A DNA stretch of 64,000 bases, taken from the NCBI GenBank assembly GCA_002898355.1, contig BEHD01000003.1, positions 1 to 64,000 on the forward strand, written 5' to 3'. The notes beneath the pieces are model-generated. The model had not been told where the DNA came from. It worked only from the letters and a program-made list of their open reading frames with translations, and ran no database searches. How positions within the stretch are numbered: the stretch's first letter is position 1; every line of letters starts with the position of its first letter. Shown here piece by piece: positions 1-64,000 of the stretch. A program made the position numbers and the translations under genes. Source of the DNA: an archaeon HR01. Its GTDB lineage: Archaea > Thermoproteota > Nitrososphaeria_A > Caldarchaeales > Caldarchaeaceae.

Positions 1-235
1 TAAACCACGCAAACCGAAGTCGTGCGAGAATCAAGCCCCTCTTACGGTATTTATCGAGGACACTTCGCCGACGTTCCACAGAGAGAAAGATATGGTGATA
101 TCGCCGCTGTAAGCTCCTCATATGGCAGGCTTCCTCAACATCCTGACTGAGCCCTCTTAACCCCCTCTCCCTCCCAACCCAACCCCTAAACCTCTCCCAG
201 AGCTCCCCATATACGACAATACTTGTCTTATCCAT
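1..235 (-). CDS. Small protein with RHH-like N-terminus (3' end outside window)
   Basis: A minus-strand frame opens with ATG at 235 and stays open to base 1 (78 codons), so the C-terminus lies outside the window. The N-terminus reads MDKTSIVVYGELWERFRG and continues into GLSQDVEEA. That is a short beta strand followed by two helices, as in ribbon-helix-helix (CopG/Arc/VapB-like) DNA-binding proteins. The rest is very Arg-rich, with predicted helical character and no motif I recognise. An upstream ATG at 271 is in the same frame, but the RHH-like alignment favours 235. It might be an antitoxin or a small regulator; the resemblance is by eye only, and a degraded gene cannot be excluded. Confidence 0.5.
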   Translation of the reverse strand, partial: MDKTSIVVYGELWERFRGWVGRERGLRGLSQDVEEACHMRSLQRRYHHIFLSVERRRSVLDKYRKRGLILARLRFAWF

Positions 236-374
236 ACTCCATGCCCTAATTACTGTCAGGAGTACAATCATACTCAGGGTTTTCTTTTACCATACGTTGT
301 GGCTTAATTCATTGTATTATTTCCGGTCTCTAAGCCGTGTAGGTGCGTTTTCCGAGGGTGGTTTTATGGGCCGG

Positions 375-390
375 GGGGTTTTGAAACCCC
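375..390 (-). terminator. Hairpin just downstream of tRNA-Ala(GGC)
   Basis: Read on the minus strand this is GGGGTTT-CA-AAACCCC, a perfect 7-bp inverted repeat starting 2 nt after the tRNA 3' end. It could act as a processing or termination structure for the tRNA transcript. Its shape also resembles a T-arm. The function is inferred from position only. Confidence 0.4.
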
Positions 391-392
391 GA

Positions 393-498
393 TGGACCGG
401 GCGGGACTTGAACCTTATCGGCCAGTTCAACTTCTAGGAGCTGGCTCGCGACCTCCCGCACGCCAGGCGGGCGATCTTCCAGGCTGATCTACCGGCCC
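393..498 (-). tRNA. tRNA-Ala (anticodon GGC) with an intron in the T-stem
   Basis: The 106-nt gene folds into a 74-nt tRNA once 32 nt are removed. The acceptor is GGCCGG-type with G3:U70, the AlaRS identity pair, and the discriminator is A. The anticodon stem CCCGC/GCGGG encloses the loop CTGGCGT, giving anticodon GGC. The T-stem GCGGG/CCCGC around TTCAAGT can only form if 415-446 is excised, so the intron interrupts the T-stem between positions 51 and 52 instead of the usual 37/38. A TATA-like element at 521-533 lies about 28 nt upstream. CCA is not encoded. Confidence 0.93.
415..446 (-). other. 32-nt non-canonical tRNA intron with bulge-helix-bulge
   Basis: On the RNA strand the exon sequence GTCG pairs with the intron sequence CGAT to form a 4-bp central helix. 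It is flanked by 3-nt bulges CG|A at the 5' site and AA|G at the 3' site. The inner helix is GCCAG/CTGGC closing a 15-nt loop. Cutting at the standard positions within both bulges regenerates exactly the GCGGG T-stem. The outer helix is weak, so this is a relaxed BHB. The tRNA-splicing endonuclease is the expected processing enzyme. Confidence 0.9.
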
Positions 499-520
499 CT
501 GCTGTTGCTCCTGCCTTTTG

Positions 521-554
521 ACTAATAAGTTTTCATGGCTAAACACTTAAATTA
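521..554. promoter_or_regulatory. Divergent TATA elements for tRNA-Ala and pgk
   Basis: Two archaeal TATA-like boxes lie back to back. One reads ACTTATTAGT on the minus strand (521-533), about 28 nt before the tRNA-Ala 5' end. The other reads CTTAAATTA on the plus strand (546-554), centred 26 nt before the pgk ATG at 576. The second spacing implies a leaderless pgk mRNA. Confidence 0.6.
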
Positions 555-575
555 GATATCTTGAAGCCGGCATCC

Positions 576-1778
576 ATGGTGGATTTTCTCTCTATTGATG
601 ACTTGGAACTGGCTGGGAAGAAGGTCTTCGTCAGGGTTGACATCAACACACCTGTGGACCCGTCCTCGGGTAGGCTGATGGATTTGGGGCGGATTAGGGA
701 GGCTTCTGTAACAATTCGGGCCCTCAGCAAGTCGGCGGTGGTTGTGGGCTCCCACCAGGGCAGGGTGGGGAGGAGCGACTACATATCCCTAAAACAGCAC
801 CGTGAAGCCCTCTCAAAGATGCTGGGGACCGAGGTGAAGTTTGTGGAGGATGTGTTCGGTGAGGCGGCGAGAAACGCCATAGACCGGTTGAACGAGGGCG
901 AGGTTCTCATGCTGGAAAATCTAAGGTTTGCGGCCGAGGAAAACTATGAATACAGCTTCGAGGATGCCGCCAAGACCCATCTCGTCTCCAACCTAGCACC
1001 CCATCTGGACGCATGCGTCTTAGACGCCTTCCCCACAGCCCATAGGGCCCACCCATCCATAGTAGGCTTCGCCGAAGTCCTACCCACATGCGCAGGTCTC
1101 CTAGTTGCCAGGGAGCTCAAGGCCCTGACCAGGATTATAGCCACATCCAAGGCTCCCTACACAGCGGTGCTGGGCGGTGCAAAGGTCTCCGACAGGCTGG
1201 AGGCGATAAACGCCCTCATATCCAACGGCAAAGCCGACAACGTCCTCCTCACAGGATTGATAGCCCTAGTATTTCTCAGGGCTGCCAAGGTCCTCAAAGC
1301 CAGTCTGGACCCGGAGCTGGAGCGATACGTTCCCAAAGCAGCCGAACTACTCTCCCGCTACAGGGAAAACTTCCACCTACCCGAAGACCTGGCCATAATG
1401 AAGGACGGTGAAAGGGTAGAGGTGGATGTGAGGGAGCTGGGAGATGCTAAGCCCCTCGATATAGGCATCAAAACCATCGACAAATTCTCCAGAATTATCA
1501 AGAGCTCGGGCACCGTCTATATGAGCGGCCCGCCCGGAGCCTTCGAGTTGAAGGGCTTTGAGAAGGGCACGCATGAGCTGCTTATGGCTACCGCCACCTC
1601 TCTAGCCACAACGATAGTGAGCGGCGGCCACCTCACCACATCTATGGAGACGTTAGGGGTCAAGGAGTGGATAGACCATGTCAGCACAGCTGGCGGCGCC
1701 CTTGTAATGTTTCTTGCGGGCGAGAGGCTTCCGCTAATAGAGGCCCTTAAGAGGGCTGCCGCCAGACACAAGAGATAG
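576..1778 (+). CDS. pgk: Phosphoglycerate kinase
   Basis: This enzyme interconverts 1,3-bisphosphoglycerate plus ADP with 3-phosphoglycerate plus ATP in cytosolic glycolysis and gluconeogenesis. The 400-residue length fits archaeal Pgk. Visible family motifs are VRVDINTPV near the N-terminus, GSHQGR, GGAKVSDRL in the hinge region, SGPPGAFE, and the C-terminal nucleotide-binding SGGHLTT. I chose ATG 576 over the in-frame TTG 561 because the TATA box at 546-554 places transcription start at or next to 576. The HAD gene follows 42 nt later on the same strand. Confidence 0.95.
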   Translation: MVDFLSIDDLELAGKKVFVRVDINTPVDPSSGRLMDLGRIREASVTIRALSKSAVVVGSHQGRVGRSDYISLKQHREALSKMLGTEVKFVEDVFGEAARNAIDRLNEGEVLMLENLRFAAEENYEYSFEDAAKTHLVSNLAPHLDACVLDAFPTAHRAHPSIVGFAEVLPTCAGLLVARELKALTRIIATSKAPYTAVLGGAKVSDRLEAINALISNGKADNVLLTGLIALVFLRAAKVLKASLDPELERYVPKAAELLSRYRENFHLPEDLAIMKDGERVEVDVRELGDAKPLDIGIKTIDKFSRIIKSSGTVYMSGPPGAFELKGFEKGTHELLMATATSLATTIVSGGHLTTSMETLGVKEWIDHVSTAGGALVMFLAGERLPLIEALKRAAARHKR

Positions 1779-1820
1779 TTACTGTGTCCACAGTGATAGG
1801 TAGAGGTTGCATCGCTGGAT

Positions 1821-2462
1821 ATGGCACGGAAGAGATATAGGGCCGTAATACTGGATGTGGATGGGACCTTATACCGCTCCCGCTCCTATGAGACCCATCT
1901 CCAGGAGAAGATTGTGGAGACGCTGGCCGATATGATGGCCGTCAACCCTAGGGAGGCGGGGGAGCTTTTGGAGGGGGTGAAGAGGGCTACAAAAACCGTG
2001 AGTGGGGCTGTGGAGACTCTGGGGCTGGATAGGCATGAATTCTACAGGAGGCTGGCGGCTAGGGTGGCGCCATCCCAGTACATATCATCCGACGAGAGGG
2101 TGGTAGCCCTCCTCAGATTCCTCCGCAGCCAGGGTCTCAAAGTGGTTTTACACACCAACTCGGGCAGGGATCTGGCCCTCAAAGTCCTCAACACACTGGG
2201 CATAGACAGCTCATGCTATGATATCTTGGTGACCAGCGACGACGCGGAGCCGAAGCCTTCGAGTCAGCCTTACCGGTACATCTTGGAGAGGTTGGGGGTG
2301 GGTCCTGGGGAGGTTCTATATGTGGGAGACAGATATGAGGTGGAGCTGGAGCCCGCCAAGAAGATGGGGATGGATACTGCCCTGGTGCATGGGCGGGGAA
2401 AGAGCCATCCAGTCGACTACTCCATCAGCTCTGTCCTCGACCTGTATAACCTGCTGGGGTGA
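1821..2462 (+). CDS. HAD-superfamily hydrolase (phosphoglycolate phosphatase-like)
   Basis: This is a 213-residue HAD phosphatase with all four motifs in order: DVDGT with the nucleophile and general acid/base Asp, HTNS, the KP Lys with a preceding acidic stretch, and GDRYEVEL with the Mg-binding acids. A helical cap follows motif I, typical of the phosphoglycolate phosphatase/PGMB branch. The substrate cannot be told from sequence. It follows pgk on the same strand and its last 38 bases overlap the 3' end of the opposing livF gene. Confidence 0.85.
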   Translation: MARKRYRAVILDVDGTLYRSRSYETHLQEKIVETLADMMAVNPREAGELLEGVKRATKTVSGAVETLGLDRHEFYRRLAARVAPSQYISSDERVVALLRFLRSQGLKVVLHTNSGRDLALKVLNTLGIDSSCYDILVTSDDAEPKPSSQPYRYILERLGVGPGEVLYVGDRYEVELEPAKKMGMDTALVHGRGKSHPVDYSISSVLDLYNLLG

Positions 2463-3162
2463 TACCCAGGTAGAGCCTCCCCAGCTCCGCATGGTTTAGC
2501 AGGTCCCTCGAATCACCTACGAAGACAGGTCTCCCGCTAACCATCAGTACAGCGGTGTCACCCAGCTCGAGGGCCCTCCTAGCATTCTGCTCGGCGAGGA
2601 GTATGGTGACCGAAAACTCGTCCCGCAGCCTTGCAATTATCTCAAGTATCTGCGTCACCATCTTGGGTGAGAGGTTTCCTGTTGGCTCGTCGAAAAGCAT
2701 CACCTTAGGCCTCCTAATCATGGCCATCGCAATAGCCAGCATCTGCCTCTCACCACCGCTCATGTAACCGCTCTTCCTATCCCTCATCCTCTTGAGAACC
2801 GGGAAAATCTCCAGAAGCTCATCTATCCTACCGGCCAAAGTACTATTATCCAGCATATATCCAGCCATCCTGAGGTTCTCGTAGACGGTTAGATTGGAGA
2901 AGATGTTTTCCACCTGCGGCAGGTAGGCTATCCCATATCTAGCGATGGTGTGGGGTGGAAGCCTGGAGATCTCCAATCCATCGAGCTTGATGCTCCCCGA
3001 GTAGATATTCGTCAAGCCGAAGATCGATTTGAGTAAGGTACTCTTCCCGCTCCCATTGGGCCCAACCACTACGTTTATCACCTTCGGAACTATCTCGAGG
3101 GATACATCGAAGAGGACTTGGAGCCTCCCATAGCCGGCGTTTAGCCTAGATATCTGGATCAA
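2425..3162 (-). CDS. livF: Branched-chain amino acid-type ABC transporter ATPase (LivF)
   Basis: A 245-residue cytoplasmic ATPase subunit of a HAAT-family importer. It shows Walker A GPNGSGKST, a Q-loop (LPQVENIF), the signature MSGGERQML with Met in place of the usual Leu, Walker B VMLFDEPTGNL, and a downstream switch region (LLAEQN) with Gln where His is more usual, as in many LivF proteins. It is the promoter-distal gene of livK-livG-livF, 6 nt after livG. The substrate is not certain, because HAAT importers also carry other small organic acids and amides. Confidence 0.92.
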   Translation of the reverse strand: MIQISRLNAGYGRLQVLFDVSLEIVPKVINVVVGPNGSGKSTLLKSIFGLTNIYSGSIKLDGLEISRLPPHTIARYGIAYLPQVENIFSNLTVYENLRMAGYMLDNSTLAGRIDELLEIFPVLKRMRDRKSGYMSGGERQMLAIAMAMIRRPKVMLFDEPTGNLSPKMVTQILEIIARLRDEFSVTILLAEQNARRALELGDTAVLMVSGRPVFVGDSRDLLNHAELGRLYLGITPAGYTGRGQS

Positions 3163-3168
3163 CCCTCT

Positions 3169-3927
3169 TCATCCACCCAGATAGCTCTCCACAACCACAG
3201 TGCTGGAGAGAACCTCTTCAGCCCTCCCCTCGGCGATAACCCTCCCCAGATGCATGGCGTAAACCCTGTCAACATATTGTAGGGCGATATCCAGCCTATG
3301 CTCTATTAGTAAGAATGTTACACCTGTCTTCTCGTTGAGCTCTCTCAGATGGTTGAAAAGCTCGTGGGCTAGGGCCGGGTTTATTCCTGCGGCCGGCTCA
3401 TCCATCATCAGCATCTTGGCACCGCTCATCAAAGCCCTACCCACCTCCAGAAGCTTCATCTGTCCACCGCTCAGCTTGTAGGCCGGCTGATCCCATAGAT
3501 GGTCAAGCCTTATCAGCCTCAACACGGTGGATGCTTTCTCAGCAGCCCTCTCCTCATCCTCAAGCCAGACCCTCTTCAGAGGTGCGGCCGCAAAACTCTC
3601 GCCCCGGTTATGCTCGTAGGCAGTGAGTAAGTTCTCAAAGACTGTGAGCCTTGTGAAAGGCTGGGGGATCTGAAAAGTTCTGACAAGCCCCCTCCTCTCT
3701 ATCTGATGGGTTGGAAGCCCTCCAATCTCGGAGCCGTCAAAAACTATCCTCCCACCGTCAGGCCGGTAAATCCCTGAGACAACATTTATCAGGGTGGTCT
3801 TGCCGCTTCCGTTGGGGCCTATCAGCAGAGTCATCAGCCCCCTCGGTATTCTGAGAGTTACCGAGTTAAGAGCTACCACTCCGCCAAACCTTTTCGAAAC
3901 CTCTAGTACCTCTAGGATGTATTCCAT
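3169..3927 (-). CDS. livG: Branched-chain amino acid-type ABC transporter ATPase (LivG)
   Basis: A 252-residue partner of LivF in the ATPase heterodimer. It carries Walker A GPNGSGKTT, the LivG-typical RTFQIPQPF segment, signature LSGGQMKLLEVGRAL, Walker B MLMMDEPAAGI and a switch His (LIEHR). The typical LivG insertion between Q-loop and signature is present. It starts 36 nt after the livK stop and is transcribed with it. Confidence 0.93.
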   Translation of the reverse strand: MEYILEVLEVSKRFGGVVALNSVTLRIPRGLMTLLIGPNGSGKTTLINVVSGIYRPDGGRIVFDGSEIGGLPTHQIERRGLVRTFQIPQPFTRLTVFENLLTAYEHNRGESFAAAPLKRVWLEDEERAAEKASTVLRLIRLDHLWDQPAYKLSGGQMKLLEVGRALMSGAKMLMMDEPAAGINPALAHELFNHLRELNEKTGVTFLLIEHRLDIALQYVDRVYAMHLGRVIAEGRAEEVLSSTVVVESYLGG

Positions 3928-3963
3928 CTGCCTTTAGAAAAAAGGAGTGGGGGGATTAAAGGC

Positions 3964-5247
3964 TTACCCTGTGAAGGATACGCTGCCGGAGGCGGCGCTG
4001 TAGACCCCTACCTTCTCCCACGTATATCCGCCGGCTGTCTGCCTGACAGCCCATAGGGAGTAGTCGGCCGTGGCCCTGTCGCCGGCGGCGTTCAGGACTA
4101 TCCATCCGCTGGCACCGAAGAAGTTGTTAGCAACATCTGCCAGCACACTCTTCACGGCCTCCGCATCATACTTGCCCACCTGCAACACCGCCAGGGTGAG
4201 AACCCACACCTCATCGTAGGCCGCTATAGCATAGCTGTCGGGAACCCTTCCAAGCCTAGCCTTAGCCTCCTCCACGAGCTTGGTGTATTTTCCTGACTCG
4301 GTGGGGGCGAAGATGGGGTTGATCCAGTTGACCTGGACCGAGAAGGCAGCAGCCTTAGGGTCCTTGATCAGCTCGTCCAGCTGGGCTGTGCCATCGCTTC
4401 CCAGCCACCTAACCCTCGCAAGGTCCGGATAGTCAGCTGCCTGCGAGATGAATGTGACAGCCTCATTGAATGCTATCAGCTCCACGGCGATCTCCTCAGG
4501 CTTGTAGGTTTTCAAAAGCTCTGCCACTCTATCGTTAAGCAGTCGAACCTCTGCGCTAAACTCTTTCGCCTCCGGAGAGTATCTTATACCCTCGGCGTAT
4601 ACGAACCCCAGAGCCTCCCCAGATTTCTTGGTGGCTTCCTGGAGTCCGTCTCCCCATGCGTCCCCTCTCCAGACCTGAACAACCGCCTTAACACCCAGGG
4701 CTTTAGCTACAGCCGATATGGCTGGGCCTTGTATTGTATCGTCTGGGCAGAATCTGTAGACATAGTCGTCCGGTATGGCTAGAGCGGGTGCGGTGGATGA
4801 CTGGCTGACCAGTAGGAGCTTGTTGGAGTCGGCGTAGGATTTTATCTGCCTTACCTCAGCGCTTGTCTGCGGCCCTATGAAGAGTTTGATGCCTCTAGCT
4901 GCAAGGCTCTGGAGCTTTGTCAGGGCGACATCCGGCTTGGTCTGGGTGTCCTCAACCACCACCTCAACGGTTACGGGGATACCCGCCTTCCTCAGATAAT
5001 CGTTCACATCCCTCACAGCGATCTCCACTGTGACCTTGCTGTTTTCACCGTATGAGGCGAGGTCTCCCGTCAGGGGTAGGAGGGCCCCTATTGTGAGCTT
5101 CCCTGTGAAGCCCACCTGCTGGGTTATCGTAGTGGCTTGTGGTGGGAATATGGCGGGCGCCAACGCTATACCAGCTCCCAAACCTATGAGAAGGGCGACA
5201 ACAGCTGCGACCGCCGTCAGGGCGGAAGAAACCCCTCTACTACTCAT
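3964..5247 (-). CDS. ABC transporter substrate-binding protein (LivK/Leu-Ile-Val type)
   Basis: A 427-residue extracytoplasmic receptor. Residues about 8-32 form one hydrophobic segment that probably anchors it to the membrane, followed by a Pro/Thr/Gln-rich linker. The type-I periplasmic-binding fold follows, with IGALLPLTGDLASYG at its start, IGPQTSAEV, SQSSTAPAL and YRFCPDD. The ligand specificity cannot be read from sequence. It is the first gene of the minus-strand livK-G-F unit, divergent from livH across 107 bases. A TATA-like element near 5287-5295 lies about 40-45 nt upstream, so this mRNA may have a short leader. Confidence 0.9.
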   Translation of the reverse strand: MSSRGVSSALTAVAAVVALLIGLGAGIALAPAIFPPQATTITQQVGFTGKLTIGALLPLTGDLASYGENSKVTVEIAVRDVNDYLRKAGIPVTVEVVVEDTQTKPDVALTKLQSLAARGIKLFIGPQTSAEVRQIKSYADSNKLLLVSQSSTAPALAIPDDYVYRFCPDDTIQGPAISAVAKALGVKAVVQVWRGDAWGDGLQEATKKSGEALGFVYAEGIRYSPEAKEFSAEVRLLNDRVAELLKTYKPEEIAVELIAFNEAVTFISQAADYPDLARVRWLGSDGTAQLDELIKDPKAAAFSVQVNWINPIFAPTESGKYTKLVEEAKARLGRVPDSYAIAAYDEVWVLTLAVLQVGKYDAEAVKSVLADVANNFFGASGWIVLNAAGDRATADYSLWAVRQTAGGYTWEKVGVYSAASGSVSFTG

Positions 5248-5321
5248 TCTTCATTATCACCTTGACGATTTACTGTTCATTACTTGGTTATAAGCGTTTT
5301 CAAAAAATTTGTGGAGCGCTA

Positions 5322-5332
5322 CATTTAAATAA
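5322..5332 (+). promoter_or_regulatory. TATA element for the livH operon
   Basis: CATTTAAATAA is centred about 28 nt before the livH ATG, implying a leaderless or near-leaderless transcript. It lies in the 107-bp divergent region shared with livK. Confidence 0.6.
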
Positions 5333-5354
5333 GCTGTGTGGGGTTGATGGGTGA

Positions 5355-6347
5355 ATGGGCCTGGTGGAGCCCCTATTCAGGGATGCGATAATTTACTCCA
5401 GCCTACTGGTTATGCTCTCAACAGGTCTTACCTTCACGTATCTCACGACCCGTGTCCCCAACTTCTCACATGGTAGCTTCGCCACTTTGGGGATATACAC
5501 AACCCTCACACTGGGTATGCTCTTCAGGCTTAACCCATATCTAAGCGCTCCGGTAGCCTTCATAATATCAGGACTTGTGGCACTGACCATGTATCTGGCA
5601 GTTCTCAATCCTCTGGCCAGTAGGGGTGCCGGCTACCTACAGCTGATGATAGCAACCATAGCCTTCGAGTTCCTCATATTCAGCTTCATAAACATCTACG
5701 CCGACTACCTGACAGCCAACTTCGGAGCCATAGTGGAGCAGGCTAGGACGATTTTCTTAAGGAAGCTGGACCTACGCGTGGATTTCGGGCCTCTGGCACA
5801 GGTCCTAGGCATGAGGGCGGCCGGTCTGGATGAGCCTGCCATATTCATCATAGCACCTGCGACCACTTTGGCCAGTGTTGTCCTCCTCCACATCCTGCTT
5901 ACCAAGACCAAGTTCGGAACCGGTATGCGGGCGGCCATCGAAAACCCTCCCCTCGCTGAGACCGTTGGGATAAACGTCAGGAGGGCCTATGCAGTTTCAT
6001 GGTTCATCTCCGGAGGGTTGGCAGGGGTCTCAGGAAGCTTCTGGCCCCTAGCATTCTTGGGAGGGACAGAGACAGGCTCCTTCCTCCTCGTAAGCATCTT
6101 CGCCGCCAGCATAGTTGGAGGGCTTAACAACCTATACGGCGCCATGCTGGGTGGAACTGTTATCGGCCCCGCCGAGATACTCGGGACAGCGGAGTTATCC
6201 TCCGTATTCGGTTCTTGGATAATACCCTACAGGCCCGCCATCCCACTGGCTGCCATGGCTGTGACACTGCTCTTCGCACCGCAGGGACTTACAGGAATGA
6301 GATGGATACACATCGTGAGGTTGAGAGGTTATGGCTCTTCCTCTTGA
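5355..6347 (+). CDS. livH: Branched-chain amino acid-type ABC permease (LivH)
   Basis: A 330-residue multi-pass permease of the HAAT family with about eight hydrophobic segments. It has the LivH-type N-terminal region (PNFSHGSFATLGIYT) and the coupling-helix region AAIENPPLAETVGINV. The later helices carry the Gly-rich segment FAASIVGGLNN and end in LLFAPQGL. Its end overlaps livM by 17 bases. It heads a plus-strand run that continues through livM, two lactate-utilisation genes and pduO. Confidence 0.92.
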   Translation: MGLVEPLFRDAIIYSSLLVMLSTGLTFTYLTTRVPNFSHGSFATLGIYTTLTLGMLFRLNPYLSAPVAFIISGLVALTMYLAVLNPLASRGAGYLQLMIATIAFEFLIFSFINIYADYLTANFGAIVEQARTIFLRKLDLRVDFGPLAQVLGMRAAGLDEPAIFIIAPATTLASVVLLHILLTKTKFGTGMRAAIENPPLAETVGINVRRAYAVSWFISGGLAGVSGSFWPLAFLGGTETGSFLLVSIFAASIVGGLNNLYGAMLGGTVIGPAEILGTAELSSVFGSWIIPYRPAIPLAAMAVTLLFAPQGLTGMRWIHIVRLRGYGSSS

Positions 6348-7467
6348 AGCCCTCTTCTTGTTCGATGTGGCAGCCCTCCTAGGCGTATATCTCATAATAA
6401 CAGTTAGTTTGAATATTGAGTATGGCTATACAGGGATACCCCATTTCGGTAAGGTCTTAACGGTTGCTGGAGGCGCCTTCCTTGCGGGAGCGCTCCCAGG
6501 CCGCTTGGGCTTGCTAATCCTCCAAATCTTTCCACCCTCGGAGGCTGTGAGGATAGACTGCGGAGTGGCGGCGGGCCGTGTGATAACCAGCATCGATGAG
6601 GCCCTCAACCTCTACATCCCATGTAATGTGGGGGTGGTGGACTGGCTTAACAGATTCCTTGCCTCTAACATAGGTTTCGCCCTAACAGTCATATTGGCTA
6701 CCCTGATAGCTGCAGGACTTTTCGGAGCTTTTCTAGGCTTCATCAGCTCGTATCCGGGTATCAGGCTTAGGGGTGACTACCTGGCCATGGTCTTGCTGGC
6801 TATGGGTGAGATACTTAGGATAATCGGGTATAACTACGAGCCCCTAGTCGGTGGCACACTCGGCATATCCCTCCCCAACGTCTTTGCGTGGGCTGGTGGA
6901 GAGTTCAGGTTTATAGTTGCCACAGCCCTAATCCTCCTAGTGGCCCTGGGCGTATACCTGTATGCGGAGCTCTTGGTAAGGTCACCCCTCGGAAGGCTTC
7001 TCAGAGCTGTCCGGGATAATGAGGTGACCGCCGAATCGCTGGGGAAGGATGTTACCAGCCTACGTATGAAGACCCTGGTCGTCGGCTCGGCCATCTCCGC
7101 TATCGCAGGATGCCTGTACGCCCTCTACACCGGAGGCGTTATAGCCACTACATACAACAGGGTTAGCTGGACCTTCTGGCCGTGGGTCATGGTGATTATG
7201 GGTGGCACAGCCAACAACGTTGGAGCTCTGGCGGGGACCTCAGCCTTCGTCGTCTTCCGCCAACTCATCATCTTCTACAAGGATAGGCTGGCCGGGATAG
7301 TTCCTTTCAACGTCGTATGGCTGGACACACTGATACTTGGCCTGGTGCTTATAGTCATACTCCTTTATAGGCCTGAAGGGATCATACCGGAGAAGCCATC
7401 CCTCACTCTGAGAAGGGAGAAGCTGTTAAAGCTGATATCGGCGTCTGAAACAAAACCTAGGGAATAG
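6331..7467 (+). CDS. livM: Branched-chain amino acid-type ABC permease (LivM)
   Basis: A 378-residue partner permease with about nine to ten hydrophobic segments. Family features are NIEYGYTGIPHFGKV near the N-terminus, the coupling region AVRDNEVTAESLGKD, and the MVIMGGTANN stretch. An insertion of about 50 residues (85-130, with two Cys) sits between early helices. It starts within the livH 3' end, and lutC begins at the very next base after its stop, so tight co-transcription is expected. Confidence 0.91.
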   Translation: MALPLEALFLFDVAALLGVYLIITVSLNIEYGYTGIPHFGKVLTVAGGAFLAGALPGRLGLLILQIFPPSEAVRIDCGVAAGRVITSIDEALNLYIPCNVGVVDWLNRFLASNIGFALTVILATLIAAGLFGAFLGFISSYPGIRLRGDYLAMVLLAMGEILRIIGYNYEPLVGGTLGISLPNVFAWAGGEFRFIVATALILLVALGVYLYAELLVRSPLGRLLRAVRDNEVTAESLGKDVTSLRMKTLVVGSAISAIAGCLYALYTGGVIATTYNRVSWTFWPWVMVIMGGTANNVGALAGTSAFVVFRQLIIFYKDRLAGIVPFNVVWLDTLILGLVLIVILLYRPEGIIPEKPSLTLRREKLLKLISASETKPRE

Positions 7468-8004
7468 ATGGAGCTGTTCTGGGAGAGGCTTAGGGAGAAC
7501 GGAAGCATCCCCATCTACTGTCCAAAAGTCGAGGACATGTATGCTAAGGTTGAGAAGATTATCTCTGATATGAACTATTCCCCGACGGCGTTTTATCCCC
7601 GAGATGTTCTACCCACGCTGATTCCCCGCCTCCTCCAAATGTTTGGAATGGTTTGGGGGAGGTCGGACAGCTTTGATGTGAGAAGGGCCAGGCTGGGCCT
7701 GATGGGTGTAGACTTTGGAGTCGCTGAGACGGGGTCTCTTGTCCTATTTACATCCAACACTGTTGAGAGGCTTTTATCATGTCTGCCCGAGGTATTTGTT
7801 GGGGTGGTCTACACCAGCAGACTACTACCTGACCTGGCCTCAACCCTTGGATATGTTTCTCAAGCTTTGAAGGGTGGTAGATGTGTCTCTATAATTACCG
7901 GCCCCAGCCAGACAGCAGATATTGAGCAGAGATTTGTGAGGGGGGTACACGGGCCTAGACAGGTTTATGTCTTGGTGGTGGAGGGTGGGCCAGCAATTCA
8001 GTAG
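7468..8004 (+). CDS. LUD-domain protein, LutC-like (lactate utilisation)
   Basis: A 178-residue LUD-domain protein of the LutC type. Diagnostic motifs are DFGVAETGSLVLF and ITGPSQTADIE followed by RGVHGP. In bacteria LutC works with LutA and LutB as a non-flavin, iron-sulfur L-lactate dehydrogenase complex. The ATG at 7468 directly abuts the livM stop. The next gene supplies the LutB- and LutA-like parts, so the complex appears complete. The oxidised substrate could be lactate or another hydroxy-acid. Confidence 0.88.
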   Translation: MELFWERLRENGSIPIYCPKVEDMYAKVEKIISDMNYSPTAFYPRDVLPTLIPRLLQMFGMVWGRSDSFDVRRARLGLMGVDFGVAETGSLVLFTSNTVERLLSCLPEVFVGVVYTSRLLPDLASTLGYVSQALKGGRCVSIITGPSQTADIEQRFVRGVHGPRQVYVLVVEGGPAIQ

Positions 8005-8005
8005 C

Positions 8006-10027
8006 ATGGACAGGCATCGCATCCTGACATCAGCTCTGGATAGGGCTAGAGCGAAGAGGTCCGTTAGAATGGCCCAGATAGGTAGGGATAGGTTGGAGGA
8101 GCTGGTGGATATAAGGAGCCGAAATCTGGAGAGACTTCAGGCCAACCTTTCTATCTTGAGAAAAGCTGTGGAGGATGCTGGTGGTTTCTTCTTCCTAGCC
8201 CGCACATCTAGGGAGGCCGTCGAGTATCTGCTGAAGGTGGTTGGGGATGGTAGGGTGGTTGTCAAATCCAAGTCTATGACGGCTGAGGAGATAGGGCTGG
8301 AGAGGGCTCTGGCCAGCGCCGGGAAAGTGGTGGTCGAGACAGATTTGGGGGAGAGGGTGGTCCAGATGGCAGGTGTCAGGCCATCCCACATCCTAGCTCC
8401 AGCCATCCACATGACCGCTGCAGAGGTTGCCAGACTCCTATCGCCAAGTCTCGGGCCGGAGCCTGAAGACATAGTCCGCTATGTGAGGGAGTCGCTGAGG
8501 CCCTATTTTCTTGAAGCCGATGTGGGCGTTATAGGGGCTAACGCGGTCTCGGCGGAGGATGGAGCCATACTGATTGTAACCAACGAGGGTAATGACAGGC
8601 TGGTCTCGGCGCTCCCTAGAACTCTCATATGTGTGACAGGTGTTGAGAAGGCGGTCTCCAACCTTTATGAGGCGTTGAGGATGGTGGAGGTTCAGGTGGC
8701 CAGCGCAACGGGCCAGAGACTCACCAGCTATCTCACCATTTTAACGCCACGGTCTGAAGACCTGGGGAGGGGACGCAGCCTCCATCTAATTCTCGTAGAC
8801 AACGGCAGGATAGACACCCTAGAAGACCCTGAAATCTCAGACACTCTGAAGTGTATAAGATGCTCCGCCTGCTTCAACGTCTGCCCCACATACAGGGTTG
8901 TTGGGGGGCATCTCTTCGGACATGTCTATACCGGTCCTATTGGCCTGCCGTGGACCTATATAACCGCCGGGGTTAGGGAGGCAGCCGGATTCGCCGACTT
9001 ATGCATAAGCTGCGGCCTATGCGTGAATGAATGCCCAGTCAGAATAGATATCCCAGACATCATATCCAAGATAAAGTATAGGGCCGTACTTGAGGGGGTG
9101 TATAAACCATTCTGGCTGGCGGCAAACATCGATACCCTACTGCGTCTAGGCCAAATGGCACCATCGCTCGCTAACCAATTCATAAAGAGGAGGCCCCTCA
9201 GGCTTCTGGCTGAGAAGGTCTTGAAGATAGACCATAGGAGGGTGCTCCCACATTTCCCCTCTGAAAGGATGTGGAGCCTGGTGCGGCGGGTCGGACATGC
9301 GGCCAACCCTAGGTTTAGAGCTGTGCTGTATACTGATTCGCTTATTCAATACCTCCTCCCTTCCATAGCATTTAGGGCTGCAGAGCTTCTGGTTGGTAAT
9401 GGTGTGGAGGTGGCTATCCCCCGCCAGAGAGGGAGTGGCATGCCCCTCATACAGAACGGGCTCCTCGGGAAGGCCGCTAAAACAGCGAGGGATAACGTGA
9501 AGAAGCTTTACCGACATGTCTTGAAGGGATACGACATCATATGTCTGGAACCTACATCCCTATACTGCATCAAGAAGATCTACCCAGGTCTCACAAAACT
9601 CGACGAGGCCTCCAAAGTTGCTGAAAGGTCATACGGTTTCTCTGAATACCTAGTGGAGCGTTGCGGGTTCAACAACTCTAAAAAAGGTTGGGGCAGGGTT
9701 TTCTATCACTGGCCATGCCACGCCAGAGGCGAATCCAAGGCCAGCACGGTTCTGCTCCTTGAGAGGCTGGGCTATGAGGTTCGAAGCCTAGATGTGGGGT
9801 GTTGTGGCATGGCTGGGCTATGGGGTTTAAAGGCGGGTCCGAGGGGGTATGGCCTCAGCGCGGAGATAGGGGCTGAGGTCTCGGCTGCCTACAGGGAGGC
9901 AGGCGCAGAGACCCTAGTCACCGACAGCACCGTATGCATGCTACAGCTGAGACAGTTTTATATGGAGAGGGTCTTCCATATCACCGACCTCATCTTCAAC
10001 AGCTGGGTAGGTGGTGGAGACGGGTAG
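8006..10027 (+). CDS. Fused LutB/LutA-like iron-sulfur oxidoreductase
   Basis: This 673-residue protein combines two proteins that are usually separate. Residues about 40-240 are a LUD domain. Two 4Fe-4S motifs follow, CIRCSACFNVCP (about 283) and CISCGLCVNECP (about 333). The C-terminus is a CCG-type cysteine-rich region ending in PCHARGE (about 570) and VGCCGMAG (about 598), as in LutA and GlpC. It probably carries electrons from hydroxy-acid oxidation to the quinone pool. I preferred ATG 8006, just after the lutC stop, over an in-frame start inside lutC (7967). Several C-terminal codons overlap pduO. Confidence 0.86.
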   Translation: MDRHRILTSALDRARAKRSVRMAQIGRDRLEELVDIRSRNLERLQANLSILRKAVEDAGGFFFLARTSREAVEYLLKVVGDGRVVVKSKSMTAEEIGLERALASAGKVVVETDLGERVVQMAGVRPSHILAPAIHMTAAEVARLLSPSLGPEPEDIVRYVRESLRPYFLEADVGVIGANAVSAEDGAILIVTNEGNDRLVSALPRTLICVTGVEKAVSNLYEALRMVEVQVASATGQRLTSYLTILTPRSEDLGRGRSLHLILVDNGRIDTLEDPEISDTLKCIRCSACFNVCPTYRVVGGHLFGHVYTGPIGLPWTYITAGVREAAGFADLCISCGLCVNECPVRIDIPDIISKIKYRAVLEGVYKPFWLAANIDTLLRLGQMAPSLANQFIKRRPLRLLAEKVLKIDHRRVLPHFPSERMWSLVRRVGHAANPRFRAVLYTDSLIQYLLPSIAFRAAELLVGNGVEVAIPRQRGSGMPLIQNGLLGKAAKTARDNVKKLYRHVLKGYDIICLEPTSLYCIKKIYPGLTKLDEASKVAERSYGFSEYLVERCGFNNSKKGWGRVFYHWPCHARGESKASTVLLLERLGYEVRSLDVGCCGMAGLWGLKAGPRGYGLSAEIGAEVSAAYREAGAETLVTDSTVCMLQLRQFYMERVFHITDLIFNSWVGGGDG

Positions 10028-10538
10028 AGGGGATGACGGCTACACCGACCTCCCAAAACGGGGAAGGGTTAGAAAGAGCCATCCAAGGCTTGAGGCCTAT
10101 GGAACAGTTGACGAGCTCTCATCCCTGATAGGATACGCTGCCTCGATAACATCTCACGAAGACCTCCGCCAAATCCTCCACCAGATTCAAACCCATCTCT
10201 TCCACATAGGCGCCCAGCTGGCTATAGCCAACCACAGGGTAGGGGACATTTATTCCATGGTGGGGGAGCTTGAGAAACTCATCAACGTATACGAGAGAGA
10301 GTTAAAACCTCTGAATCGCTTTATCTATCCTGGCGGCTCCCCCGATGCGGCCTTCATACACGTGTGCAGGGCGGCTGCGAGGAGGTGTGAGAGAAGGGTG
10401 GCCAGCCTCAGCGACATAGAAGAGGTGGACCCTGCAATCTTGACATACCTCAACAGGCTCTCCACACTTCTCTTCACCCTAGCGAGGACAGCCAACAAGA
10501 GGTCGGGGGTGGGTGATAGGGAGTGGGTCAGGAGCTAG
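10011..10538 (+). CDS. ATP:cob(I)alamin adenosyltransferase, PduO type
   Basis: A 175-residue PduO-family enzyme that transfers the adenosyl group of ATP to cob(I)alamin, making coenzyme B12. Motifs are the N-terminal TGRGDDGYTDL (ATP site), YGTVDELSSLIG, FIYPGGSPDAA, CRAAARRCERR and YLNRLSTLLFTLAR. It starts with GTG inside the last codons of the lactate gene (17-base overlap), which implies translational coupling. Adenosylcobalamin would serve a B12-dependent mutase, for example in propionate or branched-chain catabolism; none is in this window. Confidence 0.9.
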   Translation: MVETGRGDDGYTDLPKRGRVRKSHPRLEAYGTVDELSSLIGYAASITSHEDLRQILHQIQTHLFHIGAQLAIANHRVGDIYSMVGELEKLINVYERELKPLNRFIYPGGSPDAAFIHVCRAAARRCERRVASLSDIEEVDPAILTYLNRLSTLLFTLARTANKRSGVGDREWVRS

Positions 10539-12000
10539 AGTATACTATCTCGCCATCCTTCACAGTCATAACCACTCTGACGTCTTTGAGGTTTTCGGGC
10601 CCGCAGGTTAGGGGGTCTCTATCCAGAGCTACCAAGCTGGCTTTACATCCGCGGGCCAAGAGCTCCTTCCCGGTTGCGCCCTTGGGCAGATACATCTCCA
10701 AGGCTTGGGTTATGTCAACCCTCTCGTCTGGGTTGATGTGGCCATGTACTGCTGCCCAGAGACCGTGGAAGGGGTTGGGAGTCTCGACGGGTGCGTCCGA
10801 GCCTGCTACAACACTGCATCCCTTCTCCAGCATGCTCTTCCACCGATAGCACATCCAAAACCTCTCCCCAACCCTCTCCCGCAGCCATCTATCGGAGACT
10901 GCGAACATGGGCTGGACCGAAAGCGTCACACCAAGCCTTGCAGCACGTTCAATCATTTCGTCATCCATCATGGATGCATGCTCTATCCTCACACCCTTGA
11001 AGCCGCCGTAATCCTCCACGGAGTCCAGAACCGTTTGGACGGCCTCGTCTCCGATGGCGTGGAAAGCTATCTCAAGCCCTAGGGAATCACATATCTCCAG
11101 ATACTTCAGGATAGAAGACCTGCTCTCCCTAAGTAATCCCCTACCAGGCCTATCGCTGTAGGGCTGGCGTAGGGCTGCCGTGCCGCCGCCTAAAGACCCG
11201 TCAACAAAGACCTTCAACCCGGCCAGAACACCGGCCTCCCTCAAGGCGGGCAAACTCTCCATCAGCTCCGGAACTATAAAAAACCTGATATCCATCCTGA
11301 CGTCTTTTTTCACCTTCAACATGGTTAGGGTTTTGAGATATTCGCCATCCATCGCTATGATGTCTAGGCCCCCGAGACCGTATGAGAAGAGCCGTTCCTG
11401 ACCCTTTAGGATTAGCGCTCTAAGGCGATCTGGCGCCGGTTTGGGGATGTGCCGCCTCAAAAGCTCCACGGCCCGCTCCCTCACAACCCCCGTCGGGTTT
11501 CCGCCGCCGTCTCTATCCACTAAAAAGGGGTTAACATCATACCTCTGTAGAATCTTTAGGGCGCTGGTGCTGGCCAACCCCAGGTGGCCGCACACCCTTT
11601 CGAGAAATACTGGTCTTCCGCCGGACGCCGACTCCAGATCGGAGGCGGATGGTATTGAATCCATGATCGAGTCGTCCCATCCAGCACCGTAAACCATGCC
11701 ACCCTGCTTTGACATCCTCACCCTCGTTAGAAGCTCGGCCTTCGTTCTAACACCTCTTAAATCTATATACTCATCCGCTACAGCGTATTCAACAAAGTGG
11801 ATGTGGTGGTCCGTCATAGCCGGTATCACGGCCTTACCAGCCATGTTGAAAACTTTCCAGTCCCCGCTGAGGGCTCCGACTTCTTCAGAGCCCAAACCTA
11901 CCACGAATCCGTCTTTCCAGGCTATCGCGTCATAGGTTTTGGGAGGGTTGAAGGATGTATACACCCTGCACCCGGTCAGGACCACCGCCGGCCTGCTCAT
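10528..12000 (-). CDS. Amidohydrolase, YtcJ-like
   Basis: A 490-residue metal-dependent hydrolase of the amidohydrolase-3 (YtcJ-like) family. It shows the metal-binding DHHIHF after beta strand 1, VDGSLGGGTAAL, FHAIGDEAV, the IEHASMM His, and SDAPVETPNPF with a metal or catalytic Asp. It lacks a signal peptide, so it is cytosolic. The true substrate is unknown; characterised relatives act on N-acyl or formamide bonds. It is coupled to the upstream DUF3786 gene by a 4-base ATGA overlap, and its 3' end overlaps pduO by 11 bases. Confidence 0.88.
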   Translation of the reverse strand: MSRPAVVLTGCRVYTSFNPPKTYDAIAWKDGFVVGLGSEEVGALSGDWKVFNMAGKAVIPAMTDHHIHFVEYAVADEYIDLRGVRTKAELLTRVRMSKQGGMVYGAGWDDSIMDSIPSASDLESASGGRPVFLERVCGHLGLASTSALKILQRYDVNPFLVDRDGGGNPTGVVRERAVELLRRHIPKPAPDRLRALILKGQERLFSYGLGGLDIIAMDGEYLKTLTMLKVKKDVRMDIRFFIVPELMESLPALREAGVLAGLKVFVDGSLGGGTAALRQPYSDRPGRGLLRESRSSILKYLEICDSLGLEIAFHAIGDEAVQTVLDSVEDYGGFKGVRIEHASMMDDEMIERAARLGVTLSVQPMFAVSDRWLRERVGERFWMCYRWKSMLEKGCSVVAGSDAPVETPNPFHGLWAAVHGHINPDERVDITQALEMYLPKGATGKELLARGCKASLVALDRDPLTCGPENLKDVRVVMTVKDGEIVYSSS

Positions 12001-12677
12001 TCTCTACCTCTTACCTGTCTACCCCGGCTCTCCCTCTCCAAGAAGTTGGCCATAACCTCGCAGGCATAGATTAGCGACACAGTGCTGAGATATTTTAAGG
12101 CGTGGGTGTTGTATGAGATGCTGACCTCCGGCTGTGAGAACTCCTCTCTACTACCCACCCAGAGCTGGAAGACAAGTTTAACCTTCGGGAGAAACTTGAA
12201 GGAGAAGCTGTTTCCACCAAGCCGCTCCTTAACACCACCCAGCTGTGTGGCACATCTCTCGAAGAGCTGTTTGTCGTAGCCGAATATACGGATAATCGGC
12301 CTTGTTACATATTTCTGGTAGTATGAGACGAGGGACTGGGTTTTGAGGAGTTTGGCAACTGGATGCCATGTCTCAGGGCCTGAGCCACCACCATCCGACA
12401 TGATATAGCTCAGAATAACGTATGAGAGCTTGCCCCCCGCCGGCCGGCCGGTCATCAAGTCGAGGATAGTTTTTGAGCCCAGCTCTACTGTGTAGGTCTT
12501 GTTGAGGAGGTTAACGATGTATCTGGAGTCTTTATCACCGGTTCCAGCCAAGTATACTATCCCACATTTCTTCGCCGCCTCCTCATGCCTAATCTTGAGA
12601 AGCTTTTCAAAGGATTTGGAGACTATGTTTTGAAGGTCCGTCTCAGGTATGTCAGGGTTCTCGATAACGGAAGCCAT
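11997..12677 (-). CDS. DUF3786-family protein
   Basis: A 226-residue soluble protein matching the layout of DUF3786. An N-terminal helical part carries LAGTGDKDSRYIV. A middle segment, LSYVILSYIMSDGGG, is followed by a Trp-His motif. The C-terminal part is FLPKVKLVFQLWVG, then EVSISYNTHALKYL. DUF3786 proteins in anaerobes and archaea are often near corrinoid or iron-sulfur genes, but no function is established. It heads a two-gene unit with the amidohydrolase. The assignment was by eye. Confidence 0.6.
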   Translation of the reverse strand: MASVIENPDIPETDLQNIVSKSFEKLLKIRHEEAAKKCGIVYLAGTGDKDSRYIVNLLNKTYTVELGSKTILDLMTGRPAGGKLSYVILSYIMSDGGGSGPETWHPVAKLLKTQSLVSYYQKYVTRPIIRIFGYDKQLFERCATQLGGVKERLGGNSFSFKFLPKVKLVFQLWVGSREEFSQPEVSISYNTHALKYLSTVSLIYACEVMANFLERESRGRQVRGRE

Positions 12678-12820
12678 GGTAGCAACTCACCACCAGTTCA
12701 CCAACCGCCCAACTAATCGGGTTATCTCCCTTGACAGTGTAAACCATACACACCCTTTTCCCTTAGATGTGGACGTTATAAGATTTATCATCAGGCCTTG
12801 GCTGGGATGCTATCTTCCAG

Positions 12821-12829
12821 CCTTATATG
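12821..12829 (+). promoter_or_regulatory. TATA element for the CinA-like gene
   Basis: CCTTATATG is centred about 26 nt before ATG 12851. This spacing decides the start codon in favour of 12851 over the ATG at 12827, which lies inside the box itself. Confidence 0.6.
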
Positions 12830-12850
12830 GATGTTTGTCTGACGGTGTGT

Positions 12851-13648
12851 ATGGCTGTGAGGCGTAGAATTGTGGAGATAATTAATGTCGGTAACGAGCT
12901 GCTGGACGGTAGGACGCTTAACTCAAATCTTCACTGGCTCTCGGGCCAGCTCAGCATGCTGGGATATTTGGTTAGCAGAGCCACCATAGTCCGGGACGAT
13001 GTCGAAGAGATTGCGGAGGTGTTGAGGGAGGCTTTCAGACGTAGGCCCAGATGGATATTTGTGGGCGGTGGTCTTGGACCAACCCACGACGACAAGACGC
13101 TCAACGGTGTCGGACGAGCCTTCGGGCTCAGGCTCAAACTAAACAGAGAAGCTCTTGAGATGCTCAAGAACAGATATGAGGAGATGGTGAGGAAGGGACT
13201 CATCAGCTCTTACACCATTACTAAGGAGAGGCTCAAGATGGTAAAGCTTCCGGAAGGCTCGACACCCCTAAGAAACAGGAAGGGCTCTGCCCCCGGAGTG
13301 TTGCTGGAGAGGAGAGACGTCAGGATAGTCTGCCTACCAGGGGTCCCTGATGAGATGAAGGATATCTTCGAGAATGAGATAAGGCCTATCATGGAGAGGG
13401 AGAGCGGCGGAAGGGCCTACGTCGTCGAGAGGATGGATGTTAGAGGTGTGTTCGAGTCAAGCCTGGCACCACTCCTGGTGGAGGCTATGAAGCGTTTTCC
13501 AGGCGTCTACATCAAGAGCAACCCCAAAGGCTTCGAGGGCAACGTATCTGTTGTATCCCTCGACTTCATATCTGAGAGGAAATATGTTGATAGGTTGAGG
13601 GCTGCCAAAGACTTGATAAGGGCAAGGCTTGGAGAGATGGGTGGTTGA
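12851..13648 (+). CDS. CinA-N/MoaB-like domain protein
   Basis: A 265-residue protein with the MoaB/MogA-like (molybdopterin-binding) fold of the CinA N-terminal domain. Motifs are NVGNELLDGRTLNSN, FVGGGLGPTHDDKT and IVCLPGVPDEMK. CinA-family proteins act in pyridine-nucleotide repair (ADP-ribose pyrophosphatase), and the C-terminal NMN deamidase domain is absent, as is usual for archaeal stand-alone versions. The MoaB-like fold alone does not show that it binds molybdopterin. Start chosen from the TATA spacing. Confidence 0.8.
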   Translation: MAVRRRIVEIINVGNELLDGRTLNSNLHWLSGQLSMLGYLVSRATIVRDDVEEIAEVLREAFRRRPRWIFVGGGLGPTHDDKTLNGVGRAFGLRLKLNREALEMLKNRYEEMVRKGLISSYTITKERLKMVKLPEGSTPLRNRKGSAPGVLLERRDVRIVCLPGVPDEMKDIFENEIRPIMERESGGRAYVVERMDVRGVFESSLAPLLVEAMKRFPGVYIKSNPKGFEGNVSVVSLDFISERKYVDRLRAAKDLIRARLGEMGG

Positions 13649-13655
13649 TGGGGCT

Positions 13656-14705
13656 ATGTCCGTGGAGGACCAGGTGGATAATGCTCTCAGGATGGTCCGC
13701 TCATCACCTGAAATGTATCAGAGGGGCTTCGACAACGGCTATAACGTATCTAGGAGGCTGGCGAAAAGGTTTAGGTCTCTCGTCCTCTTCGGCATGGGGG
13801 GCTCCGGGATAGTCGGGGATATAGTCAGGGACCTGATATCAACCCCAAACCGTAAACCTCCTTATGTCTCCAAAGACTACAGGCTCCAGACGCAGCCAGG
13901 TCCTGACACCCTTTCAATCGCATTAAGCTACTCAGGTAACACCGCTGAGACCGTCACCGCAGCATCTGAGGCATACAGCTCCGGCTCAACCCTGGTGGTT
14001 GTCTCATCGGGAGGCGTCTTATCGGAAATAGCGGAGAAACATAGGCTTCCGAGAGTTCCGGTGACCTCTGGGCTTGAGCCAAGATATGCTGTCCCAGAGA
14101 TGGTGGGATGTGTCCTAGGCCTTCTCCACGGGCTGGGTATGGTTAATAGCCTGTCGGAGCAGTTCAGGGATGCTGCGAAAAATCTCCACAGCTTCATAGA
14201 GGGGGTCTCGGCGGACTCTCTGAGGGATGCGGCCCGCCTGATGCATAGCCGTGTCGCTGTGGTCATAGGACATACCCATCTCCAGTCATCGGCGTATCGG
14301 CTGAAATGCCAGCTGAATGAGAATGCCAAGCATCCCGCCTACGTGGCTACATTACCCGAGGCATGCCACAACGAGATGGAGGGCTGGACACTGCCGGAAA
14401 GCATATCATACATCGTTTTGAGGAGCCGGTATGAACCGCCCGCACTATCATCGGTCCTAGACCAGATACTCGACGACCTAAAGCAGGGCGGCATGGCGCA
14501 CACCATCCTACGGGTGGATTCAGCAAACTATGTCGAGGAGATTCTTAGGATGGTAGCCTTGGGGGATATGCTCAGCATAGTCCTTGCTTCATCGAAGAAG
14601 GCGGACCCCTTCAAACTGTTACGGATACCGAGGTTTAGAAGGCTTCTCAGCATGGATGGACGGCTTCTAAAACACGCCGAAGAAAGGTTCAAGGTTGACA
14701 CTTAA
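13656..14705 (+). CDS. Bifunctional phosphoglucose/phosphomannose isomerase
   Basis: A 349-residue SIS-fold isomerase of the archaeal PGI/PMI family, interconverting fructose-6-phosphate with glucose-6-phosphate and mannose-6-phosphate. It shows FGMGGSGIVGD, SYSGNTAET (phosphosugar binding), and NENAKHPAY followed by CHNEMEGW with the catalytic Glu/His region. The ATG at 13656 lies 8 nt after the preceding stop; an in-frame GTG at 13641 would overlap that gene and is also possible. Products could feed both glycolysis and sugar-nucleotide synthesis (see 53574 and 58880). Confidence 0.9.
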   Translation: MSVEDQVDNALRMVRSSPEMYQRGFDNGYNVSRRLAKRFRSLVLFGMGGSGIVGDIVRDLISTPNRKPPYVSKDYRLQTQPGPDTLSIALSYSGNTAETVTAASEAYSSGSTLVVVSSGGVLSEIAEKHRLPRVPVTSGLEPRYAVPEMVGCVLGLLHGLGMVNSLSEQFRDAAKNLHSFIEGVSADSLRDAARLMHSRVAVVIGHTHLQSSAYRLKCQLNENAKHPAYVATLPEACHNEMEGWTLPESISYIVLRSRYEPPALSSVLDQILDDLKQGGMAHTILRVDSANYVEEILRMVALGDMLSIVLASSKKADPFKLLRIPRFRRLLSMDGRLLKHAEERFKVDT

Positions 14706-14731
14706 ATTCAGAATTTCGAGATGTATAGTGG

Positions 14732-15256
14732 ATGGATTGGATAGCCATAGGCAGGCGGATTGTGTACGCCCTATTGGGTATGGTGGCCCTTATAGTAGTC
14801 CTGGCCCTAGGCGCCCTAACACCCCTCGATAGCGAGACGTATGAGACGCTTCTGCGTCAGGCTGAGAGTTTAGCCTCTATAGCCGCAATGTCACCCCTCA
14901 ACATACTGGCCAACAATTTACTAGCTTCACTTTTCATGATAATCCCAGCCATAGGCCCGGTCCTATCAGCATATATCGTCTACGTGACAGGGCAGGTGAT
15001 ATCCGCCATCAGCATATCACAGAACATCAGCCCTGTAATACTTCTCCTAGTGCCATTTGTAACTGTTTATGGGATTATAGAGATGCTGGCCTACGGCCTA
15101 GCAGTCTCAGAGAGTGTGGTTTTCACCTACGCCATCATAAAACGTAGGGCCAGAATAGAGTTGAGGCGTCTCCCGATAGTAATACTAGCTGTAGCCGGGC
15201 TGCTGCTGGTGGCCGCCCTGATAGAGTATTTTCTCATATCCCTCCTAACCAGGTAG
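14732..15256 (+). CDS. SpoIIM-like (DUF95) membrane protein
   Basis: A 174-residue membrane protein with about five hydrophobic segments and a family-typical NNLLASLFMIIPAIG after the first periplasmic stretch. The stage II sporulation protein M family is widespread in archaea without sporulation, and its role there is unknown. A TATA-like CTTAAATT at 14700-14707 lies about 28 nt before the ATG. Its end overlaps the opposing peptidase gene by 12 bases. Confidence 0.7.
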   Translation: MDWIAIGRRIVYALLGMVALIVVLALGALTPLDSETYETLLRQAESLASIAAMSPLNILANNLLASLFMIIPAIGPVLSAYIVYVTGQVISAISISQNISPVILLLVPFVTVYGIIEMLAYGLAVSESVVFTYAIIKRRARIELRRLPIVILAVAGLLLVAALIEYFLISLLTR

Positions 15257-15958
15257 TCTGGTGAAGAAGTGAAAAATTTGACCCATGAAATCCCCGAATA
15301 CGAGGGAGAGTAGATATCCGGCTGTGAAGAAGACTAGAAGAGGTATTCCTGGAGTTATCCACATATCATCCTCAAACGCCTCATCCATGTCGTCGATAGT
15401 GATGTTGAAGGTGAACCTTTTTACTCCTCCAGCCCTCTTCTCAACCGGGCTCCAAAATCTTTTTCCGGAGCTTCTCATGACTCTGGTGCCTATGAATAGG
15501 GCGAAGAACTTCCTGTAGCCGGGCTCGGATTCAAAGCCTTCGAAAATCTCCTCACCCCTAACCAGCCTATAGCTGTTGTATAGAGCTAGCGAGATAGGGA
15601 GAAGTGCTGAGAGTAACATTCCATTGGTGAAGGTTGTCAGCCCAACTATTCCGTGCAGCTGTACACCATATCTTGAGAATGGATGTATTGCGGATAGGCA
15701 GGTTAAGGCCTTGGCGTCTGCGCCGCCGTAGAGGCCGACGAAATATAGGGAGAAGGCCACACCTGCTGTAGCCCCTATTGAAAGCAGGTATGGGATGATG
15801 TCTGCCGGCTTCCATATAAGGTCTGGCAGGTTTACCAGCAGTCCGAAAGCTCCAGCCACCAGCCAGACCTTGTCGTCTACCTCTCTGGTTTTTAGGTCTA
15901 GGTAGGATGTGTACAGGAGTGTGGCTGAGGCGACCGCTATACGGAGATATTCCAACAT
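15245..15958 (-). CDS. A24-family prepilin/preflagellin peptidase
   Basis: A 237-residue membrane aspartyl protease that removes type-IV pilin-like signal peptides from archaeal pilins or archaellins. The first catalytic Asp is in SYLDLKTREVDD (about residue 21) and the second is in the GGADAK motif (about residue 77), a variant of the family GxGD. Hydrophobic segments flank both. A soluble loop rich in Arg/Lys at about 125-195 precedes the last helix. No pilin gene is nearby. It starts 6 nt from the end of gdhA on the same strand. Confidence 0.85.
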   Translation of the reverse strand: MLEYLRIAVASATLLYTSYLDLKTREVDDKVWLVAGAFGLLVNLPDLIWKPADIIPYLLSIGATAGVAFSLYFVGLYGGADAKALTCLSAIHPFSRYGVQLHGIVGLTTFTNGMLLSALLPISLALYNSYRLVRGEEIFEGFESEPGYRKFFALFIGTRVMRSSGKRFWSPVEKRAGGVKRFTFNITIDDMDEAFEDDMWITPGIPLLVFFTAGYLLSLVFGDFMGQIFHFFTRLPG

Positions 15959-15964
15959 GCTCCG

Positions 15965-17215
15965 CTAGGGCCATATACCCAGAAGCCTTATCGCCTCGGC
16001 AACCCTTGAGACGGCTAGGAGCATGGCTCCATCCCTCATATTCACTTCATGTTTCTTGGATTTTTCGAGGACGGAGGCGTAGGCCGAGACTATTCTGGAT
16101 TCCAGTTTGCTGTTAACCTCCTCTAGGGTCCATGTCTCCCTCTTTAGGTTTTGAACCCATTCTAGATAGCTGACCGTCACACCGCCAGCGTTTGCCAGGA
16201 TGTCCGGAACAACCAGCACACCCTTCTCATATAGTATCCGGTCGGCCTCCGGCGTGGTCGGGCCGTTAGCCCCCTCCACCACAGCTGCCGCCTGAATCAT
16301 ATCGGCGTTTCGGGAGTTTATCTGGTTTTCGAGGGCTGCCGGTATTAGAAAATCACATTTCAGAGTCAGGAGTTCTTCGTTGGTGATGTTTTGGCATCCG
16401 TCATAGTTGATGACGGAGCCTGTGGCATTCTTATGCTCGAGAACCCTGTAGGGATTTAACCCGTCACGGCTGTATATCCCTCCTTTGGAGTCGCTGACCG
16501 CAACTATCTTAGCCCCCATGTCATAGAGTATGCATGCGGCGTTGCTGCCCACGTTGCCGAAGCCCTGAATGGATACGGTTGCGCCTTTTAATGGCTTGTT
16601 CAGATACTTGGCTGTCTCCCTCACACAGATTGCTACACCCCGGGATGTCGCCTCATTTCTTCCGAGACTTCCCAGGAGGGAGACCGGCTTACCAGTCACC
16701 ACCTCAGGAACCTGGTAACCCCTTATCTGGCTGTAGGTATCCATAATCCACGCCATGGTCTGGGCGTCAGTGTAAACATCGGGGGCCGGAATATCTACGT
16801 ACGGGCCTATAAGCTCGTATATCATAGAGGTGTAGCGCCTAGTCAATCTCTCAAGCTCGGTCTTGGTCATCTCCTTGGGATTGCATACGACTCCTCCCTT
16901 GGCACCACCGTATGGCAGGTCCACTACCGCGCACTTCCAGGTCATAAGCATGGCTAGGGCTGTCACCTCCTCCACAGTCACATTAGGGTGGTATCGTATG
17001 CCGCCCTTGTATGGGCCACGGGCGTTGTTATGCTGAACTCTAACACCTTTGAAAACCTTTACCTCACCATTCTCCATCCTGATTGGGATAGCCACTATGA
17101 GGGTTCTCTTAGGGTTCTGCATGTAGAGATGGATGCCCGGCTCTATATTCAAAACTTCTGCAGCTTTTTTTAGCTGTGATAGGGCAGAATCTAGGAACTC
17201 TCTACCCGACGACAT
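15965..17215 (-). CDS. gdhA: Glutamate dehydrogenase
   Basis: A 416-residue cytosolic NAD(P)-dependent enzyme that interconverts glutamate with 2-oxoglutarate plus ammonia. Substrate-site motifs are GGIRYHP, MTWKCAVVDLPYGGAKGGV with the catalytic Lys, and PAPDVYTD. The dinucleotide-binding domain follows, with IQGFGNVG. The C-terminal EGANGPTTPEAD and PDILANAGGV are typical of hexameric GDH. I preferred ATG 17215 over the in-frame GTG 17224. Cofactor preference is not decided from sequence. Confidence 0.95.
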   Translation of the reverse strand: MSSGREFLDSALSQLKKAAEVLNIEPGIHLYMQNPKRTLIVAIPIRMENGEVKVFKGVRVQHNNARGPYKGGIRYHPNVTVEEVTALAMLMTWKCAVVDLPYGGAKGGVVCNPKEMTKTELERLTRRYTSMIYELIGPYVDIPAPDVYTDAQTMAWIMDTYSQIRGYQVPEVVTGKPVSLLGSLGRNEATSRGVAICVRETAKYLNKPLKGATVSIQGFGNVGSNAACILYDMGAKIVAVSDSKGGIYSRDGLNPYRVLEHKNATGSVINYDGCQNITNEELLTLKCDFLIPAALENQINSRNADMIQAAAVVEGANGPTTPEADRILYEKGVLVVPDILANAGGVTVSYLEWVQNLKRETWTLEEVNSKLESRIVSAYASVLEKSKKHEVNMRDGAMLLAVSRVAEAIRLLGIWP

Positions 17216-17306
17216 CAAAACCACACATTAAATGATGGGCTTACCCAGGTAAAAAGGTTTACAAACCTATGGAAAAGATTTTATTGTCTCATGGCCTTAG
17301 AGGTGT

Positions 17307-17909
17307 ATGGGCCTTATCACAGTAGAATCCCAGAAGTTTCTCTCCCTAAACTGGAATGATATTGAGAGGCTTGTCGATACGCTATCAGAGGAGATTCAAC
17401 TAAATTACAGCCCCGACACTATTGTGGGGATTTTGAGGGGTGGGTCTATAGTCGCCAACCTGCTCTCAGATATCTTGGATATCAGGGAGGTTTATGTGGT
17501 TGGATGCAAGTCGTATCACGGTCTCGAGAGCGGCGACGTGAAGATATATCACGACCTCTACCTTAAAGACCTGGAGGGTAGAAAGGTCCTTCTGGTTGAT
17601 GACGTATCCGATACGGGGAAAACTCTCGCGGCAGCGTATGATGTGATATTGAGGCCTAGGAGACCTGAGGCGGTGAAGACCGCGGCCCTCCTCCTTAAAC
17701 CGTGGACATCTTATAGGCCTGATTTCTATGTGGAGACCACCGACGCCTGGATAGTCTTCCCCTGGGAACGTCTCGAGACTGTGAGGATACTGGCGGCGAG
17801 GATGTGTGAGAAACTGGGAGATGAGAAGGCGGTTGAGGTCATCTCCAAGTTATCGAGGCTGGGCGTAGAGCGTGTCCGTAGGATGGTTCTCGGAGTAAAA
17901 ACCGTCTGA
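17307..17909 (+). CDS. Phosphoribosyltransferase (Gpt/Hpt-like)
   Basis: A 200-residue type-I phosphoribosyltransferase. The PRPP-binding loop reads VLLVDDVSDTGKTL at about residues 94-107, and ILRGG is the earlier pyrophosphate-binding loop. The hood region and the WIVFPWE near the C-terminus resemble the xanthine/hypoxanthine-type (Gpt, Hpt) purine salvage enzymes. The base used is not certain. A TATA-like GATTTTATT at 17276-17284 lies about 27 nt before the ATG. Confidence 0.85.
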   Translation: MGLITVESQKFLSLNWNDIERLVDTLSEEIQLNYSPDTIVGILRGGSIVANLLSDILDIREVYVVGCKSYHGLESGDVKIYHDLYLKDLEGRKVLLVDDVSDTGKTLAAAYDVILRPRRPEAVKTAALLLKPWTSYRPDFYVETTDAWIVFPWERLETVRILAARMCEKLGDEKAVEVISKLSRLGVERVRRMVLGVKTV

Positions 17910-17951
17910 ACTCCCTTACAGCTATTAATTACGAGTTTTCCCTCTCTATGG

Positions 17952-19220
17952 ATGGCCGGGAAGATATACGCCGAGATATACGGGTGTTCCGCCAGTCTGG
18001 CGGACGGTGAGATAGCCTTGGGGTTAATGCGGGATAGTGGGTATCAGGTCACCGAAGACCCCGCCGAAGCCGATGTACTGCTCCTCGTAACGTGTGCGGT
18101 GAAGAAACCCACCTCCGATAGGATGATATCCAGGATGAAGAGGCTCTCACACTATCCTGGAAAGCTTCTGGTTGCTGGTTGCATGGTGACCGGTGAGCCT
18201 GAGAGGGTGAGAAAGACAGCTCCCCAAGCCCTGCTGATAGCGCCGAGGGATATCACCTCGATAACGGAAATCTTGGAGGGTGCACACCAGGATGGCGGCG
18301 GTGTAAAGCTGGGCTACCCACGTATAAGGAGGAACCCCGTGATTTCAGTGATACCCGTCTCGGAGGGGTGCCGTTGGAGCCGCTGCAGCTTCTGCATCGT
18401 ACCCAAGACAAGGCCTGGATATCGGAGCTACCCCATCCAATTGGTGTTGGATGAGGTTAGGGCTGGGCTGAGGGAGGGGATTAGGGAGTACTGGCTGACA
18501 AGCCAGGACATGGGCAGCTACGGAGTCGAATCTGGGAGAAACCTTCTACCGCTTCTAGTCAGGTCCGTGGACTCTCTCGAAGGTGAGTTTCTCGTGAGGA
18601 TAGGTATGATGAACCCCATATATTTAAAACCTATTGTGGCCGACCTTGTGGATGCTTTCAAGGGTCGTCACATCTTTAAGTTCCTACATCTTCCCGTGCA
18701 GTCAGGCTCCGAATACGTCCTCAAGACGATGTCGAGGGGCCATAGCGTATCCCTCTTCGAGGAGATTGTTCAAGCCTTCAGAGCTGAAATACCGGCGATA
18801 ACCCTCTCCACAGATATAATAGTGGGGTATCCGACCGAGGATGAGGAAGACTTTGAGGATACCCTGAGGCTTGTGGAGAGGGTGAAGCCTGACGTGGTAA
18901 ACATCTCTAGGTTTTTCCCCCGGCCAGGGACATCTGCTGAAGGTATGAAAACCCTTCCACCTAAGATATTGTCGAGAAGGGTTAACCTGTTGAGGGATGT
19001 CGTCTCCCGGGTACAGCTGGAGCTCAACTCTAGATGGATTGGATGGGAGGGGCCTGCCCTAGTAGATGAGAGGGGTAGGAACAGCTTGATGGTTGCGAGG
19101 AACAGTCACTACAAGCCCATCGTCCTAAACACCACCGAGAACCTCCTAGGAAGGTTTGTATGGGTTAGGGTCACAGATTACAGCCACCACTATCTCAGAG
19201 GTGAGGTGGTGAATGGCTGA
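17952..19220 (+). CDS. tRNA methylthiotransferase (MiaB/CDKAL1-like) with Cx4CxxC radical SAM motif
   Basis: A 422-residue enzyme that probably adds a methylthio group to t6A37 of tRNA, like archaeal/eukaryotic CDKAL1-type MTTases. The N-terminal domain has the three auxiliary-cluster Cys (YGCSAS, TCAV, AGCMV). The radical SAM domain has GCRWSRCSFC at about residue 141, which is Cx4CxxC where MiaB-type proteins normally have Cx3CxxC. A C-terminal TRAM domain ends in GEVV. It overlaps thiI by 8 bases, so both tRNA sulfur-modifying genes are coupled. Confidence 0.88.
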   Translation: MAGKIYAEIYGCSASLADGEIALGLMRDSGYQVTEDPAEADVLLLVTCAVKKPTSDRMISRMKRLSHYPGKLLVAGCMVTGEPERVRKTAPQALLIAPRDITSITEILEGAHQDGGGVKLGYPRIRRNPVISVIPVSEGCRWSRCSFCIVPKTRPGYRSYPIQLVLDEVRAGLREGIREYWLTSQDMGSYGVESGRNLLPLLVRSVDSLEGEFLVRIGMMNPIYLKPIVADLVDAFKGRHIFKFLHLPVQSGSEYVLKTMSRGHSVSLFEEIVQAFRAEIPAITLSTDIIVGYPTEDEEDFEDTLRLVERVKPDVVNISRFFPRPGTSAEGMKTLPPKILSRRVNLLRDVVSRVQLELNSRWIGWEGPALVDERGRNSLMVARNSHYKPIVLNTTENLLGRFVWVRVTDYSHHYLRGEVVNG

Positions 19221-20415
19221 CAACATAATACTTGTCCACCACAGCGAGATAGTATTGAAGGGTAGGAAGAGGAGATATTTCGAAAAACTACTGATACATA
19301 ACATGAGTTACGTGTTAGGCAAGAAATACAGGATCTCCGCAGACGAGAACAGGCTGGTCGTGGACTATCAAGACCTCATAACCGATGAAACCTATGAGAG
19401 GCTGGCTAGAATCGCAGGTGTAAGCAGCTTCTCGCCCGCCCTTAGATGCGACCCCTCTCTAGACTCGATTAGGGAGGCATCTCTGAAGATATTGGAGGGG
19501 TCAACCTTCTCCACCTTCGCGGTCGATGCGAAGAGGGCCTACAAGAACCACCCATACACCTCCCAGGATGTCAAGAAATATGTCTCAGAGGCCATCATCT
19601 CTACTTACCATGCCAGACCTGACTACAGAAGCCCGGAGTTAAGGCTCTATGTCGAGGTGACGAAGGAGCATGGATACGTATATAGGGATAAGAGGAGGGG
19701 TCTCGGCGGGCTCCCAGTAGGGTCATCGGGACGGGTTCTGATGCTTCTCTCGGGAGGCATCGACTCGGCCGTCTCGTCTATAATGCTGATAAGAAGAGGT
19801 TGTAGACTGGACTATCTACACTTCCACCCATACAGAGACGCAGATGAGGCCTTGAAGGCTAGAATAGGCATGCTGGCCAGCCAGCTCACAACATATGGCC
19901 TAAGAAGCCATCTATTCATGGCACCGTTCACACCCTTCTACCGACGTATCCTATCGGAGGGGTCGAAGCTGGAGGTTCCACTCTTCAGGAGGTACATGTT
20001 TGAGGTGGCAGACCGCCTTGCAGGCCAATACAGTGCAAGGGCCTTGGCCACGGGTGACAGCTTGGCTCAGGTGGCGTCACAGACCCTCTCCAACCTAGCA
20101 GCAGCGGAGCACACAGTGTCCAGACCGGTCCTCAGACCGTTGATAGGGTTTAGCAAGGAGGAGATTACGCGTATGGCCGAGACATGGGGGCTTTCATGGC
20201 TAACCCGAAAAGAATACAAGGACTGCTGCTCCATCCTGGGCAGGCATCCCGTAACCTCATCGAGTTTTGAGAAGGTGGATGATATGTGGCGGAGGCTAGG
20301 GATTGGGGATGCCGTTGCGGAAACCCTTGAAGAGTTGGAGATATACAAAGTAACCTATCGGGCTGGGATTATGAAGATGGACAGGTTAACAACCCTCCAG
20401 CAAAATATGGGATAA
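19213..20415 (+). CDS. thiI: tRNA 4-thiouridine synthase ThiI
   Basis: A 400-residue protein that makes s4U in tRNA (and can support thiazole synthesis in some organisms). It has an N-terminal ferredoxin-like region (HHSEIVLKGR), a THUMP domain to about residue 165, and a PP-loop adenylation domain with LLSGGIDSAV at about 178. A Cys pair DCCS at about 337 probably supplies the catalytic sulfur-relay cysteine. There is no C-terminal rhodanese domain, as in most archaea. It starts inside the end of the MTTase gene. Confidence 0.93.
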   Translation: MADNIILVHHSEIVLKGRKRRYFEKLLIHNMSYVLGKKYRISADENRLVVDYQDLITDETYERLARIAGVSSFSPALRCDPSLDSIREASLKILEGSTFSTFAVDAKRAYKNHPYTSQDVKKYVSEAIISTYHARPDYRSPELRLYVEVTKEHGYVYRDKRRGLGGLPVGSSGRVLMLLSGGIDSAVSSIMLIRRGCRLDYLHFHPYRDADEALKARIGMLASQLTTYGLRSHLFMAPFTPFYRRILSEGSKLEVPLFRRYMFEVADRLAGQYSARALATGDSLAQVASQTLSNLAAAEHTVSRPVLRPLIGFSKEEITRMAETWGLSWLTRKEYKDCCSILGRHPVTSSSFEKVDDMWRRLGIGDAVAETLEELEIYKVTYRAGIMKMDRLTTLQQNMG

Positions 20416-20446
20416 AGCTTAAACCTTGCCGTTCCGATCGCCGACC

Positions 20447-20881
20447 ATGCCACGCTATAGGAACCTCCTTTTATCCGCGTTAATGATATCTGTTATACTC
20501 CGTATAGTGATTCTGGCTTTTGATGGGCTGCTCTGGTTTGACAACCCCGTCAATGGACACGCCTACGCCCTACTGGTTTTCACGGTTGTGGACGCTGTTT
20601 TGATTGGAGCCGTTGCTGCAGGCCGTGGCGGCAGGCCTGTCCTTGTCTGGGCTATACTACAGATTCTGGCTCTGGCCTTAAACCCATTCACAGCCTTCAC
20701 CTTAGGGATATCTGTCCAGGAGTTCGCCTCATATCTCTATGGATTGACACCCATCAGTTCGACGGATAGTTTCTCATGCCCCTTTCTATGCCCACCCTTC
20801 AGATACTCCTACACGGCCCTACTGCTAACGCAGATAGCCATAGCTTTTTTGGCATGGAGAAACCTCAAGATAGGGAAGTAA
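20447..20881 (+). CDS. Small multi-pass membrane protein, unknown
   Basis: A 144-residue protein with about four hydrophobic segments and a loop holding two closely spaced Cys (SCPFLCPP) near residue 110. I do not recognise the family. The ATG at 20447 is chosen because the TATA-like AAGCTTAAAC (20415-20423) lies about 28 nt upstream; an in-frame TTG at 20426 would overlap that element. It is followed 4 nt later by a GT-C-like gene and may act with it. Confidence 0.6.
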   Translation: MPRYRNLLLSALMISVILRIVILAFDGLLWFDNPVNGHAYALLVFTVVDAVLIGAVAAGRGGRPVLVWAILQILALALNPFTAFTLGISVQEFASYLYGLTPISSTDSFSCPFLCPPFRYSYTALLLTQIAIAFLAWRNLKIGK

Positions 20882-20885
20882 ATTC

Positions 20886-22070
20886 TTGTCCGCAAACCCT
20901 AACAGCTACCTTAAAGCTGTAGGAGTAGGGAGGCTCTCCCTCTCCATAGGGGTTCAGATAGTTCTCGGATTTTTCATGGCACACGGTTACGACTACCGTG
21001 TCAGCTATGTTGCGGGCCGAAACATCGCACAGGGTACTTCACCCTATTTGGGGGGTGTTGTGGAAGGCTTCCTATCATCTTGGTATGGGAGAGATGTGCA
21101 GGGTATAGGTGAGACACCGCTCTGGGCCCTCTACACAGGCGTATCATACATCTTATCGGATGGAGACATCCACATTTTCAACCTGATACTAAAAATCCCT
21201 ATCATCGGATGTAATTTTCTTCTGAGCTATTTGGCAGTAAAACGTGGCTGTGACCCAAGATTCTTCCTCTTAAACCCCTTCGCTCTCCTGGTGACGGCCA
21301 GCTGGGGCAAGCCCGACAACATATCCACATATTTTTCAATTGTTCCACTACTTCTATCTTCCGGATTAGTAGCCACATCTCTTCTATTCACAGTCTCGCT
21401 GATGGTGAAGCCGTTAGGTCTTCCGATATTTCCAGCATTAGTTGGGAAGTATTCAAGCCAGAGTAGGGTTCGGGCGATAATAATGGCCACCATGACCATA
21501 GCCCTCTCCACGGCTTTTTTCTTCTTGCCTTTCATGGTTTTCCGTTGGCCCTTCCAAACCGTCCTCGAAGGTGCTGCCAACTGGCTAAAGCCTACGGGAG
21601 GTATATCACCATATAACATCATAGAGGCTGTGTATGGCACCACCACATTACCGGAAAACCTGGCCACCCTAGGCTATGCACCATTTGTAGCACTCGCTAT
21701 ACTCACGATATTGATATCGATCCACCCGCCAAAGCATCCCCAAGACACATTATCAATAGCCATAACCTCCACGGCTCTCTTCCTGAGTTTGCGCCCTTGG
21801 GTATCTGAGCAAAACCTCTACATCATACTGGCCCTGATGGTTTTTACGTTAGGGAAGCTACCCACCCGACTCCTATGGATAATACCCACAATCTTCGCAG
21901 TAGCTAACCTCTCAATAATCCAGAACCTATACCTCATACTAGCCCCCACATCTGTAGAAACACCCGACATCTACCCACCGGTGAGACTCTGGGTGAAATT
22001 CCTCATCTCAATAGGGTGGTTGGCCCTCATATGGTGGACTATAGCGTCGAAGAGGCTGTATCGATGGTGA
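20886..22070 (+). CDS. GT-C-type membrane glycosyltransferase (GT87/DUF2029-like)
   Basis: A 394-residue protein with about ten hydrophobic segments. The first large extracytoplasmic loop carries HGYDYRVSYVAGRNIAQGTSPY, the acidic and Pro-Tyr pattern of GT87-like polyprenyl-phosphate-sugar mannosyltransferases. Later features are LLNPFALL, SWGKPDNIS and RPWVSEQN. It likely transfers a sugar from a lipid carrier outside the cell. Start codon TTG. The downstream gene begins within its ATGGTGA end, so the two are coupled. Confidence 0.7.
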   Translation: MSANPNSYLKAVGVGRLSLSIGVQIVLGFFMAHGYDYRVSYVAGRNIAQGTSPYLGGVVEGFLSSWYGRDVQGIGETPLWALYTGVSYILSDGDIHIFNLILKIPIIGCNFLLSYLAVKRGCDPRFFLLNPFALLVTASWGKPDNISTYFSIVPLLLSSGLVATSLLFTVSLMVKPLGLPIFPALVGKYSSQSRVRAIIMATMTIALSTAFFFLPFMVFRWPFQTVLEGAANWLKPTGGISPYNIIEAVYGTTTLPENLATLGYAPFVALAILTILISIHPPKHPQDTLSIAITSTALFLSLRPWVSEQNLYIILALMVFTLGKLPTRLLWIIPTIFAVANLSIIQNLYLILAPTSVETPDIYPPVRLWVKFLISIGWLALIWWTIASKRLYRW

Positions 22071-22723
22071 AAATCCTAACAGCGGGTATTGGAATAACAC
22101 ACATCCTCTGGGGTGTAGCCCTTACCCTCGATTATAGCATGTTTACACATAGGCTTGGAAACCCGTTGGTATACGTCCCGATACATATGGCCACCGGCAT
22201 CCTACTGGTGGCTGGGAGAATCATCTATGGCTCAGCCCTTTCAGCCGGCATCTTGACTTATTACTGGCTCTATGTTAAGCCCTTGGAGCCCATCGCCGAA
22301 CCCCAGAGCGTAGGGTTAGTAGGAATATCCGCTGGCATCCTACTTCAAGAGCTTCGGCCAAGAGATGGATGGCCCCTCTTCCTACTTAGAGGGGGGCTCG
22401 CATACCCATTTATGGAGTGGGGGTTAGACGCATACAAAAACCCATACCATTTCCACAGCTACATCTCCACCAACACAGTCACAAAATCGCTCATTACTGT
22501 TGTTGACCCCTACCTCTTGATAGCCCTTCTAAGCATATACGAGATAGGTTTGGCTGTATGGCTCCTCAGCGGACTCTATCCAAAACTCTCCTCATACGCC
22601 ACATTATTCACCCTCATCACATTCTCCGCTGTAGCCGGCTACCCCCTCGCACTTCCCCAGAACATAGCCCTCGCAGCGACGGCATATACACTCGCAAACT
22701 CTAAAATCAACTCATCTTCTTGA
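22064..22723 (+). CDS. Multi-pass membrane protein, unknown
   Basis: A 219-residue protein with about six hydrophobic segments and no motif I can assign. A short hydrophilic loop has RPRDGWP. The weak overall resemblance to DoxX/DUF417-like small membrane proteins is not enough for a name. ATG 22064 is preferred over 22016 because it gives the usual short overlap (7 bases) with the GT-C gene. The 3' end overlaps the opposing radical SAM gene by 17 bases. Confidence 0.55.
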   Translation: MVKILTAGIGITHILWGVALTLDYSMFTHRLGNPLVYVPIHMATGILLVAGRIIYGSALSAGILTYYWLYVKPLEPIAEPQSVGLVGISAGILLQELRPRDGWPLFLLRGGLAYPFMEWGLDAYKNPYHFHSYISTNTVTKSLITVVDPYLLIALLSIYEIGLAVWLLSGLYPKLSSYATLFTLITFSAVAGYPLALPQNIALAATAYTLANSKINSSS

Positions 22724-24083
22724 AGCGGTAATCTGTATACCACTCCCAAGGCTTGACCAACGCATAGAAAGGCCCAAGTTTTTTACGGAGTCTGGACTGG
22801 GTAACAGCCTTCCACATACCATACTTCAGCTTCTCGAGGGAGAAGTCGTGTTTGAATAAGAGTCTGTGATCGTATCCTGAGGAGGGCTTCTCCCACTCAT
22901 CAGAAATCATTCTGTCCCGTACCTGCTCGTATAGCCTAGTCCCGGGTAATGGATATGGTATGGTCATCGAGAAATAGTCTAGGGGAAGGCTTGATGCCAG
23001 TTTAATCGTCTTAAGCATGGTCTCATTCGTTTCACCTGGGTATCCGAGGATGAAGAAGCCGCCTGCCTTTATGCCGTTCTCCACCACCGTCTTAACAGCT
23101 CTTCTGGATTGTTGGACTGTTAAACGTTTATTCATAAGATTTAGAGTCCTGTCATCGCCCGCCTCCAACCCGAAGATGATCTTGTGGCATCCAGCTCTCC
23201 TCATATACCTAGCTATCTCACTGTCTATAAGGTCCGCCCTAGCCAGACACTCCCAGAGAACCTCCAGCCTTCTGGAGATAATCTCTTCACATAGCCTTAT
23301 CACATGTTTCTTGTTGGCTATGAATAGTTCATCTGCAAACCATATCCTTTCATATTTGTATTTGTATCGTATCTCCTCCATCTCATCCACTATATTCTCG
23401 GGGCTTCTCACCCTGTAGATTCTTCCATAGTCGGGCCGCCAGCAGAAGGAGCAGCTAAAAGGGCATCCCCTTGAGGCCACCATGGAAGTCATGGTGTAGC
23501 CGAAATTCTTCCTGTAGTACTGTTTGTATAGGTCGTTATCATAGGAGTCTCTATCTGGAGTTCCTAGAAGGTCTAGGTTTTTGACCAGAGGCCTTTGGCC
23601 GGTGTAGTATAAGCCGCCGTTGGCTGACGAAACCCCCTCAATCCTCTCTAACAGCCTCCGGCCTAGGTATAGGCCCTTCACCCCCTCAATCGAGCCTTTA
23701 TCATCCACAGCCTCCATCAGCTCCAACATGGTATACTCCCCCTCGCCCTGCACCACAACATCAAAAATATCCAAGAACTTGGTGGGATAGGCTGAGGGCA
23801 TAGGGCCGCCTGCCACCAATAGATCGCAGTGTTCCCGGACTCTCCTAGCTATTTCTTTGGCCGTATCAACCATGGAGAGCATGCTGTAAATTCCCACAAC
23901 TCTAGAGGTTGCAGCCTCTCTGACGACCTCGTCCATCTTCCTGAAGGTGCAGTCTATGATTTTCACGCTGTATCCGTGCCTCTTTAGAAAGGAGGAGATG
24001 TATCCTATCCCGAGGGGTGGGAATTTGAACGATTTTGAGCGGCCGTCATCGAAGTATGGGAATACCAGAGCTACGTCCGCCAT
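22707..24083 (-). CDS. B12-binding-domain radical SAM protein
   Basis: A 458-residue BchE/P-methylase-type enzyme. Residues 1-125 resemble a cobalamin-binding Rossmann domain (PPLGIGYISSFLKRHG, AGGPMPSAYP), but without the DxHxxG motif, as in many members. The radical SAM motif is GCPFSCSFC at about residue 205, and FGLEAGDD and GYPGET follow. The C-terminus ends in a basic region. Members methylate carbon or phosphorus or rearrange lipids and tetrapyrroles. The substrate here is unknown; the envelope neighbours suggest a lipid or glycan. Confidence 0.8.
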   Translation of the reverse strand: MADVALVFPYFDDGRSKSFKFPPLGIGYISSFLKRHGYSVKIIDCTFRKMDEVVREAATSRVVGIYSMLSMVDTAKEIARRVREHCDLLVAGGPMPSAYPTKFLDIFDVVVQGEGEYTMLELMEAVDDKGSIEGVKGLYLGRRLLERIEGVSSANGGLYYTGQRPLVKNLDLLGTPDRDSYDNDLYKQYYRKNFGYTMTSMVASRGCPFSCSFCWRPDYGRIYRVRSPENIVDEMEEIRYKYKYERIWFADELFIANKKHVIRLCEEIISRRLEVLWECLARADLIDSEIARYMRRAGCHKIIFGLEAGDDRTLNLMNKRLTVQQSRRAVKTVVENGIKAGGFFILGYPGETNETMLKTIKLASSLPLDYFSMTIPYPLPGTRLYEQVRDRMISDEWEKPSSGYDHRLLFKHDFSLEKLKYGMWKAVTQSRLRKKLGPFYALVKPWEWYTDYRFKKMS

Positions 24084-24838
24084 CTAAACCCCACTTTATA
24101 GCTTATGTTGGGTTTTGAGGACTGGTAGCTTACACCAGCCCAATCCAGCCTTCTCCCCAAAACCTCACGCCCCACAAACATTCGACAATCTTTCAAAGGA
24201 TAGAAGGTCATGGAGAGGTTCAGGGCAGGCGCTGAGAGAGTAACCTCGTCCGAGACCTCCATCCAAGGGGTGAACTTGGATGGCCTGCTACCCACCCGGA
24301 GATGGGTAAATAGTCTTCCAGAGAGCTCGTTGGCATAGAAGAGTTTTAAACCTTTAGGGATGTCTGCGGAGGCATCCACCAAGACAGTATCACCATCTAA
24401 CCTGTAACGGACTGAGACTGTTCCGAGGCTTCCTATCTCCACATATCTGCTTCTTACACCTAATGAAGTCCTTGCAGCCATCATAAGGATGTAGGCAGGC
24501 CTGTAGTATCGGCTGGAGAGATAGGGTTGTGAGAGAACAGCCTTTAAGGCCTTATAGGGCTTCTCAACAAGAAATGGTCCGATGAACTTCAATGAGATAC
24601 CGTTTAGGTGGAAAATTTTTAAAAGTTCTCTACCTTTTTGATCTACTAAATCTGCTCTTAGAGGGAAGATCGCCTTCTTTGATGTTACTCCAACAACCCC
24701 TCCAATGCCGACTCCCTCCCCTATCAGACTCGCTCCTCTATATCTGATTGATAACCCCCTCTGGATACCGTGTATTTCGTGGTAGGGGTCAGACTCCGGC
24801 ATATCAAAGACTAGGGGCTGTTTAAGCTGATAGGACAC
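24071..24838 (-). CDS. Unrecognised partner of the B12 radical SAM gene
   Basis: A 255-residue soluble protein, rich in beta strand, that I do not recognise. It has no signal peptide and few Cys. Conspicuous features are a Gly-rich EGVGIGGVVGV near residue 42 and a Tyr-rich SSRYYRPAY near 110. It is the first gene of the unit, and its last 13 bases overlap the radical SAM start, so the two are probably made together. A TATA-like CTTTTAAA at about 24861-24868 lies about 28 nt upstream of the ATG. Confidence 0.6.
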   Translation of the reverse strand: MSYQLKQPLVFDMPESDPYHEIHGIQRGLSIRYRGASLIGEGVGIGGVVGVTSKKAIFPLRADLVDQKGRELLKIFHLNGISLKFIGPFLVEKPYKALKAVLSQPYLSSRYYRPAYILMMAARTSLGVRSRYVEIGSLGTVSVRYRLDGDTVLVDASADIPKGLKLFYANELSGRLFTHLRVGSRPSKFTPWMEVSDEVTLSAPALNLSMTFYPLKDCRMFVGREVLGRRLDWAGVSYQSSKPNISYKVGFRWRT

Positions 24839-24874
24839 TCTGAACCGCCGGCGAGAGACTCTTTTAAACTTTTA

Positions 24875-24893
24875 CCGAAAACTCACTTTTCGG
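24875..24893. promoter_or_regulatory. Inverted repeat between divergent promoters (possible operator)
   Basis: CCGAAAA-CTCAC-TTTTCGG is a perfect 7-bp inverted repeat with a 5-base spacer. It sits between the minus-strand TATA (about 24861-24868) for 24838 and the plus-strand TATA (about 24896-24906) for 24930. Such a site could bind one dimeric regulator controlling both envelope-related units. This is inference from position and symmetry. Confidence 0.45.
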
Positions 24894-24929
24894 AAAAATT
24901 TTTAATCCAACAGCAGAGAGTGTGCATCC

Positions 24930-26864
24930 ATGTCATTTTTACATCTCCTTCTTTTAACATCTTTCTTCCTCATCTCCGCCCTCATCCCCCTACATACTAT
25001 CGTGTATGCGCATCTGATTCTTCTTGCTAGGAGATACAGGACGCCGGAGGCTAGAATTCTCCCAAGATATCCACACGTTACAATCCAGCTCCCCATATAC
25101 AATGAACGGCATGTAGTTAGACGGCTAGTAAGAGCTGTTACGGAGTTAGACTATCCCCGGGAGATGATGCAGATAATCTTAGCCGACGACTCCGATGATG
25201 AGACATCGAGAATCTGTGGTGAATTGGCCGAACACTACAGGCGCAAAGGCTTCGACATAACCCATCTTAAAAGACCTGATAGATGGGGTTATAAGGCTGG
25301 AGCCCTCCAAAACGCCCTGAACCACTCCAAGGGAGAGTTTATAGCGATATTCGACGCCGACTTCCTTCCACCAAGCGATTTCCTCAAAAAACTATTACCC
25401 TACTTCGCAGATGAGCGTGTAGGCGTTGTCCAGGCTAGGTGGGGGCATCTAAATCGTGACTACTCCCTCCTCACGAGTTCTCAGGCATTAGCCCTTGACC
25501 TCCATTTCATGGTTGAACAGCGTGCCCGCCACGCGGGGAATCTATTCCTCAACTTTAACGGCACCGCAGGTATCTGGAGAAAAACCTGCATAGTTGATTC
25601 GGGGGGCTGGATACCGTCGTTGGCAGAGGACCTCGACCTCAGCTATAGGGCCCAGCTAAAGGGCTGGAAAATAGTCTATGTGGATGAGGTTGAAGCCCCG
25701 GCCGAGATTCCAGTGCAGATGAATGCTATAAGAAAACAGCAGTACAGATGGGCGTTTGGAGCAGTCCAGACCGCCATAAGATATCTCGGCTCTATACTAC
25801 GTTCCAGTAACCCGTCGCTACTTAAGATACATGCGGTAGTGCATCTTACTAGACATATCCCGCAGCTCCTCATCACTCTTCAGGTCTTTCTAATCCCCCT
25901 TGTCGTGAGGAGCGGTGTTGATGTTCCTTTTTCGGAGGGGCTTGCCTTGATGGCCTTATATCCTGTCATTTTAGTATCGGCTATTTTGATAGCTGCCTCA
26001 CAGCTCGTGAAGAAGGTGTATGGACGGCTTACCGGACCATTGAGGGATGTTCTCCTTCTGATAGTTTGGGCGACCGGGATATCATTAAACAACGCCATCG
26101 CCGTAGTCCATGCATTTTTCCAAGGCGACCCAGTATTCGACCGTACCCCAAAGTTCGGAATAGTTGGGAGGAGAGGTGACTGGAGAAGGTCACCATATGC
26201 ACTATCTTTTGTAGGTCTTGCAGTAGCCGACATTCTCATGGGTGGTTATTCAGTTTATGCGGCCCTCTACTCGTTTTATATGGGCGCCTTCTACTTCATC
26301 CCCCTGACAGCCCTCTTCTCCATCTCCCTACTCTCTTCGGGGTTGCTGACAATAAACCACAGCCGGCCCAGGATAGGAGCCAATAAGAAGGTCAGAAGCT
26401 CCAAACACTCGGTCACGGTATTCACCATATCCCTTATCGCAGCTGTTTTCACGATCGCTACCATCTCATATGTCAGGACCGGCTACCAGCTCGACTTGGC
26501 CAGAGGATACATAGTATCAGCGTCGGATTCGGTTGATCCTATCAAGTGCCTCAGTAATTTGGAGGAGGCGTTAAAGATTATACCCGGGTCAGGAAACCCG
26601 GTCTGGCCTCTGCCAACACCCTCCACCGATCTTTCACTCATCTCCGATGACTTGAAGAGCTTGAAAGAGAGGCTTGAATCGGTATCAGGTCAAGTCAATA
26701 ATGTTGAACTCTACCATTCTGTTCTCGAGGACATACGCCAAGCCTTGAAAGTCCTTGACCACCAGCTGCGGATGGCTATGCCATACTTTTGGGCTGGATA
26801 CACGCAGGTTATGGCCATGCTTTTAGCGGTCGCTATGGCAGCGCTGGTGATAATGCGGAGATGA
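24930..26864 (+). CDS. GT2 glycosyltransferase (cellulose-synthase-like) with extra C-terminal domain
   Basis: A 644-residue membrane enzyme. One N-terminal helix is followed by a GT-A domain with PIYNE (55-59), DDSDDE (86-91), FDAD (141-144), AEDLDL (232-237) and QQYRW (270-274), the processive GT2 set. Several membrane helices follow (about 295-465). After a further helix near 480-500, residues about 500-620 form an extra helical domain with SGNPVWPLPT, ending in a last helix. That domain recurs as the separate next gene. The product is likely a surface polysaccharide or glycolipid. A TATA at about 24896-24906 lies 28 nt upstream. Confidence 0.85.
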   Translation: MSFLHLLLLTSFFLISALIPLHTIVYAHLILLARRYRTPEARILPRYPHVTIQLPIYNERHVVRRLVRAVTELDYPREMMQIILADDSDDETSRICGELAEHYRRKGFDITHLKRPDRWGYKAGALQNALNHSKGEFIAIFDADFLPPSDFLKKLLPYFADERVGVVQARWGHLNRDYSLLTSSQALALDLHFMVEQRARHAGNLFLNFNGTAGIWRKTCIVDSGGWIPSLAEDLDLSYRAQLKGWKIVYVDEVEAPAEIPVQMNAIRKQQYRWAFGAVQTAIRYLGSILRSSNPSLLKIHAVVHLTRHIPQLLITLQVFLIPLVVRSGVDVPFSEGLALMALYPVILVSAILIAASQLVKKVYGRLTGPLRDVLLLIVWATGISLNNAIAVVHAFFQGDPVFDRTPKFGIVGRRGDWRRSPYALSFVGLAVADILMGGYSVYAALYSFYMGAFYFIPLTALFSISLLSSGLLTINHSRPRIGANKKVRSSKHSVTVFTISLIAAVFTIATISYVRTGYQLDLARGYIVSASDSVDPIKCLSNLEEALKIIPGSGNPVWPLPTPSTDLSLISDDLKSLKERLESVSGQVNNVELYHSVLEDIRQALKVLDHQLRMAMPYFWAGYTQVMAMLLAVAMAALVIMRR

Positions 26865-27358
26865 GGAGCTTCCTCCCATTTCTTATATGGATTTCAGTCG
26901 GCTTGGCCCTCATCACATGGATTTATGTCAACGACGTATATCCTTTAGATGTGGCTATAGGATTTATCAGCCGGGCCCAAGCTGCTGGTCACGCTGAGCT
27001 CTCTATTAAATATCTCCGGGAGGCTATCCCCCTACTACCTAGTTCCGGCAATCCCGTCTGGCTCTTCCCCACAGCCAGAACCGACTTCATGCTTATTCAT
27101 AGCGACCTGACATCAATACTTGATAGGCTGGAGACTGTGGCTGGGCTGGGCAGGGACACCTCAGCCTATTCTCAGGCTTTAAATGATATCAGAGGGAGGC
27201 TGGGAGTGGTTGCTGGGAACATCGGCGAGGCGATCCCCTATGTGATGTTCTCGCCTTTTAACACCTCACTGATATTTGTTTGGTTTTTGACTCTGCCCAT
27301 TGCCTACATGGTTAGGAGGAAGGTTGTGCGGATGAGGGAGAGGATGGTAGAACGATAA
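26861..27358 (+). CDS. Membrane-anchored paralog of the GT2 C-terminal domain
   Basis: A 165-residue protein with a helix at each end and an extracytoplasmic middle. Its core matches the C-terminus of the upstream glycosyltransferase: SGNPVWLFPTARTD against SGNPVWPLPTPSTD, then LTSILDRLETVAG against LKSLKERLESVSG, with similar flanking helices. The unit must have duplicated in tandem. Function unknown, perhaps binding or guiding the nascent glycan. ATG 26861 overlaps the upstream stop in an ATGA. The 3' end overlaps the opposing cupredoxin gene by 47 bases. Confidence 0.8.
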   Translation: MRSFLPFLIWISVGLALITWIYVNDVYPLDVAIGFISRAQAAGHAELSIKYLREAIPLLPSSGNPVWLFPTARTDFMLIHSDLTSILDRLETVAGLGRDTSAYSQALNDIRGRLGVVAGNIGEAIPYVMFSPFNTSLIFVWFLTLPIAYMVRRKVVRMRERMVER

Positions 27359-27941
27359 CCTTCCCCACCATCCATGGGTGAGGTGTGCAGTGGTATGGGT
27401 ATTCCCCCTCCCTGATGAAGGTAAATGTCCAGCTCATCCCCTGCCCAAAAAGGCCGGAGTCAAAAAGACCCTGGTCCGATGTGACCGTATGGCCTACTGG
27501 AACCTCCTCAGCGTTAACCCAGATAACTGTACTGTTGTATCCAGCGACAACACTAACCTCCTTTGGGACGTAGTTTTCTGCCTGTGTAGGATTGAATGAC
27601 CCAGGAACTATTGTAATGGTCACGTTAAACGGTGTCGGACCCCCGCTGATCTCTGGCGGACCAGGGGTCCATGGGCCTATCCCCATGGCGGCGGTTGTGG
27701 CGACGAAGGAGACCAACCCAACCACAACAACCAGAGAAACAACCACCTTGGGGCCTGAGAGCTGTGGGATGCCACCCCTAAACAACCCCCCGGGGATCAT
27801 TATTACCCCGAGAACCAGCAACAGCACGGAGAACTCAGCCAAGGGGCGCATGGTCTCCGAAATACCGGAGAAGGTTATGTATATCCCAGCCAGACCCATC
27901 AATACGAAAAGTATGCCGACTGTGAGGAGGGTGTCGTCCAT
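27312..27941 (-). CDS. Membrane-anchored cupredoxin (blue copper protein)
   Basis: A 209-residue protein with about three hydrophobic N-terminal segments and a C-terminal cupredoxin domain outside the membrane. Type-1 copper ligands are visible as His in PVGHTVTSD and the Cys-His-Met set in YHCTPHPWM. It likely shuttles electrons in a copper-dependent respiratory chain, compatible with the oxidase at 61.6-64 kb. ATG 27941 is chosen because a TATA-like TTAAAATTTAAG (27961-27972) lies about 25 nt upstream; the ATG at 27974 is before it. Confidence 0.85.
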   Translation of the reverse strand: MDDTLLTVGILFVLMGLAGIYITFSGISETMRPLAEFSVLLLVLGVIMIPGGLFRGGIPQLSGPKVVVSLVVVVGLVSFVATTAAMGIGPWTPGPPEISGGPTPFNVTITIVPGSFNPTQAENYVPKEVSVVAGYNSTVIWVNAEEVPVGHTVTSDQGLFDSGLFGQGMSWTFTFIREGEYPYHCTPHPWMVGKVIVLPSSPSSAQPSS

Positions 27942-28102
27942 ATCTAACCCGTGAACAGGCTTAAATTTTAACATAATTGGGGAAAGGATGCTGTATATGA
28001 TTTTTTGGGTAGATTAGGGTAGGCGGTGTTTTTTAGAGATAGCATGGTGTTGAAGGGTTTTGAGCCGGTTATATCAGAGGTAAGGGTATTTACTAAGGTT
28101 CC

Positions 28103-28119
28103 GGGGGACATGAACCCCC
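28103..28119 (-). terminator. Hairpin downstream of tRNA-Ala(CGC)
   Basis: On the minus strand GGGGG-TTCATGT-CCCCC forms a 5-bp hairpin with a 7-base loop, 20 nt after the tRNA 3' end. It could be a terminator or processing structure. The loop resembles a tRNA T-loop. Confidence 0.35.
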
Positions 28120-28139
28120 ACCTCATTCTATTTTTACCT

Positions 28140-28213
28140 TGGACCGGCGGGGATTTGAACCCCGGACCTTCCGCGTGCGAGGCGGACGATCTTCCAGACT
28201 GATCTACCGGCCC
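28140..28213 (-). tRNA. tRNA-Ala (anticodon CGC), intronless
   Basis: A 74-nt cloverleaf. The acceptor GGGCCGG/CCGGTCC includes the G3:U70 Ala identity pair, with discriminator A. The D-arm is GATC/GATC, the anticodon stem TCCGC/GCGGA with loop CTCGCAC gives CGC, and the T-stem CGGGG/CCCCG encloses TTCAAAT. It is nearly identical in acceptor and D-arm to the intron-containing tRNA-Ala at 393-498. CCA is not encoded. Confidence 0.95.
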
Positions 28214-28232
28214 CATCCAATTCCCGCCACGC

Positions 28233-28244
28233 ATCTATTTATTG
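28233..28244. promoter_or_regulatory. Shared TATA element, tRNA-Ala(CGC) and gene 28265
   Basis: ATCTATTTATTG is centred about 26 nt from the tRNA-Ala 5' end on the minus strand and about 26 nt from the GTG of the plus-strand gene at 28265. No other TATA-like sequence lies in the 51 bases between, so one box may serve both directions. Confidence 0.5.
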
Positions 28245-28264
28245 TTCTTTGCGGTGTTAGGGTC

Positions 28265-28639
28265 GTGCAATACTGGAGATTTATGAGTTTCTGCCTTGGG
28301 GCCAGCTCTATTTTAGGGCTTTTCTTCATCTTATACGTGGCTGGCTCGGTGCCGTCATGGCTATTCTATACACTGGTCACAGGCGAGGCGGCCTTCATAT
28401 CCGCCGCACTGGCCACCTTCAAGAATCTGAGGTATGCCTATACTTTTGGGCTTATCCTCGCGATACTGACAATTGCAGCCACTGCGATGTCTAGGGCTCA
28501 CATCGCTTTCCTAGCCTTAGGCCGTCCGGTGGAGACCCTAATAATTGTGGCTGGAGATGGCCTTCAGATACTGTATATAGGGCTTTACCTGCTGTCTAGG
28601 AGAACTCCTCGACATAGACAACCTTCTCAACTCCGTTAA
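28265..28639 (+). CDS. Small membrane protein, unknown
   Basis: A 124-residue protein with about four hydrophobic segments and a basic C-terminal tail. I do not recognise it. The longer frame back to 28139 would run through the tRNA and is rejected. GTG 28265 fits the TATA spacing (about 26 nt); ATG 28283 is the alternative. The last 44 bases overlap the end of the opposing FKBP gene. Confidence 0.5.
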   Translation: MQYWRFMSFCLGASSILGLFFILYVAGSVPSWLFYTLVTGEAAFISAALATFKNLRYAYTFGLILAILTIAATAMSRAHIAFLALGRPVETLIIVAGDGLQILYIGLYLLSRRTPRHRQPSQLR

Positions 28640-29300
28640 CCGCCTCCTTAACCTCTCTGGCGATTGCCCTCTTAGCGACTTGAAGTGTTGGCAGGAAATG
28701 GGCCTCCTGAGGTATCTTGATCCTTGCTATCGGTGGGGAGAGCTCTATCTCGAATTTCTCGATAGGCACCTCGCTTATCCTTGAATGGACGATATGCTTC
28801 ACCTTCTCACCGTCGTCTTTGAGGATGGATCTAACGGTGGCCTGGCATATCAGTGTCTTTCCTGCCAAGTATGGGTTGAAATCTATCTGAACCCTGCCCG
28901 AACCTATAGCCCTCACAACACCTGTTCTACCATCTATGTTGAGAATGCTGCCCACCCTTATAGGCTGGTCCAAATCCTTCAGCTTACGGGTCGGTATCGT
29001 CTTGACTTTTGAAGGGTCCCTGGGTCCGAAGGCCTTTTCCGGCGCTATCTCAAATGTCTTGCTCTCCGATTCCTTCAGGCCTATGATCTCATCCTCTATG
29101 GCCTTTAGGAGCGTCCCCTTGCCTACCACCACCAGGCGGGGCTCGTAGATTTTGGAGGCGTCGTAGGCGTCGGACTTCTTCGCCTCCGCCTCCTCCGTGG
29201 TGTCCACCAGCTCTCCAGTATCCTTGACCCTCAGGGTGTAATCCAGAAGAACGTATGAATTCGCCTCAACCACGTCCTTCTTCCCGGCTTCTTCAGACAT
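28596..29300 (-). CDS. FKBP-type peptidyl-prolyl isomerase (archaeal FKBP26/SlyD-like)
   Basis: A 234-residue cis-trans prolyl isomerase and chaperone. The FKBP domain contains NSYVLLDYTLRVKDTGELVD, VVVGKGTLLKAIEDEI and PEKAFGPRDP, with the insert-in-flap segment between. Residues about 165-234 are the additional C-terminal domain of the larger archaeal FKBPs, which also aids folding. ATG 29300 is preferred to the in-frame GTG 29312 from the TATA-like TATACATATATAA at about 29325-29340. Confidence 0.9.
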   Translation of the reverse strand: MSEEAGKKDVVEANSYVLLDYTLRVKDTGELVDTTEEAEAKKSDAYDASKIYEPRLVVVGKGTLLKAIEDEIIGLKESESKTFEIAPEKAFGPRDPSKVKTIPTRKLKDLDQPIRVGSILNIDGRTGVVRAIGSGRVQIDFNPYLAGKTLICQATVRSILKDDGEKVKHIVHSRISEVPIEKFEIELSPPIARIKIPQEAHFLPTLQVAKRAIAREVKEAVNGVEKVVYVEEFS

Positions 29301-29419
29301 CTCCAACCCCACCCTGAATCAGCTGGTTATATATGTATAGGCTAGCCTGTCCGATGGGCTGGAACACGTAAGATATTTATAATCGCATAAGTTAGTGGTA
29401 CATGTAAGAACTAGATTAG

Positions 29420-30106
29420 ATGCATGGATTGGTGTTTGATTTGCTTCCGACTGAGGCTGGAGACCATAGGTTCTTGAAGACTGGGACCACTACGGTAGGC
29501 ATGGTTGTGAGAGATGCGGTAATATTTGCGACAGACACGCGGGTTACATCTGGATTCTTCGTAGCCCATAGGAAGGGGAAGAAAGTGCATCCCCTCTCCA
29601 GCCATGCTGCAATAACCATAGCGGGGAGAGTGGCGGATGCCCAGACACTCATCGAGCTTCTCCGCGCCAACATAAACCTATACCAGGTCTCCAGGGGGCT
29701 GAAGATGCCCATACCAACTATAGCGCGGCTGGCCTCATCCTTCATGTTCAACTCCAGGTTCTTCCCGTATTACGCCCAGCTAATAATTGGTGGAGTTGAC
29801 TCGGAGGGCCCGCACCTCTACAATTTAGACCCCTTCGGCTCGATAACGGAGGAGTATCTCATAGCCACAGGCTCAGGAAGCCCTGTCGCCTACGGTGTGT
29901 TGGAGTCAGAGTATAAGACGGACCTGCCTTTTGAGGATGCGGTAAAACTATCGTTCAGGGCCGTAGCCGCCTCCATAAAGAGGGATGCAGGCTCGGGTGA
30001 TAGTATAGACGTTGCATACGTTAGAAAGGATTCAGGGTATGGCGAGCTGTCGGTTGATGAGAAGGCACCTCTATACAATCTCTACCTGAAATATATTCCC
30101 ACTTAG
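29420..30106 (+). CDS. psmB: Proteasome beta subunit, catalytic type
   Basis: A 228-residue beta subunit of the 20S proteasome. A propeptide of about 22 residues ends at KTG, and the mature chain would begin TTTVGM with catalytic Thr1. Asp17 (ATDTR) and Lys33 are both present in the expected places, as is RDAGSGDSID near the C-terminus. It is the active partner to the Ala1 subunit at 50663. The aCPSF1 gene follows 12 nt later. Confidence 0.95.
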   Translation: MHGLVFDLLPTEAGDHRFLKTGTTTVGMVVRDAVIFATDTRVTSGFFVAHRKGKKVHPLSSHAAITIAGRVADAQTLIELLRANINLYQVSRGLKMPIPTIARLASSFMFNSRFFPYYAQLIIGGVDSEGPHLYNLDPFGSITEEYLIATGSGSPVAYGVLESEYKTDLPFEDAVKLSFRAVAASIKRDAGSGDSIDVAYVRKDSGYGELSVDEKAPLYNLYLKYIPT

Positions 30107-30118
30107 ATGGTGTAACGG

Positions 30119-32032
30119 GTGTTGGCTTCATCGGATAGGCTCCGCACGGAGTTACTCAAGTACTTCTCCTCGATGGAGACTAGGGAGCCCGCAATCTCTA
30201 GGGTGGAGTATGAAGGGGCTAAGATAGCTATTTACACCAGAAATCTTCAGACCTTCTTGGATAGGGATAGGATAGCCCGTGAACTAGTCAGCATGATTAA
30301 GAAGCGTGTCGTGATTAGGCCGGACCCGGAGCTGAGGCTGCCCCCCGAGGAAGCCAGCGAGAGAATATCGAAGGTTTTAGGGGATGGGTACAAGCTTATC
30401 TTCGACGAGCCACTGGGGGAGATAGTTATAGAATCCAACTCTCCCAGCATATGCAATCTGGACAGGTCTGAGACTCTCAAAAATTTGATGGATGAGATAA
30501 GATGGGTCATAAGGATTTTGAGGGAGCCCATGATGCCCTCTAAAACCATAGACAGAATAAAGCAGTACGTTTTCTGGGATACAAAGGATAAGCTAGAAAT
30601 TCTAAGGTCTATAGGTGAGAAGGTTTTCAGACCCCAGACCTTCCCACCCAAAGACGTCAGGATTACTATCCTGGGGGGCGGACAGCAGGTGGGAAGGTCG
30701 TCCATCCTCGTCCAGACTACGGAGAGCAATATTCTTCTGGACTGCGGCTTATCTGCTGGAGCCAACAATAGCCTGGATATGTTCCCAAGATTCGACACCG
30801 TACCTGAATTGATTGAGAGATTGGATGCCGTAATAATCTCCCACTCCCACCTCGACCACATAGGACTTGTCCCCTACCTATTCAAATACGGGTATAGGGG
30901 GCCGGTCTACTGTGTCGAGCCCTCAATACCGCTGATGGCTTTAGAGCAGTTCGACTACATCTCCGTGGCAGAGAAGGAGGGCTCCTTCGCATATTACACT
31001 GGAAATGAGGTGAAGATGGCGCTCCAATACTGCATCCCACTACGGTATGGCGTTGTCACGAATGTTACCCCAGACATCAGAATAACCTTCTACAACGCCG
31101 GCCACATTATGGGCAGCGGGATGGTCCACATCCATATAGGGGAGGGGCTCCACAACATAGTCTACACGGGGGATTTCAAGTTTGAGAAATCCAAGACATT
31201 GGATGCGTCGGCCCATAGATTTCCACGAATTGAGACCCTGATTATGGAGAGCACCTACGGTGCCACACCCGTCCCATATACCTTGGAGGAGAGTGAGGAT
31301 ATGCTGGCCCAGAAGATAACCGCCACCATAAACCGTGGTGGAAAAGTACTGATTCCTGTCCCGGCCATAGGTAGAGCCCAGGAGATAATGCTTGTGTTGA
31401 ATAAGCTCCTGGCCGAGAAGAAGATGTCTGAGACCCCGGTCTTTCTGGATGGGTTGGTGATAGAGGCCACGTCAATCCATACAGCATATCCGGACTTCCT
31501 CGCCTCTGAGCTTCAGCAGCGGCTCAGGGACGGGGAGAACGTATTCATGTCAGAATACTTCACAGCTGTAAGGAGTGAGTCGCAGAGGCTTGAGGTCTTG
31601 GAATCCCGTATGCCAGCTGTCGTCATGTCAACGTCAGGAATGTTGGAGGGTGGGCCGGCTATAAGGTATTTCAGGGAGTTTGCAGGTGACGACCTCAACT
31701 CACTTATCTTCGTCAGCTATCAGGTGGAGGGAACCCTTGGCAGAACCCTTCTAAAGGGCTCCCGTGAAGTCACACTGATAAATGAGGAGGGAAAGAGCGA
31801 AGTAATCAACGTTAAGATGGAGGTGGATAAGGTGGATGGATTCTCCGGCCATTCAAGTAGGCAGCAGCTACTAAGCTTCCTGAGACGTATAACCCCCAAG
31901 CCGCAAAACCTGATACTTGTACATGGGGAGCCGGAGTCTATAGGCAGCCTCGCCCGCTCAGCCTCCAAAATTTTGAACGCCAATATCTACGGCCCCAAAA
32001 ATCTGGAGACGATACTGCTCCATCCCTCCTAG
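30119..32032 (+). CDS. Archaeal CPSF-type beta-CASP ribonuclease (aCPSF1)
   Basis: A 637-residue ribonuclease. In archaea aCPSF1/FttA acts as an endo- and exoribonuclease and as a general transcription-termination factor. The N-terminal part (about 1-165) holds two KH-like regions. Then a metallo-beta-lactamase domain has HSHLDH, GHIMGSG and YTGDF, and the beta-CASP motifs are present, including the late GHSSR His. Start is GTG 30119 (TTG 30122 also possible). It is downstream of a proteasome beta gene, and LSm and L37e follow. Confidence 0.93.
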   Translation: MLASSDRLRTELLKYFSSMETREPAISRVEYEGAKIAIYTRNLQTFLDRDRIARELVSMIKKRVVIRPDPELRLPPEEASERISKVLGDGYKLIFDEPLGEIVIESNSPSICNLDRSETLKNLMDEIRWVIRILREPMMPSKTIDRIKQYVFWDTKDKLEILRSIGEKVFRPQTFPPKDVRITILGGGQQVGRSSILVQTTESNILLDCGLSAGANNSLDMFPRFDTVPELIERLDAVIISHSHLDHIGLVPYLFKYGYRGPVYCVEPSIPLMALEQFDYISVAEKEGSFAYYTGNEVKMALQYCIPLRYGVVTNVTPDIRITFYNAGHIMGSGMVHIHIGEGLHNIVYTGDFKFEKSKTLDASAHRFPRIETLIMESTYGATPVPYTLEESEDMLAQKITATINRGGKVLIPVPAIGRAQEIMLVLNKLLAEKKMSETPVFLDGLVIEATSIHTAYPDFLASELQQRLRDGENVFMSEYFTAVRSESQRLEVLESRMPAVVMSTSGMLEGGPAIRYFREFAGDDLNSLIFVSYQVEGTLGRTLLKGSREVTLINEEGKSEVINVKMEVDKVDGFSGHSSRQQLLSFLRRITPKPQNLILVHGEPESIGSLARSASKILNANIYGPKNLETILLHPS

Positions 32033-32079
32033 GCGGATAACCTAATAAGCAACGTTTACACCTAAACTTCCGTGGGGCT

Positions 32080-32304
32080 TTGTCTGGCGATATCTCCCTA
32101 AAGATACTGTCCAAAAGCCTGGGCAACATGGTCTTGGTGAGGCTTAGAAACGGTAAAATGCTCAGGGGCCTGCTTCAGGGCTATGACCAGCACATGAACA
32201 TAGTCTTAGACGATGCAGACGAGATTGTTGACGAAAATAACGCCAACAAGCTTGGAACCATAGTGGTCCGAGGCGATAACATTATAATGATATCCCCGAG
32301 CTAA
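32080..32304 (+). CDS. LSm/Sm-like RNA-binding protein
   Basis: A 74-residue archaeal Sm protein that forms a heptameric ring binding U-rich RNA. Sm1 is seen as NMVLVRLRNGKMLRGLLQGYD with the NIVLDDA segment, and Sm2 as GTIVVRGDNIIMI. Start TTG at 32080. It is followed by ribosomal protein L37e, the usual archaeal arrangement. Confidence 0.93.
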   Translation: MSGDISLKILSKSLGNMVLVRLRNGKMLRGLLQGYDQHMNIVLDDADEIVDENNANKLGTIVVRGDNIIMISPS

Positions 32305-32310
32305 AAATAA

Positions 32311-32320
32311 CCTTTAAACC
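32311..32320 (+). promoter_or_regulatory. TATA element for L37e and tRNA-Leu
   Basis: CCTTTAAACC is centred about 29 nt before the L37e ATG. Because no space exists between the L37e stop and tRNA-Leu, it probably drives both. Confidence 0.5.
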
Positions 32321-32344
32321 TGGGAAAACGGGGTTAACCAAGGT

Positions 32345-32512
32345 ATGGTTAAGGGAACCCCTTCGATGGGCAAGTATAACAAGCCCCAACACATACGATG
32401 CAGGCGGTGCGGACGCCACTCATTCCACAAAGCCAAGAGGAGATGTTCAAGCTGCGGATATCCATCCCCTAAATGGCGCTCCTACAACTGGGTTAAACCC
32501 AAAAAACTCTGA
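32345..32512 (+). CDS. rpl37e: Ribosomal protein L37e
   Basis: A 55-residue large-subunit ribosomal protein, below the length cut-off of many gene callers. It opens [10 protein letters not shown], the family signature, and has a zinc ribbon from CRRC (about residues 19-22) to CSSC (about 34-37), with basic residues throughout. It follows LSm, as in many archaea. The tRNA-Leu gene begins 1 nt after its TGA. Confidence 0.95.
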
Positions 32513-32553
32513 TGCGGGGGTAGCCAAGCCTGGTCAAAGGCGGCAGGCTTAAG

Positions 32554-32570
32554 ATCCCATATGGTAGGGG
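32554..32570 (+). other. 17-nt canonical tRNA intron (37/38)
   Basis: The intron lies between AAG and ACCTGC of the anticodon arm. The exon CTTA can pair with the intron TAGG in a 4-bp central helix, with bulges AG|A and GG|A at the splice sites and a minimal intron hairpin between. This is a standard archaeal bulge-helix-bulge. Confidence 0.88.
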
Positions 32571-32583
32571 ACCTGCTCCCGTA

Positions 32584-32597
32584 GAGGAGCCGCGGAA
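32584..32597 (+). other. Possible second 14-nt intron in the variable arm
   Basis: Removing these bases turns an unusual 27-nt variable arm into a 13-nt arm with stem CCC/GGG and loop GTA. A short CCG/CGG helix with bulges TA|G and AA|G could form the splicing motif. The pairing is short (3 bp), so this is a proposal only. Confidence 0.5.
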
Positions 32598-32628
<31 letters not shown>

Positions 32629-32671
32629 TCAAATGGCGTATGGTCCCTTTACTGGTTGTCGGCTGCTGGGT

Positions 32672-32944
32672 CTATGTTGTTCCTTTGCCCTCTGACTTTT
32701 TCAGCTCTTCATTCAGCTCTTTTTCGATCTCCTCCACCGATTTGGGTGGTGGGGTGGTGGCTAGGGTATATCCTATCCATGAGAGAATTCCAAGGAGCCC
32801 GGCTACGGCTATGAAACCTGTGAGCTTGAGGATGAATATGTCGAGCCCGGGAAGTGGTGGGAGGAAGACAATCCAGCCATACAATAGGATTCCTACTATG
32901 CTTCCTGCTAGGATTAAGCCTCCTAATGACCTGTCCCTACTCAC
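32672..32944 (-). CDS. Small two-helix membrane protein, unknown
   Basis: A 90-residue protein with two hydrophobic segments (about 8-30 and 38-60) and a charged, Glu/Lys-rich C-terminal tail likely to be helical or coiled-coil. Start is GTG 32944. A TATA-like element at 32967-32980 lies about 28 nt upstream and also faces the divergent gene at 33004. No family is recognised. Confidence 0.6.
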   Translation of the reverse strand: MSRDRSLGGLILAGSIVGILLYGWIVFLPPLPGLDIFILKLTGFIAVAGLLGILSWIGYTLATTPPPKSVEEIEKELNEELKKSEGKGTT

Positions 32945-32966
32945 GGTATTTTCGGATGCCCTGCTT

Positions 32967-32980
32967 CTCTATAAACTTAA
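32967..32980. promoter_or_regulatory. Shared TATA-like element, genes 32944 and 33004
   Basis: CTCTATAAACTTAA lies midway between two divergent starts, about 28-30 nt from each, in a 59-bp intergenic space. It appears to be the only TATA-like sequence there. Confidence 0.45.
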
Positions 32981-33003
32981 CTAAAGGCGTATTGCCGTGG
33001 TTA

Positions 33004-33492
33004 ATGGGTTTGACAGGGAGAGGCGAGCCTGCAAAGCTGTACGTCAAGATAAAGCTGGGTGAGAACGAGGTGGAGTTCTCAGGGGATAAGGAAACAGTCT
33101 GGACATCTATAAACAACTATCTATCCAGGGTGGTTGGCCCCCTATCTATAGCCATGAGGCTTGCGTCTCAGCCCGACCTAGAGAGACTCTCCAAGATCTT
33201 GGTGGATAAGGTCGTCATCAATGATGGTGTGGTCACCGTCAAGGCTTCAGCTGAGGCAAAGACGCGGATACTTTACTCCCTCGCCGCCGCCTACCTCGGA
33301 TATAGGCTGGGCATGCTTCAGGAATATACTTTGACACCTAGTAAAGTTGCGCAGGCCACGAGATTGGATGAGAGGGTTGTAAGAGCTAGGCTCAGCGATC
33401 TCTGGAAGGAGGGGCTGGTTGAGAGGGATGAGAAGGGAAGATACTGGGTGAATACTTCTGCTGTTGACTTTCTGGAGGTAAGAGGGGATTGA
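33004..33492 (+). CDS. Winged-helix protein, copy 1 of 3 related genes
   Basis: A 162-residue protein with a beta-rich N-terminal part (YVKIKLGENEVEFSG), a helical middle, and a C-terminal winged-helix segment (TPSKVAQATRLDERVVRARLSD, then LWKEGLVER). The layout repeats in the next two genes. It may bind DNA as a regulator, but the target is unknown. The ATG at 33004 is about 30 nt from the TATA. The next gene starts inside its stop (4-base overlap). Confidence 0.65.
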   Translation: MGLTGRGEPAKLYVKIKLGENEVEFSGDKETVWTSINNYLSRVVGPLSIAMRLASQPDLERLSKILVDKVVINDGVVTVKASAEAKTRILYSLAAAYLGYRLGMLQEYTLTPSKVAQATRLDERVVRARLSDLWKEGLVERDEKGRYWVNTSAVDFLEVRGD

Positions 33493-33977
33493 GTGGAAAG
33501 AGTCTTCGGGTCACCATAGACTACGACGGCCTTAAGGTGGATTTCGAAGGCCCGCCCGGCGACGTCTACATTCAGACAGTGAGGTTTTTGGAGAAGGTTC
33601 TTCCGGCTTACTCCCTCGCCAGCCGGATAGCCAAGGCTGGTGGAGTCGCTGAACTTATCGAGAAGTTGGGTGATGCCATAGCATATCAGGAGGGTGAAGG
33701 TGTCTACCCCAGAAAGCCATACACGTCATATCCAGCCCCCGAGGCCGTATTGCTATTTCTGGGGCTGAGATATATCGAGGCAGCGCTGGGGCTTAGGGAG
33801 AATGGTGCAGCCCTCATTTCGGAGATTGTCTCCACATTGGGCAGGCCTGAAAAGACAATCTCTGGAAGGCTCAGCGAGCTTGTTAGAAAGGGGTATGTTA
33901 GGAGACTAGATAGAAGTAGCTATATCATCACCGGTCTCGGTCTTTCCCACCTGGTCGAGACCCACTCGGGGGCCTGA
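33489..33977 (+). CDS. Winged-helix protein, copy 2 of 3 related genes
   Basis: A 162-residue relative of the gene before. The N-terminal strand pair reads VTIDYDGLKVDFEG, and the winged-helix region is ALISEIVSTLGRPEKTISGRLSE followed by LVRKGYVRRL. Start is TTG 33489, overlapping the previous stop. Its last 72 bases overlap the opposing third member, the longest 3' overlap in the window. Confidence 0.62.
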   Translation: MSGKSLRVTIDYDGLKVDFEGPPGDVYIQTVRFLEKVLPAYSLASRIAKAGGVAELIEKLGDAIAYQEGEGVYPRKPYTSYPAPEAVLLFLGLRYIEAALGLRENGAALISEIVSTLGRPEKTISGRLSELVRKGYVRRLDRSSYIITGLGLSHLVETHSGA

Positions 33978-34373
33978 GACTGGCTCAAGCTCCCTACGTG
34001 ATGAACGTATATACAGGTATCTCCTGGCCTCACCTCTTCTTTCCAGAATACCCTCTCTGACCATCTCCAGCAGGACATGGGCTACCGCTGTTCTGTCGTA
34101 GCTGTATCCGCGCCTGGCCACTTCCGCTGCTACCTCCGACAACGAGCGGCCGCTATCCATCCAGCCCTCCTTCACAATCTCCTCCACCACCGCCCTGCAG
34201 GTTATCGACCTGTGGCCCTGTCTTTCTATTGTTGGCTTGGCGGCCTGGCTGGCTTTCAATACGTTTAGAACCTTCTCCACGGCTTCATCTAGGGTTTCGG
34301 GTGTTGTCTCTATCTCTACCGTAACTTCTCCGACGGTGATTTTGACCTTTATTGGTGTCATATTGGCCACCAT
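33906..34373 (-). CDS. Winged-helix protein, copy 3 of 3 related genes
   Basis: A 155-residue protein with the same plan: N-terminal strands VKITVGEVTVEIETT, then a helical linker, then a winged-helix segment SLSEVAAEVARRGYSYDRTAVAHVL leading to EGILERRG. Start ATG 34373 lies about 23 nt from a TATA-like GAATTTAAATG (about 34390-34400); ATG 34361 is also possible. Convergent with copy 2. I infer homology from shared layout and N-terminal pattern, and it is more divergent than copies 1 and 2. Confidence 0.55.
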   Translation of the reverse strand: MVANMTPIKVKITVGEVTVEIETTPETLDEAVEKVLNVLKASQAAKPTIERQGHRSITCRAVVEEIVKEGWMDSGRSLSEVAAEVARRGYSYDRTAVAHVLLEMVREGILERRGEARRYLYIRSSRRELEPVSGPRVGLDQVGKTETGDDIATSI

Positions 34374-34438
34374 ATTGAACATATTGCGCAACATTTAAAT
34401 TCAATTAAATCCCATAAAAAGAGTGGGTTGCAGCGGCT

Positions 34439-35464
34439 ATGATGAACATTCAAATTGAACACCAACATACAATAGCAGAGACCCTCTTAAAAATCTTTTC
34501 CACATCAACAATCCCTGACCCATCCCAGGAATACACAGCAATCTTCACCACGTCAGGTGATGAGCAGGAGGAGGACGATACAAGACTTATCCTGCCAGAG
34601 AAGCCGCAGGTTGCCCAGTTGAAGCCCGCCGGCGTGTCCAAGACAGTCATAGCCTGCGACGCCTCGACAGTTAAGGTGGCCGAGTGTTCCACCGGGTCCA
34701 TGTGGGCCCTCAAGGGCAGTGTAGTGTTAAGGTCAGGGTCTTTTAGGCAGGCCCATATCTACGGCCCCTTTGTCTATCTACTTTCCAGCTCCAATACTGG
34801 TGCCTTGATAAAGACATTGTATCAAGCCCTCGGATGCCACAGGCCCAGCACCTACGTCAACGGAAATATAGCCCCAAAGATAATCGCCAACCTCTTCGAG
34901 AGGATTCTTCAGAGAAACGCCGTTGAATATCTTGATGGGGGCATATTGCTTCTAGATGGGTCTCTGACCGCAGGACCTTTAGACAGCCCTCTTGCGGCCC
35001 TTGAGCAGCTTGTGGACCGGGCCACGGCTAGGGGTTTGGGGGTTCTAGCATTCTCGAAATCGACTAGGCTGATGAGCATGGGTGTAAGGATTACATCTCT
35101 CGCAACAGGCCATAAACCACCATACCTACTCAAGCCAATGCTTGACAGATGTCGGGAACGTTATCAGATGGTTTTAGGCGAGGTGTATGTGGCCCGGCTG
35201 GCCCCCTCATCATATCCCTTCAGGGTAGACGTCAACACCGGAGGCGATGGCGTTCAAGAGATATTCGGCTATCTACTGTCAAGTGATGCTATAATCTATG
35301 GATATCCCGAGACTTTAGCCCTGGCACATCAGCTCGCAACCTTCAACAGGCTAGACCTCATCGCCTTAAGAACCTCCATCCAAGCCAGTATGAGGAATAT
35401 CACTGCATCCGACATAGACATCAGGAGAGGCTTGTTCTCACCCCTAGACAGGTATTATCCATGA
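34439..35464 (+). CDS. nurA: NurA-domain nuclease
   Basis: A 341-residue nuclease that resects 5' ends of DNA breaks with HerA, feeding homologous recombination. Conserved acidic sites appear in IACDASTVKV (about residue 73) and LLLDGSL (about residue 174), and the LAFSKSTRL Lys region follows. Identification rests partly on the adjacent herA. A TATA-like CCATAAAAA at about 34412-34420 lies roughly 24 nt upstream of the ATG. It is coupled to herA by an ATGA overlap. Confidence 0.82.
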   Translation: MMNIQIEHQHTIAETLLKIFSTSTIPDPSQEYTAIFTTSGDEQEEDDTRLILPEKPQVAQLKPAGVSKTVIACDASTVKVAECSTGSMWALKGSVVLRSGSFRQAHIYGPFVYLLSSSNTGALIKTLYQALGCHRPSTYVNGNIAPKIIANLFERILQRNAVEYLDGGILLLDGSLTAGPLDSPLAALEQLVDRATARGLGVLAFSKSTRLMSMGVRITSLATGHKPPYLLKPMLDRCRERYQMVLGEVYVARLAPSSYPFRVDVNTGGDGVQEIFGYLLSSDAIIYGYPETLALAHQLATFNRLDLIALRTSIQASMRNITASDIDIRRGLFSPLDRYYP

Positions 35465-36930
35465 GGGTCTTCAAAAAATCAGGCGACACACTAGAGATTC
35501 TGTGCAGGGCAGGAGAGATAGATATCAAGATTGGTGAATACCTCCTCCTCTACGAGGGTGAATACAATATGATAGCTCAGGTCCTAGACGTCTCCTACGT
35601 GGACATCCCAGGAATTCTTGAGGACTTGTTGAGGGATCTCACGATAGAGGACAGCAATGGAAGAACCGTCTTCGACCCCTATAACATCAGCTCCCTTGGA
35701 CTAGCGATTAGGGAGGCAAGAGTCTTGAAGTGTAAAATAAGAGGGATCTCGAGAAGTTCTGTGGTTGAGCCCAACTCGGGATGGCTGCCCAGCAGATTCA
35801 ATACATCTGTTAGAAAGGCAGGATTGGCGGATATTCAGACGTTCCAGAAAACTCCTATCGGCGTTGAGATACATCTCGGAGAAGTTCTCGGGCAGCAGTT
35901 TACAATCTCCGCTAAGACCCTCGACGGCTCCCTAACCATAGTTACGGGAAAGAAGGAAAGCGGCAAATCCCACCTGGCCAAGCTATTGGTTGAAGGCCTC
36001 GCAAGACATGGAGCTGTGGTGGTGGTCTTCGACGTCAACGGCGAATATGTTAATCTAGGAAGGACAGTTGATGGAGGGGAGAGCCCGCTGGCCAGATCTC
36101 TGAAAATCCTAGTTCCAGGGAAAACGCTTACCACATCGCTCGAGGAGATGGGTTTGAAATGTTTTATGGATATACTTGAGCATGTCTACGCAACACCCTC
36201 CACAAGCTGCAGAGAGATGGCCCGTATCTGGGCCACCCTAGAGAGAGGCGGTAAACCCATCACCTTAACAAACCTCATCGAATACGTTACTCGTGCACCG
36301 ATGAACGAGTCAGTCCGAGAAGCCCTCGTCTCAAGACTTCAAAGCATATCCCACACAGGGTTCATAAACGATGATGGTGAGCCCACACGTCTTGAGAAGA
36401 TTTTGCAGCCCAGGCGGATGGGGGCTGTGGTGGTAGTTGATCTCTCACAGCTCCTCCCCAGCACCAGACGGCTCACCGTTGAATATCTGCTAACCACTAT
36501 ATCCAAACTCCTTTCCAGAAACGTTATCAGACCTGTCTTCCTCCTGGCCGAGGAGGCCCACCTATATCTGAGGGAGACCTACTGGGAGGATATCGTCACC
36601 CGTATGAGACATCTGGGTATCTTCCCGATATTCGTCACGAACCAGCCGGACTCCATCCCAGAGCTGGTGTACCGTCAAGCCGACAACATCTTCCTCTTCA
36701 ACTTCAGCAACGAAAACGATTTTGAGAGGCTGGCCAGAGTATCTAAGGTAGACGGTGAGACGGTCAAATTGCTGGGTAAGGTCCTGCCGGCAAGGTCATG
36801 TCTGGTGCTTGGCAAAACAGTCTCAGATATCCCTGTGGTTTTGTCGGTTAAGAGGAGCGAGCTGGCCACCATGGGTGCCACAAAACTATTTTTCACGGAG
36901 AATCTAGCCCAGCAGGAAATAGTGGGATGA
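35461..36930 (+). CDS. herA: HerA-like DNA translocase ATPase
   Basis: A 489-residue hexameric P-loop ATPase of the FtsK/HerA group that pumps DNA during end resection. The N-terminal beta-barrel (HAS) domain covers about 1-150. The Walker A variant TGKKESGKSH is at about 160-169, DVNGEY follows, and Walker B VFLLAEEAH is near 360. Next is the arginine-finger region TRMRHLG and FVTNQPDSIP. It is translated with nurA and, at its end, coupled to ogg2. Confidence 0.9.
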   Translation: MRVFKKSGDTLEILCRAGEIDIKIGEYLLLYEGEYNMIAQVLDVSYVDIPGILEDLLRDLTIEDSNGRTVFDPYNISSLGLAIREARVLKCKIRGISRSSVVEPNSGWLPSRFNTSVRKAGLADIQTFQKTPIGVEIHLGEVLGQQFTISAKTLDGSLTIVTGKKESGKSHLAKLLVEGLARHGAVVVVFDVNGEYVNLGRTVDGGESPLARSLKILVPGKTLTTSLEEMGLKCFMDILEHVYATPSTSCREMARIWATLERGGKPITLTNLIEYVTRAPMNESVREALVSRLQSISHTGFINDDGEPTRLEKILQPRRMGAVVVVDLSQLLPSTRRLTVEYLLTTISKLLSRNVIRPVFLLAEEAHLYLRETYWEDIVTRMRHLGIFPIFVTNQPDSIPELVYRQADNIFLFNFSNENDFERLARVSKVDGETVKLLGKVLPARSCLVLGKTVSDIPVVLSVKRSELATMGATKLFFTENLAQQEIVG

Positions 36931-37556
36931 GGAAGATATTTCATGAGATACTGAAGCATTATGGTGAGAGGAGGAGAGAGATTGAGGAGAGGCTGGGGGA
37001 GTTTGCGAGGTTTGATAGGAGGGATAGGGAGAGGGTTTTTAACGAGCTGGCTTTCTGCCTCTGTACGCCGCAGACAAAGGCCAAATCCGCCTTCAAGGCG
37101 GTCTGTTATCTCAGCGAGTCCGGGCTTTTATGGAATGGTTCCAAGAGGCAGGTAGCCTATATTCTTAGAAGATTCGGTGTTAGATTCCACAACGTCAAGG
37201 CAGGGCATATTGTATATAATAGGCGGAAGGTTGGCCAGCTGATCCCGCTCCTCGATAACGTTGATGGTAGAGTGCTGAGAGAGATTCTGGTCAGGGAGGT
37301 GAAGGGGTTCGGGATGAAAGAAGCAAGCCATTTTCTCAGAAACATAGGATACAGTGATGTAGCCATTATCGATAGGCATATCCTCAGGTGGATGAAGAGG
37401 CTTGGATATATCCGCCGGCTTCCGAGGAGGATTGACAGTGAAACCTATGTTGAGTTGGAAAGGAGGTTTTTCCGCATGGCTGGGGACATGGGTTTGAGGG
37501 GCTGCATCCTAGATATGGTTCTCTGGAGCGCCAGCACAGGAGAGGTCTTTAAATGA
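36927..37556 (+). CDS. Ogg2-type 8-oxoguanine DNA glycosylase/lyase
   Basis: A 209-residue helix-hairpin-helix-GPD glycosylase that removes 8-oxoguanine from DNA. The catalytic Lys is in KGFGMKEASHFLRN (about residue 129-142) and the catalytic Asp in IDRHIL. The chain ends in a Lys, which in characterised Ogg2 enzymes is a determinant for recognising 8-oxoG over G. It lacks the 4Fe-4S Cys of Nth. It is coupled to herA by an ATGA overlap, forming a DNA-repair operon with nurA. Confidence 0.92.
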   Translation: MRKIFHEILKHYGERRREIEERLGEFARFDRRDRERVFNELAFCLCTPQTKAKSAFKAVCYLSESGLLWNGSKRQVAYILRRFGVRFHNVKAGHIVYNRRKVGQLIPLLDNVDGRVLREILVREVKGFGMKEASHFLRNIGYSDVAIIDRHILRWMKRLGYIRRLPRRIDSETYVELERRFFRMAGDMGLRGCILDMVLWSASTGEVFK

Positions 37557-37578
37557 GCCTGCGGAACCCTAAGACGGC

Positions 37579-38538
37579 TTGAGTGATGGAAAGCTGGTCC
37601 TAAGCGAGGAATTGAAGAGTTTTTTACTGTCGCTCCCCGACCTAGATTTCGAACTTCTGCTCTCATCCTACCAGTCAAGCCTGCCTGAATCATTTAGAAT
37701 TAACACTCTGAAGGTTTCACATGAGAAGGCTTTGGAGCTCCTGTCCGAGGAGGGGTTCAGCTTCATAAAGATACCGTGGCTCCGGGATGGCTACTATGTA
37801 AAGCCTGAAGGGCTCCTATCCCATACAATCTGGTATAAGCTCGGTCTTGTGTATATACAGGGTGCTGTCTCGATGCTGGCGTCTGAGTTACTGGATGTCT
37901 CACCCGGGCATAAGGTTTTAGACCTCTGCGCAGCACCGGGAAGCAAGGCCACGCATATAGGCCAGCTGTTGGGTGGGAGGGGTGTCATCGTGGCGAATGA
38001 TGTTTCAACCTCTAGGGTGAAGGCGCTAGCCTCCAACCTACAGAGATGCGGTGTTCTCAACTCTGTAATCACCCAGTGGGACGGTAGAATATTTGGGAGA
38101 AGGCTCAGGGGTTATTTTGACAGGGTTCTCCTAGATGCTCCATGTAGCGCCCTTGGGATTATCTCAAAAGACTGGGGTGTGGGTAGGAGATGGCGGGAGA
38201 GGGTCTCGCTGACTCACAGCAAGCTTCAGAAGGGCTTGATAATCTCTGCCTATGACTGCCTAAAGCCTGGTGGATATATGATCTACGCGACATGCACACT
38301 TCACCCCCTAGAAAACGAGGAGGTTGTAATGCATCTGCTAAACAGTAGACAGGACGCTAGACTATGCAGGATTTCCGTCGAAGGTCTCAATTATTCGAAT
38401 GGGTTGATGGAGTGGGGTAATAGGAGATATCATGGTGATATGGCCTATTGTATCAGGGTCTATCCATACCATAGCGGGTCTGAAGGTTTTTTCTTTGCAA
38501 AGTTAAGGAAGGAGGTGGGTGGCGGTGAGGAAGCTTAG
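37579..38538 (+). CDS. NOL1/NOP2/Sun RNA m5C methyltransferase
   Basis: A 319-residue SAM-dependent enzyme that methylates cytosine C5 in tRNA or rRNA. It has LDLCAAPGSKATHI (SAM site), the motif-IV Cys in DAPCSALG, and the catalytic motif-VI Cys in YATCTLHPLENEEV. The N-terminal part (about 1-95) is the family's RNA-binding region, and no C-terminal PUA domain is present. The next gene appears to supply it. Start is TTG 37579. Confidence 0.9.
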   Translation: MSDGKLVLSEELKSFLLSLPDLDFELLLSSYQSSLPESFRINTLKVSHEKALELLSEEGFSFIKIPWLRDGYYVKPEGLLSHTIWYKLGLVYIQGAVSMLASELLDVSPGHKVLDLCAAPGSKATHIGQLLGGRGVIVANDVSTSRVKALASNLQRCGVLNSVITQWDGRIFGRRLRGYFDRVLLDAPCSALGIISKDWGVGRRWRERVSLTHSKLQKGLIISAYDCLKPGGYMIYATCTLHPLENEEVVMHLLNSRQDARLCRISVEGLNYSNGLMEWGNRRYHGDMAYCIRVYPYHSGSEGFFFAKLRKEVGGGEEA

Positions 38539-38974
38539 TGAAGATGAGAGGAGGGGTTTTCAGGAGAGTGTTAAGAGGATATACGGTGTGGAGAATTATT
38601 TGGATGAGTATGTTCTGGTTAAGGCGGGTGATGGCCGGGTTAGGGTCTGTACGGCGGAGGCTTTCGAGACCGCCTCAATTCTGAGAAAAGTGGTCTCTGT
38701 GGGGGTTTACGCCGCCAAGTGGAGGGATTGGGGTGTAGTTTTAACGATTGAGGGGAGCAACCTGTTGAAGTCCCGTCCTTCAAACGTTTTTGAGCTTGAG
38801 AGGGGTGAGGCGTTGATGTGGATGGACGGCGCTCCCTTGAGGCTGGAGGGTTGGAAGGGGGAGAAGATTGTATTGGGTTCTTTCCACGGGTTCTTCCTAG
38901 GTGCGGCGTTGGTGGGTAGAGATGGGATAGCTTATCCCCAAATCCCGAAATGGCGCAGAATTCATGGGGAGTAG
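38519..38974 (+). CDS. PUA-like RNA-binding protein (RsmF C-terminal-type)
   Basis: A 151-residue protein whose last 80 residues resemble the PUA-like domain found at the C-terminus of RsmF-type m5C methyltransferases. It has VVSVGVYAAKW, LERGEALMWMDG, and LGSFHGFFLGAALV followed by PKWRRI. It overlaps the methyltransferase by 20 bases and may guide it to RNA. Start GTG 38519. Its 3' end overlaps the next opposing gene by 13 bases. Confidence 0.7.
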   Translation: MAVRKLSEDERRGFQESVKRIYGVENYLDEYVLVKAGDGRVRVCTAEAFETASILRKVVSVGVYAAKWRDWGVVLTIEGSNLLKSRPSNVFELERGEALMWMDGAPLRLEGWKGEKIVLGSFHGFFLGAALVGRDGIAYPQIPKWRRIHGE

Positions 38975-41202
38975 GGGCTCAACGGCTTTTCAACCCTCAG
39001 CATATATGGGATATATCTGCTGACTGTGTATATCGAGTATCCCTCAACACCCGCTACGGAGGAGAACTCGTCCACCTCCCTCTGGAGCTCTACAGCAGGT
39101 GTTATCCAACCCTCCACAACCTCAATAGTGTGCACCGTGAAGAGTACCTTGGAACTGGTATTGAGTGCGTTACGAGCTACATTATCCAACGCCGTTCTAA
39201 AACTTTCGATGGTGTAGTTACCTATCAGGTTCTCCTTGACTCTTCTAACCCATGGGTCTGTTCTGACCACGAGGTAGTCTGCGAGGTTGAAATATTCGCT
39301 GTATCCGTTGTTGGATGTTAGGGCGTCTATCTCGAGAAAGACTGGATATCTAACGTTTCGCTCCTTGAGAGAACTCAGGAGAGCCCTGATGCTCTCCCTT
39401 ATTTCAACCCCTCTGCCCCAGTCGACACCCATTATATAGAATCCGTCGAAGCCCATCCTCTCCGCTATTTCTAATGCGTTTCCAGCGAAAAAGTCTGCGT
39501 AAGTTTTGTTGGTCTCCTTTAATACAAACTGGAAGTAGATATTTCCTTCTTTATCGGTTAGATATGGATGGTTTTGGGTGAGCCATGTCGCGTTGTATCC
39601 GTGATAGCCGAAATGTATTTCATATGCATAGGATTTGAGGTATAGACCCAGCAACACCTTAACACCGTTTTCATGTAGTCGGCTTACAAGCCTACTCATC
39701 ATTTCGTCGTTCCATTCTGTTGTTGTAAGCTTGAATCGGCTGTTCTTTGAGAAATCCGTGTGGACTGGGTTGCTCACTATTTCGGGTGAAACGGTTATCG
39801 CCAGATGCGTGAGGTCAAACTGTTGCTTGAAAAGTGGAACACCCATATCTCCCTCCTGATGGAAGAATGCTTCCACACCCGATAAGACTCCAACCCTTAG
39901 AGGTGCGTATGGTAGGGTTACGCCTTTGGGGGAGGGGAAGATGCTTAGGGAGACGGCCATAATTACTACCAAGCCTATCACAGTTACCCTCGTTGTATTC
40001 CAGAAGCTTGTTTTACGTATTTGCAGTATGTTGAAGAGTAATGATATGAAGCGGGTTCCAGCCGCTATTCCGGAGGCTACTATGATGACGCTGGAGATGG
40101 ATGATAGGGGTGTTCCGGTTTGGGGTGTTATTCTTCCGAGGTTTTTAAGGTCGAAAAGGGCTAGGGAGAACTGGCCCGATACTATGAAGGAAATCCCCAG
40201 AATGATGACTGCCACTAGGTTGAACATCATCTCCCTATGTGGCTTGATTGTTAGAAGGAGGAGGAGGAAGGGTAGGACCCATGTAATGTATTGAACATTC
40301 ACCTTTGATGATGTGGCTAGAAACGCCAGAAGAATCCCGTTGACCGCATAAAGTAGAAACATCAGGCTCTCTGACCTGTACTGGAGGCATCTATTCACGA
40401 TGACTAGGCAAAGCAGTATGAAGGAGGTTATAGAGAGCAGAGAGATTAGGGACGTGTTCGAGAAGTTGGATAGAGCAACCCAGTAGGTAAACTGGCCTAT
40501 GTTTGTGAAGTGGAAGAGGAGCTTATCCAGCATGGCGGGTATTGACCTGATGTACGGTAACGCTGCTATCAGGATTCCCAGAGCGAAGGAGGATATGAGG
40601 TATGCAAGTTCTCTCCACCTCTTCTTCTCGGCTGCCAGATAGATTGAAAACGGTATAAGCAGTAGTGATGGGTAGATTTTGGCTGCGGTACCGAGGGCCA
40701 GGGCCAAGCCCGAGTAGATTATTCTCTTTTTAAGCAGTAGATAGGAGGCTGCTAGTGTTAGGAGAACTGCTATCGAGTCGAACATACCCCATACGGAGGA
40801 GATCAGGATGGAGATGGGGTTGAGGTAGAATAGGAGGGTGATTTTCCGGGCTTTCGAGTTCTCTAACGAGTAGAGGCGGGCCAGCCTGTATAACAGTATA
40901 GCTGATAGGATGTCGGTTAAAATAATGGGCGCCTTGATGAGTGCCACCTTAATCTCTAGGGTAGTGATGTTCGTGGCCAGTGCTGAGACTGCTGTGAGCC
41001 AGTAAAGCCATAGGGGTGGATAGGCGTAGAACCCCCATGGAAAGTCTGTAAGCTCCCTAATCTCGTATACGTTCACCCCTCTGGCGGCCAGCCCACCGCT
41101 CTCAATCCAAACATACATATCCCATGAATGCCCGAAGAATGGGGCGAGAAGGATGCGGATTATTGTTCCAGCCGCCATCAGGGCCAGGTATTTGTCCACC
41201 AT
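38962..41202 (-). CDS. GT-C glycosyltransferase fused to a TIM-barrel-like domain
   Basis: A 746-residue protein. Residues about 1-425 contain about 12 hydrophobic segments with the GT87/PIG-M-like features SWDMYVWIESGG, YPPLWLYWLT and KIYPSLLLIP. Residues about 440-746 form a soluble extracytoplasmic domain with LVSRLHENGVKVLLGLY, MGFDGFYIMGVDWGRGVE and VFLEIDA, which looks like a beta/alpha-barrel glycoside hydrolase-type fold. I do not know this combination. ATG 41202 fits the TATA at 41229-41240 with a short leader; GTG 41226 is the alternative. Confidence 0.7.
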   Translation of the reverse strand: MVDKYLALMAAGTIIRILLAPFFGHSWDMYVWIESGGLAARGVNVYEIRELTDFPWGFYAYPPLWLYWLTAVSALATNITTLEIKVALIKAPIILTDILSAILLYRLARLYSLENSKARKITLLFYLNPISILISSVWGMFDSIAVLLTLAASYLLLKKRIIYSGLALALGTAAKIYPSLLLIPFSIYLAAEKKRWRELAYLISSFALGILIAALPYIRSIPAMLDKLLFHFTNIGQFTYWVALSNFSNTSLISLLSITSFILLCLVIVNRCLQYRSESLMFLLYAVNGILLAFLATSSKVNVQYITWVLPFLLLLLTIKPHREMMFNLVAVIILGISFIVSGQFSLALFDLKNLGRITPQTGTPLSSISSVIIVASGIAAGTRFISLLFNILQIRKTSFWNTTRVTVIGLVVIMAVSLSIFPSPKGVTLPYAPLRVGVLSGVEAFFHQEGDMGVPLFKQQFDLTHLAITVSPEIVSNPVHTDFSKNSRFKLTTTEWNDEMMSRLVSRLHENGVKVLLGLYLKSYAYEIHFGYHGYNATWLTQNHPYLTDKEGNIYFQFVLKETNKTYADFFAGNALEIAERMGFDGFYIMGVDWGRGVEIRESIRALLSSLKERNVRYPVFLEIDALTSNNGYSEYFNLADYLVVRTDPWVRRVKENLIGNYTIESFRTALDNVARNALNTSSKVLFTVHTIEVVEGWITPAVELQREVDEFSSVAGVEGYSIYTVSRYIPYMLRVEKPLSPYSP

Positions 41203-41228
41203 GGCCTCCCAAATCCAACACACCAACC

Positions 41229-41240
41229 TTATTTAAATGA
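41229..41240. promoter_or_regulatory. Shared TATA element, GT-C fusion and agmatinase-like gene
   Basis: TTATTTAAATGA contains the palindrome TTTAAA and sits between two divergent genes. It is 26 nt before ATG 41261 on the plus strand and about 33 nt before ATG 41202 on the minus strand. No second TATA-like box is present. Confidence 0.5.
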
Positions 41241-41260
41241 TGATTTTAGAGGTAGGTGAC

Positions 41261-42142
41261 ATGAGCGGTGGAAGTGATGGATTCTACAGGTATTACATTA
41301 TCCCCCGACAGCCATTATTCGGCATCGAGACCGAGCGAGAGGAGGCGTATTTCCTCGCCTTCGGAGTACCATACGACCTCACATCATCCTTTAGGCCGGG
41401 GTCACGTTATGGCCCCGAAACAATAAGAAAGTTTACGGCCAACATCGAGGTGAACAGCTACTTCAGAGATTTTGACGTCGTAAGTGCCAGGGTTCACGAC
41501 CTGGGAGATATAGCTTTCGACTACAGGCCATCTGAGATGCTGAAAAGAGTCTACAGAACCGTGGTGAAAATATCTGGTGAAGGTAAAATACCTGTCATGC
41601 TCGGAGGTGAACACACATTCACGCTGGCATCCGTTACGGCTTTGAAGGGGAAGAATCCTGTCTTGGTCGTTTTTGACGCCCATCTGGATTTGAGAGATGA
41701 ATATCTGGGGCTGAGGATTAACCACGCCACATACCTGAGACGTTTAGCTGAGAGGATGCCACGTCTGGAGGTGTATGTTCTAGGTGTTAGAGGGTATGAC
41801 AGAGAGGAGATACGGTATGGGATGGAGCGAGGGGTCAAAATATTTCTATGCCATAACTTTATGGAGGGTGTGAAGACACTAGCCGAGGCTGTGGCTGGAA
41901 AAAATATCTACATCTCCCTCGACATAGATGTTTTGGACCCATCCATAGCCCCAGGTGTTGGAAATCCGGAGGCAGGTGGGGCAGGGTTGACAGACGTAGC
42001 GAGGGCCATACACATGCTTTCAGCCGGAAAAATAGTTGGTCTAGACCTAGTGGAGGTCTCTCCATTATATGATACAGGGGCTACAGCTGCCGCCGCCTCC
42101 CGACTCCTCGTGGAAATGCTAGCTGCAGCCGTCAAGGAATGA
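41261..42142 (+). CDS. Agmatinase/arginase-family ureohydrolase
   Basis: A 293-residue binuclear Mn enzyme. It has MLGGEHT, DAHLDLRDEY, SLDIDVLDPSIAPGV and GLDLVEVSPLYD, all with the conserved metal-binding His and Asp residues. Agmatinase, which makes putrescine from agmatine, is the likeliest role, but arginase, formiminoglutamase and related ureohydrolases share these motifs. ATG 41261 is 26 nt from a TATA, so it is preferred to the ATG at 41237. Its stop overlaps an upstream candidate start for polB. Confidence 0.85.
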   Translation: MSGGSDGFYRYYIIPRQPLFGIETEREEAYFLAFGVPYDLTSSFRPGSRYGPETIRKFTANIEVNSYFRDFDVVSARVHDLGDIAFDYRPSEMLKRVYRTVVKISGEGKIPVMLGGEHTFTLASVTALKGKNPVLVVFDAHLDLRDEYLGLRINHATYLRRLAERMPRLEVYVLGVRGYDREEIRYGMERGVKIFLCHNFMEGVKTLAEAVAGKNIYISLDIDVLDPSIAPGVGNPEAGGAGLTDVARAIHMLSAGKIVGLDLVEVSPLYDTGATAAAASRLLVEMLAAAVKE

Positions 42143-42180
42143 CATTTATAAGAGTGTGGCCAATAGGAGGGGGAGGTCAG

Positions 42181-44649
42181 GTGTCGGGCCGGTATTTTCT
42201 GCTTGGTGCGGGATATGATGGCCAGGAGAGGCTGGCCTACCTGAAGATGTTAGACCCCGAGACCCAGAAGGTCATTATATTAAAGGATAAGACAGGTCAT
42301 AAGCCATACTGTTTCACAGATAAACATGTTGAGGAGCTCCGGGCAGATACAAGGTTGAGAGAGGCTGGTGCGGTAGATTTTATACCTGTAACCAAATACG
42401 ACCCCTTAAAGGATACGCATGTTGTCATGACGAAAATAGTTGCATCTGACCCGCTGGATATAGGTGGTACAAAAAAATCCATCCGAGAGCTTATTCCATG
42501 CTGGGAGGCCGACATACAATATCATTTAAACTACATCTACGACATGAGGATCATACCGAGTCTGACATACGTTGTTGAGGATGGGGGGTTGAGGCAGGAA
42601 TACGCATCCGACGAGAGGATACTCGAGATTGTGAGGAGTAGGTTCGGCGACCTGGAAGAAGATGATGCACGACGAATAGCCGAATGGCTGAGGGTCTTGG
42701 AGGCCGACCACCCCCACATAGATTTCGTGGCGCTCGATATCGAGATACTGGCTGAAACACCAACCCGTGTACCATCCTACACGAATCCTGTAGACCCCGT
42801 GGTGGCTATATCGCTCTCGGGGACAAAGGTGAGAAAGGTTCTGATGCTCGACAGGAAAAACGGATACGCAGCAGACAACAATCAATATGTTGTTGAAAAT
42901 TTCAGCGATGAGAAAGAGATGCTGTTGAGAGCCTTTGAGATTATAGGCTCACACCCTGTCGTGATAACTTTTAATGGTGACGACTTCGATCTCCCATACC
43001 TTAGGAGCAGGGCTGAGAAACTGGGCGTATCGAGGGAGCAGATACCCATTCAGATAGGCCGGGATTCGGCAACCCTCAAATCGGGGATACATCTCGACCT
43101 TTACAGGTTTTTCAACAACAAGTCTGTCCAGGTATACGCATTCGACAACAGGTATAGGGAGTTCACCTTGGATGGTATATCCACAGCCCTCCTAGGGAAG
43201 GGTAAGGTTCAGCTGGACAAGACGCTTTCAGAGCTGACACCTCAGGAGCTGGCCGACTACTGTTACAGAGATGCTGAGATATTGAGGGAGCTGGTGGAGG
43301 CAAGCGATAGGCTGATAATCCGTCTAATGGCTGTTATCTCACGGATTAGCAGAATGCCGTTGGAGGATGTGTGCAGACATGGGGTTAGCGGATGGATTAG
43401 GAACCTGCTTTACTGGGAGTTGAGGGGGTTGAACTGGCTTATACCCAGAAAGGAGGATATCCTAAACCAGAAGGGTGGAACGGTTACGAAGGCTATCATA
43501 GAAGGGAAAAAATATAGGGGCGCCATCGTCGTCGAACCTGTTCCCGGTATCCACTTCAACGTTACAGTCCTTGATTTCGCGTCCCTATACCCGTCAATAC
43601 TCAAAGAATACAACCTAAGCTTTGAAACGATTAACTGCAGACATGACGAGTGTAGAAGTAACACGATACCCGAGACACCCCACTGGGTGTGTAGGAAGTC
43701 GTCCGGTATACAGAGTTCTGTTATCGGTGTTATCAGGGATATCAGGGTCAGATGGTACAAGCCTAAGGCATCCGACCGAACCCTACCCCAGGAGGTTAGG
43801 GGCTGGTATGACGTAGTGCAGAAGGCGTTGAAGGTCTTCCTCAACGCAAGTTACGGTGTCTTGGGATTTGAAGAGTTTCCTCTATATTGTCCACCGCTGG
43901 CAGAGAGCACCACCGCCATAGGACGATACGTCTTCATGTCGGCCATAGAAAAAGCCAAATCCCTAGGCATCCAAGTGATCTACGGCGACACAGACTCGAT
44001 ATTCCTGAAAAGCGATAGACCCGAGAAGATATCTGAGATTGTTTCATGGGCCTCCTCAAACTTCCGGTTGGACCTAGAATTTGATAAAATCTACAGATAT
44101 GTTGTCTTTAGTAGGAGGAAGAAAAACTATCTTGGGGTCACTGAGAAGTCAGTTGTCGAGGTCAAGGGATTGACGGGGAAGAAGCGTAACATACCGGTGT
44201 TTATCAAGGAGGCGTTTGATGAGATGCTTCGCAAGCTGGCTGAGGTGAGGACCGCCGAAGACTTGGAGCGGGTGAAGACGGAGATAAGAAGCCTTCTAGC
44301 CAGCTGGTATAGGAGGCTGAAAGATAGGACCTTCGAACCTGAGGAGCTGGCCTTCAGAGTTATGCTCTCCAAGAGCCCTGAAAGATATGAGAAGACCACC
44401 CCCCAGCACGTGAAGGCCGCCCGAAAACTTCAGGAGAGAGGGGTCAAAGTCGTGGCGGGGGATATCATCCGCTATGTTAAAACCAAGGATAGGGAGGGGG
44501 TTTCGCCGGTTCAGTTTGCGAGGAAGGAGAATATCGACATAGACAAATATATCGAGTATATGAGGTCGACGTTTGAGCAGGTCCTAGACCCTTTGGAGAT
44601 GGATTTCGAGAGCATAGTGGGTGCGACAAGTCTGGAAAGCTTTCTCTAG
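42181..44649 (+). CDS. polB: Family-B DNA polymerase
   Basis: An 822-residue replicative-type polymerase with a 3'-5' exonuclease. Exo motifs are DIE (in FVALDIEI), FNGDDFDLPYL and YCYRDAEI. Polymerase motifs are A, DFASLYPSI; B, KVFLNASYG; and C, YGDTDSIF. All catalytic acids are intact. GTG 42181 is preferred because GGAGGTCAG lies just before it and a TATA-like ATTTATAAG is at 42142-42150; ATG 42139 in the same frame would overlap the previous gene. Confidence 0.93.
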   Translation: MSGRYFLLGAGYDGQERLAYLKMLDPETQKVIILKDKTGHKPYCFTDKHVEELRADTRLREAGAVDFIPVTKYDPLKDTHVVMTKIVASDPLDIGGTKKSIRELIPCWEADIQYHLNYIYDMRIIPSLTYVVEDGGLRQEYASDERILEIVRSRFGDLEEDDARRIAEWLRVLEADHPHIDFVALDIEILAETPTRVPSYTNPVDPVVAISLSGTKVRKVLMLDRKNGYAADNNQYVVENFSDEKEMLLRAFEIIGSHPVVITFNGDDFDLPYLRSRAEKLGVSREQIPIQIGRDSATLKSGIHLDLYRFFNNKSVQVYAFDNRYREFTLDGISTALLGKGKVQLDKTLSELTPQELADYCYRDAEILRELVEASDRLIIRLMAVISRISRMPLEDVCRHGVSGWIRNLLYWELRGLNWLIPRKEDILNQKGGTVTKAIIEGKKYRGAIVVEPVPGIHFNVTVLDFASLYPSILKEYNLSFETINCRHDECRSNTIPETPHWVCRKSSGIQSSVIGVIRDIRVRWYKPKASDRTLPQEVRGWYDVVQKALKVFLNASYGVLGFEEFPLYCPPLAESTTAIGRYVFMSAIEKAKSLGIQVIYGDTDSIFLKSDRPEKISEIVSWASSNFRLDLEFDKIYRYVVFSRRKKNYLGVTEKSVVEVKGLTGKKRNIPVFIKEAFDEMLRKLAEVRTAEDLERVKTEIRSLLASWYRRLKDRTFEPEELAFRVMLSKSPERYEKTTPQHVKAARKLQERGVKVVAGDIIRYVKTKDREGVSPVQFARKENIDIDKYIEYMRSTFEQVLDPLEMDFESIVGATSLESFL

Positions 44650-44652
44650 AAG

Positions 44653-45879
44653 TCAGCGGTCAGCCTCTACCGGCCAGTAGTTTAGAGACCAGTAAATGGG
44701 TGGGATGTCGGCTATCTGTGCATTTCTCAGGAGATAAGGTATTGCTGGGAGTAGCCGGAAAGATGGCGGGCTAATCTTTACACGGTAGGGCTTATCGCCC
44801 CCCTCACTCCTGATATAATACATCATCTCACCCCTGGCCGCCTCAGTCCTAGCCACAGCTTCACCAGCGGGAACCCTCAGATTGATGGGGTGTTGCTTAA
44901 GTTTGACCGGCCCATCAGGCATCATCTCCACAGCCTGAGCAATTATCTTCAGACTCTCCCTCATCTCCTTAAATCCCACTATAGCCCTGTCGTAGCAGTC
45001 GCCCCTCTCACCAACAGGCACCTCGAACTTGAGATACGGGTAGGCGTCGTAGGGGTTGCATACCCTGTTATCGTATTTCACCCCCGAAGCCCTCAGTGTT
45101 GTCCCCACAACACCCAGCCGTACCGCATCCTCCCTCTCTAGGACACCTATATTCTTTGTCCTATGGATGAATATCTCGCTATTAAATAGCATATCCCAGT
45201 AGTCGTCGAGCCTCCCATCGAAGAACTCACACACGGCTGTGACGTATCTTCCAAAGTCGTTATCACCTATGTTTAGGTCGTGCCCCGTCACCATTCTATA
45301 ATACCTGTTGAACTCTCGAACCAGGCCTGGCGGGACTTTCTTAGGTGCGTCGTTTCTCACGCCGCCGGGAACAAAATAGGCGTGGGTTATCCTCTGCCCA
45401 CCTATAAGTGATGTCAGATCTACCAGATACTCTCTGTCGGTGAAGCACCAGAGGAAGGTGGTTGAATGGCCTAGGAATATGCCGTATAATGCGAACCAGT
45501 AGAGGTGGCTGGTTATCCTCTGTAGCTCAGCCATTATTGTCCTCAGGTACTTCGCCCTCTCAGGCGGCTCCACACCCATCAGCTTCTCCACCGCAAGCAC
45601 GTAGGGATACTGGATTCCGGCGGAGTCAAGTATGACGGGTCTCTCGAGGTGTGGTATGTTGGTAATCCATGTCTTGTACTCGGCCATCTTCTCCTCTCCA
45701 CGGTGTACAAAACCCGGGTCCGGCTGAGCGTCCACCACTGTATCACCCCTCAGAGATATAATCATACGGAAATGTCCAGTCCCGGGATGTTGTGGGCCGT
45801 AGCTAAGCGTCAGAGGAGCCTCGCCAGTGTCGAAGACCTCAACGACCTTTACCTCCTTTCTCTCCTCGAGGACTGTCAT
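44653..45879 (-). CDS. nuoD: NADH-quinone oxidoreductase subunit D (NuoD)
   Basis: A 408-residue complex I quinone-site subunit, related to NiFe-hydrogenase large subunits. It has YGPQHPGTGHFR, DPGFVHRGEEKMAE and ELQRITSHLYWFA. The C-terminal region ends with AQIADIPPIYWS. It lacks the CxxC metal ligands of hydrogenases. It follows nuoC by 4 nt. Its own 3' end lies 3 nt from polB, the only convergent pair here without overlap. Confidence 0.95.
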   Translation of the reverse strand: MTVLEERKEVKVVEVFDTGEAPLTLSYGPQHPGTGHFRMIISLRGDTVVDAQPDPGFVHRGEEKMAEYKTWITNIPHLERPVILDSAGIQYPYVLAVEKLMGVEPPERAKYLRTIMAELQRITSHLYWFALYGIFLGHSTTFLWCFTDREYLVDLTSLIGGQRITHAYFVPGGVRNDAPKKVPPGLVREFNRYYRMVTGHDLNIGDNDFGRYVTAVCEFFDGRLDDYWDMLFNSEIFIHRTKNIGVLEREDAVRLGVVGTTLRASGVKYDNRVCNPYDAYPYLKFEVPVGERGDCYDRAIVGFKEMRESLKIIAQAVEMMPDGPVKLKQHPINLRVPAGEAVARTEAARGEMMYYIRSEGGDKPYRVKISPPSFRLLPAIPYLLRNAQIADIPPIYWSLNYWPVEADR

Positions 45880-45883
45880 TCTA

Positions 45884-46366
45884 TCACCTCCCCGCCGGCT
45901 CGTACTCCTTTAGCAATGGTGGGATGTCGCTCCAGTATTCAGGAAGTAGTAGCTTGCTCAAATTTGGATGTCCCTCAAACCTGACACCAAACATCTCAAA
46001 GACCTCCCTCTCATGATATTCACAGCTTGGCCAGATACTGGTTAGAGACTCCGTTACAGGCGATGCAGCGTCTAACTTGTAGGAGATTGCGAGGTCAGCG
46101 TTCCAGAGGGCTTCGTTGGCGTAGGTGCCGAGGTGGTAGATTATCTCTATCATTTTCTCCTTTTTCGAAGTCCTGCTTAGGTCAACACCTGTGACCGCCT
46201 TAACATGGTCCCATCCCTGCTTCTCCCTTAGATACCTGGCCACCTCCTTCAATTTCTCTCTCCCCACCTCGATTTTGACAATCTTCCTATCTACAATCTT
46301 TGATTTTATAGCCTCCCCGAACCTGTTGGCCAAGTCATCCAATAATGGCTGTAAAGCCTCGCTCAA
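45884..46366 (-). CDS. nuoC: NADH-quinone oxidoreductase subunit C (NuoC)
   Basis: A 160-residue 30-kDa-type subunit of the complex I peripheral arm. It contains GWDHVKAVTGVD, IYHLGTYANE, SIWPSCEYHEREVFEMFGVRF and the C-terminal LPEYWSDIPPL. Start is TTG, 2 nt after the nuoB stop. It acts with NuoB and NuoD. Confidence 0.95.
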   Translation of the reverse strand: MSEALQPLLDDLANRFGEAIKSKIVDRKIVKIEVGREKLKEVARYLREKQGWDHVKAVTGVDLSRTSKKEKMIEIIYHLGTYANEALWNADLAISYKLDAASPVTESLTSIWPSCEYHEREVFEMFGVRFEGHPNLSKLLLPEYWSDIPPLLKEYEPAGR

Positions 46367-46368
46367 GA

Positions 46369-47025
46369 CTAGATCGCCCTCGAGTAGAGTATCTTCTCCC
46401 GCAGGAGCAGTATGCCCTCAAATAGGGTTTCAGGCCTGGGTGGGCAGCCTGGGATGTATACGTCGACGGGTAGGATATCGTCGACGCCTTGGATTACGTT
46501 GTAGGAGTCTTTGGCGTAGAGTCCGCCGGATATCGCACATGCACCCATAGCTATGACCCACTTGGGCTCGGGCATCTGGTCGTATATCAGCCTCAGCCTC
46601 TGAGCCATCTTAGAAGTTACAGTGCCCTCCACCACTATCACGTCGGACTGCCGGAGAGTGCCTGTGGCCGGTAGCCATCCAAACCTTTCCGGGTCGTACC
46701 TGGAGGAGTGGGTTGCGGCGAATTCAACGGAGCAGCATGCAGTTGTGAGATGTACTGGGAAGAGTGAGGCCATACGTCCCCAGTTGACAAGATATCTTAT
46801 GAGTCTGAAGTTTCGGAATCTATATGTTATCAGGTTAAAGGTGCCGTCTTTCTTGTCGAGCGATATCTTCCCGACAGCATTATCCTTTATTATTTCATCG
46901 GCCTTCTCCTTCGGGACCTCGCTCTCCTCCACCATTTCCACGATGTTTTTTGAGGTTGTGAAGTGTAGCCCGAAGAGCCCTGTCTTTGGGCCTGTAAGCA
47001 TCGGAGATCTTATTTGGTGTAGCAT
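46369..47025 (-). CDS. nuoB: NADH-quinone oxidoreductase subunit B (NuoB)
   Basis: A 218-residue subunit that carries the N2 4Fe-4S cluster. Ligands are in TTACCSVEF, MGACAISGG and IPGCPPRPE. The N-terminus (about 50 residues) is longer than in minimal NuoB. It heads the nuoB-C-D unit; nuoA and nuoE-N are not next to it. A TATA-like CTTAAAAAATAG near 47050-47060 lies about 28 nt upstream of the ATG. Confidence 0.95.
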   Translation of the reverse strand: MLHQIRSPMLTGPKTGLFGLHFTTSKNIVEMVEESEVPKEKADEIIKDNAVGKISLDKKDGTFNLITYRFRNFRLIRYLVNWGRMASLFPVHLTTACCSVEFAATHSSRYDPERFGWLPATGTLRQSDVIVVEGTVTSKMAQRLRLIYDQMPEPKWVIAMGACAISGGLYAKDSYNVIQGVDDILPVDVYIPGCPPRPETLFEGILLLREKILYSRAI

Positions 47026-47068
47026 CGTTTTATAGCTGTTAAACGGCTATTTTTTAAGGTTGTTGGGC

Positions 47069-47737
47069 CTACCGAAATTCTAAATACCTCACCATTGTCA
47101 ACCTGAAGACTGCGGATATTATGAGGCCTGCTAAGAACCCGCCTACATGGGCTGTATATGCGACGCTGCTGAAGGGCATGGCGAGCATGAAGAGGGTCTG
47201 GAGGACGGCGTATCCCAGTATAATTAGATAGGCTGGGGCGGCTAAGGGTATGAAGTATAGTAGGGCGAAGAGCCTCCTCCTGGGGAAGAATACTGCATAA
47301 CCCGCCATCACACCAAAGATAGCGCCAGAGGCGCCAATCGCTGGGATGGTGCATACCGCGGGCAAAGGTCTAACTGCGAGAGAACAATCCACGGATAGAA
47401 AAAGTACAAAGTAGAGGACGTGAAATAATGAGGCAACAACACCGCTAACGAAGTATAAGACCGCGAATCTCAGGCTGTTGATAGCCTCCTCCAACTCCCT
47501 CCCAAAGAGGAAGAGGGCGTACATGTTTAGTAGTATGTGGAAGAAGTTGACATGAACGAACATATGGGTTACAAGCGAGATGAGGTTGACGTTGTTCACA
47601 ATGAGTAGGGGCACGACACCGTATGTGAGCAGAAATAGATTGAGCTCCCGGGTTGTATTGAGGAATGTATTCACTCCAAGCCAGACTGCGACATTCGCTA
47701 TGATTATCCCGTAGGTGACAAAAGGTCTCCCAGCCAT
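47069..47737 (-). CDS. Rhomboid-family intramembrane serine protease
   Basis: A 222-residue membrane protease with six predicted helices. Active-site motifs are THMFVHVNFFHILLN (the HxxxxHxxxN pattern), GASGAIFG with the nucleophilic Ser, and AHVGGFLAG with the catalytic His. ATG 47737 is preferred to 47806, which would overlap pth2. Substrates are unknown. Confidence 0.9.
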   Translation of the reverse strand: MAGRPFVTYGIIIANVAVWLGVNTFLNTTRELNLFLLTYGVVPLLIVNNVNLISLVTHMFVHVNFFHILLNMYALFLFGRELEEAINSLRFAVLYFVSGVVASLFHVLYFVLFLSVDCSLAVRPLPAVCTIPAIGASGAIFGVMAGYAVFFPRRRLFALLYFIPLAAPAYLIILGYAVLQTLFMLAMPFSSVAYTAHVGGFLAGLIISAVFRLTMVRYLEFR

Positions 47738-47771
47738 CGTTTTAGGGGGTGATAAGGTGTTCTTAACTGTT

Positions 47772-48125
47772 CTACAGTAGTGGGAGGGAGCCTGTAACCT
47801 TATCAACCTCCTCCTCAGGCCCCGGGCCGATTCCTAGTGCTGTCGTTGTTCCGGGCTCGAGCTCTGTTAGGCCTGCGTCGTCAACAACCGCTGTGGGGAG
47901 GCCCAGCATTCTAGACATCTGGGCTAGCTCAAGAAGTTTGTCAAGGCTTGAGACCTTCACAACCACCTTCTTCTGCCCCTCATCGAGCCAGAGCCTAACC
48001 CACTCTATTCTTCTTTTTCTGGCCTCCTCCAATGCGGATACTGAGGCATGTGCTACCTGTACAGCCATCTTCCCCGCACTCATCTTGATGTCTGTTCTAA
48101 CCACTATCACCTGTTTAAGGCCCAT
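47772..48125 (-). CDS. pth2: Peptidyl-tRNA hydrolase, archaeal/eukaryotic type (Pth2)
   Basis: A 117-residue enzyme that releases peptides from stalled peptidyl-tRNA. It has [21 protein letters not shown] at the start, [14 protein letters not shown], the [13 protein letters not shown] segment with catalytic Asp, and TTTALGIGP. The length is typical. The gene lies 34 nt upstream of rhomboid on the same strand. Confidence 0.95.
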
Positions 48126-48169
48126 GGGAAAGTCTATTTACTGGAGAAATTCGGCCATTCATTAAGTTG

Positions 48170-48973
48170 ATGCCCATAGTGGCCCTGCTGACGGATTACG
48201 GAGCCGTCGACAGCTATGTCTCCGAGGTCAAAGCCGTTATCTTGAGATATCGGCGGGATGTCCAGCTGGTTGACATATCCCACGAGGTTGGGCGCTACAA
48301 CGTCTTGGAGGCGGCCTTTGTCTTGAGATGCGCCAGCAAGACCTTCCCCGAAGATACGGTCTTTCTCTGCGTGGTGGACCCAGGGGTTGGCTCCCATAGA
48401 AAAGGGCTGGTCATAAACACATCGTCGGGTAAGAGATTTGTTGGGCCGGACAATGGACTGATGTATCCGGCCGCTGAGGAGGAGGGGGTAGAGGAGGTGT
48501 GCAGCATAGATGTAGGCCGTCTAAATGTGGAGATCTCCCAGACTTTTCATGGGCGGGATGTATTCGCCCATGTGGTGGGGATGATGATATCAGGAAAGAG
48601 CCTTGGCGATGTTCTTCAGCCCTTCAGTGAATATGTGAGGCTGGAGCTTCCCAGACCAGATATTGGTGCAGGTAGGGTAACCTGCCAAATACTGCATGTG
48701 GACAGGTTCGGTAACTCGATTACAAACCTGCATCAGTCCCAGATTCCCGCCAATCTAGGGTTCTTCGATGTCCATCTTAAGGGCCGAAATATCGGCCGGA
48801 TACCTTTAGCACACTACTACTCCGCAGTGAATCCCGGAGAGCCTTTATTTCTGGTGGGTGGTACGGGATATCTCGAACTCGCCGTAAATGGTGGAAGCGC
48901 AGCCGACCGCTTCAGAATAAAAGCAGGCGACAGGCTTATACTCACCTATCAGGGCCTGCCTCCTTCATTATGA
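48170..48973 (+). CDS. SAM hydrolase/adenosyl-chloride-type family (DUF62)
   Basis: A 267-residue protein of the DUF62 family. Archaeal members hydrolyse S-adenosylmethionine to adenosine and methionine. Motifs are LLTDYGAVDSYVSEVK, VVDPGVGS, FVGPDNGL and TFHGRDVFAHVVG, with the Asp and Arg-His residues that place water for attack. A C-terminal beta domain follows. ATG 48170 is preferred over the adjoining TTG 48167. Its 3' end overlaps nadM by 32 bases. Confidence 0.88.
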   Translation: MPIVALLTDYGAVDSYVSEVKAVILRYRRDVQLVDISHEVGRYNVLEAAFVLRCASKTFPEDTVFLCVVDPGVGSHRKGLVINTSSGKRFVGPDNGLMYPAAEEEGVEEVCSIDVGRLNVEISQTFHGRDVFAHVVGMMISGKSLGDVLQPFSEYVRLELPRPDIGAGRVTCQILHVDRFGNSITNLHQSQIPANLGFFDVHLKGRNIGRIPLAHYYSAVNPGEPLFLVGGTGYLELAVNGGSAADRFRIKAGDRLILTYQGLPPSL

Positions 48974-49469
48974 TGGCGAGCCTCCTCTCACAATCTATGC
49001 TTTCGAGGTATTCGACAGCGGAGGGATGCAATAACGTTCTCCACCCTCCACCTGTAGCCATCATTTTTCTAATCTCTGTTGCCACATAGACTTGTCTATT
49101 GAAGAAGGGGACAGGCTCTACATCGAACCCTGCCTCTTCGAAGAGTATCTTAACAAGCCCGTTGTTGCTGTAGACCTTTTTGAAGGGTGGGCAGAAGGAG
49201 ATGACCCTTGAGACCCAGAGCCTATGCTCCCCTATGTCGGGCACCGGGATGATGGAGCATCTTGTTAAATCTATGCCAGAACCCCTGAGGGTCCTCTGTA
49301 TTATCTCCACCCTTTCTCCGGCTGTGAAGGGGTTCTCGGGGGTGTGGCTGTATTGGGCGCTGCCCACAGCTATTATCACTGCAGGCTCCTTTGAAAGTAT
49401 GAATTTTACGGCCTCGAGATGTCCTAGGTGGAAGGGTTGAAATCTCCCTATAAATAACCCTCCAGACAT
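48942..49469 (-). CDS. nadM: Nicotinamide-nucleotide adenylyltransferase
   Basis: A 175-residue archaeal NMNAT that makes NAD from NMN and ATP. It has IGRFQPFHLGHLEAVKF with the HxGH site, PENPFTAGERVE, and GGGW near the C-terminus. ATG 49469 is about 26 nt from a TATA-like TTTTTAAGAAG (49490-49500), so the longer ORF from 49511 is rejected. It lies 22 nt after the rtcA 3' end and overlaps the DUF62 gene at its own end. Confidence 0.92.
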   Translation of the reverse strand: MSGGLFIGRFQPFHLGHLEAVKFILSKEPAVIIAVGSAQYSHTPENPFTAGERVEIIQRTLRGSGIDLTRCSIIPVPDIGEHRLWVSRVISFCPPFKKVYSNNGLVKILFEEAGFDVEPVPFFNRQVYVATEIRKMMATGGGWRTLLHPSAVEYLESIDCERRLAIIMKEAGPDR

Positions 49470-49491
49470 GTAGTTTGGGATGGCGGCCTTC

Positions 49492-50547
49492 TTAAAAACG
49501 CTTGAACCCAATACCTCTGCATGTAATTATCCCTGGGCCTCCGAGCCTACCCGCCAGCTCTATCTCAGCGCCTGTGAGCAGCCGGCATATCTCAACGCTT
49601 GTAAGTGTGTGGCTTGTAAGGGTTGAGACAGAATACCTACTCCTGCCCTCCGCGAGGGAGACCCATATCACCAACATGTCGGCCGCATGACGGTCGATGG
49701 CGGCATTACTCTCAATCTCCTCAATCAGCTGTTTGGCTGCACCAGCTCCAACCTCTTCGGCCGGCAACCCAGGCGCTCCCAGCCTGTCGGCTCCTAGATA
49801 AGCTCCATCCGCCACAAGTATGATGCCTGCACCGGGGTCTGTAGAGCATTTGGGATGGTTGGGCATCAGGGCCTCCCGCTCTATGCTGGCCACAAAACCC
49901 TTGTTGGAGAGGGATTTCTCAGCCGAGGAGGCCATCCTCTCGGAGACATGGCTTGGCAGCCTACAGGTATAGCTTAGACCATAGACTCTCCCAATATCCC
50001 TTCTCTCCACCTCCTCAAGGGGTGATAAAGAATGGACAGGCTCAACCCATCCTCTCACAACACCGCCACCCCTCGGGTAAAACCCCCTCCGTACCAGTTC
50101 AATCCCGCAGCGCACACCCATCTTGCTGAGAAGCGGCAGCAGAACCTTCTCCAGATACTCGACTGGCGGAGCCATCGGATTGTTGGTGCCCCCTATTAGG
50201 TGGAAGGAGGAGGGTTTTGACGAGAAAGATAGAACGGGTAGAAGTGACTGGAGGACTAGGGTAATGCTGCCAGCCGTCCCCGTGTCTATCCTGAGCTCTC
50301 CACCCTCCAAGTATCCAGGGGTGAAGATTATCTCAGTAGAGCCCACGTGAAGCCCCTGGACTGAGCCGTTACAGGCCTCGGCCACCGATTTGACGGCCGA
50401 TATATGTTGGGGCCTCAAGCCAGGGTTGCTCCTCTTCTTCCTTATGTTGTAAATGTGTATTGGCTTCGAAAGGATAGCCGATAAGGCTATGGACACCCTT
50501 AAAACCTGTCCTCCACCCTCTCCGATAGAGCCATCAAGCTCAATCAT
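49492..50547 (-). CDS. rtcA: RNA 3'-terminal phosphate cyclase
   Basis: A 351-residue enzyme that converts RNA 3'-phosphate to a 2',3'-cyclic phosphate with ATP. It has DGSIGEGGGQVLR, RPQHISAVK, TGTAGSITLVLQ and FYPRGGG. The catalytic His is expected in IDRHAADML (about residue 285), matching the usual EHLAD. TSHTLTSVE follows. It might act in tRNA intron or RNA repair pathways. Confidence 0.93.
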   Translation of the reverse strand: MIELDGSIGEGGGQVLRVSIALSAILSKPIHIYNIRKKRSNPGLRPQHISAVKSVAEACNGSVQGLHVGSTEIIFTPGYLEGGELRIDTGTAGSITLVLQSLLPVLSFSSKPSSFHLIGGTNNPMAPPVEYLEKVLLPLLSKMGVRCGIELVRRGFYPRGGGVVRGWVEPVHSLSPLEEVERRDIGRVYGLSYTCRLPSHVSERMASSAEKSLSNKGFVASIEREALMPNHPKCSTDPGAGIILVADGAYLGADRLGAPGLPAEEVGAGAAKQLIEEIESNAAIDRHAADMLVIWVSLAEGRSRYSVSTLTSHTLTSVEICRLLTGAEIELAGRLGGPGIITCRGIGFKRF

Positions 50548-50662
50548 AGGCAGCAGAAACCATCAGCTCCCAATCCTTAAAACCTATTCCTGCCCTCCCC
50601 TCCAGCAAACCCCTGTAAGGTAATAGTTAAGTAATGGTCCCCGAGTAGAAAAGCGGATAACC

Positions 50663-51268
50663 ATGTCTAGCCAGCTGCTATATCCGGGAGCCACCGTAGT
50701 GGGGATCAGGGGTAAGGATTGTGTGGCTCTAGCCTCGGAGAAGAGGTTTGCCTACGGCTATTTTGTCATGTCTAAACAGGCCCGGAAAGTATTCAAGATA
50801 ACAGACAGGATAGGGGCTGCATGTGCCGGTGTTGTGGCGGATATGCAGAATCTGATTAGGGAGACCACGGCCATCGTGAACCTGTACCGGCTTGAGAACA
50901 GGCTTGAACCCAACGTCAAGACCGTGGCCAAACTCCTGTCCTGGCAGCTCTTCAACAGTAGATGGTTCCCCCATCTTATGGAGACTATTGTGGGAGGATT
51001 CGACAGCCAGGGCCCCCACGTTGTTGTCTTGGACCCGCTTGGCTCCATGATAGAGGATGACTACGCTGTGGTTGGAACAGGTGCTGAGGTGGCTGTGGGC
51101 GTTATTGAGAATAGCTATCAGAGGGATATGGGACCTCAGGAAGTTTACGAGCTTGCAGTGAGGGCTGTGAAGGCATCTATCTCCAGAGACGCTGGGAGCG
51201 GAAACGGAATAGACATACTCCTCTACACCAGCCAAGGCTTGAAAGCGGACGACACAATCCAGCTATAG
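50663..51268 (+). CDS. Proteasome beta subunit, probably non-catalytic
   Basis: A 201-residue beta-type proteasome subunit. The N-terminus reads PGATVVGI, so Ala replaces catalytic Thr1 when aligned to GTTTVGI. Lys33 (QARK) and the RDAGSGNGID segment are present, and Glu17 is in the position used by Thermoplasma. With no Thr1 it should not cut peptides itself, though Thr2 is one residue away. The active partner is at 29420. Its role may be structural or in ring assembly. Confidence 0.88.
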   Translation: MSSQLLYPGATVVGIRGKDCVALASEKRFAYGYFVMSKQARKVFKITDRIGAACAGVVADMQNLIRETTAIVNLYRLENRLEPNVKTVAKLLSWQLFNSRWFPHLMETIVGGFDSQGPHVVVLDPLGSMIEDDYAVVGTGAEVAVGVIENSYQRDMGPQEVYELAVRAVKASISRDAGSGNGIDILLYTSQGLKADDTIQL

Positions 51269-51346
51269 GGAATACCACTTTTCACCCTATTATTTTTGAG
51301 GGGCACCAACCTTAAATGTTAGACAGTATAATATAGGGTCATAGGG

Positions 51347-52078
51347 TTGCAGCCTCTTTCATTCAAGGAACGGGTACTCATATTCTTGGCAGAAAGAGGT
51401 GGATTCACCAACAGTCTCAAGATGACCACCCCAATCCTCTCAAAATACTTGGGGACCTCACAGCAATCTGCCTCCAGGCTATTGATAACCTTGGAGAGGG
51501 AGGGTCTTCTCGAGAGGCGTATTGTAGGCCGGACAACGTACGTCAAGATAACACCTATTGGGGTCGCCAGACTTAGAGACCTCTACATCTCCCTGAAAAC
51601 AATCTTCGAGAGGCCTGTAAATATTGTCCTAGAGGGAAGGGTGTTCACGGGTCTTGGTGAGGGGGCCTACTACATGTCTCAACCAGGATACGTCAAGCAG
51701 ATGGAGGAGAAGCTAGGGTACACACCCTATCCCGGAACACTCAACCTGAGTCTCCTCTCAAGGGACTCCATCGAGAATAGGCTTCTCCTACAGAAGCTGG
51801 CCTTCATCGAGATTCAAGGCTTCAAAGACGGCTTGAGAACATTCGGCAACGTGAAGATTATCCCCGCCACCATAAACGAAAACATAAAGGGAGGAATCAT
51901 CTTCGCGGAGAGGTCCCACTATGATAACTCCGTAATAGAGCTGATATCACATGTCAGGCTTAGGGATGAGCTAAACCTGAAGGACGGCTCCCTAGTGAAG
52001 GTCTCCGTCGAGATACCCTCCAACAATTTCTTCGAAAATTTCAGGGTTAAGCCCGTCATCTACTCACCACCCCCTTAA
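51347..52078 (+). CDS. ribK: CTP-dependent riboflavin kinase with N-terminal wHTH
   Basis: A 243-residue archaeal enzyme that makes FMN from riboflavin using CTP. Residues about 1-90 form a winged-helix domain (KYLGTSQQSASRLLITLEREG), probably for regulation. The kinase domain has GLGEGAYYMSQPGYV, GYTPYPGTLNL and AERSHYDNSVIELIS. Start TTG 51347, about 30 nt after a TATA-like CTTAAATGTT. The end overlaps ribL, which makes FAD from its product. Confidence 0.93.
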   Translation: MQPLSFKERVLIFLAERGGFTNSLKMTTPILSKYLGTSQQSASRLLITLEREGLLERRIVGRTTYVKITPIGVARLRDLYISLKTIFERPVNIVLEGRVFTGLGEGAYYMSQPGYVKQMEEKLGYTPYPGTLNLSLLSRDSIENRLLLQKLAFIEIQGFKDGLRTFGNVKIIPATINENIKGGIIFAERSHYDNSVIELISHVRLRDELNLKDGSLVKVSVEIPSNNFFENFRVKPVIYSPPP

Positions 52079-52502
52079 CACGTCTAATAACACTGCTACT
52101 ACTGTCCAGGCCGCCGGCATCATATTTGGGTAGCGAGACAACCTTAACCCTTATCTTATTCTCTCTACAGAATTCGACGAATTTCTTCTTAATCTCCTTC
52201 TGGTCGTATCCGAACGCCACTATCTGCGGCTTGAACCTTTTAAGGACTTTCTCGAAAGAGACTGGGTCGTATCCGACCACCGCCTCGTCAACTGGTCTTA
52301 GAAACTTCAGCATCTCAGCCCTCTGCTTAGCCTTGAAAATTGGTGGCCTGTGCTTCTTGGCCAGAACGGTCTTATCGGTGGCGACCACCACGACCAGTTT
52401 CCCCTTTGGGCCTGCCAGCCTCTTGGCGGCGGCCAGCATCTTCATATGCCCTAGATGTAGGATATCGAATGCGCCTGTGGTGACCACTATACGCCGTCCC
52501 AA
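52056..52502 (-). CDS. ribL: FAD synthase (FMN adenylyltransferase, RibL)
   Basis: A 148-residue nucleotidyltransferase that makes FAD from FMN and ATP (or CTP) in archaea. It has TTGAFDILHLGHMKML with HxGH at about 16-19 and the late SSSSVIRRV segment in place of the ISST-type motif. It is the second gene after dphB (16-base overlap) and converges with ribK by 23 bases, so FMN and FAD formation lie side by side. Confidence 0.92.
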   Translation of the reverse strand: MGRRIVVTTGAFDILHLGHMKMLAAAKRLAGPKGKLVVVVATDKTVLAKKHRPPIFKAKQRAEMLKFLRPVDEAVVGYDPVSFEKVLKRFKPQIVAFGYDQKEIKKKFVEFCRENKIRVKVVSLPKYDAGGLDSSSSVIRRVKGVVSR

Positions 52503-53518
52503 GAGAACTCCACCTCACCCCTGAGCCTTAAGGCATCCAACAGCCCCTCCGCATAGCCCATGGCAAGGAAAGCATTAAACATGTCCCGATTCATTAGAAA
52601 GTTAAGGCTATCATCCACGTAGGACCTGACATACTCTAGATATCTGGAATTGACCCCTTTGGCTGATAGATATTCTAGGATTCGGTTGCATTTTCCGGCG
52701 TAGCTGGTCAGCCTCTCCCTTGAAGTGTTAGGCGGAGTGTAGGAGTCTAGGTAATGTGGGTCGGTTGAATAGGTCTTAACAAACTCCCTCTCCGTAAAAT
52801 GCATCTCCCCGGGGATTATCATACAGTGGGGTGGGCTGGGGAGCGATATATGTTCGATTTGGTCCAGCCTGAAGGCGGCTATCCTAAAATCTCTCAACCC
52901 CATTCTCGCAGCGGCAATAATTAGGAGCTCGTCCACAAAGATTTTATGGGTGTAATCCCTCTCGAAGCTCCGGAGATTCTTTAAAGCCTCTTGAACGGTT
53001 AAACCACCATCGGCCGTATCCAGTAGGAGGAGGGTGTGGAGTCCCAGGGCAAGGTTATCCAATATCGCCTGATATGGCTGGGAGAGCTGTTTAAGGTCCC
53101 CTGTTCTCGGAACTGTGGCTATACGGCCGAACTTGTAGATGTGGAGCCCTGATATGCTGGCCGCTGCGGATACCACTGATATGCCGTGAACAATACATAC
53201 TGGAACCTTCCTCTGGAAGGCCTCTGATCTTAAGGCTTGATGGGTGGTGGCGATGAATGGGTCTCCAGCGACAACTATGCCGACATCCCTCTCCATCGCC
53301 TCCATGACTATCTTAACACCTTCATCCTCCAGCATTTTCCTGCTGGCCAAGACAAGCTGGCCGCCCTTCCTTCTTCTCAGGAAATTCAGGACCTCTTCGT
53401 CTAGATAGCCGGTGTAGGTGTCGACATATATTTTCTCGCATCTATCGACCGCATCCAGCGACTCCAGGGTCAGGTCTTTGACTGGGCTTAGGCCGGCCCC
53501 GATGAAGAATAGCGTCAT
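52487..53518 (-). CDS. dphB: Diphthine synthase with C-terminal DUF357-like domain
   Basis: A 343-residue protein. Residues 1-255 are diphthine synthase, a SAM methyltransferase in the diphthamide pathway of elongation factor 2. It has FIGAGLSPVKDLT, VVAGDPFIATTH and VPRTGDLKQLSQPY. The remaining 85 residues form a helical region with YVDDSLNFLMNRDMFNAF and AMGYAEGLLDAL, which resembles DUF357. DphB proteins are normally about 260-280 residues, so this looks like a fusion. Confidence 0.88.
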   Translation of the reverse strand: MTLFFIGAGLSPVKDLTLESLDAVDRCEKIYVDTYTGYLDEEVLNFLRRRKGGQLVLASRKMLEDEGVKIVMEAMERDVGIVVAGDPFIATTHQALRSEAFQRKVPVCIVHGISVVSAAASISGLHIYKFGRIATVPRTGDLKQLSQPYQAILDNLALGLHTLLLLDTADGGLTVQEALKNLRSFERDYTHKIFVDELLIIAAARMGLRDFRIAAFRLDQIEHISLPSPPHCMIIPGEMHFTEREFVKTYSTDPHYLDSYTPPNTSRERLTSYAGKCNRILEYLSAKGVNSRYLEYVRSYVDDSLNFLMNRDMFNAFLAMGYAEGLLDALRLRGEVEFSWDGV

Positions 53519-53573
53519 CCCTATGGTGGTTGGTGGAGCAACTTAATAGGTCCTTCTAGGATGGGGCCATGGC

Positions 53574-54626
53574 TTGAAGGCTGCGGTCTTTGCGGCTGGG
53601 TATGGCAGGCGTCTATACCCCCTCACATCTTCGAGGCCGAAACATCTCCTCCCACTGGCCGGAACCCCGCTACTCCTCAGAGTCTTGGAGGCGCTGAGAT
53701 CTGCCGGTGTACAGGAGTTGGGTGTAACCGTTGGATATATGGCTGATAGGGTGGCTGATTTAATATCTCGTTTTGGGGCAACACCCATCTTTCAGAGGCA
53801 GATAGCCGGAACTGGGCAGGCCCTTAAAGAGTCCAAGCCGTTTCTCATGGGTGAGGACAGGTTCTTTGTCGTCTACGGCGATGTCACTGTGACCGCCGGC
53901 CAGCTTATCAAGCTGTATAGATATGTCGAGGAGAATGATTTAGACGGCGCCCTGATAGCTGTGAAGAGGAGAGGTGAGGGGCTCTACGGGGTTGTCAGGA
54001 CCAAAGACGGCCTCCTAGCATCCATCGCAGAGAAATCCTCCGAGCCTGGCCCGGTTAACTCCGGAATCTACATCCTACCCCGTGATATCTTGGATATTGT
54101 GGAGGGGTTGGAGAAGTCGCCGCGTGGTGAATACGAGCTCACCGACGGGGTTAACACTCTGGCTTCGAAGGGCTTCCGGATAGGGGTTATTGTGGATGAG
54201 GGGAGTTGGTGGTTTGACATCGGCAGGCCTGCAGACTATTATGCCGCAAACCTGTACTATATCATGAGGGATTTGGGTGGACGGCTACATCTTGATAGGA
54301 TGGTGGAGATGGGGGACGATGTTATGTTTCGGGGGCCTGTTATCGTCGGACGGGGTGCGAGGATAGGTGGGGGATGCGTGTTGGAGGGCCCCCTCGTTGT
54401 AGGTGAGGAGTCGGTTATAGGTTCTAGGGTGCATATCTCTAGGTCTGTGTTGATGGAGCAGGTGTCAATCTCTAGTGGATGTAGGATTAGGGATTCGGTG
54501 ATATCGGAGAGGACGGTGGTAGGTGAGGGTGTGGAAGTTTCGGGGGATGACCCTCCATGTCTCGTAACAGGGCCAGGAGCCAAGGTCCCCAGCTATCTAA
54601 AAATCACCAAGCCGACCATCATTTAA
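53574..54626 (+). CDS. Sugar-1-phosphate nucleotidyltransferase with LbH domain
   Basis: A 350-residue protein. The N-terminal pyrophosphorylase domain has FAAGYGRRLYPLT, RPKHLLPLAG, FFVVYGDV and the late WWFDIGRPADYY. From about 230 to 345 a left-handed beta-helix has hexapeptide repeats such as IVGRGARIGGG and VVGEESVIGS. It probably makes an NDP-sugar such as dTDP- or UDP-glucose/GlcNAc. Start TTG. It belongs with 58880 and the glycosyltransferases as a source of activated sugars. Confidence 0.85.
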   Translation: MKAAVFAAGYGRRLYPLTSSRPKHLLPLAGTPLLLRVLEALRSAGVQELGVTVGYMADRVADLISRFGATPIFQRQIAGTGQALKESKPFLMGEDRFFVVYGDVTVTAGQLIKLYRYVEENDLDGALIAVKRRGEGLYGVVRTKDGLLASIAEKSSEPGPVNSGIYILPRDILDIVEGLEKSPRGEYELTDGVNTLASKGFRIGVIVDEGSWWFDIGRPADYYAANLYYIMRDLGGRLHLDRMVEMGDDVMFRGPVIVGRGARIGGGCVLEGPLVVGEESVIGSRVHISRSVLMEQVSISSGCRIRDSVISERTVVGEGVEVSGDDPPCLVTGPGAKVPSYLKITKPTII

Positions 54627-55202
54627 GAGGTTTAAAGCCGACCTGGCGACTATCTTAGCCACCCTTACCGGCTCTGGATATCTCCCCTGAATCAGGAACC
54701 GGTTGACTATCTCTTCGCAGGTCTTGATATCCATCCCAAGGGCTCTGACATATATTCTAAGCCCTGTCTTGACGGTTATGGGCGTCCTTTCACCATTGGC
54801 TATGTATATCCTGTTTCTCTCCATCCAGTCCTCGGGGAACCTCCTCTTGATAACCTCCGTAAGACCCTCAGACTCTTCGTATGTCAGGGATATTATGGGG
54901 GTTGATATCTGCTGGTGGAGTCTTGGGAGTTCAACTATGTTGAACCAGCTTATGACGCATCCGCTTAGGAGAATGACGTTCACGTCATCCCTGTCCAGTT
55001 CTGTCCACATCCTAATTATTGCGTCTGTCGCATCCATGCCTCCCACGGTGCAGCTGCCCATCACCACTCCATCTATGAGTAGGTCGGCCCTCTGAACAAC
55101 ACCCGCCAGTATGGACCTACCTCCCACATCTTTTCTGAAGCTTTCAGCGATACCCAAGGCTCTGATACCCTTCTTCCCAGGCCTTAAACGGCTTTGGAGC
55201 AT
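54597..55202 (-). CDS. DUF99/UPF0215 protein (endonuclease V-like fold)
   Basis: A 201-residue protein of the archaeal DUF99 family, whose fold is related to endonuclease V/RNase H. Motifs are KKGIRALGIAESF, AGVVQRADLLIDGV, TVGGMDATD, and ILLSGCVISWFNIVE. No function is proven for this family. It directly follows the HDAC-family gene and converges with the nucleotidyltransferase over 30 bases. Confidence 0.88.
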   Translation of the reverse strand: MLQSRLRPGKKGIRALGIAESFRKDVGGRSILAGVVQRADLLIDGVVMGSCTVGGMDATDAIIRMWTELDRDDVNVILLSGCVISWFNIVELPRLHQQISTPIISLTYEESEGLTEVIKRRFPEDWMERNRIYIANGERTPITVKTGLRIYVRALGMDIKTCEEIVNRFLIQGRYPEPVRVAKIVARSALNLLNDGRLGDF

Positions 55203-56147
55203 TCACACCTCTCCCGCTAAACCCTTAACCACGGCTAGCCAAGCACGACCCACATTATCCGGATTGTATCCGCCACCACCCATGGCCAGAACTCTGCCAC
55301 CGCATTTTCGGTCAGCTATCTCGGCCAGGCGTCTCGCCGCATAGCTGTGAGCTTTCGGAGAGTATTGAAGACTGGTTATGGGATCTCCCTCAACACCGTC
55401 GGCACCACATTGGAACAGTATAAAGTCGAACCGGTGCCCTTCTAAAAAATTCTCCACCTCTCTGAAGGCGTTGAAAAACTCTTCGTCGGAAGAGAAGGGA
55501 GGTATTGGTATGTTGAGTTTCAGGCCTCTAGCTTTTCCAGTGCCGGTCTCATCCCTGAACCCTGTTCCCGGGTAGAGGGTTCTTCCGTCTTGGTGGATGT
55601 CAGCGAATATTAGGCGGTCGTCGTCGTAGAATTCGTAGCAGACGCCGTCTCCGTGATGTGCATCTATATCTATGTAGGCTACATTCGTGATGCCGGCCTT
55701 CCGGAGCAGGTATTCTATGGCCACTCCTGCGTCGTTGAAGATGCAGAAGCCGCCAGCCCTGTCCCTTCTGGCGTGGTGGAGCCCACCCATCGGGTTGAAG
55801 GCTTTGACACCCTCATCCAGTACTTTGTCGAGGAGGTGTATGGTTGTTCCTACCACGTAGGCGGCCGCCTCATAACATCCCGGAAAAGCTGGTGTATCAC
55901 CGTAATCCAGATAGCCACTCCCGACCTCGGACATCTTTTCGACGAAACTTACATATCTCTCCGTGTGGAAAAGCGTGATCGTCTCCCTTGTAGCCTTGAC
56001 CGGCTTGACGTATCTTACGTATCCAAGCTTCTCCGAGTCCAACATCTGATAGAATCTCTCCAGTCTTTGCCTGCCCAGCGGATGGGGGCTGGGAAAACTA
56101 TATCTGAGAAGCTCATCCCCCCTCGCTACTAGAATCGGTCCTGTCAT
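55203..56147 (-). CDS. Histone deacetylase-family hydrolase
   Basis: A 314-residue class-II/AcuC-type zinc deacetylase. It has the active-site pair GGLHHARRDRAGGFCIFND, the metal-binding DIDAHHGDGV, the HQDGRTLYPGTG loop, CGADGVEGDP, and GGGGYNPDN with a late Gly loop. It could deacetylate a protein lysine or a polyamine or act on acetoin-like compounds. DUF99 follows with no spacer. Confidence 0.9.
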   Translation of the reverse strand: MTGPILVARGDELLRYSFPSPHPLGRQRLERFYQMLDSEKLGYVRYVKPVKATRETITLFHTERYVSFVEKMSEVGSGYLDYGDTPAFPGCYEAAAYVVGTTIHLLDKVLDEGVKAFNPMGGLHHARRDRAGGFCIFNDAGVAIEYLLRKAGITNVAYIDIDAHHGDGVCYEFYDDDRLIFADIHQDGRTLYPGTGFRDETGTGKARGLKLNIPIPPFSSDEEFFNAFREVENFLEGHRFDFILFQCGADGVEGDPITSLQYSPKAHSYAARRLAEIADRKCGGRVLAMGGGGYNPDNVGRAWLAVVKGLAGEV

Positions 56148-56190
56148 CCATCAATAATATTAAGCGGATACATTTATACATCTATGGGGT

Positions 56191-57284
56191 ATGGGGGCGT
56201 CTAACAGGGTGGTGCTTTTCCTCGACCTTGACCATTTTTTCGCCCAGGTGGAGGAGATTCAGCAGCCGGCCTTAAAGGGTAGACCTGTAGTGGTATGTGT
56301 CTATTCGGGGAGAACGGAGACTAGCGGGGTCGTCAGCTCAGCCAACTACGAGGCCAGGTCCTATGGAGTGAGGGCGGGTATGCCGATCGCTAGAGCCCTA
56401 CGCCTACTGCCTCCTACAGCCGTCTTCCTCCCCGCAAGGCTCCAGCTCTATTCCAGCTACTCCGAGGGGGTGATGGCTATTTTATCCCAGTACTCGGACA
56501 AGCTCTCGGTTGAGAGTGTCGATGAGGCAGCTGTTGATATTACGGATAGGGTTGGTGGGGATTTCTCCAAGGCGGAGGAGCTTGCCAGAGAGCTTAAGGA
56601 GAGGATTAGGTCTGAGATGGGTTTAAGATGTAGTGTGGGTGTGGCGCCCAACCGGATAGTGGCGAAGGTTGCGGCCGACTCGTCCAAGCCTGACGGGTTG
56701 AAGGTGGTTAGGCCTGAAGAAGTGCGTAGCTTTCTCGCTGGCTTGGATGTGGAGGCACTGCCTGGGGTGGGAAGGAAGCTCGGCCGCATGCTTAAGGGGT
56801 TGGGTGTTGAAACGGTGGGAAAGCTTGCTGAGATGGAGCCTACACCGCTTATCCCCATAGTCGGCCGCAGGAGAGCCATCCAGCTGATAATGGCCGCTAG
56901 GGGGAATCTGACCAGCCCATCAAGCCTAGGGGGCCGAGAAAGCAGGTAAGCAGAATAGTCACTCTAAAGGAGGATACTCGGGATGTTGGGGAGGTTATGG
57001 AACGGGTTACACCATTAATTAACGAGTTAAAGTCTAAAATCGAAGGGTCAGGTATGCGGGCTGAAACGGTGGGCTTGATTGTGGTGTCCACAGAGCTTAA
57101 ACTACTAACCCGGCAGAAAACGCTTCCAACAAGCATCTCCGACAAAGAGGTTGTGGAAATCGTCAGGAGGATGTTGAGGCAGCTTCTGGAGGAGATGCCT
57201 GAGCTGATGATTAGGAGGGTGGGTGTGAGATTTTCGGGTTTGAGAACCCATACTGGGCAGGAAAGTCTCACATCCTTCCTCTAG
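56191..57284 (+). pseudogene. dinB: DNA polymerase IV (DinB), split by a -1 frameshift
   Basis: A Y-family translesion polymerase. The N-terminal frame (56191-56949) has DLDHFFAQVEE, SVDEAAVDIT and PGVGRKLGRMLK, then leaves the family pattern after AARGN and stops. The next frame, open from 56901, reads ESDQPIKPRGPRKQVSRIVTL and continues through the little-finger domain to 57284. One extra G in the five-G run at 56900-56904 would join both frames into about 364 residues. It may be a real mutation, a sequencing error, or ribosomal slippage. Both halves look under coding selection. Confidence 0.85.
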
Positions 57285-57302
57285 CTGTGATAGGTGTGGT
57301 GG

Positions 57303-57695
57303 ATGCTGATAAATATCCGGAGATTTGTGAGGTTCAGTCTTGTAGGTGTTTCGGGGGTAGCGGTCAATCAGGGGTTACTGTTTCTCCTCACAAATTATGT
57401 TTTAGGCGAGAGACTATATTTGGCCGCCGCTGTGATAAGCACAGAGATGTCGGTTCTCAACAATTTTATCTGGAACGAGGTCTGGACCTTCAAAGATAAA
57501 CATTATAGCAATAGTGTCTATGGAAGGCTTTTAAAGTTTCACGGCTCTAGGCTATTGGGGATATTGATCGGCCTAGTGATTCTTTACATCCTCACCGATG
57601 TGATGGGAATCCACTATCTATTCTCCAACCTGGCCTCGATAGCCGCCTCCACAATAGTCAACTACCTCACCAGCGATTTGTGGGTTTGGAGATAA
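57303..57695 (+). CDS. GtrA-like membrane protein
   Basis: A 130-residue protein with four hydrophobic segments, of the GtrA family. It has RFSLVGVSGVAVNQG, an EMSVLNNFIWNEVWTF stretch between helices 2 and 3, and ends YLTSDLWVW. Family members are thought to move polyprenyl-phosphate-linked glucose across the membrane, fitting the GT-C enzymes in this window. ATG 57303 is preferred to GTG 57294. Confidence 0.85.
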   Translation: MLINIRRFVRFSLVGVSGVAVNQGLLFLLTNYVLGERLYLAAAVISTEMSVLNNFIWNEVWTFKDKHYSNSVYGRLLKFHGSRLLGILIGLVILYILTDVMGIHYLFSNLASIAASTIVNYLTSDLWVWR

Positions 57696-57743
57696 GCCCC
57701 TAATGCATGGATATATAACTTGAGGGGGAAGCGTGAATACGTC

Positions 57744-58325
57744 TTGAACTCCAGAAAAGTCGCTGCCGCAGCCGTCTTCACCGCCGTAGGGCTGGCTATC
57801 TCACCCCTGTCCTTTGAATGGCTCGGAACCAGGGCGTTTCCAGGCCAGCACCTAGTAAACGTGCTGTCTGGGACGTTGCTCGGACCCCTTTGGGCGGTGG
57901 CGGTATCCATAGCCGTGGGAACCATCAGGTTAGCGATGGGGACAGGGACGGTTTTCGCATATCCCGGCGGTATACCTGGAGCCATAGCCGTCAGCCTGGC
58001 CTTCTTCTTAACATCCAAGTTCACCCGCCCCAGCATGAGGTATTTGGCATCTTTTGCAGAGCCTTTGGGGACCGTATTAGTGGGTGGAACCCTCTCTCTA
58101 CTGGTCGTGGCGCCTCTTCTAGGGCCTGGCGTGGGGCCTTCGGCAGCACTTCTAAGAAGCCTCGAAAATTTCGGGCCATACACCGCCCTCCTAATCTTGT
58201 GGGGTGGCTGGTTCACCAGTTCTATTATAGGCTCTATACTGGGATACTTCCTCCTAGTGGCCGCCCATAAATACGGCGTCCTAGGCAGGATGTACACCTC
58301 TGCCAGGGCAGGGTCTAGGAGATGA
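57744..58325 (+). CDS. ThiW-like ECF transporter substrate-binding subunit
   Basis: A 193-residue membrane protein with about six helices. It matches ThiW, which imports the thiazole part of thiamine. It has FPGQHLVNVLSGTLLGP, IRLAMGTGTVFAYPG and PGAIAVSL. The TTG at 57744 gives MNSRKVAAAAVFTAVG, as in other ThiW, and lies about 30 nt after a TATA-like GGATATATAAC; TTG 57720 is an alternative. It is coupled to the next gene by an ATGA overlap. ThiDN is three genes downstream. Confidence 0.82.
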   Translation: MNSRKVAAAAVFTAVGLAISPLSFEWLGTRAFPGQHLVNVLSGTLLGPLWAVAVSIAVGTIRLAMGTGTVFAYPGGIPGAIAVSLAFFLTSKFTRPSMRYLASFAEPLGTVLVGGTLSLLVVAPLLGPGVGPSAALLRSLENFGPYTALLILWGGWFTSSIIGSILGYFLLVAAHKYGVLGRMYTSARAGSRR

Positions 58326-58879
58326 TACGCCCTCCACCCTTGGGTGATATACTCGGCAGGCGAACACTCATCTATGGCGACGTTGGTGTGGGAAAGTCCC
58401 AGCTCCTAGCCGAGATAATCGGCCAACTCGTGGAAAAAGGGTATGGGGAGGAGATAACTGTGGTGGATATGGCCCCGAAAAAGATAGGAAAGGCCGGCGG
58501 AGAGATAACGATGTACTTGGATGTAGTCGGACTCCGATATCTCAGGCCGTCACACATATACGCTCCAAGACTCCAAGCCTGCAACCCTGACGACTTGGGG
58601 AGATATGTCAAGGCGAATGTTGAATCATTAGATAAACTGTTGGAGAAGTATAAGATAGCACCCACAAGGGTCTTAGCAGTTAATGACGTATCGATTTACC
58701 TACAGGGCCGTACAGCCGCCCAACTCATAGAGGTCTTAAAGCTCTCAGAGACCTTCATCGGCTCCTGCTATTATGGACACTCCTTGGACGAGGATTATGG
58801 GACGGGGGTCTCGGCTTGGGAGAGAAGGCAGGTTGAGGAGCTAATAAGATGGGTTGACAACCCCATATATGTCTCCTAG
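58322..58879 (+). CDS. P-loop ATPase, unknown
   Basis: A 185-residue protein with Walker A GDVGVGKSQLL (about 19-29) and a hydrophobic strand VLAVNDVSIY that could be Walker B. It contains no other domain. I do not recognise the family; the placement after thiW suggests, weakly, an accessory role for the transporter, but it lacks the ABC signature and is not an ECF ATPase. The following gene starts with the base after its stop. Confidence 0.6.
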   Translation: MIRPPPLGDILGRRTLIYGDVGVGKSQLLAEIIGQLVEKGYGEEITVVDMAPKKIGKAGGEITMYLDVVGLRYLRPSHIYAPRLQACNPDDLGRYVKANVESLDKLLEKYKIAPTRVLAVNDVSIYLQGRTAAQLIEVLKLSETFIGSCYYGHSLDEDYGTGVSAWERRQVEELIRWVDNPIYVS

Positions 58880-60157
58880 GTGCTTCCGCCGATGCTGTTG
58901 GGGGTTTTCGAGGATAGGTTCTGGAGGAATTTCACACCCTTAACCCTCACAAGGCCTTCCTTCAACCTTCTCATAGGGACCTCAACCCTGCTGGAAAAGA
59001 TTATCAAGTCTCTAGGCTATTCAGGTAGGGTATACCTCTTCACGAGGAGATATCTTGGGGGTGTTCTCTCCGAAAACTTCGGGGACTGGCCTGTCAACAA
59101 ACCCGAGTCGGTAGACGACACCATACTAATGGTCAACGGGCTTCTACTACCTGATAGGGAGTTTGCGGAGAAGGCCTTAAAACTTGAGGTAGGAGAGGGC
59201 CTAATCCACGGGGAAAGGATTATCGCTGCGTGCATCAGTCCCCGGAATCTAACCAGCTTCCTAGAGGGGGTCGAAAGCTCTGAACCGAGGAAGCTTCTAA
59301 ATAAAGCATACGAGTATGCGGGCGCCAAAACTCTGAGATACCTGTGGGATATTATCAACCTCAACCACGAGATGATAGTGTTTGAATGGGAGAGGCCCGA
59401 AGGTTTGGCCGAGCTGGATTCCACGGTCAAAATCCTCGGAGACCAGTCCATGATAGCGCTGGGTGAAGGGGCCTCGGTGGAGGGATACGCCGTCTTGGAT
59501 ACCCGCAGCGGGCCCATCTACATCGGAGGCGGGACCGTTGTAAAGCCATTTTCAAGGCTTGAGGGGCCTCTCTGGATTGGTCGCAACTGTTTGATAGAGT
59601 CGTCGATAGTTAAAGGCGGGACATCAATCGGAGATAACTCGAGGGTGGGTGGGGAGGTGGAGGCATCAGTCATCCAGGGCCATTCCAATAAGAGGCATCT
59701 AGGATATCTAGGGCATAGCTACGTGGGTGAATGGGTTAACATAGGTGCTGGAACAAATATCTCCAACCTTAAAAACACCTACGGCACCCAGAGAGTTCTC
59801 ATAGAGGGGAGGAGAGTCGATACAGGGAGGGTTTTCCTGGGATGTTTTATAGGGGACCACGCCAAAACAGCCATCGGCGTCCAGATAGCGAGCGCAAAAC
59901 TTGTAGGGGTTTCGTCACATGTATATGCTGACGCACCCCAATATATTCCGTCTTTTACCGCATCCACTGGTGATGGGCTTGTGGAGATCTTCATCGAGTC
60001 CGCCATCGAGACCGCCAAGAGGATGATGGGGAGGAGGGGCCGAACCCTCACCCCAGCCTACGAGGAGATGCTTAGAGAAGTCCACTCACTGACTGAGGAT
60101 GATAGGATGAGATTCGGGGTTGAGAAGAGATGGCTCGGCTCAAGACATGGTTTTTAA
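58880..60157 (+). CDS. GlmU-like sugar nucleotidyltransferase/acyltransferase-like protein
   Basis: A 425-residue protein. The N-terminal half (about 1-170) is a divergent nucleotidyltransferase of the NTP_transf_4 type, with FTPLTLTRPSFNLLIG and no clear GxGTRL loop. The C-terminal left-handed beta-helix has IYIGGGTVVKPFSRL, YLGHSYVGEWVNIGAGTNISNL and GDHAKTAIG, as in GlmU. It probably has a role in activated amino-sugar synthesis. Start GTG 58880 with no spacer after the P-loop gene; its end overlaps the maximal ThiD reading frame. Confidence 0.75.
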   Translation: MLPPMLLGVFEDRFWRNFTPLTLTRPSFNLLIGTSTLLEKIIKSLGYSGRVYLFTRRYLGGVLSENFGDWPVNKPESVDDTILMVNGLLLPDREFAEKALKLEVGEGLIHGERIIAACISPRNLTSFLEGVESSEPRKLLNKAYEYAGAKTLRYLWDIINLNHEMIVFEWERPEGLAELDSTVKILGDQSMIALGEGASVEGYAVLDTRSGPIYIGGGTVVKPFSRLEGPLWIGRNCLIESSIVKGGTSIGDNSRVGGEVEASVIQGHSNKRHLGYLGHSYVGEWVNIGAGTNISNLKNTYGTQRVLIEGRRVDTGRVFLGCFIGDHAKTAIGVQIASAKLVGVSSHVYADAPQYIPSFTASTGDGLVEIFIESAIETAKRMMGRRGRTLTPAYEEMLREVHSLTEDDRMRFGVEKRWLGSRHGF

Positions 60158-60161
60158 TAGG

Positions 60162-61574
60162 ATGTATCAGCTATCCCATGGGTTGTGGAGGGTTAGAAGG
60201 GCTTTAACAGTGGCGGGCTCGGACTCGGGGGGCGGGGCCGGGATACAGGCAGACCTGAAAACCTTCTCCTCGTACGGACTCCATGGAATGAGTGCGATTA
60301 CATGCATCACAGCCCAGAACACCGAGAAGGTTGCGGCAATTCACGTCGTACCAGCCGAGATTGTGAGGGAGCAGATAAGGGTTGTGGTTGATGACATAGG
60401 GGTTGACGCCGTTAAGACCGGGATGCTGTACAGCGCCGACATCATAGAGGCGGTCTCCTACGAGCTTAGGAGGGTTGAGGCCCCCATAGTGGTGGACCCC
60501 GTGGCTGTGGCCAAGAGCGGGGCCCGCCTACTCACGGAGAGAGCTGTCAAAACTCTCATAGAAAGGCTTGTTCCCATAGCAACTGTTGTAACACCTAATG
60601 CTTATGAGGCCGAACTGCTCACTGGCCAGCAGATAAGCGACTTTGACGGGCAGGTGAGGGCTGCCAAAGCCCTCTCGGAGATGGGCGCCCAGGCGGTGGT
60701 GGTTAAGGGTGGGCATCTTGCAGGTGACAGCGTAGTTGATGTGCTATACTATCGGGGACGTGTTGTAAGTCTTGAGGCCCAGAGAATCCAGACCAGAGAC
60801 ACGCATGGAACGGGGTGTGTTTTCGCCTCAGCGATAGCGGCCGGGCTGGCCAAGGGATACAACGTTGTGGAAGCCGTTGAGATGGCTAAGAAATTTGTCA
60901 CCGAGTCAATAGCCCACGCTTTAAGACTTGGGAGAGGCCATGGGCCGGTCCATCCCACCGGCGCAACCTATGAAAACAGCGAGAGGTTCAAGGTTTTGTC
61001 GAGCCTCCGTAGGGCTGTCCAGCTCCTCACATCATCGGATAAGGTCGCCCGGCTCATACCTGAAAGCCAGTCCAACATAGCCATGGCCATCGAGGGGGCT
61101 GCCGGGCTTGAAGATGTCGCAGCACTACCTGGAAGGATGGTCCGTGTCGGCGAGTATGTCAAACCTGTCATGGAGCCATGGTTCGGCTGTTCGAGACATG
61201 TAGCCAGCGCAGTTCTTACAGTGTTGAAACATGACCCGAAGATGAGAAGTGCCATGAACATCAGGTATGGTGAGGATATTCTGGAGGCCGCTGAGAGGCT
61301 GGGGCTGGTTATCTCAAGCTACGATAGGCGGGCTGAGCCTGAGGAGATAAAGCATGTGGAGGGGATGACAATTCCCTGGGGTGTGGAGCAGGCTGTCAAG
61401 GGCCTGGGAGCTGTCCCCGACATAATCTACCACACAGGAGACGTGGGGAAGGAGGCTATGACACTCGTGTTTGGGGTAGATGCCGTGGATGTCGCCCTAA
61501 AGGTATTAAAGATAGCGGATAAGGTCGGCGAAAAAAATAACATCCTTAAGGAGGCATCCTCCGACGATATGTGA
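60162..61574 (+). CDS. thiDN: Bifunctional HMP-phosphate kinase/thiamine-phosphate synthase (ThiD-ThiN)
   Basis: A 470-residue enzyme for thiamine synthesis. The ThiD part has [37 protein letters not shown] and [13 protein letters not shown]. The C-terminal 180 residues are ThiN, the archaeal replacement for ThiE, with [19 protein letters not shown] and [14 protein letters not shown]. Start is uncertain: ATG 60162, ATG 60150 inside the previous gene, or TTG 60183, which fits a TATA-like TTTTTAATA at 60149-60157. Confidence 0.92.
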
Positions 61575-61575
61575 C

Positions 61576-62004
61576 ATGGATGTTAGCAGGCTAGGCCTCG
61601 TCACCGTGGCGTTGCTGTTCTCGACGATAGTCCTGGGCGGGTATGTAAGCCAGATAGGGGCTGGAATGGCCTGCCCCGACTGGCCCCTATGCCCCCTCAC
61701 CCTGGACCACTTCGTGGTGGCCGAGTTCGCCCACAGGATAGTGGCCTTCGCATCCTTCCTATCAGCCCTAACAATGTTCATAACAGTGGCCGGGAACAGG
61801 GGTTCAACACCTCCAAGGATAAGAAAGCTCGTCTCCGCCGGCTTCACCCTCCTGATCGTCCAAGTTTTTCTCCTAGGCTCATCCGTCATATACACGGCAC
61901 TCCAACCCCTACTGGTCACAGCCCATCTCGGCGTGGCGGTATCAGTCTTCACCCTCTACGCCATGGCGTATTACAGCCTTGAAATGATAAACCGCGAAAA
62001 GTAA
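61576..62004 (+). CDS. ctaA: Compact heme A synthase (CtaA/Cox15-like)
   Basis: A 142-residue membrane protein with four helices, half the size of bacterial CtaA. It has GGYVSQIGAGMACPDWPLC with the extracytoplasmic Cys pair, and the heme-binding His in EFAHRIVAF and TAHLGVAV. Small four-helix CtaA proteins are known from Aeropyrum. It makes heme A for the oxidase that follows and begins 1 nt after thiDN. Confidence 0.85.
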   Translation: MDVSRLGLVTVALLFSTIVLGGYVSQIGAGMACPDWPLCPLTLDHFVVAEFAHRIVAFASFLSALTMFITVAGNRGSTPPRIRKLVSAGFTLLIVQVFLLGSSVIYTALQPLLVTAHLGVAVSVFTLYAMAYYSLEMINREK

Positions 62005-62021
62005 AAATCATCGGAAAAAGA

Positions 62022-62282
62022 ATGACATCGGAAGACATGGAGAACGTGAAACTGACAGGCAAGGACTATGGGGTTTTCGCTTTGATAGTTGCTGTTTTAT
62101 TTGTTGTGATTCTCTTGATGGGTGATTTCGGGATGCTGTATAAGCCTCTAACAGCACAGACAGCTAGGATAGCCCCAATCTACCAGTTTATCTATATATC
62201 CGGGGCTGCGGTTGGGAGCCTATTCATGGGAGCACTTTTCTGGATGATTTGGAGGTTCAGGGAGAAGGAGGGTGGTGGATAG
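62022..62282 (+). CDS. Small two-helix membrane protein, oxidase-associated
   Basis: An 86-residue protein with helices at about 16-36 and 50-75, ending WMIWRFREKEGG. This helix and its WRFR tail resemble the second helix of typical CoxB (subunit II), which the next gene lacks. It may be the detached membrane hairpin of subunit II. The 62283 gene starts at the next base. Confidence 0.6.
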   Translation: MTSEDMENVKLTGKDYGVFALIVAVLFVVILLMGDFGMLYKPLTAQTARIAPIYQFIYISGAAVGSLFMGALFWMIWRFREKEGGG

Positions 62283-62699
62283 ATGGAGAGGGCGAAACTC
62301 GTTGAGCGGGTTACGATTATTGGTGCGATACTTCTATTCGCCTACATTGGATATACCTCATATGCTGTCCTGCAGGAGATTGAGAACCCCCAGCAGCCCT
62401 ACGACCTACTGGTGAAGGTGAACGCAAGACAGTTTGCGTGGGAGTTCGTCTACCCTGACGGCTCCGTATCCCCCGAGCTGAGGGTCAAAGCAGGCCAGAC
62501 GGTCAGGTTGGAGCTACACTCCGGCGATGTGATACACAGCCTGTTTATCAGGGATTTCCAGCTGAAGAAGGATGTGGTGCCTGGCAGGACCAACGTGGTA
62601 TATCTGACGCCCCTTGTTCCCGGGAGGTATGTGATACAGTGCGCCGAGTTCTGTGGTAGGGGCCACTACTCCATGGTGACATATCTGGTGGTGGAGTGA
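62283..62699 (+). CDS. coxB: Cytochrome c oxidase subunit II (CuA domain, one helix)
   Basis: A 138-residue subunit. One N-terminal helix (about 8-30) leads to a cupredoxin domain with NARQFAWEFVYPDG, a His in DVIHSLFI, and the CuA site QCAEFCGRGHYSM holding both bridging Cys, His and Met. CuA takes electrons from cytochrome c or a blue copper protein, such as the cupredoxin at 27312. It is preceded by a two-helix protein and followed 1 nt later by coxA. Confidence 0.92.
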   Translation: MERAKLVERVTIIGAILLFAYIGYTSYAVLQEIENPQQPYDLLVKVNARQFAWEFVYPDGSVSPELRVKAGQTVRLELHSGDVIHSLFIRDFQLKKDVVPGRTNVVYLTPLVPGRYVIQCAEFCGRGHYSMVTYLVVE

Positions 62700-62700
62700 G

Positions 62701-64000
62701 ATGACGGTTCAGGTTCAAAGGGAGAGGGCTGAGGTTCCCTGGTATAAGAGCCTCAACAAAATAATCACAACAACCCATCACACCCATATCGGCATGCTCT
62801 ACATAGCCTTCGCCTACCTGATGTTTATTGTTGGCGGTTTACTGGCTGCCTTGATGAGGTGGGAGCTGGCAACCCCAACCGGAGGGTTCGTGGCGCCTGA
62901 ACTCTACTCCAGCCTCTTCACCGTTCACGGCACATTAATGATATTCTTCTGGGCTATGCCTGTGTTTGCGGGATTCGCCAACTATCTCCTCCCTAAGATG
63001 ATTGGCGCGCCCGACATGTACTATCCCAAGCTTAACGCTCTAAGCTTCTGGCTTCTCCCGGTATCGGCGGGCCTTCTTCTCCTCGGTTGGCCCAACGTTG
63101 GATGGACTGGCTACGCCCCTCTGTCGGTGAGGGAAGGTGGTGTTGGTGTGGACATGTGGATACTGAGCCTCCACCTGGCAGGGACATCATCTATTATAGG
63201 CTCCCTCAACTTCATAGTCACCACATGGAGGCTCCGCCGTCCTGGGATAGGTATGTGGAATATTCCGCTGTTCGTCTGGGCTATGGTGGTGACGGCCTTC
63301 ATAATCATCTTCGCTGTACCCGTCATAGCCTTCGCGTTAACGCTCCTACTGCTGGATAGGAACCTCGGGACCAGCTTCTATCTTGCGGAGGGTGGGGGAG
63401 ACCCCATCCTGTGGCAGCACCTATTCTGGTTCTTCGGCCATCCCGAGGTCTACATCCTAGTCCTTCCAGCGATGGGGGTTGTCTCAGAGATGATACCGAG
63501 GCTTGTGAAGAAGCCCATATACGGATACAGGCCGATAGTCTGGTCCTCCATACTCATAGCGATACTCGGTTACGGTGTGTGGGCCCATCACATGTTCACG
63601 ACAGGGCTCTCCATAACAGCATTGCTCCCATTCATGCTGATGACGATGTCTGTCGCGATACCTTCAGGTGTTAAGGTGGTTAACTGGGAGGCCACAATAT
63701 TCGGTGGGAGATTGAGATTTAACACCCCAACACTTTTCACGCTCAGCTTCATAGCCACCTTCATAGTTGGCGGCATAACCGGGGTATTCCAGGCATCCAT
63801 ACCTGTCGACTACCACCTCCAGGATACGTACTGGGTTGTGGGACACATGCACTTCATCCTATTTGGGGCCATTAGCCAGGCTGCTTTTGCGGCTACCTAC
63901 TACTACTTCCCCTACTTCACAAAGCGGATGTACAGCGAGACTTTGGGGAAGGTCCATTTCGTAACCGCCAACATAGGCCAATACCTCGTCTTCATGTCTA
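62701..64000 (+). CDS. coxA: Heme-copper oxidase subunit I (partial, continues beyond window)
   Basis: The gene runs from ATG 62701 through 433 codons to the window end. Heme a and CuB ligands are visible in FTVHGTLMIFFW, FFGHPEVYILVLP (His-Tyr crosslink and type-A1 Glu), VWAHHMFTTG and the GHMHFILFG pair. The N...D pattern of the D-channel is in FANYLLPKMIGAPDM. These features place it in the A family with O2 reduction and proton pumping. About 100-150 further residues would be needed to complete it. Confidence 0.95.
   Translation, partial: MTVQVQRERAEVPWYKSLNKIITTTHHTHIGMLYIAFAYLMFIVGGLLAALMRWELATPTGGFVAPELYSSLFTVHGTLMIFFWAMPVFAGFANYLLPKMIGAPDMYYPKLNALSFWLLPVSAGLLLLGWPNVGWTGYAPLSVREGGVGVDMWILSLHLAGTSSIIGSLNFIVTTWRLRRPGIGMWNIPLFVWAMVVTAFIIIFAVPVIAFALTLLLLDRNLGTSFYLAEGGGDPILWQHLFWFFGHPEVYILVLPAMGVVSEMIPRLVKKPIYGYRPIVWSSILIAILGYGVWAHHMFTTGLSITALLPFMLMTMSVAIPSGVKVVNWEATIFGGRLRFNTPTLFTLSFIATFIVGGITGVFQASIPVDYHLQDTYWVVGHMHFILFGAISQAAFAATYYYFPYFTKRMYSETLGKVHFVTANIGQYLVFMS

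Follow-up and report, generated by a model that had tools for sequence, protein, structure and literature searches.

The tRNA-Ala(GGC) gene of the 64,000-nt stretch of DNA analysed here (hereafter, the window) is interrupted by 32 nt that almost certainly represent a protein-spliced noncanonical archaeal tRNA intron, which would be cut out by EndA and whose flanking exons would be joined by RtcB. Comparison with relatives confirms, at the level of sequence, that the intron is real: its insertion site is shared, its helix covaries, and intronless orthologues exist. On the same comparative grounds, the intron is part of a sequence-related family that occupies one site, between tRNA positions 51 and 52, in several tRNA species of the Caldarchaeales. 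Both this spread and a hairpin/complement trailer downstream of the gene had been overlooked in a previous sequence-only reading of the window. The coordinates of all features are listed in Table 1.

Table 1. Features of the tRNA-Ala(GGC) locus and of the comparison gene in the window
Feature	Position	Strand	Basis or remark
tRNA-Ala(GGC) gene with intron, 106 nt	393..498	-	No other Ala(GGC) gene found in the genome, which is 93% complete
5' exon, tRNA positions 1-51	447..498	-	Splice search and cloverleaf
Noncanonical intron, 32 nt, at 51/52 (T-stem)	415..446	-	Same site in 22 tRNA genes of Caldarchaeales
3' exon, tRNA positions 52-73	393..414	-	Splice search and cloverleaf
BHB central helix, exon strand GTCG	449..452	-	Splice search geometry
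BHB central helix, intron strand CGAT	417..420	-	Splice search geometry
5' bulge CG^A, predicted cut 447/446	446..448	-	Geometry; cleavage inferred
3' bulge AA^G, predicted cut 415/414	414..416	-	Geometry; cleavage inferred
Intron-side helix, 5' strand GCCAG	441..445	-	Covariation over 22 introns
Intron-side helix, 3' strand CTGGC	421..425	-	Covariation over 22 introns
Trailer hairpin GGGGTTTCAAAACCCC	375..390	-	Found at this position after each of the 7 tRNA-Ala genes of the order that have the intron; compensated stem changes
Trailer complement CCGGCCCA, exact complement of tRNA nt 1-7 (GGGCCGG) plus A, abutting the hairpin	367..374	-	Predicted pairing with nt 1-7, p about 1
TATA-like TTATTA, 25-30 nt upstream of tRNA-Ala(GGC)	523..528	-	Read from sequence; putative promoter
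pgk (phosphoglycerate kinase), divergent neighbour of tRNA-Ala(GGC)	576..1778	+	In relatives, pgk flanks an intronless tRNA-Ala(GGC)
tRNA-Ala(CGC), intronless comparison gene	28140..28213	-	63/74 identical to spliced Ala(GGC)

Read on the minus strand from 498 to 393, the gene consists of the 5' exon GGGCCGGTAGATCAGCCTGGAAGATCGCCCGCCTGGCGTGCGGGAGGTCGCG, the intron agccagctcctagaagttgaactggccgataa (lower case) and the 3' exon GGTTCAAGTCCCGCCCGGTCCA. In the splice search, removal of the intron yielded a 74-nt cloverleaf with the anticodon GGC and every arm whole, the T-arm being GCGGG-TTCAAGT-CCCGC. The insertion is assigned to 51/52 because the T-stem GCGGG/CCCGC draws bases from both flanks. 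The intron begins and ends with A and the adjoining exon bases are G; therefore, its boundaries are fixed and cannot slide. The best single-intron solution scored 78.5 and the runner-up 62.5, and other splice solutions were rejected on this basis. The position and length proposed in the sequence-only reading, with a T-arm that forms only after removal of the intron, were thus correct to the base, and its use of the second tRNA-Ala gene as the intron-free comparison was well chosen (Table 1). The exons are contiguous and in normal order, which rules out a split or permuted tRNA. The gene was missed by ARAGORN and by a window-wide Rfam scan; it was recovered at 35.5 bits in a genome-wide RF00005 search.

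In six neighbouring genes, GCC or GCT accounts for 140 of 198 Ala codons. Because this codon use coincides with a single Ala(GGC) gene, the tRNA has to be functional, provided that the assembly lacks no further copy; however, the gene lies 393 bases from the contig end of an incomplete draft, and thus a second copy could be missing. It is very improbable that the gene is a decayed pseudogene carrying an unspliced insertion: standard scans miss it and a related genome (G005) holds a similar intron-bearing gene beside an intronless one, but no other Ala(GGC) gene was recovered from the window genome, a flawless cloverleaf results from its exons, and other genera share the insertion site, the ends and the helices.

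The splice ends fit a 3-4-3 bulge-helix-bulge (BHB), with two 3-nt bulges around the 4-bp helix GTCG/CGAT that includes one G.U pair. The sequence-only reading had proposed this same geometry, with the bulges CG|A and AA|G, and it holds. The exon-side outer helix is poor, with a G.G mismatch beside the central helix. In shuffled introns, the central helix combined with a 5-bp intron helix occurs at a probability of 8.6e-5. RNAfold gave a probability near zero for the central helix in the free precursor, and BHB recognition would therefore depend on the enzyme. The central helix thus appears to rest on comparative support rather than on predicted stability in the free precursor.

This comparative support came from pattern searches of all 44 genomes of the order, which identified 22 distinct introns exactly at 51/52 in 15 genomes, with a pattern in which intron bases 1-2 and most of the final five were prescribed. 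The host genes encode tRNA-Ala (GGC, TGC and CGC), Val(CAC), Asn(GTT), Thr(CGT), Arg (TCT, CCT and CCG) and Lys(CTT). At bases left free by the pattern, a C that pairs with G49 is present in every intron (22/22), and the 4-bp central helix is intact in all of them. Pairing in the intron-side helix is kept in most members, and base changes on both sides were found at four of its five positions (C-G/G-C, C-G/A-T, A-T/C-G and G-C/C-G/A-T/T-A). The introns of the Ala, Val, Asn and Thr genes mostly have AGYCAG...YTGRCCGATAA in common. A DNA search against 60 relatives also returned full-length intron-bearing matches, the first of them in another genus with 89% identity, and T-stem introns of the same type were among the matches listed for a looser pattern in which only GGTC and the T-loop side were fixed. 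With a narrower pattern, no member was found outside the order in 398 genomes of the phylum. A search of IMG/VR with the intron pattern gave eight matches; none is a tRNA, and viral carriers of the intron were rejected on this basis. One tRNA-Ala(GGC) gene of the order (L131 in G038) has a second noncanonical intron, 19 nt long and located in the D-arm, besides the one at 51/52, and is also followed by the trailer.

The pgk gene next to tRNA-Ala(GGC) is 70-72% identical to those of Candidatus Pelearchaeum and of an assembly labelled Caldarchaeum subterraneum. Pelearchaeum is placed in Candidatus Caldarchaeales, formerly Aigarchaeota (PMC10547907), and the source organism is a member of the Pelearchaeum family in this order. 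The window genome belongs to the same family as G001, but to a different genus; G001 is probably Pelearchaeum maunauluense, because its pgk-linked tRNA and downstream sequence equal those of that record. Placement in the TACK group, which the sequence-only reading had drawn from the intron, is borne out by pgk and by the position of Pelearchaeum, although the intron alone is weak evidence for placement.

Two PF01974 proteins, of 180 and 211 aa, are encoded in the genome. The 180-aa protein, an EndA alpha, matches the catalytic EndA subunit of Aeropyrum pernix (3P1Z chain B; 9.2e-50). It keeps the Tyr/His/Lys positions, and its KPR lines up with K44-P45-R46 in the crenarchaea-specific loop; these loop residues have been tied to cleavage and possibly to broad substrate use (PMC12397907). 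The 211-aa protein has F and A/S at the positions of the catalytic Tyr and His of the M. jannaschii enzyme and retains the Lys and the fold, and would be, as expected, the structural EndA subunit. RtcB is also encoded, in pieces on contigs C27 and C6. The genome thus encodes enzymes matching a broad-specificity EndA route, with the (alpha-beta)2 assembly and its activity predicted from the protein families. In the proposed route, the precursor would be transcribed with the intron inside the T-stem, and the BHB in which exon GTCG pairs with intron CGAT would be recognised, and cut at CG^A and AA^G, by an EndA of the two-gene (alpha-beta)2 type that has the crenarchaeal specificity loop. RtcB would then join the exons, and only after this step could the T-arm arise, and hence the mature tRNA-Ala(GGC) that GCC/GCU codons require.

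The window genome is intron-rich elsewhere too. The tRNA-Leu(TAA) gene (32514-32628, plus strand) has two introns, one of 17 nt at 37/38 (32554-32570) and probably one of 13 nt in the variable arm (32585-32597); without both, its V-arm becomes TCCCGTAGGGGTTC, as in relatives. Multiple introns are also described for tRNA-Leu(UAA) of C. subterraneum (PMC3293823). Introns of 25-33 nt lie in or beside the D-arm of tRNA-Glu(TTC), Lys(TTT), Ser(GGA) and Thr(GGT) at four further loci (L041, L042, L043 and L045), for which the tRNA model gave 3' partial matches only. In addition, an identical 92-nt tRNA-Lys(CTT) with a D-arm intron is present at two contig ends (C11:72240-72331 and C12:6-97) with different downstream sequences; this pair represents either a repeat at which the assembly broke off or two separate copies.

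Downstream of tRNA-Ala(GGC), on the minus strand (392-367), the sequence TC is followed by the hairpin GGGGTTTCAAAACCCC and then by CCGGCCCA. This trailer contains CCGGCCC, whereas the tRNA's own acceptor strand is CCGGTCC, whose U70 forms the tRNA-Ala pair G3.U70; each of the eight complete Ala trailers has C in place of this U, giving full Watson-Crick pairing. Within the order, a trailer follows each of the seven tRNA-Ala genes that have the intron (in G040 it is cut off by the end of the contig) but only 2 of the 26 intronless Ala genes examined, namely a GGC gene in G035 and a TGC gene in G043, one of which (L203) came from the trailer pattern search itself (Fisher p = 8.4e-6, relatedness ignored). 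In pattern searches, the trailer was absent from the other genomes of the phylum sample and had no match in viral contigs. It does not follow 13 of the 22 tRNAs with the intron, namely those for Val, Asn, Arg and Thr, and the idea that it is a feature of all 51/52-intron tRNAs was therefore rejected. Among 104 other tRNAs examined, an exact 7-nt complement of the 5' strand was found once, in a Pro gene with a different layout. Pairs 5-6 of the hairpin are TT/AA, AT/AT, CT/AG or CC/GG, i.e. compensated.

Partition functions calculated for six precursors at 37-75 C predict that nt 1-7 pair with the trailer at 87-100% and hardly at all with the mature strand; for the window gene, folding predicts that the trailer wins nt 1-7 after splicing as well. 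A role of the trailer in helping the BHB to form was rejected, because these calculations gave no gain in any of the six precursors at 37, 60 or 75 C. In G001 and G004, tRNA-Lys(CTT) genes with a 51/52 intron (L213 and L214) are followed by a strong hairpin ending in TGGGCCCA, which is complementary to the 5' strand and may be self-pairing only; since GGGCCC is a palindrome and this trailer is self-folding, the match gives weak support. A T-arm-like hairpin, GGGGGTTCATGTCCCCC, also occurs on the minus strand of the window (28103-28119) shortly after the intronless tRNA-Ala(CGC), and is possibly a tRNA 3' fragment.

At the pgk locus, the intron was found only in the window genome; the pgk-side tRNA-Ala(GGC) of G001, G002, G004 and G005 has neither intron nor trailer. 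G005 contains an additional, intron-bearing Ala(GGC) gene elsewhere, and 34 of its 50 upstream bases match those of the window gene. Exon differences hint that the window gene may be a mosaic of a resident 5' half and an imported 3' half, but this upstream match to the intron-bearing G005 copy speaks against it. G035 and G038 seem to share a locus that is intronless in G035 and intron-bearing in G038, with 34/50 upstream bases matching. Trailer linkers measure 2 nt in the f1 and f2 families but 6 nt in f4, and this correlation with family favours an old age with repeated loss, whereas the presence of the intron in different isoacceptors points to a degree of movement or to anticodon changes. 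The distribution is explained about equally well by vertical descent with losses and by movement. The locus combines an orthologue without the intron, relatives that show covariation and enzyme genes that fit, and provides a clear case for the gain and loss of archaeal introns away from the anticodon.

As to the nature of the trailer, it is possible, though far from assured, that it is a relic, a second copy of the tRNA 3' end that recombination or integration of a mobile element left behind when the intron was gained. The trailer segment GGTTTCAAAACCCCCCGGCCCA resembles the 3' exon GGTTCAAGTCCCGCCCGGTCCA, and PMC3293823 describes tRNA 3' ends as common integration sites and proposes such an integration for tRNA-Thr in Caldiarchaeum subterraneum. 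However, in other families the T-arm likeness has gone, yet the hairpin and the complement are retained and their changes compensated; all complete Ala copies have C rather than U at the U70 position; and searches of viral contigs revealed no tRNA with either the intron family or the trailer. Even if non-functional, the trailer still marks how the intron-bearing version of the gene spread or descended.

RNase P and tRNase Z use the acceptor/T-arm unit of a tRNA. A T-stem intron poses an order problem, because this unit cannot exist before splicing, and a trailer that complements the 5' acceptor strand would be a concrete and testable answer. We tentatively consider, with slightly less confidence than we give to a relic, that the trailer acts as a provisional acceptor/T-arm, its hairpin stacked on GGGCCGG:CCGGCCC so as to mimic the coaxial acceptor-T-arm stack. 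The 5' end would thereby be protected, or made processable by RNase P, before splicing, and the true T-arm and tRNase Z would resolve the structure afterwards. The appeal of this reading lies in the layout: the hairpin adjoins the 7-nt complement in just the way that, in a tRNA, the T-stem adjoins the acceptor strand. The reading is also consistent with the skewed occurrence of the trailer among Ala genes, the compensated pairs 5-6, the predicted pairing of nt 1-7 in the six precursors and the full Watson-Crick match created by C at the U70 site. A strict link between intron and trailer is opposed by the two intronless carriers, by the many intron-bearing tRNAs without a trailer and by the predicted persistence of the trailer pairing after splicing; the lack of any BHB gain in folding also argues against a provisional acceptor. 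As an unlikely elaboration, the trailer might be a built-in maturation switch, in which a surrogate acceptor with G3-C70, and thus without the G3.U70 mark, would form first and the true acceptor only after splicing.

It is also rather unlikely that the trailer is a transcription-termination or RNA-stability hairpin with the complement of the 5' strand as a G+C-rich by-product. The trailer comes immediately after the gene, the tRNA-Lys trailers with a similar match are self-folding, and GGGCCC is a palindrome; however, no T-run follows the trailer, and the rarity of an exact 7-nt complement among other tRNAs contrasts with its presence in all eight complete Ala trailers.

A partial literature search found no published description of the trailer, and the module after intron-bearing tRNA-Ala genes is apparently previously undescribed. 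The T-stem intron itself is a further case of an already known class, noncanonical archaeal tRNA introns, which include T-arm sites in Caldarchaeales (PMC4090602, PMC8450103, PMC3293823). Like the noncanonical BHB introns of PMC4090602 and PMC8450103, it is short, protein-spliced in all probability, bounded by BHB ends and located away from 37/38, and its host genome is rich in introns and encodes two EndA subunits. The examples given in PMC4090602 (20/21, 22/23, 25/26, 29/30, 30/31, 45/46, 53/54, 56/57, 59/60, 'etc.') do not include position 51/52, but that list is open-ended and we make no claim to a first. The tRNA introns of Candidatus Caldiarchaeum subterraneum, from the same order as the window organism, include those at 24/25 and 45/46 of tRNA-Thr(GGU), and the main text of PMC3293823, as far as available, mentions no Ala intron. 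As in the Thermoproteales type, sequence-related introns occupy noncanonical sites in different tRNA species; unlike that type, the family described here belongs to another order, keeps to the single fixed site 51/52 and, in tRNA-Ala, is accompanied by a linked 3' trailer module.
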